The notes: generated by a model not told the origin, from the sequence alone. A DNA stretch of 64,000 bases from Methanomassiliicoccaceae archaeon (GCA_003550345.1 PUJZ01000017.1:30225-94224); one strand, 5' to 3'. Shown: positions 1 through 64,000, numbered from the stretch's first letter. A program made the numbers and translations.

Positions 1-1
1 C

Positions 2-82
2 ATCGTGACCGAGGTGGGCGATGCGGTGGTGACCTCGAGGCCGGGGCAGAAGGGCTCCATCGACGCTGTGCTCGTCGAGTGA
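2..82 (+). CDS. 3' end of a CDS truncated by window start (possibly Gar1-like H/ACA RNP protein)
   Basis: Open frame from window edge ...IVTEVGDAVVTSRPGQKGSIDAVLVE*; Gar1 suggestion rests mainly on adjacency to SRP19, a common archaeal order. Confidence 0.4.
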   Translation: MVTEVGDAVVTSRPGQKGSIDAVLVE

Positions 83-107
83 GGCCCGTTTTTTCCGAGC
101 CCGTGAA

Positions 108-398
108 ATGAGCTACGACGAGGACACCGCCTGGAGCGTATGGCCGGAATACTTCGACAAATCGAGGTCCCGCGCCGAGGGGCGGAAGGTCAATCGCCGG
201 CTCGCTGTCCACAGCCCTACATTGGAGGGCCTCGAGAAGGCCGTCCGCGCCCTGGGGCTGGAATACAGGGTGGAGAGCGGCAAGCTCTATCCCGCCAACT
301 GGCCCCATTCCGAGGGAAGGATAAGGGTGGAAAGGTCCCTGGCCAAGACCGAGCTTCTGCGTAAGCTGGGGCGCGAGCTCGTCGCTCAGCGGTCCTGA
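108..398 (+). CDS. srp19: Signal recognition particle 19 kDa protein (SRP19)
   Basis: 96 aa; SVWPEYFDKSRSRAEGRKV...GLEYRVESGKLYPANWPHSEGRIRV typical archaeal SRP19. Confidence 0.9.
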   Translation: MSYDEDTAWSVWPEYFDKSRSRAEGRKVNRRLAVHSPTLEGLEKAVRALGLEYRVESGKLYPANWPHSEGRIRVERSLAKTELLRKLGRELVAQRS

Positions 399-676
399 GG
401 CGTCTCCACCTCTTCCACTAGCGTCTTGCCCGCCGACACCGAATCGATGGAATGGACGACCGCGCCGCCCTCGGCGATGACGTCCGACACCGAATCGTAG
501 TCGATCATGTTGCCCTCGATGGTTATCTTGATCTTCTGGGTCTCCTGGTCGACCTCTGAAACGGTGCAGTTGACCCCCAGCACCCCCGTCGCCACCGAAA
601 GCTTCTGCGCCATTTCGATGATGGAGGGGTGATGGGGCTTCAGAACATCCAATACTAGCCTTCGGATCTCACTCAC
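386..676 (-). CDS. DUF211 family protein
   Basis: MSEIRRLVLDVLKPHHPSIIEMAQKLSVATGVLGVNCTVSEVDQETQKIKITIEG matches DUF211. Confidence 0.85.
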   Translation of the reverse strand: MSEIRRLVLDVLKPHHPSIIEMAQKLSVATGVLGVNCTVSEVDQETQKIKITIEGNMIDYDSVSDVIAEGGAVVHSIDSVSAGKTLVEEVETPQDR

Positions 677-770
677 CTCAGATTCCTCTGACTTTGAATG
701 CCCTTGGTTCTATATATTATTGTCCTGGACTGCGAAAAGGCTTAAAAAAGCAGGCGCCCTTAGATTGGGC

Positions 771-2204
771 ATGTTGCCCGTTTCCGAGTTCCGCGTCCTC
801 GATGTGAACTCCGCCCATTGGGGCGTGTCGGTGGAGATGCTCATGGAGCAGGCGGGCTGCGCCGTCTCCGACCTGGTGCTGGAACGCTTCCCCGATAAGG
901 AGAGGATAGCGGTGGTCTGCGGCAGCGGCAACAACGGCGGCGACGGTTTCGTGGCGGCCAGGCATCTGCTCCCCTACCGCGACGTCGAGGTGCTGCTCGT
1001 GAAGCACGAGTCGTCCATCAGGACGGAGGCGGCGAGGCGGAACTACAGGATGGTGGCGGAGAGTTCGATGATGCTCTCCGAGGCCGGGTTGGGCGAATAC
1101 GACCTGATCGTCGATGCCGTTCTCGGCCTGGGGGTGAGCGGCGAGGTGCGGGAGCCGCACGCCTCCGCCCTCAAGATGATGGCCTCCGCGGCCTCCCCCG
1201 TGGTCTCGGTCGACTGCCCGTCCGGCCTCGGCACCCCTCAGGCGATCAGGCCCGATGTCACCGTCACCTTCCATGACCTGAAGGAGGGCATGGACGAGGA
1301 TAGCTGCGGGGAGATCGTGGTTGCCGACATCGGCATCCCCCTGGAGGCGGCCACCTTCACCGGCCCGGGGGAGGCGATGCTCTACCCGATGCCCCTCTCC
1401 TCGTCCCACAAGGGGCAGAACGGCCGCGTCCTGGTGCTGGGAGGCGGCCCGTACACCGGGGCCCCGGCCCTGGCCGCCCTCGGCGCCTACCGCATCGGCA
1501 GCGACCTGGTCCACATCGCAACCCCTCGGCGCAGCTTCCAGATAGTGGCCTCCTATTCGCCGATGTTCATCACCCATTGCCTCAGCGGCGACCACCTCCA
1601 GGAGGCCGATGTGGATGATGTCCTCGACCTGGCCCGGTTCGCCGACGTTCTCCTCATCGGTCCCGGTCTCGGCGGCGGGGCCGATACCTTGGCCGCCGTC
1701 GCCGCGGTCATCGAGGACTGCCCCCTGCCCATGGTCCTGGACGCTGACGCCGTCTCCGCCCTCGCCCATGCCAGGTCGGCGGGGGGGGAGGTCCTGGTGA
1801 CGCCTCACAAGCGGGAGCTGGAGAGGCTGACCGGCGAGCCCTGTCCCGATGACATCGAAGAAAGGGCCGAGTACGTCCGCAGCGCCTCTTCGGGCTCGGG
1901 GGCCGTCGTGCTGCTCAAGGGGGCGGTGGACGTGATCAGCGACGGCGTGAGGACCAAGCTGAACCGTAGCGGCTGCCCGGGGATGACGGTGGGCGGCACC
2001 GGCGATGTGCTGGCAGGGATGTGCGCCGGATTGGCCGCCAAGGGCATGGGGCTCTTCGACGCCGCCCGCCTGGGGTCCTACATCGCCGGCATCGCCGGCG
2101 AGCGGGCGGAGGCCTCGCAGGGCCCGGGGATGATGGCGACCGACATGCTCGACCACATCGGCCCCGCGCTCACGGCCGCCCAGGACTTCGGCGGGCGCAT
2201 ATGA
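771..2204 (+). CDS. nnr: Bifunctional NAD(P)H-hydrate epimerase / ADP-dependent dehydratase
   Basis: N-term epimerase VVCGSGNNGGDGFVAARHL; C-term kinase-fold dehydratase NRSGCPGMTVGGTGDVLAG. Confidence 0.93.
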   Translation: MLPVSEFRVLDVNSAHWGVSVEMLMEQAGCAVSDLVLERFPDKERIAVVCGSGNNGGDGFVAARHLLPYRDVEVLLVKHESSIRTEAARRNYRMVAESSMMLSEAGLGEYDLIVDAVLGLGVSGEVREPHASALKMMASAASPVVSVDCPSGLGTPQAIRPDVTVTFHDLKEGMDEDSCGEIVVADIGIPLEAATFTGPGEAMLYPMPLSSSHKGQNGRVLVLGGGPYTGAPALAALGAYRIGSDLVHIATPRRSFQIVASYSPMFITHCLSGDHLQEADVDDVLDLARFADVLLIGPGLGGGADTLAAVAAVIEDCPLPMVLDADAVSALAHARSAGGEVLVTPHKRELERLTGEPCPDDIEERAEYVRSASSGSGAVVLLKGAVDVISDGVRTKLNRSGCPGMTVGGTGDVLAGMCAGLAAKGMGLFDAARLGSYIAGIAGERAEASQGPGMMATDMLDHIGPALTAAQDFGGRI

Positions 2205-2962
2205 AGGTCCTCCCCGTGCCCGACAGGCCGATGCTGAGGGCCTCCGGCGAAGAGGAGCTGCTGGTGGTGGCCGACCTGCACATCGGCCTGGAGGCGCATC
2301 TTTCCTGGAAGGGCTTCCACATCCCTTCCCAGACGGCCAAGATGGAGGCGGAGCTGCTCAAGGCGGCCGAGGGCGTTGACAGGCTGGTCATACTGGGCGA
2401 TGTCAAGCACCGCGTGCCGGGCAGCACCCGCCAGGAGCACCGGGAGGTCCCCCGCTTCTTCGAGAGCCTGCTGCAGGCCTATCCGCGGGTCAGCGTGGTG
2501 AGGGGGAACCACGACGCCGGGCTGGACGCCTTCCTCCCTCAGGGGGTCGAGATGCTGCCCGCCTCCGGGGCCCTGTTCGGTGACCTGGGCATGGTGCACG
2601 GCCACACCTGGCCTTCGGCGAGGGCCCTGGGCTGCAGGGTGCTGCTGAGCGCCCACAACCACTCCCGGGTTTCCTTCGCCGGCATCAGGGGCTCCGGCCC
2701 CACCGAGCCCTGCTGGCTGCGGATACCGTTCCGGGACGGCGACGGGCTGCCGGAGGAGCTGCTGGTGCTGCCGGCCTTCAACCCCAACCTGGGCGGTTCG
2801 CCGGTGAACGTGGAGGGCGAGGGCATGCTGGGGCCGGTGCTCAACAGCGAGCTGCTGGACATGGAGGAGGCTCGCGTGTACCTCCTGGACGGGGTGGCGC
2901 TGGGAAGGCTGGCGGACCTTTGGGTGCCCGGCAGGAGATACAGAAAAAGAAGGGTTTTGTGA
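2201..2962 (+). CDS. Calcineurin-like metallophosphoesterase
   Basis: ATGA overlap with preceding stop; ADLHIGLE, LGDVKH, VRGNHDAG, HGHTWP motifs. Confidence 0.85.
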   Translation: MKVLPVPDRPMLRASGEEELLVVADLHIGLEAHLSWKGFHIPSQTAKMEAELLKAAEGVDRLVILGDVKHRVPGSTRQEHREVPRFFESLLQAYPRVSVVRGNHDAGLDAFLPQGVEMLPASGALFGDLGMVHGHTWPSARALGCRVLLSAHNHSRVSFAGIRGSGPTEPCWLRIPFRDGDGLPEELLVLPAFNPNLGGSPVNVEGEGMLGPVLNSELLDMEEARVYLLDGVALGRLADLWVPGRRYRKRRVL

Positions 2963-2980
2963 AAGGGGTTTGGGGCGCGC

Positions 2981-4498
2981 TCAGTTGCGCGAGAAGGTCT
3001 TGAAGACCTCGCCGTCGGCGTCCTTGATGACCGCCTTCAGCGGCATCTGCCCCGGCAGGCTGTGCGTGGCACAGGAGTTGCAGGGGTCGTAGGCGCGGAA
3101 GGCCATCTCCACCATGTTCAGCAGACCCGGCGAGACCTGGTAGTCCTTTATGAGCGCCTTGGCGGCCTTGGCCACGCTCATGTTCATCGGGCCGTTGTTG
3201 TTGGTGGTGCCGACCACCATGTTGCAGTCGGTGACGATGCCGTTCTCGTCGCTGACGTAATGGTGGGTCAGCGTGCCCCGCGGGGCCTCGACGCAGCCGA
3301 TGCCCTCCCCGCCCGGGGAGATGTCGCGCTGCTTGATGTCGCCGGTGGTCAGGTCGGGGTTCTGCGCCAGCTCGTTCACGAGCTCGGCGGCGTAGAGCAT
3401 CTCGATGACCCTCGCCCAATGGATGGCCAGCGTGTTATGCACCGGGCCCTCGACGCCGAGGTCGCGGAAGGTCGCGTAGAACTTCTCGTACTCCTCCTGC
3501 GCCAGCGGGGTCTTCATGCCCTCGGCGGCGTTGAGCCTGCTCAGCGGTATGGCGCGGTAGATGCCGCTGTCCGGACCGTCGACCAGCCCCTTGTACCCGA
3601 CCTTCTTCAGGTAGGGGAACTTCTGGTAGGACCAGGGCTCCACCGCCTCGGCGATGTTGTCCAGGTAGTCCACCGGGTCGTACTTGGCGAACTCGGCGCC
3701 CTTCTGGTCGACCACCCTGATCGGGCCGTCGTGGAACTCCACCTTGTTGTCCTTGTTCACCATCCCCATGTAGTAGGTCTCATGGTAGAAGATGTCCGGG
3801 TTGGCGATTATGTCCACGTAGTCCTGGTTGGCCAGCACCACGTCGGCGAAGACCTGCTGAGTGGTCTTGGCGAAGTCCACCATGTACTCGCTCATGGACA
3901 GGATCTCCGCCTGCTCCTCCTTGCTTATGGGCTTGGAGACGCCGCCGGGGACGCCCATCACCGGATGGGTGGCCTTGCCGCCGATCATCGCCTGTATCTT
4001 CTGCGCGTAGGCGCGCGCCTTGAGCACCGCCGAGCCGAGCTCGAGGCCCACGGCGCCCACCACTCCCAGGACGTTCCTGGTGGCGGCGGGCGAAGAGGGG
4101 CCGAGCACGAAGTCGGCCGAGGCCAGCACGTAGAAGTGCGCGATGTGGCTGTGCACGAAGTGGGCCCCGTAGAACAGGTCCCTGATCATGAACGCGGTGT
4201 CGGTCGGCTTGGTGTTGTAGCACATGTCGATGGCCTTGGTGGAGGCCATGTGGTGAGCGCCGGGGCAGACGCCGCAGAGGCGGGCGGTGAGCTGGTTCAT
4301 CTCGGTCACCCTGCGACCGATGCAGAACCTCTCGAAACCGCGCAGCTCCGGGGTCTGCCAGTAGGCGTTCGCGACATTGCCGTTCTCGTCCAGGAATATC
4401 TCTATCAGCCCGTGGCCCTCCAGGCGGGTTATCGGGTCGATGGTTATCCGGTTGGACTCGCTCTTGGTTGTCTCATCCCATATTATCGGGGCTGTCAT
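2981..4498 (-). CDS. mvhA: F420-non-reducing [NiFe] hydrogenase large subunit (MvhA)
   Basis: RLCGVCPGAHH and DPCNSCATH NiFe ligand motifs; operon with mvhG/mvhD/hdrA. Confidence 0.93.
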   Translation of the reverse strand: MTAPIIWDETTKSESNRITIDPITRLEGHGLIEIFLDENGNVANAYWQTPELRGFERFCIGRRVTEMNQLTARLCGVCPGAHHMASTKAIDMCYNTKPTDTAFMIRDLFYGAHFVHSHIAHFYVLASADFVLGPSSPAATRNVLGVVGAVGLELGSAVLKARAYAQKIQAMIGGKATHPVMGVPGGVSKPISKEEQAEILSMSEYMVDFAKTTQQVFADVVLANQDYVDIIANPDIFYHETYYMGMVNKDNKVEFHDGPIRVVDQKGAEFAKYDPVDYLDNIAEAVEPWSYQKFPYLKKVGYKGLVDGPDSGIYRAIPLSRLNAAEGMKTPLAQEEYEKFYATFRDLGVEGPVHNTLAIHWARVIEMLYAAELVNELAQNPDLTTGDIKQRDISPGGEGIGCVEAPRGTLTHHYVSDENGIVTDCNMVVGTTNNNGPMNMSVAKAAKALIKDYQVSPGLLNMVEMAFRAYDPCNSCATHSLPGQMPLKAVIKDADGEVFKTFSRN

Positions 4499-4499
4499 T

Positions 4500-5759
4500 T
4501 CAGTTACCCCCCTTCTCCTTGACGGCCCTGTTGATCAGGGACTTGGCCAAGCTGAACTGATAGAAGTACCCCAAGGGGTCCTTTATCTGGCTCATTATCT
4601 TCATTATCTCTTCCTCGTCGATGTGAGGGTCGTTGTCCAGCACCGGGAACAGGGAAGCGATCGCGGTCAGTATGCTCGCGCCCATCTCGGAGACCGCCCC
4701 GGTGGGGCCGTAGCATCCGCGGCAGGGCGATGCGGCGATGGTGCAGGGCGACCCGCAGCCGGCGCGTGTCGCCGGGCCCATGCACATTATGCCCTGGTCC
4801 AGCAGGCAGAGCTCCGGGTCGACGTCTATCTCATGCGGCTCGACGACCTTCTCGATCCTGCGGTTCTCCTTCTTGCGGGGGCACTCCTCGCAGAGGGTCT
4901 TCTCCGAGGCGCCGATTATGGTGCCCTTGGGGGGAAGCTCCGCTCCCTTGTACACATGGCCGATCAGCGCGCCCAGCAGCACGTTTATGCTGGTCTGCAT
5001 GGGCGGGCAGCCGGGGACGTAATAGTCCACATCGACGACGTCGTCCACCGCTCTCACGGTGTCATAGAGCACCGGGATGTGCAGCTCGCCCTCGGGGGCC
5101 TGGTAGCTGGTCTGCGGGAACACCGGCTCCGGCTGCGTGTCCTGGAACGCCTTCATGGTGGGCGTCTTGGTGTACACGTAGTCCATGATCTCCTTGGTGT
5201 TGTGCAGGTTGGCCAGGCCGGGCATGCCGCCCCACATGGCGCAGGCGCCGTAGGACACCAGCAAGGTGGACTTCTGGCGCAGCAGCTTCAGCATGTGCTC
5301 GTTCTCGGAGTTGCGCACCGCGCCGTTGAAGAGGGTCACGGTGATCTCCCCGTCCTCCATGGCCTCCAGGTCCTTGACCTTGCCGTCCACGGCGATGGGC
5401 CAGAAGACCACGTCAGCCATGTCGTTGACGGTGAGTATCTTCTCATTGATGTCGAGCATGGAGACGTCGCAGCCTCCGCATCCTGCTCCCCAGTAGTGGG
5501 CGAACTTGATCTTGCCGCCCGGAGGGGGCCCGGGAAGGAGCGCCTTGAGGTCAGGGGGAAGCTCTGCCTTGGGGGACACCTCCTGCGCGACAGGGGTGTC
5601 GTCCATGGACTCCTCGGCGGGCGCCGCCGGGGCCTCCGCCTTGGCGGCGGGCGCCGCTTCGGACTCTGCCGCCGCCTCCTTGGCGGGGACAGCGGCCTCC
5701 TCCATCTTATCGCCCGCCTTCTTGAAGAGCTTGCCCAGTATCTTATCGAATATCGACAA
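4500..5759 (-). CDS. mvhG: F420-non-reducing [NiFe] hydrogenase small subunit (MvhG) with long N-terminal extension
   Basis: HYWGAGCGGCDVSMLDINEKIL and CMGPATRAGCGSPC..PCRGCYGP FeS ligands; about 90 aa A/E/P-rich N-terminal extension. Confidence 0.92.
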   Translation of the reverse strand: MSIFDKILGKLFKKAGDKMEEAAVPAKEAAAESEAAPAAKAEAPAAPAEESMDDTPVAQEVSPKAELPPDLKALLPGPPPGGKIKFAHYWGAGCGGCDVSMLDINEKILTVNDMADVVFWPIAVDGKVKDLEAMEDGEITVTLFNGAVRNSENEHMLKLLRQKSTLLVSYGACAMWGGMPGLANLHNTKEIMDYVYTKTPTMKAFQDTQPEPVFPQTSYQAPEGELHIPVLYDTVRAVDDVVDVDYYVPGCPPMQTSINVLLGALIGHVYKGAELPPKGTIIGASEKTLCEECPRKKENRRIEKVVEPHEIDVDPELCLLDQGIMCMGPATRAGCGSPCTIAASPCRGCYGPTGAVSEMGASILTAIASLFPVLDNDPHIDEEEIMKIMSQIKDPLGYFYQFSLAKSLINRAVKEKGGN

Positions 5760-6179
5760 TCAGGCCACCTCCTTCAGCGGGTTGGGGCCGAGGCCCTTGA
5801 TGTCGTCCACGAACTCGCTCATGGTGGTCTGGAACTTCTCCCCCTCGGAGGCGGAGACCCATTCCAGCCTCAGCCTCTTGGGGTCGAAGCCGTACTCCTC
5901 CAGCACGAAGCGGAGAAGGGCCATCCTCCTTCTGGCGCGGTAGTTGCCGCCTATGTAGTGGCAGTCCGCGGGGTGGCATCCCAGCACGATGACGCCGTCA
6001 GCGCCCTTGGCGAGGGCGCTGAGTATGTGCTCGGGGTCGACCCTCGCGGAGCACATCGTGCGGATGATGCGGAAGTTGGTAGGCATCTGCAGCCTGGCCA
6101 CACCGGCGCCGTCGGCGCCGGCGTAAGAGCACCAGTTGCAGCAGAAGGCTATCACTTTCGGATCGAAGTCTTCGCTCAT
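5760..6179 (-). CDS. mvhD: F420-non-reducing hydrogenase iron-sulfur subunit D (MvhD)
   Basis: MSEDFDPKVIAFCCNWCSYAGADGAG...GCHPADCHYIGGNYRARRR. Confidence 0.93.
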   Translation of the reverse strand: MSEDFDPKVIAFCCNWCSYAGADGAGVARLQMPTNFRIIRTMCSARVDPEHILSALAKGADGVIVLGCHPADCHYIGGNYRARRRMALLRFVLEEYGFDPKRLRLEWVSASEGEKFQTTMSEFVDDIKGLGPNPLKEVA

Positions 6180-6184
6180 TGGTA

Positions 6185-9184
6185 TCACTCCTCCAGGGCG
6201 GCATCGATCTCCGCCTGTATCTGGATGTTCTTGAATCCCTTCTGCTCCATGGCCCCGGAGGGGCAGGCGGCGACGCAGCAGCCGCATCCCTTGCAGAGAG
6301 CGTCGTTGACCTGGCTGCGGAGCTTCCCGTCGCCCACATCGACTATCTCGATGGCGCTGTACTCGCAGCAGCCCTCGCAGACGCCGCACCCGTCGCAAAG
6401 GTCTTCGTTGACGCTGGCGATGATGCCCTCTGAGACGAGCTCCTCCTTGGATATCACGGTGAGCGCCCTGGAGGCGGCACCGGAGGCCTGTGCCACACAC
6501 TCGTCTATGTGCTTGGGCCAATGGGCCAGACCGGCAACGTAGACGCCCTCGGTGGCGAAGTCGACCGGGCGCAGCTTCTGGTGCGCCTCGAAGTAGAACC
6601 CGTCCTTGCTGATGGGTATCTTGAGCATCTTGGCGAGCTCCTCCTTCTCCTCCCGGTCGGGGGCTATGCCGGCGCTGAGCACCAGGCAGTCCACGGGCAC
6701 GGACACGTCCATGTTGAGGATGGTGTCATAGGCCTTCACGCTGGAGCCGTCGTACTCAGGCATCCTGTCCTCGGGGAAGCGCAGGAACATCACGCCGAGC
6801 TCGGAGGCGCGGCGGTAGAGCTCCTCGCGGTAGCCGTAGGTCCTTATGTCCTTGTGGAACACGGTGACCTTGGCGGAGGGGTCGGCCTCCTTGATGGCGA
6901 TGGCGTTGCGCAGGGCGGTGGTGCAGCAGACACGGGAGCAGTACTTGACATCGTCGTTCCTGGACCCTATGCACTGGATGAAGGCCACGTTCTTGGCGTT
7001 GAATCCGCCGTCGTGGATCATCTTCTCCACCTCCAGCGCGGTGGCGACCTTGTCGTCCTTGCCGTAGCCGTACTCGCTGGGCTTGTACGGGCTGGCGCCC
7101 ACCGCCAGTATCACCGCTCCGACCTCCAGCTCCTGGTCTCCGGTCTGGACGGTGAAGTTGCCCACGTATCCGGGGATGTCCTTGACCTCGGTGCCGAGGT
7201 GGACGCTGATGAGCGGGTTGGACTCCACCTTGGAGATCATCTCGGCGAGGTGCTCGCTGACGTCCTTGCCGTCCTCCTTGTGGTAGAAGTTCCTGGCGTT
7301 GCCGCCCAGGCTGTCGTCCTTCTCGATGATGTGCCCCTCGAATCCCTGCGCGGCAAGGTCGAGGGCGGTGCTCATGCCGGTCACGCCGCCGCCGATGACG
7401 GCGGCGGAGTTGGTGACGGGCAGCTTGGAGCCCTGCAGGGGCTCGAGCAGCAGCGCCTTGGCGACCGCCATGCGGACCAGGTCCTTGGCCTTCTCGGTGG
7501 CCTTCTCCGGCTCGTGCATGTGGATCCAGGAGCACTGGTCGCGGATGTTGGCCATGTTGAAGAGGTACTGGTTGAGGCCCCCTTCGCGGCAGGCGTTGCG
7601 GAACAGCGGCTCGTGTGTCCTCGGCGTGCACGATGCGACCACCACACGGTTCAGGTTCTTCTCCTTGATGGTGGCGGTGATGTCCTCCAGGCAGTCCTGG
7701 GCGCAGGCGTACATGCTCTCAGCGGCATGGACGACCCCCGGCAGGCCAGCAGAGTACTCTGCTACCGTGGGGACGTTGACGGTGGCGCCGATGTTGATGC
7801 CGCACTCGCAGACCCAGACCCCTACGCGGGGCTCCTCTCCGGAGACGTCGCGCTCAGGGGGGTACTCCTTGGGCTCGCGGGGCTTGAAGTTCTCGTCCAC
7901 TATCAGCGATCCCGCCTTGGCGGACGATCCGCAGGCCTCGGCGACCGAGGTGGGTATGTCCTTGGGCGCCGCCAGGGCACCGGTGACGAAGACCCCCTCC
8001 CTGCTGGTGGCCAGAGGGTTGAAGATCTCGGTCTTGCAGTAGCCGTGCTCATTGAGCTCGAAGCCCAGGGTCTTGGCGAACTCCTCGGCGTCGGACTGCG
8101 GGTTCATGCCCACCGACAGGACCACGAGGTCGTACTCCTCGGCCTTGGGGGCGCCCTCGGGGTCAGCATAGCGGAGGGTGAGCTTCTTGGTCTCGGGGTC
8201 CTCCTCCACCGATGCGACGCGGGCGTTCCTGTGCATCTTGATGCCGTACTCGCCCTCGGCGCGGTGGATGTAGTCCTCGAACTCCTTGCCGTAGGAGCGG
8301 ATGTCCATGAAGAATATGTCCTCTTCGACATCGGCGTGCTCCTTGGTGATGATGGCCTGCTTGGTGGCGTACATGCAGCACACCGACGAGCAGTACTTCT
8401 TCCACCCCTTCTTCTCGCTGCGGGAGCCGCAGCACTGGATGAACGCTATCTTCTTGGGGTCCTCCCCGGACGATGGCATCCGGATGTGCCCGTGGTCGGG
8501 GCCTGAGGCGCACATCATCCTCTCGAACTCCATGGCGGTAACCACGTTGGCGAAGCGCCCGTAGCCGTACTCGGTGGAGATCTTCGCGTCCCATGTCTCG
8601 AAACCGGTGGCGCAGATGATGGACCCGATGTCCAGGGTTACCTCCTCATCCTTCATCTCATAGTCCACGGCCCCGCGGGTGCAGACCTTCTGGCACACAC
8701 CGCACTTGTCCTCCAAGAGCTTCTTGCAGTTCGCGGCGTCGATGAGGGCCACGCGCGGCACCGCCTGCGCGTGGGGTATGTAGATCGCTCTCCTTGTGGA
8801 CAGGCCGTACTCGAACTCGTCGGGTATCTTCTTCTGAGGGCACTTCTGGAGACAGTCCCCGCAACCGGTGCACTTCTCCTCGTCCACGTACCTTGCCTTC
8901 TTGGTGACCTTCACCTTGAAGTCTCCGGGCTGACCGTCGACGCTCTTAACCTCAGAATAGCTCAGAACGTCTATGTTCGGGTGACCGAAACAGTCAGCCA
9001 TCTTGGGCGAAAGGATACAGGCGGAACAGTCGTTCGTCGGGAACGTCTTGTCGAGCCGGCTCATCCTGCCTCCGATGGTGGGTTCCTTTTCCACCAGGTA
9101 GACGTGGATGTCACGGTCCGCAAGGTCCAACGATGCTTGGATGCCTGCAATCCCTCCGCCGATAACTAATGCCGATTTTGTCAA
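6185..9184 (-). CDS. hdrA: Heterodisulfide reductase subunit A, double-FAD-domain form (HdrA)
   Basis: Two Rossmann motifs (VIGGGIAG and VIGGGVTG), several 4Fe4S ferredoxin CxxCxxCxxxC motifs; TTG start at 9184 preceded by GGAGG. Confidence 0.9.
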   Translation of the reverse strand: MTKSALVIGGGIAGIQASLDLADRDIHVYLVEKEPTIGGRMSRLDKTFPTNDCSACILSPKMADCFGHPNIDVLSYSEVKSVDGQPGDFKVKVTKKARYVDEEKCTGCGDCLQKCPQKKIPDEFEYGLSTRRAIYIPHAQAVPRVALIDAANCKKLLEDKCGVCQKVCTRGAVDYEMKDEEVTLDIGSIICATGFETWDAKISTEYGYGRFANVVTAMEFERMMCASGPDHGHIRMPSSGEDPKKIAFIQCCGSRSEKKGWKKYCSSVCCMYATKQAIITKEHADVEEDIFFMDIRSYGKEFEDYIHRAEGEYGIKMHRNARVASVEEDPETKKLTLRYADPEGAPKAEEYDLVVLSVGMNPQSDAEEFAKTLGFELNEHGYCKTEIFNPLATSREGVFVTGALAAPKDIPTSVAEACGSSAKAGSLIVDENFKPREPKEYPPERDVSGEEPRVGVWVCECGINIGATVNVPTVAEYSAGLPGVVHAAESMYACAQDCLEDITATIKEKNLNRVVVASCTPRTHEPLFRNACREGGLNQYLFNMANIRDQCSWIHMHEPEKATEKAKDLVRMAVAKALLLEPLQGSKLPVTNSAAVIGGGVTGMSTALDLAAQGFEGHIIEKDDSLGGNARNFYHKEDGKDVSEHLAEMISKVESNPLISVHLGTEVKDIPGYVGNFTVQTGDQELEVGAVILAVGASPYKPSEYGYGKDDKVATALEVEKMIHDGGFNAKNVAFIQCIGSRNDDVKYCSRVCCTTALRNAIAIKEADPSAKVTVFHKDIRTYGYREELYRRASELGVMFLRFPEDRMPEYDGSSVKAYDTILNMDVSVPVDCLVLSAGIAPDREEKEELAKMLKIPISKDGFYFEAHQKLRPVDFATEGVYVAGLAHWPKHIDECVAQASGAASRALTVISKEELVSEGIIASVNEDLCDGCGVCEGCCEYSAIEIVDVGDGKLRSQVNDALCKGCGCCVAACPSGAMEQKGFKNIQIQAEIDAALEE

Positions 9185-9454
9185 ATCAATGCCTCCGTTA
9201 TTTCGACAGTGTTTGGATTGGAATCGGAATAACATATCAGTTCTTTAATGCTTTCTCCAAAACGTTGATATTGTATGTTGCATTTCAGTGAAGGGTCAAA
9301 AGAAAATATTCCGCCATTAACGGCGTTTCTCCAGGCCCCGGTGCGAATCCTGCCTGATTGCCAGCATCCTCCCGCTATCCCTTTTTCCATCGGAAACGAA
9401 GGGGTGTCGGGACCCGTCGGCGGCGGGGGCGCCCCCGGCGCTACGACGCTTTGC

Positions 9455-9470
9455 TTCGTAATGTTACGAA
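9455..9470. promoter_or_regulatory. Perfect 7-2-7 palindrome TTCGTAA-TG-TTACGAA, possible operator
   Basis: Seen directly in the divergent intergenic region between hdrA and the RING-like gene. Confidence 0.45.
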
Positions 9471-9541
9471 TGATATTCCGATTCTACCAACAGAGTTAAT
9501 GCTGGCACACGCTAAATACCTTTTCGCTCGCGAATTATTAT

Positions 9542-9561
9542 GTTCAAGAACGTTATATATA
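9542..9561 (+). promoter_or_regulatory. GTTC-AA-GAAC dyad adjoining TATA box (TTATATATA), promoter of RING-like gene
   Basis: gttcaagaacgttatatata; TATA lies about 26 nt upstream of ATG 9587, compatible with a leaderless transcript. Confidence 0.55.
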
Positions 9562-9586
9562 GAATGCCCCGATTGACTACCGTAAA

Positions 9587-10270
9587 ATGAAACGGAGACC
9601 GGTAAACCATGGCGGGGGGCTGCCGCTGACGGCGGCGCTGTCCATCGGATTCCTGCGCCGGCGGCGCCCCCGTCCGCTGACGGAGGGGGGCGAGGGGGCG
9701 CCGGCGGAGGCCCCTCCGCTGAGCATACACGTCCCCCGGGAGAGGTCGGTCTTCTGCCAGATATGCCTGGGGAGGATCAAGGTCGGCCAGGGGTTCCTGG
9801 TATGCCCTTGCGGCATGGGCTTCCACCGCCCCTGCGTGGAGAGGACGGGGTACTGCCCCTACTGCGACCAGGAGTACAGCCGCAAGGCCTTCAGACGGCG
9901 TTACAACCTTCCCGAGGACGCCGAGGTGACGTTGCGGAGATGCCCGGTCTGCGGAGATTTCATAACCCGGGAGGCCGCGGTCTGCGACTGCGGCGCCGTC
10001 TTCCTCGGCAAGGACGGCTCCTTCTCCTGCCCCGCCTGCGGCCAGAGCGTGGGCGGGGGCATGGACCGCTGCCCTGGATGCGACGAGGCGTTCCGCGAGT
10101 ACCTTGCGGCGCACTGCGCCCACTGCGGCTCCTTGGCCCCGGAGGGGGAGACCGTCTGCGGCTGCGGAACGCTCCTGGGCGACAACTGCCCCGACTGCGG
10201 CTGCTCCTTGGGCAGGCATGACGAGGTCTGCCCCATCTGCGGCCTGATGTTCGAGTTCGTGAGGGACTGA
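9587..10270 (+). CDS. Prok-RING-like / multi-zinc-ribbon protein
   Basis: CQICLGRIKVGQGFLVCPCGMGFHRPCVERTGYCPYC (binuclear treble-clef ligand pattern) followed by several CxxC / CxC ribbons. Confidence 0.75.
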   Translation: MKRRPVNHGGGLPLTAALSIGFLRRRRPRPLTEGGEGAPAEAPPLSIHVPRERSVFCQICLGRIKVGQGFLVCPCGMGFHRPCVERTGYCPYCDQEYSRKAFRRRYNLPEDAEVTLRRCPVCGDFITREAAVCDCGAVFLGKDGSFSCPACGQSVGGGMDRCPGCDEAFREYLAAHCAHCGSLAPEGETVCGCGTLLGDNCPDCGCSLGRHDEVCPICGLMFEFVRD

Positions 10271-10271
10271 T

Positions 10272-10547
10272 ATGGCGGTCAAGGAGCGCCGGGGCAGGAG
10301 GAGGTACGTGCTCTTCTCGGCCGACCCTCCTTTCCGCGACCGGGGGGAGGCGATCGGGCACGTCAACCGGCATCTCCGCGACCGTGGCCTGCAGCCGCCC
10401 CATGTGATCGAGGCCGGTGACCATCTGATAGTGCGCTGCTCCCCCCAGGAGCGCGACGCGGTGGTGGAGGCCCTCAGGTCCTCCCGTCCCGGGCTCGTCC
10501 CCCTGCTGACCTCGGGGACTCTGCGCAAGATACGGTCCCGCCTGTAA
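10272..10547 (+). CDS. rnp2: Ribonuclease P protein component 2 (Pop5/Rpp14-like)
   Basis: 91 aa RRYVLFSADPPFRDRGEAIGHVNRHLRD...; located just upstream of psmA as in other archaea. Confidence 0.7.
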   Translation: MAVKERRGRRRYVLFSADPPFRDRGEAIGHVNRHLRDRGLQPPHVIEAGDHLIVRCSPQERDAVVEALRSSRPGLVPLLTSGTLRKIRSRL

Positions 10548-10608
10548 GGCCTCCGGAGGGGGCCAGCTCCATCGGCGACCCTCCCCGGCAGGCTTGTTCC
10601 AGCCTTGC

Positions 10609-10631
10609 GTTCTAGGAACAATGATATATAT
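10609..10631 (+). promoter_or_regulatory. GTTC-TAG-GAAC dyad plus TATA box (ATATATA), psmA promoter
   Basis: gttctaggaacaatgatatata upstream of psmA ATG at 10674. Confidence 0.55.
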
Positions 10632-10673
10632 GTGCTCTCAATAACAAGAGCGGAATCGTTAGAGGTAGTTTAT

Positions 10674-11387
10674 ATGCAACCAGGACAGATGGCATATGAC
10701 AGGGGAATCACCGTTTTCTCACCCGATGGAAGGCTGTTCCAGGTGGAGTATGCCAGGGAGGCCGTTAAGAGAGGCACGACCACCATCGGGCTCAAGTTCA
10801 AGGACGGGGTCCTACTGATAGTGGACAAGCGCATCTCCAGCAGGCTGATGGAGCCGAAGTCAATCGAGAAGATATTCAACATCGACGAGCACGTAGGCTG
10901 CGCCACCTCGGGACTGGTGGCCGACGCCCGCATCCTGGTGGACCAGGCGCGACAGCTTGCCCAGATCCACAAGGTCACCTATGACGAGAGGATCGGGGTC
11001 GAGGGCCTGGTCAAGAGGATCTGCGACTACAAGCAGAATTTCACCCAGTACGGCGGCCTGAGGCCGTTCGGAACAGCCCTTCTGGTGGCTGGCATCGACG
11101 AGATGGGCAGCCACCTCTACGAGACCGACCCCAGCGGGGCCCTCGTGTCCTACAAGGCGGGAAGCATCGGGGCGGGAAGGTCCGCCGTCAACGAGGTGTT
11201 CGAGGCCGAGTACGAGGAGGGCATGAAGTTCGAGGACGCCCTGCAGCTGGGCCTGAAGGCCCTGTCGTCGGCCACCGAGGAGGGCCTCAAGGCCCAGGCC
11301 TTGGAGGTCGGCGTGGTACGCAAGGGAGAGGACTTCAAGAAGCTCAACGACAAGGAAGTCGAGAAGCATATCAAGAAGGTCGAGTGA
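10674..11387 (+). CDS. psmA: Proteasome subunit alpha
   Basis: QMAYDRGITVFSPDGRLFQVEYAREAVKRG...TTIGLKFKDGVLL. Confidence 0.96.
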   Translation: MQPGQMAYDRGITVFSPDGRLFQVEYAREAVKRGTTTIGLKFKDGVLLIVDKRISSRLMEPKSIEKIFNIDEHVGCATSGLVADARILVDQARQLAQIHKVTYDERIGVEGLVKRICDYKQNFTQYGGLRPFGTALLVAGIDEMGSHLYETDPSGALVSYKAGSIGAGRSAVNEVFEAEYEEGMKFEDALQLGLKALSSATEEGLKAQALEVGVVRKGEDFKKLNDKEVEKHIKKVE

Positions 11388-11404
11388 AGGTCTAAGTGGT
11401 CTTT

Positions 11405-12097
11405 ATGGTGAACCTCGAGGACGCGATCGTGGCCAGGCTCGAATCCCACGGGGAGACTTTCGAGATACTTATCGACCCTGACGTGGCGAAGGAGGTCAGG
11501 GACGGCAAGGAAGTCGACCTGCTGGACCGCATGGTCATCGACGAGGTCTTCAAGGACGCCCGCAAAGGCACCCGCCCCGCCGACGATAAGGTCCTGGAGG
11601 TCTTCGGGACCGATGACGTCGTGGAGATCGCCCGCCGCATAATCCTCAAAGGCGAGGTGCAGCTCACCACCGAGCAGCGCCGCGAGATAATGGAGGGCAA
11701 GCGGAGAAGGGTGATCGCCGAGATCGCCAAGAACGCCATCAACCCCCAGACCAACTCCCCCCATCCGCCGACGCGGATCGAGCTGGCGCTGGACGAGGCC
11801 AAGTTCCATGTGGACCCCTTCAAGCCCCTTGACCAGCAGATCAAGCGGGCCATGGACCTGCTGCGGCCGATGATGCCCATCAAGTTCGCCCGCAGCAGGG
11901 TCGCGGTGCGGATGAAGGGGGAGGATTACGGGCGATGCTACGACGACCTCCGCGCCCTGGGGGAGGTGGTGCAGGAGGAGTGGCAGGACGATGGCAGCTG
12001 GATCGGAGTGGTGGAGATACCCGCCGGCGTCAAGGACGAGCTGTTCTCGAGGATCAAGTCCAAGACCAAAGGGGAGGCCGAGATGAGGCCCCTCTAG
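11405..12097 (+). CDS. Ribosome maturation protein SBDS (SDO1)
   Basis: MVNLEDAIVARLESHGETFEILIDPDVAKEVRDGKEVDL... Confidence 0.93.
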   Translation: MVNLEDAIVARLESHGETFEILIDPDVAKEVRDGKEVDLLDRMVIDEVFKDARKGTRPADDKVLEVFGTDDVVEIARRIILKGEVQLTTEQRREIMEGKRRRVIAEIAKNAINPQTNSPHPPTRIELALDEAKFHVDPFKPLDQQIKRAMDLLRPMMPIKFARSRVAVRMKGEDYGRCYDDLRALGEVVQEEWQDDGSWIGVVEIPAGVKDELFSRIKSKTKGEAEMRPL

Positions 12098-12132
12098 ACC
12101 CTCATCGGCCATCAAGGTCGCGAAGTGATAAC

Positions 12133-12825
12133 ATGGAAGACACAAACACAAAGCCCAAGAGGGAGGTCGTAGTGCCGGGAGACCTCCTCGACGACAAGGG
12201 GCTTCGCCCGGGAAGCGGCACCTATGTGCAGGAAGGGAAGGTATACTCCTCCTTGCTGGGCGTGAAGAGCATAAGATCGAACTACGTCAACGTCATCCCC
12301 CTGTCCGGCAGGTACCTGCCGCAGACCGCGGACACCGTGGTGGGGAAGATAATCGACATCGGGCCGTCCAACTGGCTGGTGGACATCAACGCCCCCTACC
12401 CCGCCCCGCTGCATGTCAACGAGGTGCCGTGGAGGGTGGAGTTCGGCGACACCGCCCGGTTCCTGAAGGTGGGCGACGTCATCATGGCCAAGATACTCAT
12501 GATGGACGAGACCAACAAGATACAGGTGACCATGAACGAGTCCGGCATGCGCAAGCTGCAGGGCGGGCATGTGATCCAGATATCCTATTCCAAGGTCCCG
12601 CGGGTGATCGGCAAGGGCGGTTCCATGATCCAGATGATCAAGAACATGACCGACAGCCGCATATTCGTGGGGCAGAACGGGATGATATGGATAGAGGGCG
12701 AGCTGGACAACATACTGGTCGCCAGCAGGGCCATCGAGATGATAGACGAGGGGGCGCAGTCCTCCAATCTCACCGAGAGGGTCAAAGAGTACCTGGAGAG
12801 TAACGCCCCCGCCGAGGGGCAGTGA
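12133..12825 (+). CDS. rrp4: Exosome complex RNA-binding protein Rrp4
   Basis: S1 domain (VVGKIIDIGPSNWLVDINAPYPAPL) and KH GKGGSMIQMI. Confidence 0.93.
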   Translation: MEDTNTKPKREVVVPGDLLDDKGLRPGSGTYVQEGKVYSSLLGVKSIRSNYVNVIPLSGRYLPQTADTVVGKIIDIGPSNWLVDINAPYPAPLHVNEVPWRVEFGDTARFLKVGDVIMAKILMMDETNKIQVTMNESGMRKLQGGHVIQISYSKVPRVIGKGGSMIQMIKNMTDSRIFVGQNGMIWIEGELDNILVASRAIEMIDEGAQSSNLTERVKEYLESNAPAEGQ

Positions 12826-12841
12826 CCCGGGATGTGATTAT

Positions 12842-13579
12842 ATGGATTCAGACATCGTTATGGTAGATGAGAAGGGCAAGAGGGCCGACGGCAGGGAGGC
12901 CGACGAGCTCCGCCCCATGAAGATCGAGGCGGGGGTGCTTCCCAACGCGGACGGCTCCGCTTATCTGGAGATAGGAAAGAACAAGGTCCTGGCGGCGGTC
13001 TACGGGCCCCGGGAGTGCCACCCCCGGCACCTGCAGGACCCCACCAAGGCCATCGTTCAGTGCAAGTACAACATGCAGTCGTACTCGGTCGGCGACCGCA
13101 AGAGGCCGGGGCCGGACCGCCGCTCGGTGGAGATATCGAAGATAATCTCCGAGGCCCTGGAGTCGGTGATACTCACCGAGCTCTTCCCGCGGGCGTCCAT
13201 CGACGTATACATAGAGATAATGCAGGCCAACGCCGGCACCCGCTGCGCCGGCCTCAGCGCCGCCTCCGTGGCCCTGGCCGACGCCGGGATACCGATGAGG
13301 GACCTGGTGCCCTCGGTGGCGGTGGGCAAGGCCGACGGCAAGCTTCTCCTCGACCTCAACAAGGAGGAGGACAACTTCGGCGAGGCCGACCTGCCGCTGG
13401 CCATCATACCCAAGACCGACGAGGTGGTCCTGCTGCAGATGGACGGCCACATGACCAAGGAGGAGTTCGACGCCGCCATGAAGATGGGCGTGGCCGCCTG
13501 CCATCAGATATATGAGATGCAGAGGGACGCCCTGCGGCGCCGCTACTCCGTCACCGAGGAAGAGGAGGTGGAAGAATGA
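12842..13579 (+). CDS. rrp41: Exosome complex exonuclease Rrp41
   Basis: RNase PH fold: YGPRECHPRHLQDP, NAGTRCAGLSAASVALADAGIPM. Confidence 0.95.
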   Translation: MDSDIVMVDEKGKRADGREADELRPMKIEAGVLPNADGSAYLEIGKNKVLAAVYGPRECHPRHLQDPTKAIVQCKYNMQSYSVGDRKRPGPDRRSVEISKIISEALESVILTELFPRASIDVYIEIMQANAGTRCAGLSAASVALADAGIPMRDLVPSVAVGKADGKLLLDLNKEEDNFGEADLPLAIIPKTDEVVLLQMDGHMTKEEFDAAMKMGVAACHQIYEMQRDALRRRYSVTEEEEVEE

Positions 13580-14349
13580 GCCGCTCCGTCGTATCAGAGA
13601 TAAGAAGGAACCATATCAACGAACTGCTGAGGAAGGGCGCCCGCATGGACGGGCGCGGCCCCTTGGACATCAGGGAGATAAGCGTGGAGACCGGCGTCAT
13701 CGACACCGCCGAGGGATCGGCGAGGGTGCGCTACGGCGATACCGAGGTCCTGGCGGGCGTCAAGATGGCCATCGGCACCCCGTTCCCGGACACCCCCGAC
13801 AAGGGCGTGCTCACCACCAGCATGGAGCTCATACCCATGGCCCACCCTGACTTCGAGTCCGGGCCCCCCGGGGGCGACGCCATCGAGCTCGCCCGGGTGG
13901 TGGACCGCGGCATACGGGAGAGCGGAATGGTGGACGTGGGGAAGCTGTGCATCAGCCCCGGCGAGGAGGTGTGGATGTGCTTCCTGGACATATACGCTAT
14001 CAACTACGACGGCAACCTCTTCGACGCCGCCGCGCTGGCCCTGGTGGCCGCCCTCAAGACCGCCACCGTGCCCGCGTCGAACTTCGACAAGGGGGAGGAC
14101 TTCCCGCTGCCGATCACCTGCCTGCCCGTGACCGTGACCGTGGCCAAGATAGAAAATACTTTAATAGTAGACCCAACTTTCGACGAGGAGATGGTCTCCT
14201 CGGCCCGGCTCACTGTCACCTCTGACGAGAACGGCGACATCAGGGCCATGCAGAAGGGGAAGAGCGGATCCTTCACCGTGGATGAGATAAGCGAAATCGT
14301 CGACCTCGCCCGCGAGAAGGGCGAGGGGATCAGGAAGATCATCGGGTGA
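13576..14349 (+). CDS. rrp42: Exosome complex component Rrp42
   Basis: RNase PH-like; ATGA overlap with rrp41; DGRGPLDIREISVETG. Confidence 0.95.
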   Translation: MSRSVVSEIRRNHINELLRKGARMDGRGPLDIREISVETGVIDTAEGSARVRYGDTEVLAGVKMAIGTPFPDTPDKGVLTTSMELIPMAHPDFESGPPGGDAIELARVVDRGIRESGMVDVGKLCISPGEEVWMCFLDIYAINYDGNLFDAAALALVAALKTATVPASNFDKGEDFPLPITCLPVTVTVAKIENTLIVDPTFDEEMVSSARLTVTSDENGDIRAMQKGKSGSFTVDEISEIVDLAREKGEGIRKIIG

Positions 14350-14354
14350 TTCAC

Positions 14355-14606
14355 ATGGCCAAAAGGACAACGAAGGCAGGGAGCTCGGGTAGGTTCGGCA
14401 CCCGTTACGGCGTCAAGGTCCGCAAGAGGGTGCGCGACATCGAGAGGATCCAGAAGCGGAAGCATGAGTGCCCCTCCTGCCACCACGAGAGCGTCAAGCG
14501 CGTGGGGTCGGGAATATGGGCCTGCGGGCGCTGCGAAACGAAGTTCGCCGCCTCCGCCTACACCCCCGTGCCGCGCAAGCTGATATCCAAGGTGCCCGAG
14601 AAATGA
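14355..14606 (+). CDS. rpl37ae: 50S ribosomal protein L37Ae (eL43)
   Basis: MAKRTTKAGSSGRFGTRYGVKVRKRVRDIE...CPSCHHESVKRVGSGIWACGRC. Confidence 0.95.
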   Translation: MAKRTTKAGSSGRFGTRYGVKVRKRVRDIERIQKRKHECPSCHHESVKRVGSGIWACGRCETKFAASAYTPVPRKLISKVPEK

Positions 14607-14625
14607 GACGGCTGAGGTGATCTGA

Positions 14626-14757
14626 TTGTACAGGTGCGGTAAGTGCAACGAGCCCATAAGGAACGTCAACGCCTTGGGCCTGCAGTGCGAGAAGTGCGGA
14701 TCGAAGATCTTCTACAAGGACAGGCCCAACGTGAAGAAGGTCCTGAGGGGCCGCTAG
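14626..14757 (+). CDS. rpoP: DNA-directed RNA polymerase subunit P (Rpo12), TTG start; not in supplied ORF track
   Basis: (M)YRCGKCNEPIRNVNALGLQCEKCGSKIFYKDRPNVKKVLRGR*; GAGGTGATC SD 5 nt upstream of TTG. Confidence 0.93.
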   Translation: MYRCGKCNEPIRNVNALGLQCEKCGSKIFYKDRPNVKKVLRGR

Positions 14758-14764
14758 TGCGATC

Positions 14765-15004
14765 ATGCTGACGGCCACCCTGAGGATGGACTCCGCCAAC
14801 GCCGCCGAGGTGCTGGCCTCCCTGAGCCCGGAGATGGGCCGGGAGGTCCCCCGCAGCCGCGTCCGCGGCCGCGTGGAAGGCGGCGCCATGGTGCTGGAGT
14901 TCGAGGCGGAGGACGTCTCCGCCCTCCGGGCCGCCCTCAACTCATACCTTGGTTGGATAAGGATCAGCGAAGACATAAACGGATTGACAGGTGATCAAAA
15001 ATGA
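14765..15004 (+). CDS. pcc1: KEOPS complex subunit Pcc1
   Basis: Small Pcc1-like protein between rpoP and prefoldin beta; LEFEAEDVSALRAALNSYLGWIRI. Confidence 0.8.
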   Translation: MLTATLRMDSANAAEVLASLSPEMGREVPRSRVRGRVEGGAMVLEFEAEDVSALRAALNSYLGWIRISEDINGLTGDQK

Positions 15005-15372
15005 AGGACATCAGCCCCCAGCTGCAGAACCAGATAACCCAGTTCCAGCAGGTCCAGCAGCAGCTCCAGTCGGTGAGCGGCCAGAAATTCCAGATGGACG
15101 CGCAGATGAAGGAGATGGAGAGGACCCTCGAGGAGCTGGCGGCCACGCCCGAGGACTCCGACATCTACCGCAGCGTCGGCTCCCTGCTCATAAAGGTGCA
15201 GGACAAGGAGAAGGTCAAGAGCGACCTGGAGGACTCCAAGGAGACCCTCGAGGTGCGCATCAAGGCCTTGGAGCGCCAGGAGAAGACCCTGCGCGAGAAG
15301 TTCCAGAGCCTGCAGGAGAGCATAAACAGGGCCCTCAGCAACAGTTCCCAGGGCAGCCCCCAGGGCAACTGA
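15001..15372 (+). CDS. pfdB: Prefoldin subunit beta
   Basis: ISPQLQNQITQFQQVQQQLQSVSGQKFQMDAQMKEMERTLEEL coiled coil; VGSLLIKV. Confidence 0.93.
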   Translation: MKDISPQLQNQITQFQQVQQQLQSVSGQKFQMDAQMKEMERTLEELAATPEDSDIYRSVGSLLIKVQDKEKVKSDLEDSKETLEVRIKALERQEKTLREKFQSLQESINRALSNSSQGSPQGN

Positions 15373-15481
15373 GCCGCAAACCGTTTAGCAACCATCTTCC
15401 CATCTTTTAATCTCTCATTTATTTATATCCCTTCCATATACTCCATAGAGCAGGGCCAAGGCCCTCTCTGGGGATGTTGAT

Positions 15482-16201
15482 ATGGACGCATTGGTGGTGA
15501 GGGACTTCCGCAAGTCCTACGGCAAGCATGTCGGAGTGGACGGCATAAGCTTCAATGTCAAACACGGCGAGGTCTTCGGGCTCATCGGGCCGAACGGCGC
15601 TGGCAAGACCACCACCCTCAGGGTGCTGTCCACCCTGCTGACCGTGAGCTCCGGCGACATGCTGGTCTACGGCAGGAGCGTGGTCAAGGAGCCGAAGGAG
15701 GTGCGCAAGATCATCAGCTACCTCCCGGAGGACGCCGGCGCCTACAAGCACCTCAGCGGAAGGCAGTACCTGGACTTCATATCCCGGTTCTTCACCGCCG
15801 GAGACGACCGCGAGCGCATGGTGGAGCGGGGCGTGGCCATAGCGGACCTCGGAGAGCGCATCGACAGCAAGGTGGACACCTACTCCAAGGGCATGACCCG
15901 CCGCCTGCTCATCGCCCGGGCGATAATGACCAGGCCGAAGTTCGCCATACTGGACGAGGTCACTTCCGGCCTGGACGTGATAAACGCCGCCGAGATCAGG
16001 AACATAATCAAGGACATGGCCAAGGACGGGGTGACCATACTCCTCTCCTCCCACAACATGTTCGAGGTGGAGTACCTCTGCGACCGCATCGCCCTCATCG
16101 ACAAGGGGAGGATAGTGGCGGAGGGCACCCCGAACGAGCTGAAGAGGCGCTACGGCGCCGCCAACGTCGAAGAGGTGTTCACCAAGGCGGTGACGTCATG
16201 A
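15482..16201 (+). CDS. ABC transporter ATP-binding protein (NatA-like)
   Basis: Walker A GPNGAGKTTT, LSGRQ, Walker B LLIARAIMTRPKFAILDEV. Confidence 0.92.
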   Translation: MDALVVRDFRKSYGKHVGVDGISFNVKHGEVFGLIGPNGAGKTTTLRVLSTLLTVSSGDMLVYGRSVVKEPKEVRKIISYLPEDAGAYKHLSGRQYLDFISRFFTAGDDRERMVERGVAIADLGERIDSKVDTYSKGMTRRLLIARAIMTRPKFAILDEVTSGLDVINAAEIRNIIKDMAKDGVTILLSSHNMFEVEYLCDRIALIDKGRIVAEGTPNELKRRYGAANVEEVFTKAVTS

Positions 16202-17508
16202 GCCACCTGCTCACCCTCATCAAGAAGGAGCTGCGCGAGCTGCTCACCCCCGCCACCGTCCTGCCCATCGTTCTGCTGGCCCTGCTCTTCGCCTCCATGG
16301 GGGGCCTGACGGGAAGCCTGGAGGAGTCGGTGGCCGCCGAGCCCGAGATCGCCATCGTCAATCTGGACGAAGGCGGCAACTACTCGGCGCTGGTCCTGGA
16401 CGTGGCCGGGCAGTTGAACGCCACTGTGGTCTTCTACGGCAATCAGAGCGGCGATGTCGATGACGCCATCGCCAAGGTCAAGGACGAGGGGGCCATGGCG
16501 GTGCTGGTCATCGGCTCTGAACACTCGGCCTCCATCGAGAAGGGCGGCCACGGTAGCATCACCGTATACTGGAACATGAAGGGCACCGGGCTGATGAGCT
16601 CCATATCCACCACCCCGGTGGAGCTGTTGCTGGCCGTGGTGGAGAGGGAGACCACCCACGCCCTGATACAGTCGCTGATCGAAGACGGGGAGCTGGACGA
16701 AAGGGACCCCCGGAACATAACCGCCCCCATATCCTACTCGTCGAACACCCTCCTGGGGGACATCGTCATGGAGGACATCAGGCCGGAGCAGGTCTCGTCC
16801 TTCATGATGACCCAGAACTTCCTCATGCCCCTGTTGATCATGATCGTCATCGTGATGCTCGGCGGCATAATCATATCCTCGATGGGGCAGGAGAAGGAGA
16901 ACAAGACGCTGGAGACCCTGCTCACCCTGCCGGTGAACCGCACCACCATCGTCAGCGGCAAGCTGCTGGGCTCCGCCATCGTGGGCCTGCTGTTCGCGGG
17001 CATCTACATGCTGGGCATGAGCTACTACATGGAGGGGCTGACCGCCACCGCCCCGGTGGACCTGGGCGAGTACGGCCTGGAGCTGAGCACCCTGGACCTG
17101 GCCATAGTGGGCTTGATGACTGCCCTGGCGATACTCTGCGCCCTCGGCATCTGCATGATATTCGGCGCCTTCGCCAAGAACTACAAGGCCGCCCAGAGCC
17201 TCACCATACCCATAAGCTTCCTCGCCGTCATCCCCTTCTTCGTGGTGCTTTTCGCCGACTTCAAGAGCCTCCCCGCCCTGGTGCAGGCGGTTCTGTTCAT
17301 CATCCCCTTCACCCACCCCATGATAGCCATGGACAACCTGATGATGGGGCACATGGACCTGGTCTATTCGGGGATAGCCTATCTGGTGCTCTTCACCCTG
17401 GCGACCATCATGGTCACCGTCCGGCTCTACAAGTCGGACATACTGCTCACCGGCTTAGGAACCACACTTAAGAGCGGTCCGCTGGGGAAGCTGCTGCGCC
17501 TGCGCTGA
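16198..17508 (+). CDS. ABC-2 type transporter permease (NatB-like)
   Basis: N-term anchor, large periplasmic domain, C-terminal TM cluster; ATGA overlap with ATPase. Confidence 0.88.
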   Translation: MSHLLTLIKKELRELLTPATVLPIVLLALLFASMGGLTGSLEESVAAEPEIAIVNLDEGGNYSALVLDVAGQLNATVVFYGNQSGDVDDAIAKVKDEGAMAVLVIGSEHSASIEKGGHGSITVYWNMKGTGLMSSISTTPVELLLAVVERETTHALIQSLIEDGELDERDPRNITAPISYSSNTLLGDIVMEDIRPEQVSSFMMTQNFLMPLLIMIVIVMLGGIIISSMGQEKENKTLETLLTLPVNRTTIVSGKLLGSAIVGLLFAGIYMLGMSYYMEGLTATAPVDLGEYGLELSTLDLAIVGLMTALAILCALGICMIFGAFAKNYKAAQSLTIPISFLAVIPFFVVLFADFKSLPALVQAVLFIIPFTHPMIAMDNLMMGHMDLVYSGIAYLVLFTLATIMVTVRLYKSDILLTGLGTTLKSGPLGKLLRLR

Positions 17509-17547
17509 TGGCGAAACAACAAAATACCCCACCGGCATCAGAGCAGC

Positions 17548-18513
17548 ATGAGCAGCGAGCTCTTGGAGGCCCTGCGCCAAGGTCGCAAATTGGTCGTGGT
17601 GCACAGCAACGCCGACCCTGACGCCCTGGGGTCGGCCTACGCCATCGCCAGCTGCTTCCCGCCCGCCGACATCCATGCCCCTGAGGGCCTGGACCGCTCC
17701 GGGAAGGCCCTACAGCAGGCCCTGGGCATAGAGCTGGTGGAGGGCTTCGATCCGTCGGATTATGACCGCATGGTGCTGGTGGACACCTCATCGCCGGAGC
17801 AGGTGCTCCCCCTGGGGGAGATACCCCGGGGGTCGGTGGTCATAGACCATCACCTGCCCAACGGCCGCTGGGAGGGCATGTTGTTCCATTGCGACGACTC
17901 CAAGGCCTCCTGCGCCGAGGTGGTGGCGGACATATTGGACGAGGCGGGCGTCACCCCTCCGAGGGACGTCGCCCTGGCGATGATGGTGGGCATGCTCACC
18001 GACAGCGGCCACTTCCAGCACGGCAACCCGGCGCTGATGCGCCGCTTCGCCTCCATGATGGAGGTGCACGGCATCGCGGTGGACGAGGTGATGGCCGTCA
18101 CCCGGGCCGAGACCGGCATATCGGAGAGGGTGGCGGTGCTCAAGGGCCTGCAGAGGTCGCGTTTCGACCGCGTCGGAGAGCATGTGGTCGCCGTCGCCTA
18201 CGGGAGCACCTACGAAGCGTCGATCTGCCGCGCCCTGCTGAGCTCGGGGGCGGACGTGGCCTTCGTGGGCTCGCAGCGGGAGGAGCGCTTCCGTGTCAGC
18301 GCACGCTGCTCCCAGCGCATGGTTCGCAACGGTCTGCACCTCGGCCGCTTCCTCGATGAGCTCGGGGGCGAGACCCTCAGCGAGGGCGGCGGCCACGGAG
18401 GCGCCGCCGGCATCACCGGCGAGGGCGATGCGGAGGCCGTGCTGCACATGTGCATGAGCAGGGCCATGGAAATCTTCCGCGGGATGCGCGACTCAGCGTC
18501 CCAGGGAATCTAA
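17548..18513 (+). CDS. DHH family phosphoesterase
   Basis: HSNADPDALGSA, VDTSSPEQ, IDHHLP, GGGHGGAAG. Confidence 0.9.
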   Translation: MSSELLEALRQGRKLVVVHSNADPDALGSAYAIASCFPPADIHAPEGLDRSGKALQQALGIELVEGFDPSDYDRMVLVDTSSPEQVLPLGEIPRGSVVIDHHLPNGRWEGMLFHCDDSKASCAEVVADILDEAGVTPPRDVALAMMVGMLTDSGHFQHGNPALMRRFASMMEVHGIAVDEVMAVTRAETGISERVAVLKGLQRSRFDRVGEHVVAVAYGSTYEASICRALLSSGADVAFVGSQREERFRVSARCSQRMVRNGLHLGRFLDELGGETLSEGGGHGGAAGITGEGDAEAVLHMCMSRAMEIFRGMRDSASQGI

Positions 18514-19554
18514 GGTCGCCTTTATGGCCTCATAGTTCTCCGGCCGGCGCTCGAAGTACTCAGCCACGGGGGCGAGCAGCTCCGCCAGCGCCGCCGCCGC
18601 TCCCTTCTTGAGGTCCATGGGGTGCAGGGCGCCGGAGAAATAGTCCTCCCGCAGCGACGCGTAGTCCTCGTAACGCAAAGGCCCGCCGAACTTCTCCGGG
18701 CGCTCTATGCTCATGGCCCCCAGGCGGGGGAAGAGTATCAGGCTGCAGAGCATCAGCACCGGGTTGCGGCCCTCCTCCTCGGCCTCTGGAGGGCAGTAGG
18801 CCTTCTTGAGCTTGCGCTGCAGGTCCTCGATGCCGTCGTGTATCATTATGCCGCTGTCAGGGTCCCTCTTGGACATCTTGGCGGCGACGGGGTCCATCCT
18901 CTCCCCGCCCTTGAGCCCAGGGAGCAGCGGGGTGTGGATGGCGATCGGCTTCTTCCATCCCAGCTTCTCGGCGGCGTCGCGGGCCAGCATGTGCGCCCGC
19001 CTCTGGTCCATGCCCGAGTAGGCGAGGTCTATGTCCATGGCGAACATGTCGGTGGCCTGCAGTATGGGGTAGAAGAGCTTGGAGGAGTCCAGCTCGGCAT
19101 CGTCCTCGCCGCGGCCCATGATGGTCATCGCCCTCTTGACCCGCGACAGCGATGTGGCCTTGGCGACCTTGATCACCCTCTCCCAGTAGTCGATGTCGTC
19201 GAGTATCTCGCTGGCGTAGCGGTACTCCACCTTGTCGCGGGGGACGCCCAGGGCCTCGAAGCAGTCCTCCATGTAGCGGGCGCAGGTCCGTATGTTCTCG
19301 ATGTCCCCGCCCAGCTTGTCGTTTATGTAGGCGTGCCAATCGGCCCAGAAGACGGTTACCTGGAAGCCGGCTTCGGCCAGGTCGCGTATCTTGGAAGCGC
19401 AGATGAGCCAGCCTATGTGCACCAGGCCGGAGGGCTCGAAGCCTATATAGGCCCGCAGGCCTCTGCCCGATGCCATCGCCTCCTTCAGCTCCTCCTCGGT
19501 CACCAGCTCCTCAACGCCTCTGGTGACAAGATGCAGCCTCTCTTCCAGGTCCAT
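18493..19554 (-). CDS. tyrS: Tyrosyl-tRNA synthetase
   Basis: AYIGFEPSGLVHIGW, MAKMSKRDPDSGIMIHD (KMSKS-like). Confidence 0.93.
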   Translation of the reverse strand: MDLEERLHLVTRGVEELVTEEELKEAMASGRGLRAYIGFEPSGLVHIGWLICASKIRDLAEAGFQVTVFWADWHAYINDKLGGDIENIRTCARYMEDCFEALGVPRDKVEYRYASEILDDIDYWERVIKVAKATSLSRVKRAMTIMGRGEDDAELDSSKLFYPILQATDMFAMDIDLAYSGMDQRRAHMLARDAAEKLGWKKPIAIHTPLLPGLKGGERMDPVAAKMSKRDPDSGIMIHDGIEDLQRKLKKAYCPPEAEEEGRNPVLMLCSLILFPRLGAMSIERPEKFGGPLRYEDYASLREDYFSGALHPMDLKKGAAAALAELLAPVAEYFERRPENYEAIKATLDSLGR

Positions 19555-19608
19555 GTTAATCGCTCCCTCAATCCCCAGACGCTTATAAAATGATATTGAG
19601 CGCCCGGG

Positions 19609-20319
19609 TCACATCCAGTGCCAGCCCGTCCTGTCATGGATGGGGCGGGCGGGGTTCCCCGCCACCACCGTCCGGGGCGGGACGTCGCGGGTGACCACCG
19701 CCCCCGCGCCCACCACCGCGTCGTCGCCGATGCGGACCCCCTTCAGCACGGTGGCGTTGGACCCTATCCAGACATGGTCCCCGATGCGGACCGGCGCCTC
19801 CATGGGCAGCCTCTCCCCGTCCCTCACCAGCACATGGAAGTCGGTGTCCATTATGCGCACCCCCCAGGATATCGCGCAGTCGTCACCGATGCTCACGCTC
19901 GCCCGGCTGTAGATGCTGCAGTTCTCATTGATCAGCGTCCTGCTACCCACGGTCACGCTCGCCCCCCCGCCGATGTTGAACCGGGCCCCTGGGCCCACCA
20001 CGGTGCGGTCGCCGATGCGGAGGGCGGCGCCGTCCTGGAGCATTATGACGGCGCGGTCCCCCGCCAGCTTGGCGGAGTACGATTCGACCAGATGGGGCAG
20101 GGCGACGAACAGCGCCCTGCCGTCCACCTCGAACACCGAGCCGCGGCCGCGGTGGACCTTCAGGGGATAGTTGCGCAGCAGCGGGAACCTCCAGAAGCGG
20201 CCAGGGAACCAGCGCAGGCTGCTGAGCAGGCTCCTGATCCCCGGCACGGGGTCGATGACCGGCATCCTGGCGGCGCCTTCCGACATCGCCACCGCATCCT
20301 GGAGGCCGCTTAAAAACAT
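19609..20319 (-). CDS. Hexapeptide-repeat (LbH) acyltransferase
   Basis: Imperfect hexapeptide repeats; VWIGSNATVLKGVRIGDDAVVGAGAVVTRDVPPRTVVAGNPAR. Confidence 0.88.
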   Translation of the reverse strand: MFLSGLQDAVAMSEGAARMPVIDPVPGIRSLLSSLRWFPGRFWRFPLLRNYPLKVHRGRGSVFEVDGRALFVALPHLVESYSAKLAGDRAVIMLQDGAALRIGDRTVVGPGARFNIGGGASVTVGSRTLINENCSIYSRASVSIGDDCAISWGVRIMDTDFHVLVRDGERLPMEAPVRIGDHVWIGSNATVLKGVRIGDDAVVGAGAVVTRDVPPRTVVAGNPARPIHDRTGWHWM

Positions 20320-20335
20320 ATCCGCTGCATCCCCA

Positions 20336-20566
20336 TCACCCTTCGAACAGGATGCGCCCGTCGTAGGTGATGAGCCGGATGCGGTGGTAGGGTATCAGCG
20401 ACCCGGCCGCGCGGAAGAAGGACCTGCCCAGATGCTCTATCTCGTCACCGGCTATGGTCCGGGTGTCTCCCTCGGCGCCGCGGTGCACATAACTGACCAG
20501 GCAGCGGGAGATCTCCATGTCCTCCCGCCATTTGACCTCGTTAAGCACCTGCCGCGGGAAGCGCAT
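20336..20566 (-). CDS. DUF504 / MJ1316-like domain protein
   Basis: FPRQVLNEVKW...YVHRGAEGDTRTIAGDEIEHLGRSFF...IPYHRI. Confidence 0.85.
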   Translation of the reverse strand: MRFPRQVLNEVKWREDMEISRCLVSYVHRGAEGDTRTIAGDEIEHLGRSFFRAAGSLIPYHRIRLITYDGRILFEG

Positions 20567-20616
20567 GGTATGCCATCGTCATGAATTATTTATCCTTCTA
20601 TCCCTCATAATCAAGC

Positions 20617-22245
20617 ATGAGGAGCCTCACCGTCGAGGGCAAGCTAGTGGACGTCGTCGGAGACCGCATATTCCCCGCCCGCGTGACCGTCCAGGACGGC
20701 CGGGTGACCGCCATCGAGGAGACCGACGAGGAGATGGATCGTTACATACTTCCCGGGCTGATCGACTCCCATGTGCACGTGGAGTCGTCGCTCCTCGTCC
20801 CCTCCCGTTTCGCCGAGGCGGCGGTGCCCCGCGGGGTCACCGCCGTCATAGCCGACCCGCACGAGATAGCCAATGTCCTCGGCGTCGAGGGCGTGGAGTT
20901 CATGATGGAGGACGGCGCCAAGGTGCCGTTGCGTTTCCACTTCGCCGCCCCCTCCTGCGTGCCCGCCACCCCCTGGGAGAGCTCGGGCGCGGTACTGGGC
21001 CCGGAGGAGGTCGACCGGCTCATGGAGCGCGACGAGGTGGTGGCGCTGGCGGAGATGATGAACTTCCCAGGCGTGCTCAACGAGGACCCGGACGTCATGG
21101 CCAAGATAGAGTCCGCCCTCTCCCGCGGCAAGCCGGTGGACGGCCACGCCCCGGGATTGACAGGGGAGGAGCTGGAGAGGTACATCGCGGCGGGGATCGG
21201 CACCGACCACGAGTGCACCAGCGCCGAGGAGGCGCTGGAGAAGGCGGACAAGGGGATGCTGGTGCAGGTCCGCGAGGGTAGCGCCAGCAAGAACATGGAG
21301 GAGCTCATAGCCGTCGCCGACGACCATGAGTTCCTCCTCGCCACCGACGACATGCACGCCGGGGACATCCTGGAGGGGTACATGGACCGGCTGCTCAGCA
21401 AAGCGGTGTCGCTGGGGGCGGCCCCCCTGAACGCGGTGAAGGCGGCCAGCCTCTGGCCTGCGCGCCACTACCGATTGGAGGGAGGGTACATAGACCTGGA
21501 CATGCCCGCCGACATGGTGGTGGTCTCCGACCTCAAAGACTTCCAGGTGCTGGAGGTGTACATCGGAGGGGAGCTCGTCGCCGCGGACGGCAGGGCGCTG
21601 TTCGAGGCCGGGCCGTCGCAGGCCGGCACCAACATCAGGCCGCGCCAGCTCAAGGGGGAGGACCTCCGGGTGCCCTCCCACGGGCTGCGGCGGGCGAGGG
21701 CCATAAGGGTCTACCCCGACCAGATAGTCAGCGGAGAGGAGATCGTGGATGTCGACGCCGCCGAGGGCCATGTGCTCGCTGACCCCTCGCGCGACCTCAG
21801 CTACATAGCGGTGGCGAGCCGCTACGACGGCTCCCCTCCCGCCGTCGGCCTGGTCACAGGGTTCGGTCTCGAGAAGGGGGGCATGGCCTCGAGCATAGCC
21901 CACGATTCGCACAACATCATCGCCGTCGCCGTCGACCTGGATTCACTGGCGAGAGTGATCAACGGCGTCTCCGTCAACGGGGGCTACTACGCCACCGACG
22001 GGGAGCGTGACGCTTCCCTGCCGCTCCCTGTCGCGGGCCTCATGAGCACCGCCACCGCCGCCGAGGTGGCCGCCAAGGAGCGGGAGCTCAGCGGTTTCGT
22101 GCGGAGCCTGGGCTGCAAGCTGCACGCCCCCTTCATGACCATGGGATTCCAGAGCCTGCTCGTGCTCCCCAGCCTGAAGATCGGGGACCGTGGGCTCTTC
22201 GACTCGCGGGAGTTCCGCTTCGTGGACCTCATGGTGGGGGAATGA
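20617..22245 (+). CDS. ade: Adenine deaminase
   Basis: PGLIDSHVHVESSLLVPSRFAEAAVPRGVTAVIADPHEIANVLG. Confidence 0.95.
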   Translation: MRSLTVEGKLVDVVGDRIFPARVTVQDGRVTAIEETDEEMDRYILPGLIDSHVHVESSLLVPSRFAEAAVPRGVTAVIADPHEIANVLGVEGVEFMMEDGAKVPLRFHFAAPSCVPATPWESSGAVLGPEEVDRLMERDEVVALAEMMNFPGVLNEDPDVMAKIESALSRGKPVDGHAPGLTGEELERYIAAGIGTDHECTSAEEALEKADKGMLVQVREGSASKNMEELIAVADDHEFLLATDDMHAGDILEGYMDRLLSKAVSLGAAPLNAVKAASLWPARHYRLEGGYIDLDMPADMVVVSDLKDFQVLEVYIGGELVAADGRALFEAGPSQAGTNIRPRQLKGEDLRVPSHGLRRARAIRVYPDQIVSGEEIVDVDAAEGHVLADPSRDLSYIAVASRYDGSPPAVGLVTGFGLEKGGMASSIAHDSHNIIAVAVDLDSLARVINGVSVNGGYYATDGERDASLPLPVAGLMSTATAAEVAAKERELSGFVRSLGCKLHAPFMTMGFQSLLVLPSLKIGDRGLFDSREFRFVDLMVGE

Positions 22246-22280
22246 AAACCTTTTATCCGCCACACCTCCTTAACCAAGGC

Positions 22281-22841
22281 ATGCTGGACAGGCTGAAGAG
22301 GAGCGTCGAGGAGTGCCCGGTGGTGGGCCTCGGGGGCTATCAGTACTTCGTCCATCCCATCACCGACGGCATACCTGAGATGGACCCTGAGCTGCTCCAG
22401 GAGGTCGTGGACCGGATGATGGAGGTGGGCGATTTCCGCTGCGACCGCATCATCGCCCCCGAGGCGATGGGGATACACCTCGCCGTCCCCATCTCCCTCC
22501 GTCTCGGCATACCTTACAGCATAGTTCGCAAGAGGGGCTACGGCCTGGAGGGCGAGGTGAACATCGCCCAGGCCACCGGATACTCACGCTCGGACATGTA
22601 CATCAACGGCGTCAGGAGGGGGGAGAGGGTGGTGATAGTCGACGACGTCCTCAGCACCGGCGGGACCCTGAGGGCGTTGGTGCACGCCCTGAAGGACAGC
22701 TTTGGGGCGGAGGTGGTCGATATCGTCATGGTTTTCGAGAAGACCGAGAGGAAGAGGGAGATCGAGGAGGACATCGGCGTCGGCGTGAAGACCCTCCTCA
22801 AGGTGGACGTGGTCGAGGGCCGCACGGTCTACTACGAATGA
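22281..22841 (+). CDS. hpt: Hypoxanthine/adenine phosphoribosyltransferase (alternative start 22242)
   Basis: VIVDDVLSTGGTLRALVHAL PRTase motif; FVHPITDGIPEMDPELL archaeal Hpt. Confidence 0.92.
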   Translation: MLDRLKRSVEECPVVGLGGYQYFVHPITDGIPEMDPELLQEVVDRMMEVGDFRCDRIIAPEAMGIHLAVPISLRLGIPYSIVRKRGYGLEGEVNIAQATGYSRSDMYINGVRRGERVVIVDDVLSTGGTLRALVHALKDSFGAEVVDIVMVFEKTERKREIEEDIGVGVKTLLKVDVVEGRTVYYE

Positions 22842-22891
22842 GTTAGGCTGGATGCAGCGGCACCCGTTTTCCCCCTCCGGCGCGATGCAGC

Positions 22892-24202
22892 TTGGTGGGC
22901 CCTGAATCGTTCCTCCTCATCGCCTACATGGTGCTCTTCGGCTCGCTGATAGGGAGCGTGAGCGGCCTCGTGCCCGGGATACACGTCAACACCCTGGCGG
23001 CCCTGCTCCTCGCGGGCTATCCCCTTCTGGCGTCCTTGCTGTCCGCCGCCGTCTGCCCCGCCATGCTGCCGGTGATGGTCGCGGCGGCGGTGGTCTCGGC
23101 CTCGGTGGTGCACTCGTTCATGGACTTCGTGCCCTCGGTGTTCCTCGGCTCTCCCGGCGAGGAGGATGTGCTGAGCGTCCTCCCCGGGCACAGGATGCTG
23201 ATGAGCGGCAAGGGCGCCGAGGCGGTGGCATGCTCCGCCCAAGGGAGCCTGGTGGGAGCGGCGGCGGCGGTGGCCCTGGCGCTCCCTGTGCACCTGGTTA
23301 TGGAGTCGGGGGGATGGGAGGCGCTGCAGCGGCACATACCGTTCATGCTCCCCGTCTGCCTCCTCCTCATGATACTCTCCGAGCGGGGCGACGGCGCTTC
23401 GCGCAAGAGGGCCTGGGCCGTTTCGCTCTGCCTCGCCTCAGGGGCGCTGGGGGCGGTGACGATGTTCGGGTCCATGCCCGCCTCCTCCGGGCCGGTCCAT
23501 GCGGGCGGCCTGATGCTGCCGATGCTCGCCGGCCTCTTCGGCATGCCCGCCCTGCTCATATCCCTGGGGGCGGGGGGAGTGCCGGCGCAGACCGGTTCCG
23601 GCCGGCCGGAGCTGGACAGCGGCCCTGCCCTCAGGGGCCTGGTGGCCGGCCTGGCGGTGGGGTGGCTTCCCGGGGTCACCTCCACCGCCGGGACGGTGGT
23701 GGCGTCCCTGGGCTCCCCGGAGAGGACCCCGGAGAGGTTCATAGCCATGGTCTCGTCGGTGGGGACCGCGGCCACGGTCTTCGCGCTGGTCACCCTGTCG
23801 GTGGCCGGGCGGGGCAGGACGGGGACGATGCTGGTGGTATCGGACGTGATGGGCGACGGCCTGAGTGGCCTGGACAACCCCCATTTCGCCCTGCTGCTCC
23901 TCTGCGTGCTGGCGTCGGCGGTGATAGGCTACCTCCTCACCGTCAGGGCGGGGTCCCTCTTCGCTCGCGCCCTCCAGGGAAGGGACCTCTGGAGGCTGAA
24001 CCTGGCCATCGCCCTCTTCCTCAGCGTCCTGGTGCTGGCGGTGAGCGGGGCGGGGGGGCTTCTCATGCTGGCGGCGGGGACCGCCCTCGGCCTCCTGCCC
24101 TCGGCGGCGGGGGTGGGCCGCGTCCATCTCACCGGCTCGCTGCTGATCCCGGTCATGCTATTCTACACTGGTGAGCATTCCCGTCTGACCGGCCTCCTGT
24201 GA
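22892..24202 (+). CDS. TctA/DUF112-like integral membrane protein
   Basis: GSLIGSVSGLVPGIHVNTLAALLL; about 10 predicted TM segments. Confidence 0.75.
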   Translation: MVGPESFLLIAYMVLFGSLIGSVSGLVPGIHVNTLAALLLAGYPLLASLLSAAVCPAMLPVMVAAAVVSASVVHSFMDFVPSVFLGSPGEEDVLSVLPGHRMLMSGKGAEAVACSAQGSLVGAAAAVALALPVHLVMESGGWEALQRHIPFMLPVCLLLMILSERGDGASRKRAWAVSLCLASGALGAVTMFGSMPASSGPVHAGGLMLPMLAGLFGMPALLISLGAGGVPAQTGSGRPELDSGPALRGLVAGLAVGWLPGVTSTAGTVVASLGSPERTPERFIAMVSSVGTAATVFALVTLSVAGRGRTGTMLVVSDVMGDGLSGLDNPHFALLLLCVLASAVIGYLLTVRAGSLFARALQGRDLWRLNLAIALFLSVLVLAVSGAGGLLMLAAGTALGLLPSAAGVGRVHLTGSLLIPVMLFYTGEHSRLTGLL

Positions 24203-26333
24203 CCCGCCGCAGGCGCTCGCGGTCCCAGCCCAGCGGCGCCAGCAGCTCCTCGCCGCCGCGCAGCAGCATCTCGGCGTACCTCTCGGCGTCGTAGACGCCG
24301 TCCCACAGCCACGGTATCGACACCTTGTCGGCGGCGGCCTTGGCGGAGGAGTCCCTTATTATGTAGGCCACCGACTGCCCCGGCCTCGGCTCGCGGCCGT
24401 GCGCGGCCATCAGCTCGGCGGCGGCGCGGCCGTCGTTGAACCGCCTGTAGGCGCCCAGCGGGCGGGAGATGCGGCGCAGCACGGTGAGTTCCTCGGCGCC
24501 GGCGGCCCCTTGGCGCAGGGCCTCGACCCTCTCGCCGAGCAGGGATATGACCTGCGGCAGCAGACCCTCCATCCCCTCGCGGCCCTCGGCGGCGGAGAGT
24601 ATGTCCAAGGCCTCGGTCTGGAAGTCGCGCACCAGGCGGACGCAGTCACGCTTGCGGGCGGCTATGCCCCTCATCTTGATCCCCCCGTCCTCGAACAGCC
24701 CGTAATAGCGGTTGAGGGCCCCGGCGCCGTTGTGCAGGTTGGGGAGGAAGACCACCCAGCGATAGCGCCCCTCCGTCTCCAGGGGGATGCCGTGCTCCGC
24801 CGTGACCGCCTCCGCGAAGCGCTCCGGGTCGCCGCCGCCCTGCAGCCACAGCGAGTCCACTATCCCATGCAGCACCTTGAATCCCATCTCCGCCGCCGTC
24901 TCCGAGGCGCGCAGCATTATGTCCCGGCCGTAGGCGGTTATGGCCTCGTGGCACTCGATGCGCCCGAAGCGGGCGTTCCGGTACCCGGTGTATCCGAAGC
25001 AGGTCACCAGTATCCATTTGAGAAGCGACGAGCGCTGGAGGCAGGACTCCGCCCGCAGGGGGTCGCGGCGGGCCATTGCCTTCAGGGCCCGGCGCCTCTC
25101 CACCACCGGCCCGATGACCTCCGGCAGCAGCCCGCGGCGGCGCCGGCATATGCGGTAGCCGATCCCGGGGACGACGGACTCCGAGCGCGGGCAGCAGCCG
25201 CACTCCAGGGTCTCCGGGGATATGTTGAAGCGGGAGATTATGGAGGGGTACATGGAGGAGAAGTCCATGCCGACCACGTCCTCGTGCACCCCCGGGCGCG
25301 GCTGGTGTATCATGCCGCCGCGGTCGCAGGCCACCAGATGGGACAGGGTCTTGAAGTCCTCAGGCAGGTTCTTCTTCCAGCGCAGCAGGTGGCCTCCCCT
25401 CAGGGCGTGGTCCGACTGCATGGCGCTTATGGCGCTTCCGGGCGAAAGCCGGGACAGGTCCTGCAGGGGCATGCCGCTGAGGCGCGACAGCTCGATCAGC
25501 CCGGGCAGCCCCCCCTCGGAGTACATGAACGAGGCGGTGTCGAGATGGATCCTGCCGTTGAGCTTGAGGGCGGGGGGCTTGTAGACCGTCCGCCCGTAGC
25601 TGTGGTAGCTCTTGGGACCTCCGCACCTCACCCCCCGGTCCCTGCCCAGCGACAGCTCCAGGCCCAGGTCCTCGGCGCGCTCGAGCAGATGGGCGGTCCT
25701 GCCCTTGTCCCCCCTCTCGACCAGCAGCACGTCGGGGTCCCTGCTCTCGATCTCATCGGAGAGACGGCGGAGCATCCCCTCCTCATCTCCCTCGAGCGGC
25801 TCGCCGTCCAGCTTCAGGGAGCGTATCTCCTCGCCGGGCAGCGGGTCGAAGGGGGTCCCCGTGGACAGCTCCAGGCGCAGGGCCCTCAACGGCGGGACGG
25901 GGTAGTTGATGCGCTGCGGCGAATCGATGGCCCGGAGGGCCCCGTCGTGCTCCAGCAGGCCGAAGGGGAAGAGCCCGCGCGGGAGCATGAAGCGCTGCGC
26001 CGGGGTGAGGTCCACGTTGTAGAGCTCATAGGCGCGGTGGCCCCCCCAGCGGTCCACCGCCCTCGCCATGCGGGCCATGCTCTGGAAGCCGTCGACGCTC
26101 ACCATGAGGACGTCCTCCAGGGGGCCGCCGAGGCGGGTCCGGGCCCGGCGCATGCCCGTGGTGGCCCCGCAGCCCTCCAGGTCGCGGGACAGCGCCGGCA
26201 GCCCCTCGCCGGAGACGAAGAACGAGGGCCGGAGCGGGAAGCCGAGGCGGAGATGGCCCTCCGACCCCCGTATCCACACCACCACCCCGAGCCCGTCCTC
26301 GCTGGGATGGCAGTCGGTTATCCAGCCCCTCAT
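24153..26333 (-). CDS. Family B DNA polymerase, PolB2 (Dpo2)-like with degenerate motifs
   Basis: Motif A VGMDFSSMYPSII, motif B KWILVTCFGYTGYRNARFG, motif C HGIVDSLWL (DTD replaced), IKMRGIAARKRD; exonuclease motifs not conserved. Confidence 0.88.
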   Translation of the reverse strand: MRGWITDCHPSEDGLGVVVWIRGSEGHLRLGFPLRPSFFVSGEGLPALSRDLEGCGATTGMRRARTRLGGPLEDVLMVSVDGFQSMARMARAVDRWGGHRAYELYNVDLTPAQRFMLPRGLFPFGLLEHDGALRAIDSPQRINYPVPPLRALRLELSTGTPFDPLPGEEIRSLKLDGEPLEGDEEGMLRRLSDEIESRDPDVLLVERGDKGRTAHLLERAEDLGLELSLGRDRGVRCGGPKSYHSYGRTVYKPPALKLNGRIHLDTASFMYSEGGLPGLIELSRLSGMPLQDLSRLSPGSAISAMQSDHALRGGHLLRWKKNLPEDFKTLSHLVACDRGGMIHQPRPGVHEDVVGMDFSSMYPSIISRFNISPETLECGCCPRSESVVPGIGYRICRRRRGLLPEVIGPVVERRRALKAMARRDPLRAESCLQRSSLLKWILVTCFGYTGYRNARFGRIECHEAITAYGRDIMLRASETAAEMGFKVLHGIVDSLWLQGGGDPERFAEAVTAEHGIPLETEGRYRWVVFLPNLHNGAGALNRYYGLFEDGGIKMRGIAARKRDCVRLVRDFQTEALDILSAAEGREGMEGLLPQVISLLGERVEALRQGAAGAEELTVLRRISRPLGAYRRFNDGRAAAELMAAHGREPRPGQSVAYIIRDSSAKAAADKVSIPWLWDGVYDAERYAEMLLRGGEELLAPLGWDRERLRRVTGGRSDGNAHQCRIA

Positions 26334-26581
26334 CGCTCCTCCCGCCTCAGCCGCCTCAGCTCCTTCTCGTGCTCCAGCAGCATCGACATCAGCATGCTCT
26401 CCACCGGGTCGGGGGAGTCGCAGCTGCTTCCGGCGGCGGCGTGGTCGCGCACGTGCTCCAGGAGGCGGTCGAAGGCCTCGCGGTCCTCCGGGCAGAGGGC
26501 GCGGCGGAACCCCCTCCATTCCTGGATGATGCGCTCAGACGCGCGGCGGTAGGTGGGGGAGCTGCGGCCCAGCTCAGGCAC
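26330..26581 (-). CDS. Small helical hypothetical protein in PolB2 cassette
   Basis: 83 aa, ATGA-overlapped with polB2 start and 8-nt overlap with upstream gene stop. Confidence 0.7.
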   Translation of the reverse strand: MPELGRSSPTYRRASERIIQEWRGFRRALCPEDREAFDRLLEHVRDHAAAGSSCDSPDPVESMLMSMLLEHEKELRRLRREER

Positions 26582-27182
26582 CCCCGCGCCGGCCCGGCGG
26601 ACCGTGGAGGTGGGCGCCGGCGCTCAGCACCCGATGTGCTAGGGCGGCCTCCGAAGGCGGGACGCCCTCCGCGGAGGCGGACGCCAGCACCGCCGCGCCC
26701 GTCCTCCGCGCCAGCGACCTCAGGTCCTCCAGCGACGCCCGCAGGAGGCACCGGGCCTCGCGGCGGTCGACGTCCGGGTCATCGAACAGCTGGTCCAGGG
26801 AAGCGACCAGAACCAGGGACGGGGAGGCCTCGAGGACCTTGGCCTCCAGCCGCTCCCCGATTATGGCCTGCAGCTGGTAGGCGGTGAACGCCCGCGCCAC
26901 GTTGACACGGTCCAGGGCCTCGCGGGTGCCGCAGCGCAGGGCGCGGCAGCGGCGGGAGAGGTCCAGGGGGTCGAGGGCGTTGCCTCCGTCCACCCATACC
27001 GCCCCCCTCCCCCGGCAGGCGGCATCGGCGCAGCAGGCGTGCAGCAGAGCCAGGGCCTCCGGCCGCGGCCCCAGCAGGAGCGTCAGCTCACCAGGCCGGA
27101 ACATCCCGTCCTGGTTTGCCACCGCCGCCGGCGTCCCGGGCAGGGGGTCCGCGGATGGTCTTGCGGTCCTTTTCGCTCTCAT
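26574..27182 (-). CDS. RecA/RadA-superfamily-like ATPase-fold protein with degenerate Walker A
   Basis: GELTLLLGPRPEALALLHACC (P-loop position), ...SLVLVASLDQLFDDPDVDRREARCLLRASLEDLRSLARRTGAAVLAS resembles RadA/RadB core. Confidence 0.65.
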   Translation of the reverse strand: MRAKRTARPSADPLPGTPAAVANQDGMFRPGELTLLLGPRPEALALLHACCADAACRGRGAVWVDGGNALDPLDLSRRCRALRCGTREALDRVNVARAFTAYQLQAIIGERLEAKVLEASPSLVLVASLDQLFDDPDVDRREARCLLRASLEDLRSLARRTGAAVLASASAEGVPPSEAALAHRVLSAGAHLHGPPGRRGGA

Positions 27183-27291
27183 GTCCGGAGAAGGGCAGTT
27201 CGCCTGCGGGGTATTATAACACGAGCGCGGGAGGGTTTCCCGAAAGTTGAGGCAGAAACGTTATATCGCCTGTAACGGATGATATCGCGGG

Positions 27292-27744
27292 ATGCACATG
27301 GAGAGCAGGCCTTTGACAGAGCTGAGGAGGTCGTACCCTTCAGTGGAGAAATGGATGGGGGCCTCCTTCTCAATCATCATGTCCGGGGTGTTCTCGCGCA
27401 TGATAAGGGACCCCTCCGGCGAGAGGTACCATGCCATAATGGAGATGCTGGGCTCCACGCTCTTCGTCCCGTCATTGATGGTCTCCGCCGTCGCGGTGAT
27501 CCTCGTCTACTACTATGGCGACCGTTTCGGCCTCTGGATCCCGCAGGTGCATCAGTACTACGTCACCATGGCGGGGTGCGCGGCGGCCCTCTACCTGGGC
27601 GGTTACGTGTTCGTCGACAACATGGCAGTGGGGGCGGCGGTGCTGTTCTTCTCCGGCGGCCTGCTGGCCGTGCTTGCCCTCAAGAAGGACGAATGGGGGA
27701 TCGGCGAGCCGCGGATGCTGCGGAGGATCAGCGGATCTGGTTGA
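27292..27744 (+). CDS. Hypothetical membrane protein
   Basis: 150 aa with 3-4 predicted TM segments; TATA-like gttatatcg about 30 nt upstream. Confidence 0.7.
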   Translation: MHMESRPLTELRRSYPSVEKWMGASFSIIMSGVFSRMIRDPSGERYHAIMEMLGSTLFVPSLMVSAVAVILVYYYGDRFGLWIPQVHQYYVTMAGCAAALYLGGYVFVDNMAVGAAVLFFSGGLLAVLALKKDEWGIGEPRMLRRISGSG

Positions 27745-28819
27745 CCTCGGGGAGCTCATCGAGGTCGTAGCGCCTCTGGGGCGTGGCCGGCACCCTCTTG
27801 GCCTCGCCCTCCTGCTTCATTACCTCCACCAGGAGGGGGTTGGGCCGGAAGTCCCTCCATCGGGACACGATGTCCTCGATGAGGTCGCGCTCATAGAGGG
27901 CGAAATAGATTATTGACGTGCTTGCCATGATGGCGATGTTGAACACCACCGCCATGCCGATGAAGCCCGCCAGGGCCTCCACCCCCATCATCCTCGCCGC
28001 TCCCACGGTGTAGAGTGATATGGGTATTATGGGCACGGCTATCTTCTTGAAGGTGGACACCGCGCCCTTGTACAGGCGCATGTCATGGAAGGGGCCTTTT
28101 ATCCTCACGTCCAAGGAGCGGAAGATGGACCAGGGCAGCACCATGAACGGGATGTAGAGGGTTATGAGGAACATCAGCAGCAGTATGTACTCCAACGGGT
28201 AGGCCTGCATCAGGGAGGGGTTGAGGCTTATGAATATCCACAGGGCGATCCCGAGGAAGAACCCCAGCCCCATGGTTCGCAGGGTGTCGTCCAGGGGGAT
28301 GTTGTCGCGGCTCATGTTGTGGTCCATGACCAGGTCGGCGGTGTTGATGTCGTCCGGTATGTTGAAGATGAAGGTCAGGATCTTGTCCTTGCGCTCCAGC
28401 TCCTCCTTCAGGCTTATGCTCTCGATCCGGGCGAGGGTGCGGTAGAAAAGCCTCCTCTGCAGGGTGACTATCAGGGCCACCACCCCGAAACCGCCCAGGA
28501 CCGCGTAGACCATGAACAGCACGAGTATGGGAGGGGCGCCGTAGAAGTAGAGTGCCGCGACCACGGCCAGCAGCAGCAGCGCATAATACCACCTGAACCG
28601 GTCGGCGAAGGACGCCAGCCCCACCACCACCAAGGGGAACGACAGTATGGGCATGGTGAGGACGAAGCTCTCCAGCAGGCCGGTGGCCGCGCTCAGCAGC
28701 GATGCCGCCACGCAGACCAGGAGGGACAGCACGAAGAGCCGCAGCAGGGCTGTGTCATGATCGCTGCTAAGGTCCAGCCTGCGCCTCCTCCTTCTGCCGG
28801 CCAACTTCTCCAGCTTCAT
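27728..28819 (-). CDS. Hypothetical polytopic membrane protein
   Basis: 363 aa; several TM segments; no family recognised. Confidence 0.75.
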   Translation of the reverse strand: MKLEKLAGRRRRRRLDLSSDHDTALLRLFVLSLLVCVAASLLSAATGLLESFVLTMPILSFPLVVVGLASFADRFRWYYALLLLAVVAALYFYGAPPILVLFMVYAVLGGFGVVALIVTLQRRLFYRTLARIESISLKEELERKDKILTFIFNIPDDINTADLVMDHNMSRDNIPLDDTLRTMGLGFFLGIALWIFISLNPSLMQAYPLEYILLLMFLITLYIPFMVLPWSIFRSLDVRIKGPFHDMRLYKGAVSTFKKIAVPIIPISLYTVGAARMMGVEALAGFIGMAVVFNIAIMASTSIIYFALYERDLIEDIVSRWRDFRPNPLLVEVMKQEGEAKRVPATPQRRYDLDELPEVNQIR

Positions 28820-28860
28820 CCGCGTTCCTCATCGGCGCCGTGACTATACAATGTTTTCAC

Positions 28861-29193
28861 TCATTCCTGCCAGGCCTCGAGCTCCAGCTCCGCCCTGTCG
28901 CCGCGGAATACCCCCAGGACGAGGGCGGCGGTGCAGCTCTCATTGAACGGTATGGGGCCGAGCGTCCCGCTGCTGATGCCCTCCTTGAAGTCCAGCACCC
29001 TCCCGTCAGGGCCGGAGACCGCCAGGTCCACTGGAGCGTCGGAATCCACCCTTACGGTGAGGCCGCGCCCCTTGCGCACCTTGAGGGGGAAGGTCTTGAC
29101 ATTGTCGTAGCCGCCGGGAACGGATAGGTCCAGGTCCCCGATGCTCACCGTACGCTTGGACAGCACCGGCGAGCGCTTCCGTAGGATGGGCAT
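28861..29193 (-). CDS. Hypothetical protein, probable beta-sandwich domain
   Basis: 110 aa; VRVDSDAPVDLAVSGPDGRVLDF beta-rich pattern. Confidence 0.6.
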   Translation of the reverse strand: MPILRKRSPVLSKRTVSIGDLDLSVPGGYDNVKTFPLKVRKGRGLTVRVDSDAPVDLAVSGPDGRVLDFKEGISSGTLGPIPFNESCTAALVLGVFRGDRAELELEAWQE

Positions 29194-29232
29194 GCTTGGT
29201 GATGCCCCCGGAGGTATTTGTGCTTTGCAGGG

Positions 29233-30291
29233 TCACCAGCTGTCCCGGAAGGCCATGCCGTAGGCCACGTACATATGGCATTCCCGCGGCGATTCTATCA
29301 GCCGGCGCAGGAAGGGAAGGACCCTCGACCTCCCCTGGAAGGGGGCGGCGGCGGCGCGCATATCGTCATCGCTCCACGATGACATGGTGTCGTGGGCCTT
29401 CAGGTACCAGGGGGAGGAGAGGCGGGAGCGGTCCCACCACCTTCCATACCGGTCAGGCTTTCCGGCCGCCAGCGCCAGCGCCGCCTGGCGCCCCGCCTGG
29501 AGCGCCGTCCTGATGCCCCCGAAGCTCACCGGGTTTGCCTGGGCGGCGGCGTCGCCGACGAGGAGGGCGCCGCCCTTGACCACCGGCCCCACGCCCCCGA
29601 AGGGGATGTGGCGGCATCCGCGGTCCACGTAATCGGGGACCTCGTCGGTGCCCTTGGGGAACCCTGTGTTGACCAGGCCTCCGCAGGGGAACTCCCAGCG
29701 GTACCCCCCTCCGTACCTCTCGCCCATATGGAAGACTAGGGTCTCCGGCTCCGCCTCCCCCTTCACCAGGTACCTCTCGGCGGCGATGGTGCGCATCGGT
29801 CTGCTGCCGAAGAGGTCGCGACGCACCACGGAGAAGGCGCCATCGGCGCCGACCACATGGCGTGCGCGTATCTCGCTGCCGTCGTAGAGCAGGGCGCGGT
29901 AGCCGTCGCCGTCCGCTGCCACTGAGACCAGCGACCCCCTCTCCAGCAGGGCCCCTTCCTCGCGGCATCTGTCGGCCATCGCATCGAGGAAGCGGGGGCG
30001 GTCGATTATCAGGCCATCGACCCTCTGCTCGGTCTCCACGCCGCCTGGCCAATGCAGCCGGGTGCGCGATATGCTCTCGATGGCCCCCCAGGGCTCCACG
30101 GGCCCGAGGTCGCGGAACGCCCGGCGGCTGACGCCTTCGCCGCAGATGCGGTGGTACCTTGACCTGCGGTCGCCTTGGAGCCGGTCGAGGGCGAGCACGC
30201 CGATATCGTCCCCTGAAAGCCTGAGGAAAAGGGCCGCCGAGAGGCCAGCAGGACCGGCCCCCACCACCAGGACGTCGTGCCTCTCCGCCAT
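29233..30291 (-). CDS. Geranylgeranyl reductase family FAD-dependent oxidoreductase
   Basis: DVLVVGAGPAGLSAALFLRLSG; VVGADGAFSVVRR; LLVGDAAAQANPVSFGGIRTAL. Confidence 0.88.
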   Translation of the reverse strand: MAERHDVLVVGAGPAGLSAALFLRLSGDDIGVLALDRLQGDRRSRYHRICGEGVSRRAFRDLGPVEPWGAIESISRTRLHWPGGVETEQRVDGLIIDRPRFLDAMADRCREEGALLERGSLVSVAADGDGYRALLYDGSEIRARHVVGADGAFSVVRRDLFGSRPMRTIAAERYLVKGEAEPETLVFHMGERYGGGYRWEFPCGGLVNTGFPKGTDEVPDYVDRGCRHIPFGGVGPVVKGGALLVGDAAAQANPVSFGGIRTALQAGRQAALALAAGKPDRYGRWWDRSRLSSPWYLKAHDTMSSWSDDDMRAAAAPFQGRSRVLPFLRRLIESPRECHMYVAYGMAFRDSW

Positions 30292-30317
30292 CGACCGTCA
30301 ATGTCGTAGCGGCTATT

Positions 30318-30617
30318 TCACGTTTGTTCGTCCAGCTCCGATAGCTCCTTCAGCAGGTGCAGGGCCTTCGTCCAGGATTCCACGCTGACAACCTTAGGCC
30401 CCATCCCGGGGACCTCCTCCACGCTGTACTCGTCCCCCTCGAACCGGAGGAACATCACCTGGTAGCCGTCGGAGTCGAAACCCTCGATGCGGGGGTTGCC
30501 GACCACCGAGGCCCCATAGTCGTTGTCGAAGCGGTAGATCTTATGGAACCTGCCGCCGTCCATGCATCCGCAGACGCACTTGGCGTTAAGGTCTATCTCG
30601 AACTGTTCGATGTCCAT
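30318..30617 (-). CDS. Hypothetical protein
   Basis: MDIEQFEIDLNAKCVCGCMDGGRFHKIYRF; GAGGGA SD upstream of ATG 30617. Confidence 0.65.
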   Translation of the reverse strand: MDIEQFEIDLNAKCVCGCMDGGRFHKIYRFDNDYGASVVGNPRIEGFDSDGYQVMFLRFEGDEYSVEEVPGMGPKVVSVESWTKALHLLKELSELDEQT

Positions 30618-30906
30618 TCCCTCACCTGCTTTCTTGCCCGGACCGATGGCGGACCGCGGCCCGCCGCGCCCTTCTGAGATAGGGAACCTTGCGGCGGGTA
30701 TTAATAACCGGGCGGGACTGATTATATTCATCTTGTCTTATAAATGGGTTTACCAAGTGTTTTGTTATTAACAGCTTATAGTCGGGGGGGTCATGTTAAC
30801 TATTGTTTGCGCCTAAGATAACTATTTATAGAATGTAGATATGCATTTTTCGTTTATAGGCCTATTATCTACTTATTCTGTTGTTGTTTTCTGTTTTTAC
30901 TCGTTC

Positions 30907-30920
30907 AGTATATAAAAGGT
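30907..30920 (+). promoter_or_regulatory. TATA box (agtatataaaaggt) upstream of corrinoid cluster
   Basis: Strong TATA-like element in AT-rich intergenic region; predicts about 105-nt leader. Confidence 0.5.
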
Positions 30921-31047
30921 AAAACTATTTTGATTGTATGTTAACCCACTTTACCGGGCTATATCATCCATCCATACTGTATTCTTTAATATCGTTGTTT
31001 TGGATTTTCTCCATTAGACGGCTAGCATTCCGTCGAGGAGGAACCCA

Positions 31048-31689
31048 ATGAGTAAAGAGGAGATATTGAACGGATTGAGCGAGGCCGTGGTCCTAGGGAA
31101 GCCTGACCAGGCCAAGTCGTACGCCCAGAGGGCGGTCGACGAGAAGGTCAGCCCCTTGGACGCCATCAATGACGGCCTCGTGAAGGGCATGTCGGTTGTT
31201 GGCGACCGCTACGCCGCCCGGGAGGTTTACCTTCCCCAGGTACTGATGTCGGCCAACACCATGTACGCTGGTCTTGACCTGCTTCTCCCCATGATCCCCA
31301 CCGAGGACCTGGCGGACAAGAAGAAGGTCATAATCGGCGTGGTCGAAGGAGACGTGCACGACATCGGCAAGAACATCGTCAAGACCATGATGACCGCCGG
31401 AGGCCTGGAGGTCAAGGACCTCGGCAGGGACGTGCCCATTACCACCTTCGTGGACACCGCCGAGAGCATCAAGACCGATGTGGTGGCCATGAGCACCCTG
31501 ATGACGCCCACCATGGACGGCATGAAGGACGTCATCGACGGGCTGGTGGAGAGCGGCTACCGCTCCAAGACCAAAGTGGTCATCGGCGGCCCGCCGACCT
31601 CGCCTGACTTCGCCGAGGAGATCGGCGCCGACCACCGCGATGCGAACGCCCAGGATTCCGTGGCATGGCTGAAGGAGGCGTTGTTTTGA
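31048..31689 (+). CDS. Methyltransferase corrinoid (B12-binding) protein, MtbC/MttC-type
   Basis: GVVEGDVHDIGKNIVKTMM (DxHxxG), VIGGPPTS; N-terminal capping helices. Confidence 0.93.
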   Translation: MSKEEILNGLSEAVVLGKPDQAKSYAQRAVDEKVSPLDAINDGLVKGMSVVGDRYAAREVYLPQVLMSANTMYAGLDLLLPMIPTEDLADKKKVIIGVVEGDVHDIGKNIVKTMMTAGGLEVKDLGRDVPITTFVDTAESIKTDVVAMSTLMTPTMDGMKDVIDGLVESGYRSKTKVVIGGPPTSPDFAEEIGADHRDANAQDSVAWLKEALF

Positions 31690-32774
31690 ACCATATCGAG
31701 AGGGCGATGGCCTCCCTCGGGGACGAGGAGGTTGACCGCCTCACCTCATACCCGATAGCCTGCGGAGTCAACCGCAAGCTGCTCAACGGCGGAAAAGGCG
31801 TAACCTACGCCGAGTGGTGCCGGGACCCCAAGCTCTTCGCCGAGAGCTTCGTCGCAGGCCACAAGTACTTCGACTTCGACTTCGCCATCGGCCTCATGGA
31901 CCTCTCGGTCCTGGCCGGAGACCTTGGCGCCAATGTGCGCATGGACGATGAGAACACACCGTTCGTGGACAAGCACATAATCCACAGCCCCGAGGACTAT
32001 GAGAAGCTGGAGGTCCCTGACATCAAGAAGGGAAGGTCGAACGTCATCATCGAGGGGACGAGGATCTTCTCCGAGAAGCTGGCCGGCGAGGTCATCACCG
32101 CCGGTTTCCTGGAGGGTCCCCTGCTCGCGCTGACGCAGACCGCTGGCGCCGAGAGGGTCTTCATGGACATGTTCACCGACCCCTCAGTGGTCCACAAGGG
32201 CCTGGAGGTGATGGTGGAGTTCGACCGTCAGATGGTCGAGGCCTTCGGTGAGACGGGCTGCAACGGCCTGGTCTGGGACTACCTGTGGGCCAACTACTCC
32301 TGCCTGGGGGATTCGGAGTACAACGAGTTCGAGGGGCAGAGCAAGTACGCCGGGATGCTGAACAAGCTCACCTCGGACTGCGGTATGGCGTTCTGCATCC
32401 ACAACTGCTCGGACCTTCCCCACCTGGACACGCAGGTGAATGATTTCAAGCCGGTGATCTACAGCATGGCCTACTACCCCCTGATACCTGACTCGCCCAG
32501 CGCTGGCGAGGTGATCGACCAGGGGTACGCGGACAACTGCCTGATGGCCGGCAACATAGACCCGCAGATGTTCATCCGCGCCACCCCGGAGAAGATCTCC
32601 AAGGTGACTGATGATCTGTGCCAGGAGGTCAAGACCGCCCTGTGCAAGAGGGGGCTGAAGTCCCGCTACTGCATATCCAGCGGTTGCGAGGTCCCGCCTG
32701 ACATAGCCACCAAGCTGGAGAACATCAAGGCCGTCGTCGACGTGACCAAGGAGAAGGGCAAGGTCGAGTGCTGA
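31686..32774 (+). CDS. Uroporphyrinogen decarboxylase family methylcobamide methyltransferase (MtbA/MtaA-like)
   Basis: TTGA overlap start; zinc-site pattern AFCIHNCSD (HxC) ... CISSGCEVPP. Confidence 0.87.
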   Translation: MNHIERAMASLGDEEVDRLTSYPIACGVNRKLLNGGKGVTYAEWCRDPKLFAESFVAGHKYFDFDFAIGLMDLSVLAGDLGANVRMDDENTPFVDKHIIHSPEDYEKLEVPDIKKGRSNVIIEGTRIFSEKLAGEVITAGFLEGPLLALTQTAGAERVFMDMFTDPSVVHKGLEVMVEFDRQMVEAFGETGCNGLVWDYLWANYSCLGDSEYNEFEGQSKYAGMLNKLTSDCGMAFCIHNCSDLPHLDTQVNDFKPVIYSMAYYPLIPDSPSAGEVIDQGYADNCLMAGNIDPQMFIRATPEKISKVTDDLCQEVKTALCKRGLKSRYCISSGCEVPPDIATKLENIKAVVDVTKEKGKVEC

Positions 32775-32840
32775 AACCTTTCGAAAGCGACTTTATGCAG
32801 AAACCCTTTACCAAACACTTTACCGTCGAACGTGATAACA

Positions 32841-33512
32841 ATGAAGGTCTCGCAGATTGCAGGATTCCTCGGCAGCGGGAAGACAACCGCCCTCATGAAG
32901 ATAGCGGAGGGGCTGGTCAACAAGGGCTGCCGCATTGCCATAGTGGTCAACGACGTGGGTGAGATAAGCATCGACTCCAAGTTCGTGGAGGCCAACGGCC
33001 TGGAGGCGAGGGAGATAGCCGGCGGCTGCATCTGCTGCCAGATAGCCGGCTCCTTCGCCGAGACGCTGGTCAAGCTCCATGAGGTCTTCGACCCCCAGAT
33101 AGTCATCGTCGAGCCTTCAGGCGTGGCCATCCCCTGGGGGCTGAAGAGGGCGGCCGAGTACTCCGAGGCCAAAGCGGAGATGGTCATCGAGCACGCCCCC
33201 GTTATAACATTGGTGGACGCCACTCGCATCGACATGCTGTTGAAGGCCGTCCGCAGGCTGGTGGAGACCCAGATACGCGAGGCCGACGTCTGTTTCGTCA
33301 ACAAGGTCGATGCCGCTACCCCCGAGGCGGTGGCCAAGACCGAGGAGTTCATAGCCAGCATAAACCCGAGGGCGGAGATCGCCCACCTCTCCTCCGTGAC
33401 CGGGGAGGGTTTGGACCTGGTTTACGAGGTGATAGTGGACAGGATATCGCCGCGTTACGACGACGCGGTGGAGGAGGAGCTGCTCCGCAAACAGTACAGC
33501 AGGAGGGAATGA
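32841..33512 (+). CDS. CobW/G3E-family (COG0523) GTPase
   Basis: GFLGSGKTTALMKI Walker A; GGCICCQ metal-binding CxCC; NKVD. Confidence 0.9.
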   Translation: MKVSQIAGFLGSGKTTALMKIAEGLVNKGCRIAIVVNDVGEISIDSKFVEANGLEAREIAGGCICCQIAGSFAETLVKLHEVFDPQIVIVEPSGVAIPWGLKRAAEYSEAKAEMVIEHAPVITLVDATRIDMLLKAVRRLVETQIREADVCFVNKVDAATPEAVAKTEEFIASINPRAEIAHLSSVTGEGLDLVYEVIVDRISPRYDDAVEEELLRKQYSRRE

Positions 33513-33979
33513 GCATGTCCGGGGACGACCACGACGACCTGCATCTCGACCTGCACCGGGCGGTCGATGAGCTGGGGAAGTACGCCATAGTGATAAATGT
33601 CAAGTCCGAGGACGGGGTGAGCAAGGCCGATGTGCTGAGGTTCGTCAACCACATCATGAAGCGTTCCGTCCAGGTTTGCATGGAGAACGGCGCGGACATC
33701 GTCGGCCATGTGAAGTCCTTCGTGTGGAGCTCCGAGGGGAACATCATGGGGAGCATAGTGGACGCCGCCCAGGAGGAGGTTGCGTTCAAGGACGCCCTGC
33801 CGGTGGAATCGCTGAAGGAGTTCGAGTTCACCATGCACGTGATCGTCCATGGCATATGGGACGACGTGGTGAGGGGCCTGACGCGCTCGATATTGGACGA
33901 GGTCTTCGCCGATTACGACATGGACTTCGAGATCGTCGACGACCACTATGAGGTGGAGAAGGGGATGGACCATCACTGA
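33509..33979 (+). CDS. Hypothetical protein with His/Asp-rich termini
   Basis: N-term GDDHDDLHLDLH and C-term DDHYEVEKGMDHH; ATGA overlap with G3E gene. Confidence 0.75.
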   Translation: MSMSGDDHDDLHLDLHRAVDELGKYAIVINVKSEDGVSKADVLRFVNHIMKRSVQVCMENGADIVGHVKSFVWSSEGNIMGSIVDAAQEEVAFKDALPVESLKEFEFTMHVIVHGIWDDVVRGLTRSILDEVFADYDMDFEIVDDHYEVEKGMDHH

Positions 33980-33988
33980 GGTGTTTTC

Positions 33989-34309
33989 ATGTTGGGTAAC
34001 AAGGGATACTATGATGCCATGAGGAGCAAGGGCTTCTCGCCCCAGACTGTGAGGTCGCTCCGTAAGTTCGACTGTCCGGTCTGCGGATTCCAGTTCTCGA
34101 TGCTCTATGCGCGCACCATAGCCTGCCAGGGCTGCTCGGAGGCGATGAACGACTGCCCCAAGGTGCGCTGCGCCAAATGCGACGCCGAATTCTACATACG
34201 GGACACTCCGGAGGTGTTCGGCAAGAACCACGAGAAGATGATGGCCGACCACATATCCCAGGTCGTGAGCAAGTACAACAAGGACATGGGATGGAGCGGG
34301 AGGAGGTGA
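33989..34309 (+). CDS. Small zinc-ribbon protein
   Basis: CPVCGFQF...CQGCSEAMNDCPKVRCAKCDAEF. Confidence 0.78.
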   Translation: MLGNKGYYDAMRSKGFSPQTVRSLRKFDCPVCGFQFSMLYARTIACQGCSEAMNDCPKVRCAKCDAEFYIRDTPEVFGKNHEKMMADHISQVVSKYNKDMGWSGRR

Positions 34310-34313
34310 GGTC

Positions 34314-36329
34314 ATGTCACTGGGCCTGGGCATAGACACGGGCGGGACATACACCGACGCGGCGCTGTACGACTTCAGCTGCCAAGAGGTGCTCGGCAAG
34401 GCCAAATCCCTCACCACCAGGGACGACCTCTCCATCGGCATATCCAAGGCGATAGCGCATATGGGGAGCGAGCGCCTGTCCGAGGTGGAGCTGGTCTCGG
34501 TGTCCTCCACATTGGCTACCAACTCCATCGTGGAGGGGAAGGGGTGCCGCGTCGCCCTGCTGGTGATCGGCAGGGACTACGACCGTTCCATACCGGTGGA
34601 CGTTATCGGCAGGGTCGCCGGCGGCCATACGCTGTCGGGGGACCAGGCCGAGCCGCTGGACGAGGAGGCCGCGGAGAGCTTCATACGCCAGTACGCCGGC
34701 GTGGTGGACGCTTTCGCCATCTCTTCGTTCCTTAGCGTCCGCAACCCCGAGCACGAGGACCGCGTGAAAAATATTGTCAAGGAGGTCTGCTCGAAGCCGG
34801 TGGTCTGCGGCCATGAGCTGTCCTCCAGCCTCGGGTTCAACGAGAGGACGCTCACCACGGTGATGAACGCCCGCCTGATACCCATCATCGCCGACCTGAT
34901 GGAATCGGTCAAGAAGGTGCTCGCCGAGATGGGCATCGAGGCCCCGATGATGATCGTCAAGGGCGACGGCTCGATGATGGGCGAGGCGGTGGCGCTGCAG
35001 CGGCCGGTGGAGACGATACTCTCCGGCCCCGCCTCCAGCCTCACCGGGGCGAAGATGCTCACCGGCAAGGACGACGCCATCGTGGTGGACATGGGGGGGA
35101 CCACCACCGACATCGGCATTCTGCGCCAGGGCCACCCGCGCCTGGACCCGGAGGGGGCGCTCATAGGGGGCCGTCGCACCAGGGTGCTGGCGGCCGACAT
35201 ATCGACCTCCGGCATCGGCGGCGACAGCCGCTTCGTCGTAAACGGGAACAAGCTCATACTCACGCCGCTGCGGGTCATACCGCTGTGCATCGGCGCCTCC
35301 CAGCACCCCGACCTGGTGGACAGGCTCAAGAAGGCCGCCGCCAGGGTCTCACGCTTCACGCCGGAGAGCATGGACATCGACAATGTGATACAGGACGTGG
35401 AGTTCTTCGTGCTGCTCAAGGACGGGGCCGATGTGTCCCTGTCCGAGAACGACAAGGCGTTCCTCCGCCTCCTCCAAGAGGGCCCGCACTCCCTCTTGGA
35501 GGCCAACGAGGTCCTGGGCATACACCAGTTCTCCTTCAACGTGAAGAAGATGGAGGGGATGGGCCTGATAACCCGCATGGGACTTACGCCCACCGACCTG
35601 CTCCATGCCGAGGGGTCGTATGCGGAGTACTGCGCCGAGGCCTCGCGCATAGCCCTCGACCAGCAGGCCAAGCGCATGGGGGCAAGCAGCGAGGACTTCC
35701 TCTCCATCGCCAAGACCATGGTGCTGGAGAAGCTGTCCATCGAGCTCCTGCGCAAGCTGGTCTACGAGGAGACGGGGAAGGAGGCCGAGGGAGCGGTGGC
35801 CTTTGACCTGCTGGGGAAGACTATAACCGGCGCCATGGGCAAGGACTACTCCTGCAGTCTGAGCCTGAACAAGCCCATCATCGGCATCGGCGCCCCCATC
35901 GGGGCCTACTTCCCCACCATAGCGGAGCGTTTCTCCACCGAGCTCTTGCTGCCGGAGCACGCCGAGGTGGGCAACGCCGTAGGGGCCATAACCGGCAGCG
36001 TGGTGGAGAAGATGAACATCCTCATCAAGCCCAAGACGGGCATGGGTACCGCCGAGGACCCGCCCTGCACCCTGTTCTCCACCCTGGAGAAGAGGGATTT
36101 CGCCTCCGTCAGCGAGGCGGCCGAGTACGCCGTCAAGGTGGGCTCGGAGCATGTGGGCCGCATGGCGAGGGTGGCCGGCGCTGACTCGGTGGAGATCACG
36201 GTGGAGAACCACGACCGCAAGTTCGGCTTCGGGCAGGAGTACGATGGCGAGGCCCTCCTGGAGAAGCATATCCTGGTCACCGCCGTGGGCAAGCCGCGGC
36301 AGTTCTACGCCGGAGGAGCTTGCCGATGA
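34314..36329 (+). CDS. Hydantoinase/oxoprolinase-like (HyuA-type) ASKHA ATPase with embedded winged-helix-like segment
   Basis: GLGIDTGGTYTDAALYD; VVDMGGTTTDIGIL; VSSTLATNSIVEG; internal LRLLQEGPHSLLEANEVLGIHQFSFNVKKMEGMGLI. Confidence 0.87.
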   Translation: MSLGLGIDTGGTYTDAALYDFSCQEVLGKAKSLTTRDDLSIGISKAIAHMGSERLSEVELVSVSSTLATNSIVEGKGCRVALLVIGRDYDRSIPVDVIGRVAGGHTLSGDQAEPLDEEAAESFIRQYAGVVDAFAISSFLSVRNPEHEDRVKNIVKEVCSKPVVCGHELSSSLGFNERTLTTVMNARLIPIIADLMESVKKVLAEMGIEAPMMIVKGDGSMMGEAVALQRPVETILSGPASSLTGAKMLTGKDDAIVVDMGGTTTDIGILRQGHPRLDPEGALIGGRRTRVLAADISTSGIGGDSRFVVNGNKLILTPLRVIPLCIGASQHPDLVDRLKKAAARVSRFTPESMDIDNVIQDVEFFVLLKDGADVSLSENDKAFLRLLQEGPHSLLEANEVLGIHQFSFNVKKMEGMGLITRMGLTPTDLLHAEGSYAEYCAEASRIALDQQAKRMGASSEDFLSIAKTMVLEKLSIELLRKLVYEETGKEAEGAVAFDLLGKTITGAMGKDYSCSLSLNKPIIGIGAPIGAYFPTIAERFSTELLLPEHAEVGNAVGAITGSVVEKMNILIKPKTGMGTAEDPPCTLFSTLEKRDFASVSEAAEYAVKVGSEHVGRMARVAGADSVEITVENHDRKFGFGQEYDGEALLEKHILVTAVGKPRQFYAGGACR

Positions 36330-36961
36330 GGGTGGGCGTCATCGCCTGCGACATATTCAAGGAGGAGGTCGAGGCGCTCGTCGAGGGCGATGAGGACATC
36401 GTCCACCTGGAGTTCCTGGAGTTCGGCCTCCATATCGAGCCGGAGAGGATGAGGGAAACGGTGGTGGAGAGGGCCAACGCCCTCAAGGGCAAGGTCGACG
36501 CCCTGCTGCTCGGCTACTGCTACTGCCAGAGCCTCATGGGCGTCACCAAGGACATCGAGATTCCAGCGGAGATGGTCCACACCGACGACTGCATCGGCGT
36601 CTTCCTCACCCCCTCGGGGTACGCCGAGGAGCGGCGCCGATGCGCCGGCACCTGGTACAACTCCCCGGGCTGGACCAACCTTGGCATAGAGGGCTCCATC
36701 AAGGAGCTGCGCCTGGACACGGTGGAGGGCATCGACCCCATGGACCTGCTGCGGATGATGTTCGAGAGCTATTCCCGCTGCCTGTTCATCGACACCGGCG
36801 TGGGCGATGTTGACTCCCTTCGGGAGCGTTCCCAGCAGTTCGCCGCCGAGATGGACCTCGACCATGAGGAGACCATGGGCGGATACGGGATGCTGGCCGA
36901 GGCCCTGGAGAAGGTCAAGCAGATGGCGAGGGACAACGGCGGTCAGGAGCGCAGCCGGTAG
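36326..36961 (+). CDS. DUF1638 family protein
   Basis: LLLGYCYCQSLMGV; AGTWYNSPGW; ATGA overlap with upstream gene. Confidence 0.85.
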   Translation: MRVGVIACDIFKEEVEALVEGDEDIVHLEFLEFGLHIEPERMRETVVERANALKGKVDALLLGYCYCQSLMGVTKDIEIPAEMVHTDDCIGVFLTPSGYAEERRRCAGTWYNSPGWTNLGIEGSIKELRLDTVEGIDPMDLLRMMFESYSRCLFIDTGVGDVDSLRERSQQFAAEMDLDHEETMGGYGMLAEALEKVKQMARDNGGQERSR

Positions 36962-38862
36962 CTGCTGTTGGGGACCATCATCTCGATGCGGACCCCCTCC
37001 CCGGGCAGGCCGGTATCCATCAAGACGATCTTGGAGACGGAGAGCACCTCCTTGACCAGGTACATCCCGTTCTCGCCCACGGTCCCAACGGAATCGAGGG
37101 GCTGGTCCTTGCCTGCCTCGGAGAGGCCCTCGCCGTCGTCCTCGTAGACTATCCGCATGCGGCCGTCGGTTATGTCGAAGCCCACCTTGATGCTGGTGAC
37201 GCTGCCGTCCCGCAGGCTCATCGCCATCAGGTTCTCGAAGACCTTGTGGAGCTGGGGGTCGGCGAAGACCTCCAGGTTGCCGGTGTTTATCTGCAGCATC
37301 CCCTCAGGGACCTCGAACGCCAGAGAGGCCCTCGCCACGGCATCGCTGACGCTCTGCCATTCAGGGCTCATTATGCCCACGTTGCGGAAGTCGCGGGAGA
37401 ATCGCATCCTCTCATGTATGCGGCCGGACGCTTCCAGTATGCGCTCCATGTGCTCGTCCAGGACCTCGTCGTCGCTCATCGTCCTGACGAAGTTCACGTA
37501 GCCGTCGATTATCTGCAGCTGGTTGTAGACCTCCAGGAAGGTCATGCGGTCCACCACGTTCAGCTGGAAGGAGGCCCTCTCCAGCTTCTCCAGCGATGAT
37601 TCGATCTCGCTCATGTCCTCGAGGGTTATTATCGCCCCTTTGGGCTCCTGGCCGTTCATGCGGGGCTGTATGGAGACCTGGACTGAGATGTTGCTCTCCG
37701 GCGACTTGAACCTTATCTTGGCGCTGCTGGGGCTGCGCGAGCGCAGCGACTCCATCACCGCCGAGTAAAGCTGCACGGTGAAATCGTCCTTGTAATCGAT
37801 GAGCGACTTGCCGATGTGGCCCTCGTCGGAGAGCTGGTCGAGGAGCTTCCTCGACTTGAGGTTGCACTCCACTATAAGGCCTTGGTTGTCCACCGCCATT
37901 ATGCCCACGGGGGCGAAGTGCAGCATCTCCTCGTAGCGTCTCTCGGTCTCGTACCTGGCCTCACCGGACATGCGGCCCATGTATATGCTGGCCATGCCGT
38001 CCATAAGCAAGGTCATCTGGTTGATGTCGGAGCTGTCGTAAGGCTGCACCTTGTTGGCCACCCCGGCGGTGCCTACCACCTTGCCATCGTGCATGAGGGG
38101 GACCATGAGCAGCCTGTCCAGGGACACGTGCCCCTCGGGTATGCCCTTTATTAGCGGATGGGGGGCCTTGTAATCGTTGACTATGATGGCGCGCTTCTGC
38201 CGCACCGGCTCCCCCCATATGCCCACCTTCTCCATGGGGTACTCTATGGGCTTGTCCTCCACGCGGCACTGCCTCATCCCCGCCTGCGACCATGAGTACA
38301 TGGTGAGAAGGTCGCGTTTCTCATCGTAGAGGGCGAAGTAGCCCATCTCGCTGCGCGTCAGCTTCACGGTCTCCTCGAGGACGAAGTGGGCAACCTCGGA
38401 GAATCCGTAGTTGTGCATCTTCGCCAGCCTGACCAAGGCCTTGAGCCTGCGCTCGCTGAGGGAGCGCTCCTCGTCTATGCGCCTCTTCTCCACCGCCAGC
38501 ACGATCTTGTCCGCCAGGTCGCTGAAGAGCTCGCGCGGGGGGCGGTCCCTGATGAGGTAGAAGTCGATGCCCAGATTCATGGCTTCCACGGCCAGCTCCT
38601 GGGAGCCGTTGGAGACGATGGTTATGAAGGGGAAGTTATCGTTCCGCCGCAGCAGGGTCTTGAACAGCGCGAGGGCATCCATCCCCGCGGCGGGGTCGTG
38701 CCCTGAGACCACGATGTCGGGATGGTACTTGTCTATCAGATCCAGCATCTCGTTGGGTTCAGGGCAAGGTATCACCCTGAGGTCGCGGTTTATCCTGGTG
38801 AGGAAGGTGACGGCCATCTCCATGAAGGCCTGGTCCTTCTCAACGAGAAGCGCCCTGTACAT
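36943..38862 (-). CDS. Receiver-like/GAF/PAS/HATPase sensor protein lacking phospho-His (pseudokinase candidate)
   Basis: Receiver-like VVSGHDPAAGMDALALFK; GAF; PAS; FLEVYNQLQII in H-box position; YEDDGEGL. Confidence 0.8.
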   Translation of the reverse strand: MYRALLVEKDQAFMEMAVTFLTRINRDLRVIPCPEPNEMLDLIDKYHPDIVVSGHDPAAGMDALALFKTLLRRNDNFPFITIVSNGSQELAVEAMNLGIDFYLIRDRPPRELFSDLADKIVLAVEKRRIDEERSLSERRLKALVRLAKMHNYGFSEVAHFVLEETVKLTRSEMGYFALYDEKRDLLTMYSWSQAGMRQCRVEDKPIEYPMEKVGIWGEPVRQKRAIIVNDYKAPHPLIKGIPEGHVSLDRLLMVPLMHDGKVVGTAGVANKVQPYDSSDINQMTLLMDGMASIYMGRMSGEARYETERRYEEMLHFAPVGIMAVDNQGLIVECNLKSRKLLDQLSDEGHIGKSLIDYKDDFTVQLYSAVMESLRSRSPSSAKIRFKSPESNISVQVSIQPRMNGQEPKGAIITLEDMSEIESSLEKLERASFQLNVVDRMTFLEVYNQLQIIDGYVNFVRTMSDDEVLDEHMERILEASGRIHERMRFSRDFRNVGIMSPEWQSVSDAVARASLAFEVPEGMLQINTGNLEVFADPQLHKVFENLMAMSLRDGSVTSIKVGFDITDGRMRIVYEDDGEGLSEAGKDQPLDSVGTVGENGMYLVKEVLSVSKIVLMDTGLPGEGVRIEMMVPNSSYRLRS

Positions 38863-38893
38863 CCGCTTTACGTATCGCCGAGTGGATATAAAG

Positions 38894-40822
38894 TCATGCT
38901 GGGTCAGGCCTGTTCGCCCCGGCGCTGCGGTGGGCCCCGGGGGGCACCCTTATCTCGAAACAGGCCCCCTCGCCCTCCTTCCCGCATTCGCGGATCTCCA
39001 TCCCGGTGAGCTGCAGTATCTCCCTGACGAGGAACATGCCCATCCCGGTGTTGGCCCCCACGCCCTTCAGGAATATGGCCTCCTTCCTCTCCGCGGGCAC
39101 GCCCACGCCATCGTCCTCGTAGACCATGACGAACGAGCCGTCGTCCTCGACGCGGCCGCTGAGCTCCACCCGGGTAGCATCGCCGGCATGCCTCATGGTG
39201 TTCTCCAGCAGATTGTAGAGGGCGCGTTTGAATGCGGGGTCCGCCCATATCTCGCGGCCGTCGAGGCTTATCCGCACCTCGAGCGGCATGCCGTTCCGCA
39301 GCGCGGCCTCCGCCTCCTGCTGCAGCGGCAGCCAGCTCGGCCTATGCACGCCCAGCGATTGATAGGTTCGGGAGAACTCGAGGTGGTCGCTTATGGTCAG
39401 CAGGCTGCGCTCCATCCGGGCCGCCATGCCGGCCTCGGCGTCCCCGAGGCCCGATTCATTCAGCAGGCTCAGGTAGCCTCTGATCACCTGGAGCTGGTTG
39501 CTGACGTCGTGCCGGGTCACCTGGTCGATGGTCTTTAGCCGGTTGGCGCTCCGCTCCAGCACGTTCATCGCCTCCTTCTCCTCTGTGGCGTCCTCCATCA
39601 CCAGGACCGCCCCGTTGAAACGGTATCGCTGGTCCCATAGCGGCGACGCGTAGCATCGCCAGTGGGTCACCCGGTCCGCCGCTCGGCGGTGGATTATCTC
39701 ATCCTTGACGTTGCCCCCTTTACTGCGGCACTCCTCGAAAAGGCGGCGTACGTCGGCGATGAGGCCGTCACCGCCTTCTAGCATGTCCATGTCCCGGCTC
39801 AGGAAGCCGCCGTCGATGTTGATGAAGAGGTCGTTGGCATCGGCCAGCCTTCTATCGGCATCGATGACCGCCACCGCCAGCGGTATGGCGCGCAGTACGG
39901 CCTCGTAGCGCTTCTCCGTCTCGTACAGCACCGCATCGCGGGCGCTGATGTCGTAGAGATGCTCCATGCCCTGCATCATGAGGGTGAGCTGCCGCAGGTC
40001 ATCCTCGTCGTATGGCTCCTCCTTGTTGGCGACGCCGCAGGTGGCGACTATCCTGCCCTTGCTGAGGATGGGTATGGCCATATACCGGGATATGCTTACA
40101 TGGCCCCGGGGGGCGCCCCGCTGCAGAGCGGTCTCTTTTGCGTAGTCGTTGATCACGATGGGCCTCCCCTGGCGCACCGGCTCCCCCCAGAGGCCGGTCT
40201 CCTCCAGGCGATAGAGGAGGGGGCGCTCCCTCATGCGGCAGCGGTCGAGGCCGCCTTTGGACCAGGCGAACATGTTCAGGGTCCCCTCCTCCGTGTTCAC
40301 CGTTGCCAGGTAGCCCATCTTGCTGCCGGTTATCTGCACCATCCTCTCCAGCATGAAGTGGGCCATCTCATGGAAGGGCGCCGACCGTTTCTCCGCCAGG
40401 TCCACCAGCGTATGCAGGCGGTACCTGTCCAGCTCGTTCTCGCGCTCGCGTCGGCGCCTCTCAGCGATCCGGGAGATCTTCTCTTTGATCGACGGCAGGG
40501 GATCCCTCCGTTTTGAGCAGTAATGGTCGGCCCCCGCCTCCATCGCCTCGATGGCCAGATCCTCGGAGCCGTCTTCCGCTACGATGATGAAGTGCATGCC
40601 GGGAGAGATGGCTCGCAGCTCGGCCATCAAGGACAGGGCGTCAAGAGGGCCGCCGTGGCCGCTGACCGCCGCATCATAGCTCGCCGTCCCCGCACTGGCC
40701 AAGGCCTCGGCGGGGCCGGCCGCCGTCGACACTTCCAGCCCGTCAATGGACGAGAGCTCGGATGCGGCCCGCTCCAGGAATGAAGGGTCATGGTCCACGA
40801 GCAGTACGCGGTAGCAGGCCAT
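38894..40822 (-). CDS. Receiver-like/GAF/PAS/histidine kinase
   Basis: VTRHDVSNQLQVI H-box; ADPAFKRALYNLLENTMRH N-box; YEDDGVGV; receiver-like N-term YRVLLVDHDPSF. Confidence 0.87.
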   Translation of the reverse strand: MACYRVLLVDHDPSFLERAASELSSIDGLEVSTAAGPAEALASAGTASYDAAVSGHGGPLDALSLMAELRAISPGMHFIIVAEDGSEDLAIEAMEAGADHYCSKRRDPLPSIKEKISRIAERRRRERENELDRYRLHTLVDLAEKRSAPFHEMAHFMLERMVQITGSKMGYLATVNTEEGTLNMFAWSKGGLDRCRMRERPLLYRLEETGLWGEPVRQGRPIVINDYAKETALQRGAPRGHVSISRYMAIPILSKGRIVATCGVANKEEPYDEDDLRQLTLMMQGMEHLYDISARDAVLYETEKRYEAVLRAIPLAVAVIDADRRLADANDLFINIDGGFLSRDMDMLEGGDGLIADVRRLFEECRSKGGNVKDEIIHRRAADRVTHWRCYASPLWDQRYRFNGAVLVMEDATEEKEAMNVLERSANRLKTIDQVTRHDVSNQLQVIRGYLSLLNESGLGDAEAGMAARMERSLLTISDHLEFSRTYQSLGVHRPSWLPLQQEAEAALRNGMPLEVRISLDGREIWADPAFKRALYNLLENTMRHAGDATRVELSGRVEDDGSFVMVYEDDGVGVPAERKEAIFLKGVGANTGMGMFLVREILQLTGMEIRECGKEGEGACFEIRVPPGAHRSAGANRPDPA

Positions 40823-40869
40823 CGAGGGGAGCAAACCCCATCGCGATGATAAAGGTAATGAATAATACT

Positions 40870-41844
40870 TCACTGATATTCGAGGTCGGTGGAGAAGCTC
40901 CACATGCGGGGATAGCTGCCCCGCTCCATGAAGACCCGGCGGGTGCGGAGGGCGATCCCCTTCTCCGCCTCAGCGAGCCTCTGGGCGGAGAGCAGGGGGT
41001 CGCCGATGGCGACCAGCTCCCCGCGCGAGCTCATCATCGCCGCCGGGGAGCCTTTGCGCAGGCCCTCATCGAAAGCGGCCACCCCCGGCACGGCGAGGTC
41101 GGCGCCGTGACAGACCGAGTCCACCGCCGCCGTCTTCAGCACCACGCGCGGAAGGTGGCTGACCAGCGACTCGGCCGGCCTGATGATGCCGTCGAGCACG
41201 TCCGCCCGCCCGCACTCCTGCCAGAGCTCGTAGGCGTCCTTGAGCTGCTGCAGCGTCACCGCTTCGGACTCGGACATTCCTCCGGAGCGGGTCCGCCGCA
41301 GCTCCGCCATGTTGGCGCCCGCCCCCAGCGCCTCGCCGATGTCGATGCACAGGGTGCGGATGTAGGTGCCGGCGTCGCAGGCCACCCGGAACAGCACGTC
41401 GCGGCCGCTGATGTCCAGGATGTCTATGCTGTGCACAGTCCTGATGCGCAGCTGCCTCCTCACCGCTGAGCGCAGCGGCGGGAACTGGTAGATGCGTCCG
41501 ACGAACTCCGCCATCACCCTCCTCACCGCCTCGGGGTCGCGGTGGCGGTGGAGGCGCATCACGCAGACGTACTCCTTGTCCGCCCCCAGCATCAGGTCGG
41601 TGAGCCTCACCGCCTTGCCCACGCATATCGGCAGCACGCCGCTGACGTTGGGGTCCAGGGTGCCGCCGTGGGCAATCCTGTCCACCTTGATGGCGTCCCG
41701 CGCCCAGGAGGCGACCTGGTGGGAGGTGGGGCCCATGGGCTTGTCCAGGACCAGGACTCCGTTGCGCAGCCTCTCCCCCAGGCTGCGGTCGCTGGGGCGC
41801 TTGCCCCAACGGTTGGGAACGGGGTCCTCGGACTTGATTATCAG
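40870..41844 (-). CDS. cbf5: tRNA/rRNA pseudouridine synthase Cbf5 (dyskerin), probable non-canonical start
   Basis: GVLVLDKPMGPTSHQVASWARDAIKVDRIAHGGTLDPNVSGVLP; conserved N-term lies upstream of first ATG at 41736. Confidence 0.88.
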   Translation of the reverse strand: MIIKSEDPVPNRWGKRPSDRSLGERLRNGVLVLDKPMGPTSHQVASWARDAIKVDRIAHGGTLDPNVSGVLPICVGKAVRLTDLMLGADKEYVCVMRLHRHRDPEAVRRVMAEFVGRIYQFPPLRSAVRRQLRIRTVHSIDILDISGRDVLFRVACDAGTYIRTLCIDIGEALGAGANMAELRRTRSGGMSESEAVTLQQLKDAYELWQECGRADVLDGIIRPAESLVSHLPRVVLKTAAVDSVCHGADLAVPGVAAFDEGLRKGSPAAMMSSRGELVAIGDPLLSAQRLAEAEKGIALRTRRVFMERGSYPRMWSFSTDLEYQ

Positions 41845-42375
41845 TCAATCACCTTCCATTCTCCCGACTATGGCCGAGACCACCTCCTCGGGCGACATCC
41901 CGCCGGTGTCGATCACCATGTCGTAGACGCTGAGGTCGAAGAGGTCTATCCCGTAGTACTGACGGTAGCGGCGGGCCTCCGACTCCTGGCGTCGCACCAT
42001 GGCCTCCGCCGCCTGCGCCAGGTCCTCGCCCTCGCGCCTGCCCACCCTCTCCGCCCGCACCAGCGGGTCAGCGTCGAGGTAGACCTTGAAGGCCGGTATG
42101 CCGTTCCGCTCCAGCATCTGCGCCGACAGGCGGGACTCGAGGATTATGTCCTCGCTGCCGGATGCCATCTTCAGGATGCGCTGGTCGATCTCGTGGTCGA
42201 TGGAGGGGTCCTTCTCGGCCAGGGCGCCGAGCTCGGCCAGGGTCAGGCCCTTCTCGGCGGCCATGTCCCGGAAGAGGCGTCCGAAGACCACCGCCGGGTA
42301 GCCCGTCCTCTCGGCGAGCATGCCGCAAACGGTCGTCTTGCCTGAGCCTGGGGGCCCGCTGATGGTTATCCTCAT
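41845..42375 (-). CDS. cmk: Archaeal cytidylate kinase
   Basis: MRITISGPPGSGKTTVCGMLAERTGY; spc-operon context. Confidence 0.93.
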   Translation of the reverse strand: MRITISGPPGSGKTTVCGMLAERTGYPAVVFGRLFRDMAAEKGLTLAELGALAEKDPSIDHEIDQRILKMASGSEDIILESRLSAQMLERNGIPAFKVYLDADPLVRAERVGRREGEDLAQAAEAMVRRQESEARRYRQYYGIDLFDLSVYDMVIDTGGMSPEEVVSAIVGRMEGD

Positions 42376-43034
42376 GTCCCTTCCGCCCCGGCCTGGGCGG
42401 CGTCCATCTCCTCGAGCTTCTTCTTGAACTGGAAGAAGCGTATCGTCCGCGTGAGCACATGGCCGAAGGGTATGCTCACCACGGTATAGACCAGTATCCA
42501 GTTCGGCAGCACATTGCTCTTGTTGAGGTCCACCTCGAGCGACCAGGGCACCGATATGATCGATGAGGGGAGGTCGACGACGAAGACCGAGACCCAGGCG
42601 AATATGGGTATTATGAACAGCAGGGTGGCCGGCAGCAGCTTGAGCTGCTTGGTGCTCATCTCCATCGACTTGGCCATGATCTCCTGCTGGTGCTCGGTGA
42701 GCTTCTTGATCTTGTAGAGGTTGTTCTCCAACCTGGCCTGGCGGAGCTCCTGGTTGAAGGCGCTCATCACCTTCTGCGAGCGGGCCATCTCCACATAGTC
42801 GGTGAAGAGGGACCGCACCACGGTGCTCAGGCCAACCATTATTATGCCCGCCAGCAGCAGCGTGATCAGCGGGTACTGGTAATCGAAGCCTATCAGCGGC
42901 TCGAAGCCCATGCCCACGAGGCGGCCCAGCGCGTTCCTGATGTTCTGGTCGAACAGTATGAACATCGCCAGGATGAATATCAGCATCGTGGTCAGACGCG
43001 GCTGGCCGGCGGGTTTGCTATCTGCCATTATCAA
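42372..43034 (-). CDS. DUF106 / EMC3-TMCO1-like membrane protein
   Basis: Follows secY; 3 TM with coiled coil EMARSQKVMSAFNQELRQARLENNLYKIKKL. Confidence 0.88.
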   Translation of the reverse strand: MIMADSKPAGQPRLTTMLIFILAMFILFDQNIRNALGRLVGMGFEPLIGFDYQYPLITLLLAGIIMVGLSTVVRSLFTDYVEMARSQKVMSAFNQELRQARLENNLYKIKKLTEHQQEIMAKSMEMSTKQLKLLPATLLFIIPIFAWVSVFVVDLPSSIISVPWSLEVDLNKSNVLPNWILVYTVVSIPFGHVLTRTIRFFQFKKKLEEMDAAQAGAEGT

Positions 43035-44572
43035 TCACCTCCGAAGAATCCCCGCAGCACGGGGTGCATCTCCATCATCTGCTCGCGGCCCATGGCCTCA
43101 TAGAACTGTATGAGTATGCCCACCGCCAGCAGCACCCCGGTGCCGGTGGCGTTGCCGGTGGTGCCGATCAGGTCCGCGCCGGCGGCGAGCCCGCCCACCA
43201 GCGCGCCGGATATCACCGTCACCACCGGTATGTAGCGCTCAAGGACCCTCTTGAGCACCCGCGGGTCGCGGCGGAAGCCGGGTATCTGCATGCCGCTGCT
43301 CTGGATCTGCCGGGCGACGGCCTCAGGGCCGAGGTTGGTGGTGTTGACCCAGAACTTGGCGAAGAGTATCGCCCCCAGGACCATGAAGGAGAAGTATATC
43401 AGCACCCTCATGAGGTTCTGCAGCGGCGAGTGCCCGTTGCCGTAGGTGGCGGGATCGAGGATCGGCAGCAGCCAGTCGTTCAATCCCATCGGGGCGGACA
43501 GATACCATACCAGGCCCCCGGAGGCCTGCGTGGCCCCCGGCTCGAAATGGCCCAAGGCCGGGTTGCCTCCCAGCAGCGGGACCTGGCTCAAGGTCTCGCT
43601 GGTGTAGAACAGCAGCCCGAACATGCTGATGTTCGCCAGCAGGGCGGCTATGAGGATGACCGGTATCACGCTGGCGTAGATCAGCTTGATGGGGTAGCGG
43701 CCGCGGGCGCCGCGGGCGGAGCCGTGCGCCAGCGGCAGCTCGATGCGGGACGACTCCACATAGGCCACGAAGAAGAATATTATGATCGTGCCCACCAGGG
43801 CGATCAGCGGATTGGGCTCGGCCAGCAGGATCTGCTCATATCCGCCTTGGGACAGCTCCGCCACCGATTGCGATCCGATTATGTACAAGGTCTTGGGGAT
43901 GGTCCCCGCCGGGGGGTTGCCCGCGCCCACCGCCGCCGCCGAGTCCACCGGGTACCAGTTGATGGTGCCGGTGAATATCGCCTCCGACACGCCGGCGGCG
44001 ATGAACAGGGAGACGCCGCTGCCGATGCCCCATTTCGAGACCACCTCGTCCATGAGGAAGAGCAGGTAGGCGCCGAGGCATAGCTGCAGCACTATGACGA
44101 AGCGCGCCATGTTCAGGCCAACGGCGCCCACGAACTCGTCCGACGGCACCAGGAATCCGAAGACCTGGGGCACCGCGGTGAATATTATCATCACGATGAC
44201 CAGCAGCTTCTGGAAGGACTGGTACACCGCTTTGTCGGCGGACTTGGTGAGGTCGAGGTTTATTATCTTCGCTCCCACGAAGAGCTGCAGTATGATGGAT
44301 GCGGTGACGATGGGGCCGATGCCCAGCTGCATGAGGGTCCCGGAGGCCCCGGCCATGATGGTCCTGTACTGGGCGAACATGTCCAGCGTCTCCTCGGCGT
44401 CGAGGCCGTAGAGGTAGACGTTGGTCATTATGAAGTACAGTATCAGTATGACCGCTACCCAGATCAGCTTGGTCCGGAAGTGCACATGGCCTTCCGGGCG
44501 CGTGACCGCCGGGAGGCGGTCGGCGTAGGGCTTGATCTTGTAGAGTAGGCTCTGCTGCTCGGACATTCCCAT
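43031..44572 (-). CDS. secY: Preprotein translocase subunit SecY
   Basis: 10 TM; GIGPIVTASIILQL, GIGSGVSLFIAAGV, spc operon position. Confidence 0.96.
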   Translation of the reverse strand: MGMSEQQSLLYKIKPYADRLPAVTRPEGHVHFRTKLIWVAVILILYFIMTNVYLYGLDAEETLDMFAQYRTIMAGASGTLMQLGIGPIVTASIILQLFVGAKIINLDLTKSADKAVYQSFQKLLVIVMIIFTAVPQVFGFLVPSDEFVGAVGLNMARFVIVLQLCLGAYLLFLMDEVVSKWGIGSGVSLFIAAGVSEAIFTGTINWYPVDSAAAVGAGNPPAGTIPKTLYIIGSQSVAELSQGGYEQILLAEPNPLIALVGTIIIFFFVAYVESSRIELPLAHGSARGARGRYPIKLIYASVIPVILIAALLANISMFGLLFYTSETLSQVPLLGGNPALGHFEPGATQASGGLVWYLSAPMGLNDWLLPILDPATYGNGHSPLQNLMRVLIYFSFMVLGAILFAKFWVNTTNLGPEAVARQIQSSGMQIPGFRRDPRVLKRVLERYIPVVTVISGALVGGLAAGADLIGTTGNATGTGVLLAVGILIQFYEAMGREQMMEMHPVLRGFFGGD

Positions 44573-44589
44573 CCCTTGTTCTTATCGCA

Positions 44590-45015
44590 TCACTCTTCGA
44601 CGACCGAGCCGCCCTGGGCCTCGATCTTCGCCTTGGCGATGGCAGAGCTCTCCGCCACGGTCACTTCCATGGGGACGCTCACCCTGCCTTCGCCCAGCAG
44701 CTTGTCGATGCCCATGCCCCCGAGGTCGACCACGTAGCGGTCGCCCTCCTGGCGGGCGAAGCCGCCCTCCAGCAGACGCGGCAGCCCCTCTTCGAGCTCG
44801 CCCACGTTGATGGTGCTGTTGGCGCGCACCATGTTCTGGGGCCTCTTGAAGCCCCTGCGGCCGAAATGGTCGCGGTCGTATTTCAACATGCGCAGCCGCT
44901 TGTGCTTCAATAGGCCGGCGTTGCCATGGCCGCCGATGAGGCCAGCTCCGCGGCCGGCCTTCTTCCCGCGTCCGTGGGTGCGGGATCCCCTCAGTCTCTT
45001 GGTCCTGCTTGGCAT
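44590..45015 (-). CDS. rpl15p: 50S ribosomal protein L15 (uL15)
   Basis: RLRGSRTHGRGKKAGRGAGLIGGHGNAG. Confidence 0.94.
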   Translation of the reverse strand: MPSRTKRLRGSRTHGRGKKAGRGAGLIGGHGNAGLLKHKRLRMLKYDRDHFGRRGFKRPQNMVRANSTINVGELEEGLPRLLEGGFARQEGDRYVVDLGGMGIDKLLGEGRVSVPMEVTVAESSAIAKAKIEAQGGSVVEE

Positions 45016-45026
45016 TCAGTTCACCT

Positions 45027-45491
45027 CTAGATCATCCTCATAATGAGGTCGTTGATCGCCTCGCCGCGGTATCCCAGCGCCCCTCCGGCGCGGTAGGAGC
45101 GCTTGATGCCCTCGTACCCCTTCGCCGGGGGGTGCAGCCTGAACACCGGCTTGGCGCCCATGTTCGACAGCTTCGACCTGCTCTCGGCCAGGGCGGCGGC
45201 GAGCTCCTCCAGGTCCGAGAATCCGGACTCCTTGAGGAACTCCTCGTCCAGGGCCTTGCCGCCGGGGAGCCTGCCGCGTGAGCGCAGCATCTCCGCCACC
45301 GTCTCCGGGGAGACCTCCCCCCAGGTTATGTAGTCCTTGGACTTCTGCAGCATGCCCTTGGTGACATCGTCCTCGGGGACGATGACGCAGTGGTTGACCT
45401 TGGTGAGGTTGAGGAGCTCCATGTTGCGGGCCATGTCATGCCTGACGTCGGCCTGGCCCCTTACCCTGATGACAGCGTAAGCCATTATCAT
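45027..45491 (-). CDS. rpl30p: 50S ribosomal protein L30 (uL30)
   Basis: MIMAYAVIRVRGQADVRHDMARNMELLNLTKVNHCVIV. Confidence 0.94.
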   Translation of the reverse strand: MIMAYAVIRVRGQADVRHDMARNMELLNLTKVNHCVIVPEDDVTKGMLQKSKDYITWGEVSPETVAEMLRSRGRLPGGKALDEEFLKESGFSDLEELAAALAESRSKLSNMGAKPVFRLHPPAKGYEGIKRSYRAGGALGYRGEAINDLIMRMI

Positions 45492-46165
45492 TCCTCCATC
45501 TGGTCCACTTCGGTCTCATGCACATGCATAGTGACCGGCCCGGAGCTTATGCGGAGGCGCTGCTGCTGCTCCTCGGAGATCCTCATCTCCGAGGTGAGCT
45601 TCAGGGCCTCGAAGGTCGCCAGGGCGTAGTTCACCTTGGTCTTGGTGTGGCCCTTGGCGAATCCCCAGGCGTCCTTCACGCCGGCGAGGGTGAGCAGGCT
45701 CTTGGCCACGTCGCCCGTCGCCAAGGATATGCCCCGCGGGGAGGGCTTCAGGGTGACCCGCACCGACCCCGAGTTGCCGTTCACCTCGAACGGCAGGGTG
45801 TGGGGGTTGCCGCAGCCGCACTCCCAGGAGCCGCAGCCCCTCTTGATCTCTATGATGTTCAGCTTGGCGTTGTCGATGGCCTTCCTGATGGACGGGCCCA
45901 CCTCCTTGCCCTTGGCGCGGCCGACGCCGACGAAACCGTCGCCGTTGCCCACCGCGCAGGTGACGCCGAACCTCACCCTCCTGCCGGAGTCGGTCATCCT
46001 CTGCACCATGTTAAGGTCGATGACCTCGTCCTGCAGCTCGGGCAGGAGTATGTCCACTATCTCCGGCTCGCGGAGCGGGAGCTTGGTGGCGAGGGCGTCC
46101 GACATCGTGGTGACCTCGCCGTCGTATACCATCCTTCCCAGTCTGGTCTTGGGAACCCAATCCAA
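45488..46165 (-). CDS. rps5p: 30S ribosomal protein S5 (uS5)
   Basis: VRFGVTCAVGNGDGFVGVGRAKGKEVGPSIRKAIDNAKLN. Confidence 0.95.
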   Translation of the reverse strand: MDWVPKTRLGRMVYDGEVTTMSDALATKLPLREPEIVDILLPELQDEVIDLNMVQRMTDSGRRVRFGVTCAVGNGDGFVGVGRAKGKEVGPSIRKAIDNAKLNIIEIKRGCGSWECGCGNPHTLPFEVNGNSGSVRVTLKPSPRGISLATGDVAKSLLTLAGVKDAWGFAKGHTKTKVNYALATFEALKLTSEMRISEEQQQRLRISSGPVTMHVHETEVDQMEE

Positions 46166-46166
46166 A

Positions 46167-46667
46167 TCAATCAGCCTCCATCTTGTCGATAAGCTCGTCC
46201 AGAGCCTTCCCGATACCCTCGTCTATGTGCATGCCGCGGATGCGCTCCTCGGAGGGGCGCACATCCTCGCCGTGGGGTATCTCCAGTCCGGCGTCGACCA
46301 TGCCCGCCAGGGCCGAGAAGCAGGTGGAGCCTTTGACCGGCTTCTGCCTGCCTATGTCCAGCACCGCGGACTCTATGCCCTGCGCCAAGGCCCTCTTCCC
46401 GGCCAGGTAGCCGGTCAGGTAGGCGGCGGGGAGGTTGGCGCCGGAATAAGTCCAGCCCATCCCCTCCAGCTCCTTGGACCTGGCGGAGGCCAGCACCTGG
46501 TCTCCTTGCGATTCGTAGGACACCAGCTGCACGCTGGTGTGCTTGAGGGACCTCCTGACCACCGCCCGGGGCACGCCCGCCCTGAGCAGCCGCTGCCGGG
46601 AGCGGTAGTCGGTCCTCCCCTCCCTCCTGCGTCGGAAGGGCACCTTGTATCTAGGTCCTCTGGCCAT
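46167..46667 (-). CDS. rpl18p: 50S ribosomal protein L18 (uL18)
   Basis: GPRYKVPFRRRREGRTDYRSRQRLL. Confidence 0.95.
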   Translation of the reverse strand: MARGPRYKVPFRRRREGRTDYRSRQRLLRAGVPRAVVRRSLKHTSVQLVSYESQGDQVLASARSKELEGMGWTYSGANLPAAYLTGYLAGKRALAQGIESAVLDIGRQKPVKGSTCFSALAGMVDAGLEIPHGEDVRPSEERIRGMHIDEGIGKALDELIDKMEAD

Positions 46668-47128
46668 CAGTAATCATCCTCCAGGTGTCCCTCGGATACC
46701 AGGTGGGATACCAGGTTCCTCCTGTTTCGGTACATCCCGCCTTTGGCGCGGAGATAGTACTTGCGGTACACCGCGGGGCTTATCCTCCCCTCGTCGCGCA
46801 GGGTCTTGAGCTCGTCGCGCAGGGCGCGGATGGTCCCCATCCAGACGCCCTTGTCGGAGAGCCGGGCGTTGCTGGTGCCCTTGCGGCTCCCGTGGCCTTT
46901 GCGGCGGCCCTTGGCCTTCTGCGCCGCGGCGTGGCGGGCACGGCCCTTCGATATGCCCTTCTTGGGAAGGGCCTTGATTATCCCGGAGTCCACGGCGGTC
47001 CTGATGTCGGCGCGGGTTATGCAGTCCGCGACCTCCTCCAGACTGTTGGGGTCTATCCAGACGCGGTTCTCGCCGCATTTCAGGACGTCCGCCGCCATTC
47101 TCCTCTGGTTGCTGAGGTCCATGTTCAT
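46667..47128 (-). CDS. rpl19e: 50S ribosomal protein L19e
   Basis: LSNQRRMAADVLKCGENRVWIDPN; ATGA overlap with rpl32e stop. Confidence 0.95.
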   Translation of the reverse strand: MNMDLSNQRRMAADVLKCGENRVWIDPNSLEEVADCITRADIRTAVDSGIIKALPKKGISKGRARHAAAQKAKGRRKGHGSRKGTSNARLSDKGVWMGTIRALRDELKTLRDEGRISPAVYRKYYLRAKGGMYRNRRNLVSHLVSEGHLEDDY

Positions 47129-47811
47129 CCCATCCTGTTGAGGACCCTTATGCCGAGCTCTTCGGCCATGTCCTCTATGTCGATCCTCTTCTTCACTCCC
47201 ACCGTGGAGGCGATGCGCACCGCCTGCACCTTGGGGTCCACGCCCTCGAGCTGGGAGGTGTTGTGCACCAGCACCTCGGCGAATCCCGAGGGGTGCAGCC
47301 CGCGGACGTCCTTCGGCCCGCGGAATCCGACCTTCACCCGTGGCGGGCGGTGCTTGAAGCCGCGCCTCATCTTGGAATGGATGCCCTTGGGCCGGCGCCA
47401 CTTGTCGCCCAGCTTGCTGTAGCGGAACCACTCCTGCCTCTTGAAGGCGGGGCGGTTCGCGCTCAGCCTGGAGCGCAGCGACAGGCGGGCGCGGACGGCG
47501 TCGTCGAGCTCGGGCTTGGCCTTGGCCACGTGGACGCCTTCCTCGGCCTCCTCCTCGTCGACGATCTCCACGTCCTCGGGCTCTTCGTCCTCTTCCTCCT
47601 CTTCGATGATGACCGCGTCGGCGAGGGCGTCCCTCCACTTCTCAACGGTCTTGGGGCCCACTCCCTTGAGCATCCCCATTATGTCCTTGACGGTCTCCTC
47701 GTCCTCAAGGGCCTCGCTCATGTCGGCCAATGACTCGATGTTCATGTCCGCCAGGAGCTCGATGTGCTCCTCCTTGAGGCCAGGCAGCTCATTCAGCTTC
47801 TCAATGCTCAT
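47125..47811 (-). CDS. rpl32e: 50S ribosomal protein L32e with N-terminal helix-hairpin-helix and acidic linker
   Basis: C-term FKRQEWFRYSKLGDKWRRPKGIHSKMR; N-term LKGVGPKTVEKW HhH. Confidence 0.94.
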   Translation of the reverse strand: MSIEKLNELPGLKEEHIELLADMNIESLADMSEALEDEETVKDIMGMLKGVGPKTVEKWRDALADAVIIEEEEEDEEPEDVEIVDEEEAEEGVHVAKAKPELDDAVRARLSLRSRLSANRPAFKRQEWFRYSKLGDKWRRPKGIHSKMRRGFKHRPPRVKVGFRGPKDVRGLHPSGFAEVLVHNTSQLEGVDPKVQAVRIASTVGVKKRIDIEDMAEELGIRVLNRMG

Positions 47812-48386
47812 TCGCTCACCCTCTTGCCCTTGTCGACGATGTATATGCCGTCCTGGAAAGTGCGGCGGTCGAAGCCGCGGCGGCGGGTCGCCTTCTCGAT
47901 GTTGGCGGCGGTCTGCCCGGCGGCCTCGCGGTCGATGCTCTCCAGGGTCACGTCGGCCCCTTTGACGGAGACCTTGACCTTGTCGGCTATCTTGGCGAAG
48001 CGCCTCGCCTTGCCGCCCATGTAGTTGTCTATCATCACCATGTCGTCCTTGACGCTGACCTTCATGGGGAAGTGGGAGTACACCACCTTCATGTTGTAGG
48101 TGTAACCCTCCTTGACGCCGTACATCATGTTGCGGATGTGCGACTCGAAGGTCCCGATGATGGCCTTCTCCCGCACCCGCGGAAGCTCCGACCTCAGGTT
48201 GACCTTGTCCTCGGAGACCGAGATGTCCACCCGCGGGAACCTGAACTCCCGCGAGAGCTCGCCCTTGGGACCCTTCACGGTCAGCGTGTCGCCCTCCTTG
48301 GTGACGGTGACGTCATCGAGTATCTCTATCTCTTTGTCGATGATACCGGTTATTGCCATCTCCTTCACCTCAGTAGACGTATGCAA
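47808..48386 (-). CDS. rpl6p: 50S ribosomal protein L6 (uL6)
   Basis: [23 protein letters not shown]. Confidence 0.95.
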
Positions 48387-48759
48387 GCAGTTTGCCGCCC
48401 AGGCCCAGGTCCTTGGCCTGGGCGTGGGTTATTACCCCCTCGGTCGTCGTCAGGATGAGGACCCCGAAGTCCTGGGCCGGCAGATAGCGGGCCTCGAACT
48501 TCTCCAGTTCTCCCCTCTTGACCGAGTAGCGGGGCTTGATCACGCCACAGTTGTTTATGGCGCCCTTCATCATCACACGGAACTCGCCCGCCCTGCCATC
48601 CTCGATGTACTCGAACTGGTTGATGTATCCGTGGTCCTGCATGACCTTCAGCACGCGGCCGATGAGCTTGGATGACGGTCTGATGTAACATTCGCTCTTG
48701 CCCACCGCTGCGGCGTTCTTCATGATCGACATCGCGTCGTTCAAAGGATCACTCTGCAT
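48370..48759 (-). CDS. rps8p: 30S ribosomal protein S8 (uS8)
   Basis: [43 protein letters not shown]. Confidence 0.95.
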
Positions 48760-48768
48760 TTCATCACC

Positions 48769-48915
48769 TCACGAATACTTCTTGAATCCCAGCTGGGGAG
48801 CGATCTCCCTGAAGCACTGGCGGCAGAGGTGCATACCGTATCTCCTGATTATGCCGCGCTTCCTGCCGCAGCGGCTGCACCCTTCGGTCCTGCCGAATTC
48901 TTTCTTGGGTTTCAT
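48769..48915 (-). CDS. rps14p: 30S ribosomal protein S14 (uS14)
   Basis: 48 aa [43 protein letters not shown]. Confidence 0.95.
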
Positions 48916-49421
48916 TCCACCACCTCGAGGCCGAAGTTCTCCTTCATGTAGGCCTGCGCCTCCTCGGGCGTGACGCGGTGACCGCGCGGTATCTTGCGCC
49001 TCATCACCCGCCTCTGGGTAACACGGTAGCCTGGTCTCTTCAGGACCACGTTGACGTCCATTCCGAATATGCCGATCTCCGGGTCGTACTTCATGCCCTC
49101 GAAGTCGGTGTAGTCGCTGATGCCGAAGGAGAGGTTGCCCTCCGGGTCGAACGAGTAGACCGGAAGGCGCATGTCCCTTATCTCCAGGGCCTTGGCGAGG
49201 AAGTCTGTCGCATCCTCGCCGCGCAGGGTCACCTTGCATCCCAGGGGCATGCCCTTGCGGATGCCGAGGTCGCGGTTGATGGTCCTCGACATGGTCTGGA
49301 CCGAGGGCTGCCCGGTCACCATCTCGATGACCTTCTGCGCCTTGACCAGCCGCTCGCCGGCCTCGCCGACGCCGATGTTGACCGTCACCTTCTCTATCCG
49401 GGGCTCGAGCATGGGGTTCAT
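48912..49421 (-). CDS. rpl5p: 50S ribosomal protein L5 (uL5)
   Basis: [25 protein letters not shown]. Confidence 0.95.
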
Positions 49422-50125
49422 GCCGGCACCTCCGGGAGCATTATCGCCGGCGATCCGCTGCCGATGATGAACACGTTGTCCTTGACGGTCTCATGGCCGT
49501 TGGTGAAGCGGACCACGTTGGGCGTGGGCCTGCGCGTGACCTGGTACTCCTCCACGGTGGCCACCTCTCCGGCGAGGCTGCCGCGGATCACCAGCGCCAC
49601 CCCTCCCTTGTCGAGGGGGTAGTGGTCGATTATCTCCTGGCTGGGGACGGCCATCTTGAGGACGTCCCCGGTGCGGTACCTGTCCTCGTCGAGGACGATG
49701 TTCCGCCCGTCGTGCAGGTTGATCTGCACCCTGCCGCCCTTGACCGAGGTCTTGTCCTCGACACGCACCAGCTTCCAGGCGGCGTCAGCGGCCTCGATGG
49801 GCATCAGTGTTATCTTGCCCTTGTCGCTGAGCAGGACGCGGTAGTTCGCGTCGAGCTTGGGGACGGTGACGACGTCCATGATGCCGATGGGCATCTTGGC
49901 GCTCTTCACCTTCCTGCCGTCGACGAGTATCTCTCTCCTGCCGATGATCCCCTCCGCCTCGCGGGCGGTGTCACAGAGCCCTAGCACATCCCTGACAAGC
50001 AGCAGGGCGGGCATGCTGTTCTCCACCGAATGCGGGCCGGGGGACTGCTTCGTCACCCAGGTGCTTACCTTCCTCTTGATGGGCCAGGTCCTGGGCGCGG
50101 TGAGCCTCTTCATATAGCCGCTCAT
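49418..50125 (-). CDS. rps4e: 30S ribosomal protein S4e
   Basis: [45 protein letters not shown]. Confidence 0.95.
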
Positions 50126-50508
50126 TCTGCCACCTCATTCTTCCTCAGGAGCTTGTCCTTCCGCCATTCGTCGGAGAGCTCCAGCTTGGTTATCATAACG
50201 TTCGACGCGTGCACCGGGGCGCTGACCTCGGTGCCGTCCGCCTGGGCCGCGGTGACGCCCTCGACGCTCACCCTGCCCGTCCTGGTCTTGACCTCCAGGA
50301 CCTTTCCCTCGATGCCGCGCACGTCCTCGTTGCCGCGGGTCACCATCACGGTGTCCCCGGCGACGACGGGCATCGACCTCTTGCCGTACTTCTCCTTCAG
50401 CTCGGGGCTGAGGGGGGAGGCCACTGCCTTCCTGCGAGCATGGTTGGGAGCGTTGTAATGCGCCTTCCTCTGCTTTCTGGCTTTGCTGCTCTTTACCATC
50501 TTGCCCAC
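50122..50508 (-). CDS. rpl24p: 50S ribosomal protein L24 (uL24)
   Basis: SSKARKQRKAHYNAPNHARRK...DTVMVTRGNEDVRGIEGKVLEV. Confidence 0.95.
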   Translation of the reverse strand: MGKMVKSSKARKQRKAHYNAPNHARRKAVASPLSPELKEKYGKRSMPVVAGDTVMVTRGNEDVRGIEGKVLEVKTRTGRVSVEGVTAAQADGTEVSAPVHASNVMITKLELSDEWRKDKLLRKNEVAE

Positions 50509-50509
50509 C

Positions 50510-50908
50510 TCACACTATCATCGACGCCGTCGCCGATACGCGGGGCCACCTCTCGGCGGACTCGCGGGCCACCGGGCCCTTGATGTCGGTCCCCTTGGTG
50601 TCGCCCTCCTCGGTGGTAACCACCGCGGCGTTGTCCTCGAAGAAGACCATGGTCCCGTCGGGGCGGCGGTAGGGCCTCTTCTGCCTGACGATGACCGCGT
50701 GCACTATCTGACGCCTCATCTCCGGGGTGCCCTTCTTCACCGATCCTATCACAATGTCGCCCACGGCGGCGCGGGGGGATCTCCGCGCCACCCCTTTGTA
50801 GCCGGGCACCGCTATGACCTCTATCACCTTGGCTCCGGTGTTGTCCACCACATCGAGCCTGGTGCCGGTCTGGATGCCTTTGGTCTGATTGCCTGCCAAT
50901 CCCTTCAT
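50510..50908 (-). CDS. rpl14p: 50S ribosomal protein L14 (uL14)
   Basis: GIQTGTRLDVVDNTGAKVIEVIAVPGY. Confidence 0.95.
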   Translation of the reverse strand: MKGLAGNQTKGIQTGTRLDVVDNTGAKVIEVIAVPGYKGVARRSPRAAVGDIVIGSVKKGTPEMRRQIVHAVIVRQKRPYRRPDGTMVFFEDNAAVVTTEEGDTKGTDIKGPVARESAERWPRVSATASMIV

Positions 50909-50913
50909 GCCCT

Positions 50914-51243
50914 TCACCTCTTCTCAATGGCCACGAAAGAGACGGTCTTGCTGATGGGGCGGCACTCCATTATCCTGACCTCGTCCCCCGGCCCTATCTC
51001 CATGCAGGAGGGGGCGTGGACCGAGTAACGGCCCGTCCTCTTCTCGTATCTCTCGTACTTGTTCTGGTATCTCAGGTATTTCTTCTCAACCACCGCGGTC
51101 TTGTCCATCTTGGTGGAGACCACCTTGCCGTCGATCAGCCTGCCGCGCACGGAAAGGGTTCCGTGGAAGGGGCAGTTGGGGTCGTTGCAGGTGGAGGCGG
51201 GAGGGTTGACGTCGATGCCTATGTCTCTGATCTTGCTATCCAT
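50914..51243 (-). CDS. rps17p: 30S ribosomal protein S17 (uS17)
   Basis: CPFHGTLSVRGRLIDGKVVSTKMDKTAVVEKKYLRYQNKYERYEKR. Confidence 0.95.
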   Translation of the reverse strand: MDSKIRDIGIDVNPPASTCNDPNCPFHGTLSVRGRLIDGKVVSTKMDKTAVVEKKYLRYQNKYERYEKRTGRYSVHAPSCMEIGPGDEVRIMECRPISKTVSFVAIEKR

Positions 51244-51247
51244 GGGA

Positions 51248-51505
51248 TCACCTAACCTTCTTTATCCTGTCCTCTGGTCGGTGCAGTATGTCTGAACCTT
51301 GTATGGCTATGCCCTGTTCATCGTATGTGAAGAGGAACTCGTTGCCTTCCTTGGGCACCGTCCTCTCCCCCTTGGGGGTGGAGATGACGAACGTGTTGCG
51401 GGTCTCGTCCACGACCCTGCCGCGCATGCCGTTGAACGTGCCGCGCGACACCACTTCCGTGCTCAAGCCTATGAGTTCCATTCTCATCAGATCCTTCTTC
51501 TTCAT
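51248..51505 (-). CDS. rnp1: Ribonuclease P protein component 1 (Rpp29/Pop4)
   Basis: MELIGLSTEVVSRGTFNGMRGRVVDETRNTFVI; spc position. Confidence 0.9.
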   Translation of the reverse strand: MKKKDLMRMELIGLSTEVVSRGTFNGMRGRVVDETRNTFVISTPKGERTVPKEGNEFLFTYDEQGIAIQGSDILHRPEDRIKKVR

Positions 51506-51506
51506 G

Positions 51507-51806
51507 TCACCGGACCTCGGCCGAGAAGCCCATGTCCTCCAGCACGGATTTCACCTTCTTCTTGTGATTCCCCTGGAGTTCGATGCGGCCGTCCTTGGCG
51601 GTGCCTCCGGCGGCGCATCGGTTCTTGAGCTGTCTAGCCAGGTCGTCTATGTCTATGTCGTTCTCATCGATCCCCTCGATGACGGTGACGGTCTTGCCGT
51701 ATCTACGGCTGTCAGTGCTGATCCTCACGCTCTGCTGCTCGCGAGCTATCTCCTCGCACATGCAGAGCTCTTTCGGAAGTCCACATACGGGGCAGATCTC
51801 CGCCAT
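51507..51806 (-). CDS. Translation initiation factor aIF1 (SUI1)
   Basis: CPVCGLPKELCMCEEIAREQQSVRISTDSRRYGKTVTVIEGID...LKNRCAAGGTAKDGRIELQGNHKKKV. Confidence 0.93.
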   Translation of the reverse strand: MAEICPVCGLPKELCMCEEIAREQQSVRISTDSRRYGKTVTVIEGIDENDIDIDDLARQLKNRCAAGGTAKDGRIELQGNHKKKVKSVLEDMGFSAEVR

Positions 51807-52006
51807 TACCTCTTCTCCTCCCTTTGGACGGTGAGGATGCGGGCGATGTTGGTCCTCAGGGTCCTTATCATGCCCGGGTTGGCGGGCGCCCCGCCCATGG
51901 CGGCGGTGCCCCTCTCGTGCATGAGCTCGTCCCTGAGCTCCTTGAGCTTCTGCTCGCGCTCCTCGGCGCTCATCTCTCTTGCCTCAGAGGCCTTTATGGA
52001 TGTCAT
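51806..52006 (-). CDS. rpl29p: 50S ribosomal protein L29 (uL29)
   Basis: EREQKLKELRDELMHERGTAAMGGAPANPGMIRTLRTNIARILTVQREE. Confidence 0.94.
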   Translation of the reverse strand: MTSIKASEAREMSAEEREQKLKELRDELMHERGTAAMGGAPANPGMIRTLRTNIARILTVQREEKR

Positions 52007-52845
52007 TGCTCCTCCTCCGCTTCTCCGGGCGCCTCCTCAGCGGGCCCTTCGGCGGCGTTCTCCGCCGTCTCCTCTGCGGGGTTGGCGGCCGCCTCCTCAG
52101 CTTCGGGCTCGGACCCGGCTGCGGGCTCCTCGACGGGCTCCTCAATGGGCTCCTCGACGGCATCGTCGGCCTCGAGGACGGCGTCCTCCATCTCCTCGGA
52201 GTCCTCCGCCGGGGCGGCGAAGAGCTCAGGGAGGACGTCGGCCGCCTCCGTCTTGGAGATGACGGTTATGTCCGAGGGCAGTGTCGACCCCGGCCTCATT
52301 ATCTCCACCGTGCAGCCGATGACGCCCTGCTTCAGCTTGGCGACCGCGTAGCCGCTGTCGATGAACTGCAGCTTGGGCTCGCCGCAGAACTTGATGTAGC
52401 CGTCCTTGAACTTCTCGCATCGGTGCCTCTGCCCGGTGAGCTTGCCGGAGACCACCACCTGGCAGCCGCGGGCGCCGGACTCCATTATGCGTCGCACCGA
52501 GGAGTGGCCAGCGCGGCGGAAGTGCCATCCGCGCTCCAGCGCGAAGGCGAGCTTCTCCGCCATTATCTGGGCGTTGAGGTTGGGGTCCTCGACCTCCTGC
52601 ACCTCGATCTGAGGGTTGTCGAAGCCGAAGTTGTTCTCGATGGCGCTGGTCAGGTTCTTGATGGTCTGACCGCGCCTGCCGATGACCAGGCCTGGCCTCT
52701 CGGTGGTGAGGACCACGCGGGTCCCCATGGGTGTCCTCTGTATGTCCAATCCGCCGAATCCCGCCCTGCTTACCTCCTTCATGAGGTACTCCTTGAGAAG
52801 GACCCTGCGGACGTTCTCGGCGACGAATCTGCGTTCTGACGCCAT
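52003..52845 (-). CDS. rps3p: 30S ribosomal protein S3 (uS3) with acidic C-terminal extension
   Basis: KH domain VIGRRGQTIKNLTSAIE; about 60-aa E/A-rich C-terminal tail. Confidence 0.95.
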   Translation of the reverse strand: MASERRFVAENVRRVLLKEYLMKEVSRAGFGGLDIQRTPMGTRVVLTTERPGLVIGRRGQTIKNLTSAIENNFGFDNPQIEVQEVEDPNLNAQIMAEKLAFALERGWHFRRAGHSSVRRIMESGARGCQVVVSGKLTGQRHRCEKFKDGYIKFCGEPKLQFIDSGYAVAKLKQGVIGCTVEIMRPGSTLPSDITVISKTEAADVLPELFAAPAEDSEEMEDAVLEADDAVEEPIEEPVEEPAAGSEPEAEEAAANPAEETAENAAEGPAEEAPGEAEEEQ

Positions 52846-52847
52846 GA

Positions 52848-53297
52848 TTACTCAACCTCCTCCAGGACGATCTCCACGTTGACCGTCTGCTGGTTCCACT
52901 GGGTGGCGCGGCCGTAGGCACGGGGGCGGTGGCCCGGTATGGTCCTCCCCAGAGAGGAGGAGACCGTCGCCAGCACCATGCTGTCGGGCTCCAGGCCCTT
53001 GTACTCCGCATTGGCGGCGGCGTTCTCCACCACCTTCAATATGGCCTTGGCGGCCTTCTGCGGGTAGCGGCCGGGGCCTACCCCGGCCTTGTGGGAGACG
53101 CGCTTCTTGAAGCGGCGCATCGGCACCGCCTTCTTCAGCTCGATCACCTCGCCGAGCACGCCTTTGGCCTCCTCCACGTCCATGCCGCGGATCATCTTGC
53201 ATATCTCGCGGGAGTGCCGGGGGGATATGGGAAGCTCCTTGCCGATTGCCTTGGCGGTGACGTCCGGATCTGTCTGCACTGTGTATCCTGCCATCAT
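52848..53297 (-). CDS. rpl22p: 50S ribosomal protein L22 (uL22)
   Basis: KELPISPRHSREICKMIRGM..VSHKAGVGPGRYPQKAAKAILKVVENAAANAEYKGL. Confidence 0.95.
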   Translation of the reverse strand: MMAGYTVQTDPDVTAKAIGKELPISPRHSREICKMIRGMDVEEAKGVLGEVIELKKAVPMRRFKKRVSHKAGVGPGRYPQKAAKAILKVVENAAANAEYKGLEPDSMVLATVSSSLGRTIPGHRPRAYGRATQWNQQTVNVEIVLEEVE

Positions 53298-53303
53298 CTC
53301 ACC

Positions 53304-53774
53304 TCACTTCAGCGGCATGAACTTCGACGACCTGGTGGCGCCGACGCCCGGTCCGGAGTGCTGCGGCGTCCTCCGGGTGAGGGCGAACTCCCCCAGGAAG
53401 TGGCCGATCATCTCCGGCTTGATCTCGATCTCCTTGAATTCCTTACCTGTGTACACGGCCACGGACTTGCCCACGAACTGCGGTATGACCGGGATGTCGC
53501 GGCGGTGGGTCCGGACAGTCTGGCCGTCGGAGGCCTTCAGCTTGTCCACCAGGACCTTCTGCTCAGGGTTGAGGCCCAGCTCATAGGTGCGCCTCGCCCG
53601 TGAAGGGAGGAGCTCCAACATCTCATCGAAGGGCATCTCCAGGAGCTCCTCCATGGTGTAACCGCGATAGGTGAACTCCTTCTTCCTCCGCGCCTGTATC
53701 GCGCTGGCCTTCTTACGGGCCCTCCTCCTAGATGCCTTCGCCGAGCCGGCCATGATCTTCTTTCTTCTTGCCAT
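53304..53774 (-). CDS. rps19p: 30S ribosomal protein S19 (uS19)
   Basis: VRTHRRDIPVIPQFVGKSVAVYTGKEFKEIEIKPEMIGHFLGEFALTRR. Confidence 0.95.
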   Translation of the reverse strand: MARRKKIMAGSAKASRRRARKKASAIQARRKKEFTYRGYTMEELLEMPFDEMLELLPSRARRTYELGLNPEQKVLVDKLKASDGQTVRTHRRDIPVIPQFVGKSVAVYTGKEFKEIEIKPEMIGHFLGEFALTRRTPQHSGPGVGATRSSKFMPLK

Positions 53775-53779
53775 TTAGA

Positions 53780-54481
53780 TCACTTCCTCCTCTTCTTCTT
53801 CTTGGGCGAAAGGCGGCCCACCTTCCTGCCCGGGGGAGCGTTCCTGCTCACGGTGCTGGGCACCCCCACGTGCTGGTGGCTTCCGCCGCCGTGGGGGTGG
53901 TCGACGGGGTTCATCGCCACGCCGCTCACCTTCACATTCGCCTTGCTCCTGGAGCGGTAGCTGTGGAACTTCTTCCCCGACTTGCCCATGGGCTTGTCGG
54001 TCCTGCCGCTGCCGGCCACGATGCCTACCGCGCCTCGGCATTTGGGGTCGAAGGCCTTCATCGCGCCGGAGGGCATCATCACCGTGACCTTGTTGCCGCG
54101 GCTGACGACGGTGCCGCTGGTCCCGGCGGTGCGTATGAACTTGCCGCCGTCGCCAGGCAGCTTCTCCAGGTTGTGGACCGGAGTGCCCTCGGGGATGCTC
54201 CCCAGAGGCATGACGTTGCCGGGACGCAGCTGGGCCACGTCGCCCACCTGCATGTCCTGTCCGACCTTCATGCCCTCAGCGGCTATGGTGTAGACCTTGT
54301 TGCCGTCGAAATCCACCAGCGCCATGGGGCTGGTCCTGCCGGGGGCGTGGACCAGGTCCAATATCTTGCCGACTCCGCTGTCGTTGCGGGGGTGGGACGC
54401 CTCGGAGAGGTGCCTGTGGCTGGGGGAACGGTAGTGGGAGCCTCCTCGCCCCCTTCTCTGCGTTATCAGTCTCTTTCCCAT
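53780..54481 (-). CDS. rpl2p: 50S ribosomal protein L2 (uL2)
   Basis: GVAMNPVDHPHGGGSHQHVG. Confidence 0.96.
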   Translation of the reverse strand: MGKRLITQRRGRGGSHYRSPSHRHLSEASHPRNDSGVGKILDLVHAPGRTSPMALVDFDGNKVYTIAAEGMKVGQDMQVGDVAQLRPGNVMPLGSIPEGTPVHNLEKLPGDGGKFIRTAGTSGTVVSRGNKVTVMMPSGAMKAFDPKCRGAVGIVAGSGRTDKPMGKSGKKFHSYRSRSKANVKVSGVAMNPVDHPHGGGSHQHVGVPSTVSRNAPPGRKVGRLSPKKKKRRK

Positions 54482-54493
54482 GTCTATCTCCCC

Positions 54494-54775
54494 TCAGAAC
54501 ACTCCTATCCTGGAGCCTACCTCCTCGGCGGAGTAGCCTTCGGCAAGCTTGATTATGGCGTGCTTGCCGTTCTTCTCTATCCTGGTCCAGACCTTCTCCA
54601 CCTTGACATCGAAGCGCTCCTCGAAGGCCGCCTTTATCTCAGCCTTGTCGGCGTCGCGGTGCACGATGAACTCCAGTCGGTTGCCGTCGCGGTAGCCCTG
54701 CACGGGCGAGCCGGAGAGGTGGTTCATCGACTTCTCGGTCACGTAGGGGTGTATCAGGATGCTGTCCTTCTTCAT
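54494..54775 (-). CDS. rpl23p: 50S ribosomal protein L23 (uL23)
   Basis: ILIHPYVTEKSMNHL..NRLEFIVHRDADKAEIKAAFEERFDVKVEKV; ATGA overlap. Confidence 0.95.
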   Translation of the reverse strand: MKKDSILIHPYVTEKSMNHLSGSPVQGYRDGNRLEFIVHRDADKAEIKAAFEERFDVKVEKVWTRIEKNGKHAIIKLAEGYSAEEVGSRIGVF

Positions 54776-55554
54776 GCTCGCCACTCTCCTATCTTCCTGA
54801 GGGCGGACTCGCTGAACACCGTCAGCCTTCCGGGCGATCCGCCGGGGGCGAGTATGCTGGAGTTGAGGGAGTCCACCGAAGCGACCTCGACGCCGAGGAT
54901 GTTGGCGGCGCCCTTGAACACCGGCGCGTCCCTGTCGGAGACCACCAGCAGCAGGCTGCGCGGGGTCTTGTACTTGCGGTTGCGCATGGTGCCCTTGCCG
55001 GCGCGTATCTTGCGGCCCTCCTTGGCCCTGACGAGGTCGTCCTCGAGGCCGATGGACGACAGCGCGCGGTAGACCTCGGCGGTGGCCGAGAGCTCCTGGA
55101 CCCCGTCCTCCATCACCAGGGGGAAGCGGAGCTCGCCTTCGAAGAGGTGCCCGCGCGACCTGACGGCGCTCTCGTCGCCGACGGCGGCGAGGGCGGACAG
55201 GCGGGCGAGGGCGCGCTCCTTCTGGTTCATCTTCTTGGACCAGTCCTTCTCCGGGACCGGCGGGTGGGCGCGGCGCCCGGTGACGTTGTTGGGCGACTCG
55301 GCGCCGCGGCGGCCCTGGGTCAGCCTCTGCACCCTGGCGACGCCGCGGCCCTTGCCCCAGGTGCTGACGGCGTGCCTCATGCCCGCCATCTTGGACGGGC
55401 CGTAGGGCTGCCTCCGGTTGGCCTCCGCGGCCACGACCGCCCTTCTGATCATATCGGGGCGGAAGGGGGTCTCGAACGCCGGGGGAACGGCGATGCTCTT
55501 GACCACATCCCCGCTCAGCGAGTAGACGTTGGTTGATCTCTCCTTGCTAGCCAT
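54772..55554 (-). CDS. rpl4p: 50S ribosomal protein L4 (uL4)
   Basis: VYSLSGDVVKSIAVPPAFETPFRPDMIRRAVVAAEANRRQPYG. Confidence 0.95.
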   Translation of the reverse strand: MASKERSTNVYSLSGDVVKSIAVPPAFETPFRPDMIRRAVVAAEANRRQPYGPSKMAGMRHAVSTWGKGRGVARVQRLTQGRRGAESPNNVTGRRAHPPVPEKDWSKKMNQKERALARLSALAAVGDESAVRSRGHLFEGELRFPLVMEDGVQELSATAEVYRALSSIGLEDDLVRAKEGRKIRAGKGTMRNRKYKTPRSLLLVVSDRDAPVFKGAANILGVEVASVDSLNSSILAPGGSPGRLTVFSESALRKIGEWRA

Positions 55555-55556
55555 CT

Positions 55557-56552
55557 TCAGGCCCCCTGCTTGGACTCTGTGGAGACGTAGGTTATGCTGA
55601 CCGGCTCGGCCGACTTCTTGCTCACGCGCACGGGGTCCCTGAACCTGACCAGCCTCTTGGCCGGACCGGGTACGGAACCGTGCACCAGCACGTAGGGGTT
55701 GGAAACCTCTCCGTAAGAAAGGAAGCCGCCCTTGGGGCTTATCTCCGCCCCTTCGGCGCCGATCTTGATTATCTGCTTGTTGAACTCGGTGCGCTGATGG
55801 TAGCCCATCTGCCCCGCCATGGGGACGGTGGGCCTGACGTATCCGGGCCTCTTCGGCCCCAGGTTGCCTATCATGCGGCGGTGCTTGCTGTTCTTGTGGT
55901 CGAGCAGCTTCACGCCGAAGCGCTTCACGGCGCCCTGGAAGCCCTTGCCCTTGGTCACCGCCGAGACGTCGACCAGCGAGCCTTCGCCGGCGAAGTCGGA
56001 GATGCCTATCTCCGTGCCCAGGATGCCTCTGGCGAGCTCCACGCGCTCATCGATGGTCCCGCCGCCGATCCTCAGCTCCATGAGGTCGGGGACCTTCTTG
56101 GGGATCCCCTTGACCAGCCGGGGCTGGGTGTAGGCGAGCACGCGGACGTCCTCGATGTCCGCGCCCTCGTACTTGGAGAACGATGCGTCGTTGTGGTCCT
56201 TGGGCACGCTGAGCCGGCGGGAGAGCAGCGGGTCGAGCTCGTTGGCCCATACCTCGCCGAGCGTCCTGAGGCCGTACTCGCTCGCCTCGTAGAAACGGAC
56301 GGCCGCCACCCTCATGGGCGGCACCTCGAGCACGGTCACCGGGACCTGGACCTCCTGTCCGGAGGTGGTGCTGCTCTCACGGCTGTCCGTGATGAACGCA
56401 TGTGTCATTCCGGCCTTGTAACCGGCGAATCCCTGTACCTTAGGGGCTCCGCTGATCTCAGGCCATGAGTCTAGCCTTGGTGTCTGCCTGGAGGCCCTCT
56501 TCCGCGGGCCGTAGGCTCTCGAACCTCGTTTAGGACGTCTTCTTTGCGGCAT
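55557..56552 (-). CDS. rpl3p: 50S ribosomal protein L3 (uL3)
   Basis: RRPKRGSRAYGPRKRASRQTPRLDSWPE...VTKGKGFQGAVKRFGVK. Confidence 0.96.
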   Translation of the reverse strand: MPQRRRPKRGSRAYGPRKRASRQTPRLDSWPEISGAPKVQGFAGYKAGMTHAFITDSRESSTTSGQEVQVPVTVLEVPPMRVAAVRFYEASEYGLRTLGEVWANELDPLLSRRLSVPKDHNDASFSKYEGADIEDVRVLAYTQPRLVKGIPKKVPDLMELRIGGGTIDERVELARGILGTEIGISDFAGEGSLVDVSAVTKGKGFQGAVKRFGVKLLDHKNSKHRRMIGNLGPKRPGYVRPTVPMAGQMGYHQRTEFNKQIIKIGAEGAEISPKGGFLSYGEVSNPYVLVHGSVPGPAKRLVRFRDPVRVSKKSAEPVSITYVSTESKQGA

Positions 56553-56568
56553 GATATTCCCTCATACC

Positions 56569-56597
56569 AGGCGAGAGTATCTTCGCTAATCTCGCCT
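56569..56597 (-). promoter_or_regulatory. Hairpin in rpl3 leader: perfect 8-bp stem AGGCGAGA/TCTCGCCT
   Basis: Inverted repeat aggcgaga-(13 nt)-tctcgcct read directly, 17 nt upstream of rpl3 ATG. Confidence 0.55.
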
Positions 56598-56760
56598 TTC
56601 GTATCGATTGACTGTCACATTTCCGGTGCTTCCGACCGTGACGCCATATTCATCTCGATAAGAACCGACATGAGTATGAACGAGGGTTGCCAAGCATTGC
56701 CCAGGGCGTCTGGTCGGACATCCTCAACGTGTTCAGCGCTTGGTTGTCAATAGAGCGGTA

Positions 56761-56773
56761 GTATAAAAAGGAT
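56761..56773 (-). promoter_or_regulatory. TATA box for ribosomal superoperon (minus strand cctttttatac)
   Basis: TATA-like element about 210 nt upstream of rpl3 ATG. Confidence 0.5.
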
Positions 56774-56788
56774 ACGGTAGGGGCCCTT

Positions 56789-57112
56789 TCAGAGCTTGCC
56801 CTCCTTGGCCTTCTTCTGGGCGCGCTTCATCCGCGCCTTGGCGTCGAAGCCGGTGGCGGCCTCGACGAAGCGGTTGAGCGCCCTCTTGGTATCCAGTATG
56901 GTGGCGTCCTCCGCCTCGGGGTCGGCCTCGGTGGCCACATGGAGCTGGGTCTTGCTGATGACCTTGGCCTCCACCCGGCTCATGGCCCCGTAAGAGCTGA
57001 CCAGGAGATCGCCCTCCTCCCTCACCTCGCCGAAGGCCTCCTCCATCAGGGCCTTGAGGCCGTCTCCCTCTATCTTGGCATACCATCCCTTCTTGATGTC
57101 GTACTCCACCAT
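56789..57112 (-). CDS. DUF5611-like archaeal conserved protein
   Basis: MVEYDIKKGWYAKIEGDGLKALMEEAFGEVREEGD. Confidence 0.7.
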   Translation of the reverse strand: MVEYDIKKGWYAKIEGDGLKALMEEAFGEVREEGDLLVSSYGAMSRVEAKVISKTQLHVATEADPEAEDATILDTKRALNRFVEAATGFDAKARMKRAQKKAKEGKL

Positions 57113-57113
57113 C

Positions 57114-58112
57114 TCATCTCCTCCAAGCGATCGCCGCCCGGTCCTCCAGATGCCTGTCCACGTCCACCGAGGTCAGCAGCGAGGACTCGTCGCGCAGATA
57201 GCGCCGCCATTCTTGGCGGCAGCCGCAGCCGGGGGCCTCGAGGAGGCCCCGGTCCTGGCTGAAGGAGAAGTCGCGGACCGATTCAAGTATCTTTGCATCG
57301 CAGGAGCCGCAGTTGTGCACCCCCCGGGGCGTGCCGCCCCCGCTGGGGGATGACATGATCCTCGCCCCCCCTTCCGGGGCGGAACGGAGGACCTCCAGCA
57401 GGGACCATAGCCAGGGGGGCCGGTAGTCGCCGCGGCGCCATAGCCTCTCCACCACCGTCCCCTTCTGCACGTTCACCGGGTTGAGGGAGACCTCGTCGCC
57501 ATGCAGCGACGCGAAGGCCACCGAGGCCTTGGCGTCCTCAATGGCCGCCGTCTCGCTGAGATAGGGGGGCTTGAGCAGAAGGTAGCTGCGGAGCCTCATG
57601 CCCCCGGCCTTGATCGCCTCCGCCGCCCGCAGGTAGTCCGCGCTGGAGAAGCCTTTTCGCACAGAGCGGGCCAGGACCTCGTCGTCGGAGCTCTCCAGGC
57701 CGATGGCCACCGTGCTGCCCCGGGGCAGCGGGGAGAGCGAGTCGGCGTCGACGAACTCGGGTCGGCTCTCCACCAGCAGCCTCCTCGCGGCCGAGAAGGA
57801 CTGCAGTATCTCATCGCGGGCCTCCGGCGGCACCTCCCTCCCATCGAGGAAGCTGCCCGAGGTGTAGATCTTCACGAACGGCTCGCCGTCGTAGCGCTCC
57901 ATGGCCGCCTCCAGCTGGGCGAGCAGGTTCCCGGCGTTGACCTCGCTGTCGCTGGCGCTGTTGTAGCCGCACATGCTGCAGCCGCCGCGGCGGGACCAGG
58001 AGCAGCCGCTGGTGCGGAGGATGAGCACCATGGCGTCCACCTCCCGGCCGTCGGCCATGTCCTTCTCCTTCCACAGAGCCTCTGGCCTGTCAAGGTCGCG
58101 CTTCCTAGCCAA
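57114..58112 (-). CDS. Archaeosine biosynthesis radical SAM protein RaSEA
   Basis: LRTSGCSWSRRGGCSMCGYNSASD cysteines; FVKIYTSGSFLD; AIGLESSDDEVL. Confidence 0.87.
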   Translation of the reverse strand: MARKRDLDRPEALWKEKDMADGREVDAMVLILRTSGCSWSRRGGCSMCGYNSASDSEVNAGNLLAQLEAAMERYDGEPFVKIYTSGSFLDGREVPPEARDEILQSFSAARRLLVESRPEFVDADSLSPLPRGSTVAIGLESSDDEVLARSVRKGFSSADYLRAAEAIKAGGMRLRSYLLLKPPYLSETAAIEDAKASVAFASLHGDEVSLNPVNVQKGTVVERLWRRGDYRPPWLWSLLEVLRSAPEGGARIMSSPSGGGTPRGVHNCGSCDAKILESVRDFSFSQDRGLLEAPGCGCRQEWRRYLRDESSLLTSVDVDRHLEDRAAIAWRR

Positions 58113-58187
58113 ATCGGCCCTCCATGGCCGTCTGATACGATGGATACTTTAATATCTTTATTATCAATAATCGAGGAAGGTGCATCG

Positions 58188-59531
58188 ATGTCATTGAAGA
58201 TAGCGGTCATAGGCTCAGGGGCGGCGGGGATGACCGCCGCCTCGACGGCCAGAAGGGAGGACCCGGGCGCCGAGATAGTTCTTTTCACCGAGGACGAGCA
58301 CATCGCCTACTCGCCCTGCGTCATCCCCTGGGTCCTGGAAGGGAGGACCGGCTGGGAGAGCATCGTCATGCATGACCCCGAGTACTACCGCCAGGAGCGC
58401 GGCATCGACGTGAGGACCCTCACCAAGGTCACGTCCGTAGACCTGGGGTCCTGCGTGCTGACCGCAGGGGGCGAGGATTTCACCTTCGACAGGCTCGTGC
58501 TCGCCACCGGGGGCCAGGTCTTCATTCCCCCCATACCCGGCACCGGCCTTCCCGGTGTGCATGTGGTGCGGACCATAAACGACGGCAAGGCCATCGAGGA
58601 AGGGATGGCGTCCGTTGACGATGTGGCCATAATCGGGGCGGGCGTCATCGGCCTGGAGATGGCGCTGGCGATGAAGGAGGCGGGGAAGGGCGTCACCGTC
58701 ATCGAGATGATGGACCAGGTGGTCCCCCGCATACTCGACCCCGACCTCGCCGCCGATCTGCGCGCCTATCTGGAGGGCAGAGGGGTCCGTTTCGTGATGG
58801 GGGCGCCCATACAGAGCGTCGACGGGGAGCGGTCGGTGGAGTCGGTTACCGTATCCGGGGAGAGGATCCCTTGCGGGATGGCCGTTTTCAGCACCGGGGT
58901 GCGGGCGAACCTGGAGCTTCCCTCCCAGATGGGGCTGGACATCGGGACCCTCGGCGCGGTGAGGGTCTCCCCCGGCATGCGGCCCTATCGCAACGGCCGG
59001 CTGGTCCCCAATGTTTTCGTCTGCGGCGATGTGGTGCAGTGCGAATCGGCGGTGCTGCCCGGGCCCACCATGAGCCAGCTCGGCTCGAGCGCGGTGAGGC
59101 AGGGCCGGGTGGCGGGCATCAACGCCGCCGGAGGCAATGCCATGCATGAGGGGGTCACCAGCCCCTGGGTCAGCGTGATAGGCGAGCTGCAGGTCGCCGG
59201 CACCGGCATCTCCAGCAGCCTGGCCGGATGGTACGGGATCGAAGTGGCCAGCGGCGTCGCCCACGGGCTCACCCGGGCGCGCTACTACCCGGGGGGGACG
59301 CCGATGACCGTCAAGGTGCTGGCGGAGAGGTCCACCGGAAGGCTGGTCGGGGCCCAGATGATATCCGGGGAGGATGCCACCGGAAGGATCAATTGGCTCA
59401 GCGCCGCGGTACTGGAGGGCGTGGGGGCCAAGGACTTCCTCTCCCGCTACGAGAACGCCTACTGCCCGCCCACCTCGATGGTGAGGGACGTGGCGTTCAC
59501 GGCGGTTGAGCGCCTGGTCTCCGAGCTGTGA
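58188..59531 (+). CDS. FAD-dependent pyridine nucleotide-disulfide oxidoreductase (NADH oxidase/CoA-disulfide reductase family)
   Basis: KIAVIGSGAAGMTAAS; YSPCVIPWVLEG; AIIGAGVIGLEMALAM; VFVCGDVVQ. Confidence 0.9.
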   Translation: MSLKIAVIGSGAAGMTAASTARREDPGAEIVLFTEDEHIAYSPCVIPWVLEGRTGWESIVMHDPEYYRQERGIDVRTLTKVTSVDLGSCVLTAGGEDFTFDRLVLATGGQVFIPPIPGTGLPGVHVVRTINDGKAIEEGMASVDDVAIIGAGVIGLEMALAMKEAGKGVTVIEMMDQVVPRILDPDLAADLRAYLEGRGVRFVMGAPIQSVDGERSVESVTVSGERIPCGMAVFSTGVRANLELPSQMGLDIGTLGAVRVSPGMRPYRNGRLVPNVFVCGDVVQCESAVLPGPTMSQLGSSAVRQGRVAGINAAGGNAMHEGVTSPWVSVIGELQVAGTGISSSLAGWYGIEVASGVAHGLTRARYYPGGTPMTVKVLAERSTGRLVGAQMISGEDATGRINWLSAAVLEGVGAKDFLSRYENAYCPPTSMVRDVAFTAVERLVSEL

Positions 59532-59585
59532 TCCCTCCGCGGGATAGATGACCGCATCACTATAATCGCAACAGAGTGTTTGAAG

Positions 59586-60338
59586 ATGAGATACCAAGAA
59601 TACAAGGACCTGTACCATAAGCTCTCCACGCCGGAGGAGGTCGAGCGCCTGGCCAAGAAGGGCTATGACCGCGAGCTCCTCATGGTCCTGCACACCCAGA
59701 AGGTAACCAGGGACGTGAAGAAGAGCTTCTACAAGGTCAAGAACAACACCGGGAGGATGCTGAAGGACTGGCGCCAAGGGCACAGCCTTATGGAGATATC
59801 GAAGCGCCAGCGCTTCCCCCCCATACTGACGGCGATGTTCGTCTTCGAGGAGATGGGATGGAGCCGGAAGAAGTTCTGGTCCCATATCCGCGGCGAGGAG
59901 GAGATCAAGGACAAGCGCATCAGGCGGGAGATCGAGGAGATCAACCGCAACGACTACGTCTACTCCCCCTGGGCCAACGAGGAGCAGCGCAAGCGGGGGG
60001 AGTGGGGCGAGGTACTGCTCGAGAACTGGCTTGACGAGCAGGGCATCGAGTACCGCACCGAGGAGGACCTGCGCGGCGTCTACGCCAAGACGCCCGACTC
60101 GCTCTTCGAGGAGCCCATCAAGGTCAACGGCATGGAGATCATGTGGATCGAGAGCAAGGCCACCTTCGGCGACACGCCGGAGTTCCGCTTCAACGCCCGC
60201 AAGCAGCTGGTCCCCTACACGGAGCTCTTCGGCCCGGGGCTGGTGGTCTATTGGTTCGGGTACCTGGACGACCTCGAGCCCCCGGAGGACGTATTTATAA
60301 GCGACATGTCGTTGCTAGACATGGATGTCGAAGAATGA
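59586..60338 (+). CDS. CDIN1 (C15orf41)-like TPD-motif PD-(D/E)XK nuclease
   Basis: AKTPDSLFEEPIKVNGMEIMWIESKATFGDTPEF...FGPGLVVYWFGYLDDL closely resembles the TPD/ESK/FGPGLVIYW region of eukaryotic CDIN1. Confidence 0.88.
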   Translation: MRYQEYKDLYHKLSTPEEVERLAKKGYDRELLMVLHTQKVTRDVKKSFYKVKNNTGRMLKDWRQGHSLMEISKRQRFPPILTAMFVFEEMGWSRKKFWSHIRGEEEIKDKRIRREIEEINRNDYVYSPWANEEQRKRGEWGEVLLENWLDEQGIEYRTEEDLRGVYAKTPDSLFEEPIKVNGMEIMWIESKATFGDTPEFRFNARKQLVPYTELFGPGLVVYWFGYLDDLEPPEDVFISDMSLLDMDVEE

Positions 60339-61314
60339 CCTCATATCCGCCAGCGACCTGGAGAGGTACGGGTACTGCCCCCTCTCCTGGTGGCTGGCCA
60401 AGGAGGGGGACGTGCATAACGAGCAGCTCGTCGCCGGCTCCGATGAGCATCAGCGGATATCGAGGTCCCTCCTGACCCTCAAGTCGAAGGAGCAGGGGGG
60501 CTGGGAGCTGCGCTTCTCGTTCATCATCTCGGTGGCCATGGTCGCGAACCTCCTGGCGCTTTTCACGTTGGGACTCCTGGAGCTCGAGGGCGAGCTGCAG
60601 GCGGGGTGGCTGTTCATCATATCCTTGGTATGGCTCGCCATCGGGCTCATGCTGCTGCACCGCGCCTACCTGCACGGCCGCTGGTACCGCTACACCTTCA
60701 ACGAGATGGTGCTGGTCGCCATCAGCGTACTGATGATGATGGTGTCCCTCAACACGATGGCCTTCATTCAGATGGACGCGGTGGACGGGGGCATGTACTT
60801 CCTGCTGGCCGTCTTCTGGTTCGTCATAACCGTGGTGATCCTCGCTCTGCACCACCTCCTCACCGGCGACCTGCTCGGCCTGCAGCGGAGCAACTCCTTG
60901 AAGGGCGACGTGGTCTACGTGGGCGAGGGGCCGTCCGAGCTGCTGGTCTCCGAGAGGCACGGGCTCAGCGGCCGGCCGGACATCATACTGCGCCGCGACA
61001 ACGACCTGGTGCCGGTGGAGATCAAGACCGGCAGGGTGCCCCGGGGGCCCCTCTTCTCCCACATACTGCAGCTGGGCGCCTACTGCATAATCGTGGGGGA
61101 GCTGGAGGGCCAAAGGGTGGAGCGGGGGCTGCTGCGCTACGGATGGAAGGAGTTCGAGATCGAGTTCGACGAGGCCCTGGAGGAGCTGGTCCTCCTCAAA
61201 TTGGAGGAGATGCGCCGCCTGCGCGAGAGCAATGACGTCCACCGCAACCACAACCGCCCGGGCAAATGCCGCGGCTGCTCGCGCCGCTCCGTCTGCCCCG
61301 AGTCCTTGGCCTGA
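60325..61314 (+). CDS. Cas4/RecB-like FeS nuclease with inserted transmembrane region
   Basis: N-term SASDLERYGYCPLSWWL, four hydrophobic helices, nuclease core LSGRPDIILRRDNDLVPVEIKTGR, C-term GKCRGCSRRSVCPESL. Confidence 0.85.
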   Translation: MSKNDLISASDLERYGYCPLSWWLAKEGDVHNEQLVAGSDEHQRISRSLLTLKSKEQGGWELRFSFIISVAMVANLLALFTLGLLELEGELQAGWLFIISLVWLAIGLMLLHRAYLHGRWYRYTFNEMVLVAISVLMMMVSLNTMAFIQMDAVDGGMYFLLAVFWFVITVVILALHHLLTGDLLGLQRSNSLKGDVVYVGEGPSELLVSERHGLSGRPDIILRRDNDLVPVEIKTGRVPRGPLFSHILQLGAYCIIVGELEGQRVERGLLRYGWKEFEIEFDEALEELVLLKLEEMRRLRESNDVHRNHNRPGKCRGCSRRSVCPESLA

Positions 61315-63108
61315 TCACTCCACGGTCACGCTCTTCGCCAGGTTCCGGGGCTTGTCGATGGGCATGCCCCTCTCCTTGGCGACGTAGTAGGAGAGGAGCT
61401 GCAGCGCCACCGCCAGCGTCACCGGGCTGAAGAGGGGCTCGATGGGGGGTATCCGCACTATCTGGTCCGCCAGGGTCTCGCAGTCCTCGTTGTCGTCGTT
61501 GGCTATCAGGAGTATGGGGCTCCCGCGGGCGGCCACCTCGGACACGTTGGAGACCATCTTGTCATAGGTGTGGTCCCCCAGGCAGGCCGCCACCAGCGGG
61601 GTGCGCTCATCGAGTAGGGCTAGCGGGCCGTGCTTCAGCTCGCCGGCGGCATAGCCCTCCGCGTGCACGTAAGATATCTCCTTGAGCTTGAGGGCCCCCT
61701 CCATCATCGAAGGGAAGTTGCGGTTGCGGCCGATGAAGAAGGCCGAGGTGGCATCGCGGAACATCGCTGCGGCCGCCTGCAGGCCCTGGGCGCGGTCCAG
61801 GATCTCCGAGACCTTGTTGGGCAGGGCCCGGAGGGAGGCCTTGAAGATGCGCATCTCCTCGTCCCCCATGCTCCTGTTCATGTAGCCGAGCCTGGCCGCC
61901 AGGAGGTAGACGGCTATCAGCTGGGCGGTGTAGGTCTTGGTGGCGGCCACGCTTATCTCCGGGCCGGCCTTGGTGAAGAGCACCGCGTCCGCCTCGCGGG
62001 TTATGCTCGAGCCCACCACGTTGGTTATCGCCAGCGTGAAGGACCCCCGGTCCTTGGCCTCGCGGCAGGCTGCCAGCGTGTCGGCGGTCTCGCCGCTCTG
62101 CGTTATCAGCACCACCAGGGGGCAGCGGTTCGTCTTGGTGGTGTAGCGGTACTCGGACGCTATCTCCACCTGCACCGGTATCCCTGAGAGCTCCTCGATG
62201 ACGTACTTCCCCACCATGCCGGCGTTGTATGAGGTCCCGCAGGCCAGTATCTTGACCATGTCCACCTTCTTCCTCGTGGGGAGTATCTCCAGCATCTCGA
62301 GCTCGTCGATGTAGCTGATTATGGTCTCGCTGATGCTGCGCGGCTGCTCGAAGATCTCCTTCAGCATGTAGTGCTCGAATCCGCCCTTGCGGGCCTCCTC
62401 CATGCTCCACTGCACCTTGGAGGGGGGGCGGTCGGCGGCGGAGCCGTCGGCCCCGTACAGCGATATCCCCCGCGGCGATATGACGGCGCTCTCGCCGTCC
62501 TCCATGTACACCACGTCCGAGGTGTACTCCAGCAGGGCGGTGACGTCCGAAGCGACGAAGTTCTCGTTCAGGCCCAGGCCCAGCACCAGGGGGTTCTCCT
62601 TCTTGGCCACCACCACCTCGTCGGAGTACTCCTCGACCACCGCGATCGAGTAGGTCCCCCTGACGTCGTCGAGCGCGCGGCGCACCGCGGCGTGGAGGTC
62701 GCCCTTGTGGTAATGCGATATTAGGTGCACCAGGACCTCGGTGTCGGTATCCGAGCTGAACACCGTGCCGTTCTCGAGCAGCCCTTTGCGTATCTGGTTA
62801 TGGTTCTCGATGATGCCGTTGTGCACCAGGGCGATCTTGCGGTCCTGGCTGAGGAAGGGGTGGGCGTTCTTCCAGGACGGGGCGCCGCAGGTGGCCCAGC
62901 GGGTGTGGCCGATGCCGGTGTGGCCCTGCATCGGCGGCATGCTGCTCTCCATCACGGAGATCTCCCCCTTCTCCTTGTGCACCTCCAATGCCCCGTTGAC
63001 CACCGCCACGCCGGCCGAGTCGTAGCCCCGGTACTCCAGTTTCCGCAAGGACTCCAGGAGGACGCCGGAGACGTCCCTGGGCCCGGAATAGCCTATCAGC
63101 CCGCACAT
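61315..63108 (-). CDS. glmS: Glutamine-fructose-6-phosphate aminotransferase
   Basis: MCGLIGYSGPRDVSGVLLESLRKLEYRGYDSAG; SIS domains; C-term DKPRNLAKSVTVE. Confidence 0.96.
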   Translation of the reverse strand: MCGLIGYSGPRDVSGVLLESLRKLEYRGYDSAGVAVVNGALEVHKEKGEISVMESSMPPMQGHTGIGHTRWATCGAPSWKNAHPFLSQDRKIALVHNGIIENHNQIRKGLLENGTVFSSDTDTEVLVHLISHYHKGDLHAAVRRALDDVRGTYSIAVVEEYSDEVVVAKKENPLVLGLGLNENFVASDVTALLEYTSDVVYMEDGESAVISPRGISLYGADGSAADRPPSKVQWSMEEARKGGFEHYMLKEIFEQPRSISETIISYIDELEMLEILPTRKKVDMVKILACGTSYNAGMVGKYVIEELSGIPVQVEIASEYRYTTKTNRCPLVVLITQSGETADTLAACREAKDRGSFTLAITNVVGSSITREADAVLFTKAGPEISVAATKTYTAQLIAVYLLAARLGYMNRSMGDEEMRIFKASLRALPNKVSEILDRAQGLQAAAAMFRDATSAFFIGRNRNFPSMMEGALKLKEISYVHAEGYAAGELKHGPLALLDERTPLVAACLGDHTYDKMVSNVSEVAARGSPILLIANDDNEDCETLADQIVRIPPIEPLFSPVTLAVALQLLSYYVAKERGMPIDKPRNLAKSVTVE

Positions 63109-64000
63109 CAGTATACCTCCGAACGGTCGTTTATGTTCCCTCTGACCGTGGTGCCGTCGCGCAGACGGCAATGGGTGCCCACCACCGCCCCCGGCGAGAC
63201 GCTGACCCCGCACCCTATCTCGGTGTTGGAGCCGATGACGCAGCCGATGTCGTTGAGCGGTATCAGGTCATCCTTGACATTGCCGTAGGTGTTCTGGCTG
63301 GCGCTGCAGAAATGGGCCCCCACATGCACATTGGAGTCGATGAGCGAGCGGCTGATGTGGCAGTGGCTGTCTATGCTCGAGCCGGAGAGAACCACCGACC
63401 CCGAGATATGGCTGAAGGATGACACCGAGACGTTGTCGCCGATGATGCTCACCGGGAATAGGGCCACGTTGGGGCCGATGTCGCAGCCCTTGCCGATTAT
63501 GACCGGGCCTTCGATGTAGCAGCCCGCCCTGATGCGGGTCCCCTCGCCTACCGCCACCGGCCCCTTCATGACCGCCCCCGACTCCACCCTGCCGGCGATG
63601 CTCTGCCCCTCCAGGGACACCATGCGTGAGCTCATGTCGATCACGTCCCAGGGATACACGGCGTCGCACCATGAGCCCCGGGTGATTATGCCCTTCATGG
63701 AGAGCTCGGGCAGCATCGAGGAGAGCACGTCCGTCAGCCCGGTGCTCCCTTTGGCCACCGGCGCCTCCATGCTCTTCAGCGCCTCCTTGCTGAGCCGGTA
63801 TATGCCCGTGCTGATTATGCATGTCTCAGCGCGGCTGGGCTTCTCCTCGATGCTGGAGACGATGGAGTCGCTGAGCTCCACCACCCCGTACTTCGAGGGC
63901 ATGGGGCTGCGGGCCAGGAGGGCGCAGTTGGTCTCATCGGCGGCGAGGAGGTCCTTCACCCCCTCGGGGCTTATCACGTTGTCCCCCGGCAGCACCAGGA
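63108..64000 (-). CDS. glmU: Bifunctional sugar-1-phosphate nucleotidylyltransferase/acetyltransferase, GlmU-type (N-term beyond window)
   Basis: LPGDNVISPEGVKDLLA nucleotidyltransferase part and C-terminal LbH repeats; TGATG overlap with glmS. Confidence 0.88.
   Translation of the reverse strand, partial: LVLPGDNVISPEGVKDLLAADETNCALLARSPMPSKYGVVELSDSIVSSIEEKPSRAETCIISTGIYRLSKEALKSMEAPVAKGSTGLTDVLSSMLPELSMKGIITRGSWCDAVYPWDVIDMSSRMVSLEGQSIAGRVESGAVMKGPVAVGEGTRIRAGCYIEGPVIIGKGCDIGPNVALFPVSIIGDNVSVSSFSHISGSVVLSGSSIDSHCHISRSLIDSNVHVGAHFCSASQNTYGNVKDDLIPLNDIGCVIGSNTEIGCGVSVSPGAVVGTHCRLRDGTTVRGNINDRSEVY

Follow-up and report, generated by a model that had tools for sequence, protein, structure and literature searches.

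In a Methanomassiliicoccaceae archaeon, a methyl-reducing methanogen, a seven-gene operon (W1 to W7) appears to form a corrinoid-dependent module for methyl entry. A URO-D family protein (W2) would act in it as the substrate methyltransferase (MT1), with W3 to W7 as its helpers. We give this mechanism as a whole a probability of roughly 55%. As a zinc-dependent enzyme, W2 would move a methyl group from an unnamed donor to Co(I) on the corrinoid protein W1. The methyl group would then be passed on to CoM for Mcr, either by a CoM methyltransferase of the MtaA/MtbA type from another part of the genome or, should W2 be an MtsA-like bifunctional enzyme, by W2. RamA proteins, also encoded elsewhere, would reset Co(II), aided by the DUF1638 protein W7, and W6, a HyuA-type ASKHA ATPase, would most likely, together with the Cys-rich W5, serve as an ATP-driven chaperone or reactivase of W1 that does not act on the substrate. 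The GTPase W3 and its partner W4 would most likely form a split CobW-like chaperone delivering cobalt (or zinc). We infer each of these reactions, and the roles of W3 to W7, from sequences, predicted structures and gene neighbourhoods.

Gene content and conservation of the operon

The seven genes lie at positions 31048 to 36961 of the window (the whole stretch of 64,000 nucleotides that was analysed, itself part of a 1.4-Mb draft genome that is 89% complete), all on the plus strand and with strong coding-like GC periodicity, which together with the family assignments bears out the original prediction of seven co-directional genes of these families. W1 (31048..31689, 213 aa) is a corrinoid (B12-binding) protein with PF02607 and PF02310 and with the DxHxxG motif in the form GDVHDIG, and its gene overlaps by 25 nt with that of W2 (31665..32774, 369 aa), a URO-D family methyltransferase (PF01208) with the predicted zinc site H246xC248...C341 (HNC/GCE). 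Downstream lie a G3E/COG0523 GTPase, W3 (32832..33512, 226 aa, PF02492), which has a GTG start and an ATG at 32841, its His/Asp-rich partner W4 (33509..33979, 156 aa) and a small Cys-rich, zinc-ribbon-like protein, W5 (33989..34309, 106 aa), with the pattern CPxC...CxGC...C...CxKC; neither W4 nor W5 had any Pfam or NCBIfam family match. The HyuA-type ASKHA ATPase W6 (34314..36329, 671 aa, PF05378 and PF01968) and the DUF1638 protein W7 (36326..36961, PF07796) complete the operon. Both ATGA and TTGA overlaps had been claimed between the genes; ATGA junctions do join W3 to W4 and W6 to W7, but the start of W7 is better placed at the ATG at 36326 (211 aa) than at the TTG at 36320 (213 aa).

Profile searches of the window gave no match to MtaB, MtmB, MtbB, MttB or RACo/RamA, in agreement with the original prediction, and stops were read through in these searches, so that a pyrrolysine TAG would not mask any of the four methyltransferases. 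The operon is flanked on one side by a divergent gene (30318..30731, minus strand) for a 137-aa protein with no assigned role, which is seen repeatedly beside the module in several genera, and on the other by a convergent gene (36943..38862, minus strand) for a receiver-GAF-PAS sensor kinase (PF00072, PF13185, PF00989). Of the 28 loci with full flanks, 9 have a homolog of the former and 8 one of the latter within 8 kb of W2; that the kinase regulates the operon is something we only infer. A second, related sensor kinase follows at 38894-40903.

A synteny survey (genome_contigs scan) recovered the arrangement in 75 loci of other genomes, and it is thus not a product of chance. Nearly all of the loci belong to Methanomassiliicoccales, and those beyond the order come from Jordarchaeia/Freyarchaeota (L176, L178, L179) and from one Methanosarcinales MAG (L180). 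The closest named match was the Methanomassiliicoccaceae MAG T1Sed10_112 (91% identity in W2), whose contig carries sequence identical to the region from a genus mate (G001). Within 8 kb downstream of W2, W6 was present in 41 of 51 loci, W5 in 39, W3 and W4 in 27 each and W7 in 10, and the three Asgard loci contained W1 and W2 only, with no HyuA gene. Judged by this conservation, the W1-W2 pair is the presumptive functional core, HyuA the most constant accessory and W7 the least constant member. Some genomes carry tandem W1-W2 copies. In other genera the module is adjoined by genes for CobN, ChlI and ChlD (L109, L112, L124, L127, L155) or by the cobalt import genes CbiM/CbiQ/CbiN (L129, L132, L145 and others), and further recurrent neighbours encode an ABC ATPase of ABC-F type, Fur-like and HTH_10 regulators, sensor kinases and FAD oxidases. 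None of these recurrent neighbour types points to a substrate, and no adjacent transporter gives a hint of one.

W1, W2 and the methanogenesis genes of the host

Methylotrophic methanogenesis uses a substrate methyltransferase, a corrinoid protein and a CoM methyltransferase (MT2), together with an ATP-dependent reductive activator. The organism studied here is a methanogen, since its genome encodes both McrB (654.9 bits against TIGR03257, cut-off 516.25) and McrA (PF02745 match at C66:24673). Two RamA proteins above the TIGR04270 cut-off are encoded on contigs C66 and C10, C94 adds a third activator in which Fer2 and RACo domains are joined, and three of the 12 URO-D proteins of the genome (on C66, C10 and C13) exceed the MtaA/MtbA-type cut-offs (PRK06252/TIGR01463). 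RamA and the CoM methyltransferase are therefore absent from the window only and are available in trans. A substrate METHYLTRANSFERASE search of this genome, which as an 89% complete draft may hide genes, found none of MtaB, MtmB, MtbB and MttB above cut-off (a single MtaB match of 17.6 bits, below cut-off, was disregarded); here too the search read through stops, so that TAG codons would not mask a gene.

W1 scored 202.9 bits against TIGR02370, just below the cut-off of 215.3, and MttC (7xcn) and MtmC (3ezx) are among its nearest relatives of solved structure. W2 scored 147.5 bits against PF01208, and its predicted zinc ligands (H246 and C248 in H246-N-C248, and C341) are invariant in an alignment of 18 sequences. 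Its scores against the profiles of MtaA/CmuA (TIGR01463, 69.7 bits, cut-off 235.4) and of methylcobalamin:CoM methyltransferase (PRK06252, 76.4 bits, cut-off 244) are far too low for membership. In a tree of 31 URO-D proteins, with references for MtsA, MtoB and CmuA outside it, W2 formed one clade (100/99 support) with its orthologs, two Asgard sequences and one Methanosarcinales sequence, and the CoM methyltransferases of the same genome formed a separate clade (97/97). The zinc-site signatures differ accordingly, being HNC...GCE in W2 and HIC...GCG in the CoM methyltransferases. In 58 of 67 loci the gene directly upstream of W2 is W1. In the Methanosarcinales MAG the corrinoid and URO-D domains form one 591-aa ORF, truncated by the contig edge and followed by a HyuA gene, an arrangement like that of CmuA/MtsF. 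Another cluster of the same genome, on C10 (L046), has a corrinoid protein followed by a GCE-type and a GCG-type URO-D protein, RamA and DUF1638, the composition expected of a cluster whose MT1 is the GCE-type and whose MT2 is the GCG-type protein.

The best reading of these data is that W2 is the substrate:corrinoid methyltransferase of the module, perhaps a bifunctional one. The original prediction of a corrinoid methyl-transfer cluster is thus supported, but its view that the cluster has no substrate methyltransferase is probably wrong, because W2 does not group with the CoM methyltransferases and is accompanied by a corrinoid protein of its own, and because MT1 enzymes of the URO-D family (CmuA, MtsA, MtoB) are known. 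Published groupings of the URO-D family take in MtsA, a bifunctional enzyme of methylated thiols, together with the chloromethane MT1 and MtoB, which acts on methoxy-aromatics (PMC8630106), and MecE/CmuA have been described as substrate methyltransferases (PMC9768040). A plasmid search with W2 and the C10 URO-D protein gave weak URO-D matches (22-28% identity), with no CmuA among the matches listed.

As the HxC...C site is common to MT1 and MT2 roles, it is conceivable that W2 is a divergent MT2 dedicated to W1, the substrate methyltransferase then being an unrecognised or orphan protein elsewhere. Its fold and zinc site are those of MtaA/MtbA, its best solved match is MtaA (4ay7), and several URO-D genes are orphans that lack corrinoid neighbours. 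However, W2 falls far under cut-offs that three other proteins of its own genome pass, it belongs to a separate clade with the GCE signature, and the C10 cluster has both URO-D types, and we regard an MT2 role as rather unlikely. The module might also serve anabolism or cofactor traffic, by providing methyl groups for biosynthesis (e.g. of methionine) or by loading or exchanging corrinoids. Such a role would suit the corrinoid-URO-D pairs of Asgard archaea (L176-L179), which are not known as methanogens, and the cobalt chelatase or importer genes beside some copies of the module, as well as the discovery of DUF1638 via methionine synthesis (PMC5764234). The distribution of W2 is nevertheless patchy (34 of 61 members of the order), unlike that of an essential anabolic step, and the tandem W1-W2 copies and the multiplicity of the module look like substrate diversification, which makes an anabolic or cofactor role unlikely in our view.

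The accessory proteins W3 to W7

W3 scored 130.1 bits against PF02492 and has the CxCC motif as GGCICC; its nearest solved relative is YjiA (1nij), and it matches the N-terminal domain only, with no match to the CobW C-terminal domain. W4 has the invariant motifs HR..D.LGK, GAD..GH.K and H.IVHG.WD in the ortholog alignment, and some orthologs carry His-Asp-rich N-terminal tails. A search of its AlphaFold2 model (pLDDT 84.8) against the PDB gave nothing convincing, the sole match with E < 0.001 being Hsp90, which we rejected as meaningless at a TM of 0.28. CobW is a cobalt chaperone for CobNST that probably binds the metal at CxCC and has a C-terminal domain with a His/Asp-rich region (PMC7689651), and COG0523 subfamily 13 is found near archaeal corrinoid methyltransferases (PMC2770081). 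By analogy, W3 and W4 look most likely like a split CobW-type cobalt chaperone, with cobalt as the probable cognate metal in view of CobN and CbiM genes beside the module in relatives; supply of zinc to W2 is possible. The proposal that the pair is a metal or cobamide loader has thus gained support from the CobN/ChlI/ChlD or CbiMNQ genes beside the module in other genera. The cysteines of W5 are conserved in 24 homologs. W7 scored 111.5 bits against PF07796, and Phaeobacter mutants tie DUF1638 to the reactivation of methionine synthase with a RamA-like protein, with no mechanism proposed (PMC5764234).

W6 matched PF05378 (Hydant_A_N, 100.3 bits) and PF01968 (Hydantoinase_A, 104.7 bits), and its nucleotide motifs DTGGTYTD, D.GGT..DI, GIGAP and GNA.GA are all conserved. 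Foldseek placed its AlphaFold2 model (pLDDT 85.1) nearest to N-methylhydantoinase (9h03), acetone carboxylase (5svc) and caprolactamase (6yra), with TM 0.56-0.62, and acetophenone carboxylase subunits were also among the nearest folds. W6 has relatives in a pyrrolysine methylamine cluster that also holds MttB, MtbB, MtbA, DUF1638 and RamA (L064) and in a cluster of corrinoid protein, HyuA, MtbA and RamA genes shortly upstream of mcr (L045); four loci have genes of the W6 subfamily and no nearby corrinoid gene (L067, L068, L073, L075). 'HydA', an annotated hydantoinase, is also drawn in bacterial glycine betaine clusters (PMC9768040). Since W6-type proteins are shared by systems with different substrates, their target is more probably the corrinoid protein than the substrate. 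ASKHA proteins are also known among the ATP-driven reactivases of other B12 enzymes, and W6 is most likely a corrinoid-protein chaperone or reactivase.

Two further readings, which are about W6 alone, overlap with those above. In one of them W6 would phosphorylate the substrate by HyuA chemistry on an amide or carbonyl, making an N- or O-methyl compound a donor for W2, which would suit its nearest folds and the hydantoinase of the glycine betaine clusters. W6-type proteins are, however, also found in methylamine clusters, where such activation is not needed, the Jordarchaeia modules do without HyuA, and the partner subunit HyuB (PF02538) is absent from the genome and from 59 of its 60 relatives. 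Substrate activation therefore seems quite unlikely, and the lack of HyuB in 60 of 61 genomes led us to reject W6 as a hydantoinase with a separate partner subunit, a function that had been raised as a challenge to the original prediction. That prediction itself held that W6 may be the ATP-driven corrinoid (re)activator or a substrate-activating enzyme. In the activator reading W6, alone or with W5 or DUF1638, would replace RamA as the reductive activator. The ASKHA fold, the lack of RamA in the cluster and the adjoining Cys-rich W5 agree with this, but W6 has no match to the RACo C-terminal domain (PF14574), which was not found across its contig (C80) either, and it has scattered conserved cysteines only, with no Fe-S-type cysteine motif or ferredoxin-like site. 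Its model gave a TM of about 0.13 with RACo (3zyy), compared with the much closer HyuA-type lactam and carbonyl kinases. Moreover, RamA is encoded twice elsewhere in the genome, and L045, L064 and L065 each contain both HyuA and RamA. The presence of RamA beside the cluster in relatives, which had been named as evidence against this role, was thus seen for HyuA paralogs but not for the module of the window type. We reject a RamA substitute as the main reading of W6 and consider this role very unlikely, and retain W6 as the probable chaperone or reactivase of W1.

Distribution in the order and comparison with known systems

Methanomassiliicoccales count among the major methyl-reducing methanogens in guts, wetlands and sediments, and predictions of their substrates usually rest on MtaB, MtmB, MtbB and MttB. 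We surveyed 61 genomes of the order, where incompleteness of the MAGs may hide genes and where the MttB search covered 37 of the genomes. The genus mate G001, 97% complete, has none of the four families. Three of the five genus mates (G002-G004) have pyrrolysine methyltransferases with in-frame TAG, namely MtmB in all three and MttB and MtbB in G002 and G003. Among the genomes checked for all four families, ten contain mcrA and none of the four, so that their source of methane cannot be predicted today; five of these have W2 (G000, G001, G012, G037, G042) and five do not (G038, G039, G040, G043, G045). Over the 61 genomes the presence of W2 was not correlated with the absence of MtaB, MtmB or MtbB (Fisher p 0.30, 0.75 and 1.0, respectively). 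With five MT1-less methanogens that lack W2, it is rejected as the sole or universal substitute for the missing MT1 enzymes and is rather one module among several.

The conserved URO-D/corrinoid module is a concrete candidate for methyl entry in MT1-less methanogens, and the HyuA ATPase and DUF1638 bear on how corrinoid proteins stay active. We tentatively suggest, at less than even odds, that a sizeable part of Methanomassiliicoccales, including nearly complete MT1-less genomes, makes methane from a methyl donor that is new for these archaea, through a new clade of URO-D MT1 enzymes and a HyuA-type corrinoid reactivase of a new kind.

We found no description of the module in the literature, the closest being COG0523 subfamily 13, DUF1638 in B12 reactivation and the glycine betaine 'HydA'. 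With the three-component systems (MtaABC, or MtmBC/MtbBC/MttBC with MtbA and RamA) it shares the corrinoid protein family and a zinc URO-D protein, and its host has Mcr, an MtbA-type MT2 and RamA elsewhere. In contrast to them, the module has no MtaB, MtmB, MtbB or MttB, the URO-D protein W2 is the proposed MT1, the operon holds neither MT2 nor RamA, and a HyuA ATPase, a Cys-rich protein and a G3E/His-rich pair are added. CmuA (chloromethane), MtsA and MtsD/F/H (methyl sulfides), MtoB (methoxy-aromatics) and MecE (dichloromethane) are likewise URO-D proteins with an HxC...C zinc site that work with a corrinoid domain or are fused to one, MtsD/F/H being fused methyl sulfide proteins. From these W2 is set apart by a score far below the MtaA/CmuA cut-off and by the GCE signature, a distinction made without direct sequence comparison with MtsA, MtoB or CmuA.

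W6 shares domains, nucleotide motifs and fold (TM 0.56-0.62) with the HyuA/oxoprolinase family, but its genome lacks a HyuB/B-type partner and it is associated with corrinoid proteins. Like RamA/RACo it is an ASKHA ATPase tied to corrinoid methyltransferases, although it lacks both the RACo C-terminal domain and Fe-S sites, and RamA is encoded separately. W3 resembles CobW and COG0523 subfamily 13 (PMC2770081) as a G3E protein with CxCC that clusters with corrinoid methyltransferases and has CobN nearby in relatives, but it is missing the C-terminal domain of CobW, whose His/Asp-rich region may be replaced by the separate W4.

URO-D genes outside the module

The 1.4-Mb draft genome to which the window belongs encodes 12 URO-D proteins but only three stand-alone corrinoid proteins. 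Eight of the URO-D genes have no adjoining corrinoid gene, and these lie on contigs C13, C93, C42 (two genes), C41, C64, C60 and C51. At L094:5388-9787, a second G3E GTPase, matching that of the module (W3) at 39%, is paired with a 129-aa partner, and the pair adjoins two divergent URO-D genes, with no corrinoid protein at this locus. A small CobW-like gene adjoins a URO-D gene at both L093:5093-7050 and L100:15062-16748, and genes that by eye appear to encode carbon monoxide dehydrogenase and CooC-type proteins are found near these pairs. At a distance from the module, a Cys-rich protein resembling W5 (~41% identity) was also observed near another URO-D gene (L098:7205-10603).

The mcr-linked corrinoid cluster and other HyuA homologs

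On contig C66 of the same genome, a corrinoid protein is encoded together with a HyuA ATPase, an MtbA-type CoM methyltransferase and RamA (L045:8586-18445), followed by DUF169, Lrp-like and YcaO genes, and mcrB and mcrD are directly downstream of this set. No substrate methyltransferase gene adjoins the corrinoid protein gene at this locus. A third HyuA paralog of this genome (L044:183-3403) adjoins a gene judged by eye to be CofE-like (F420-0:glutamate ligase), a pairing also present in a genus mate (L083). HyuA homologs with in-frame TGA codons, one and two respectively, occur in two genomes (G056:C2:48341-50344 and G060:C22:76833-78842).

Surroundings and distribution of the module

Two tandem receiver-GAF-PAS sensor kinases (window 36943-40903) are convergent with the operon, and similar kinases recur close to the module in other genera. 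Five mcrA-positive genomes of the order that are 90-99% complete (G038, G039, G040, G043 and G045) have no MtaB, MtmB, MtbB or MttB and no W2, the URO-D methyltransferase of the module. In a Methanosarcinales MAG, a corrinoid/URO-D fusion protein is followed by a HyuA gene (L180:1-1776), and this arrangement suggests that the module has moved between orders.
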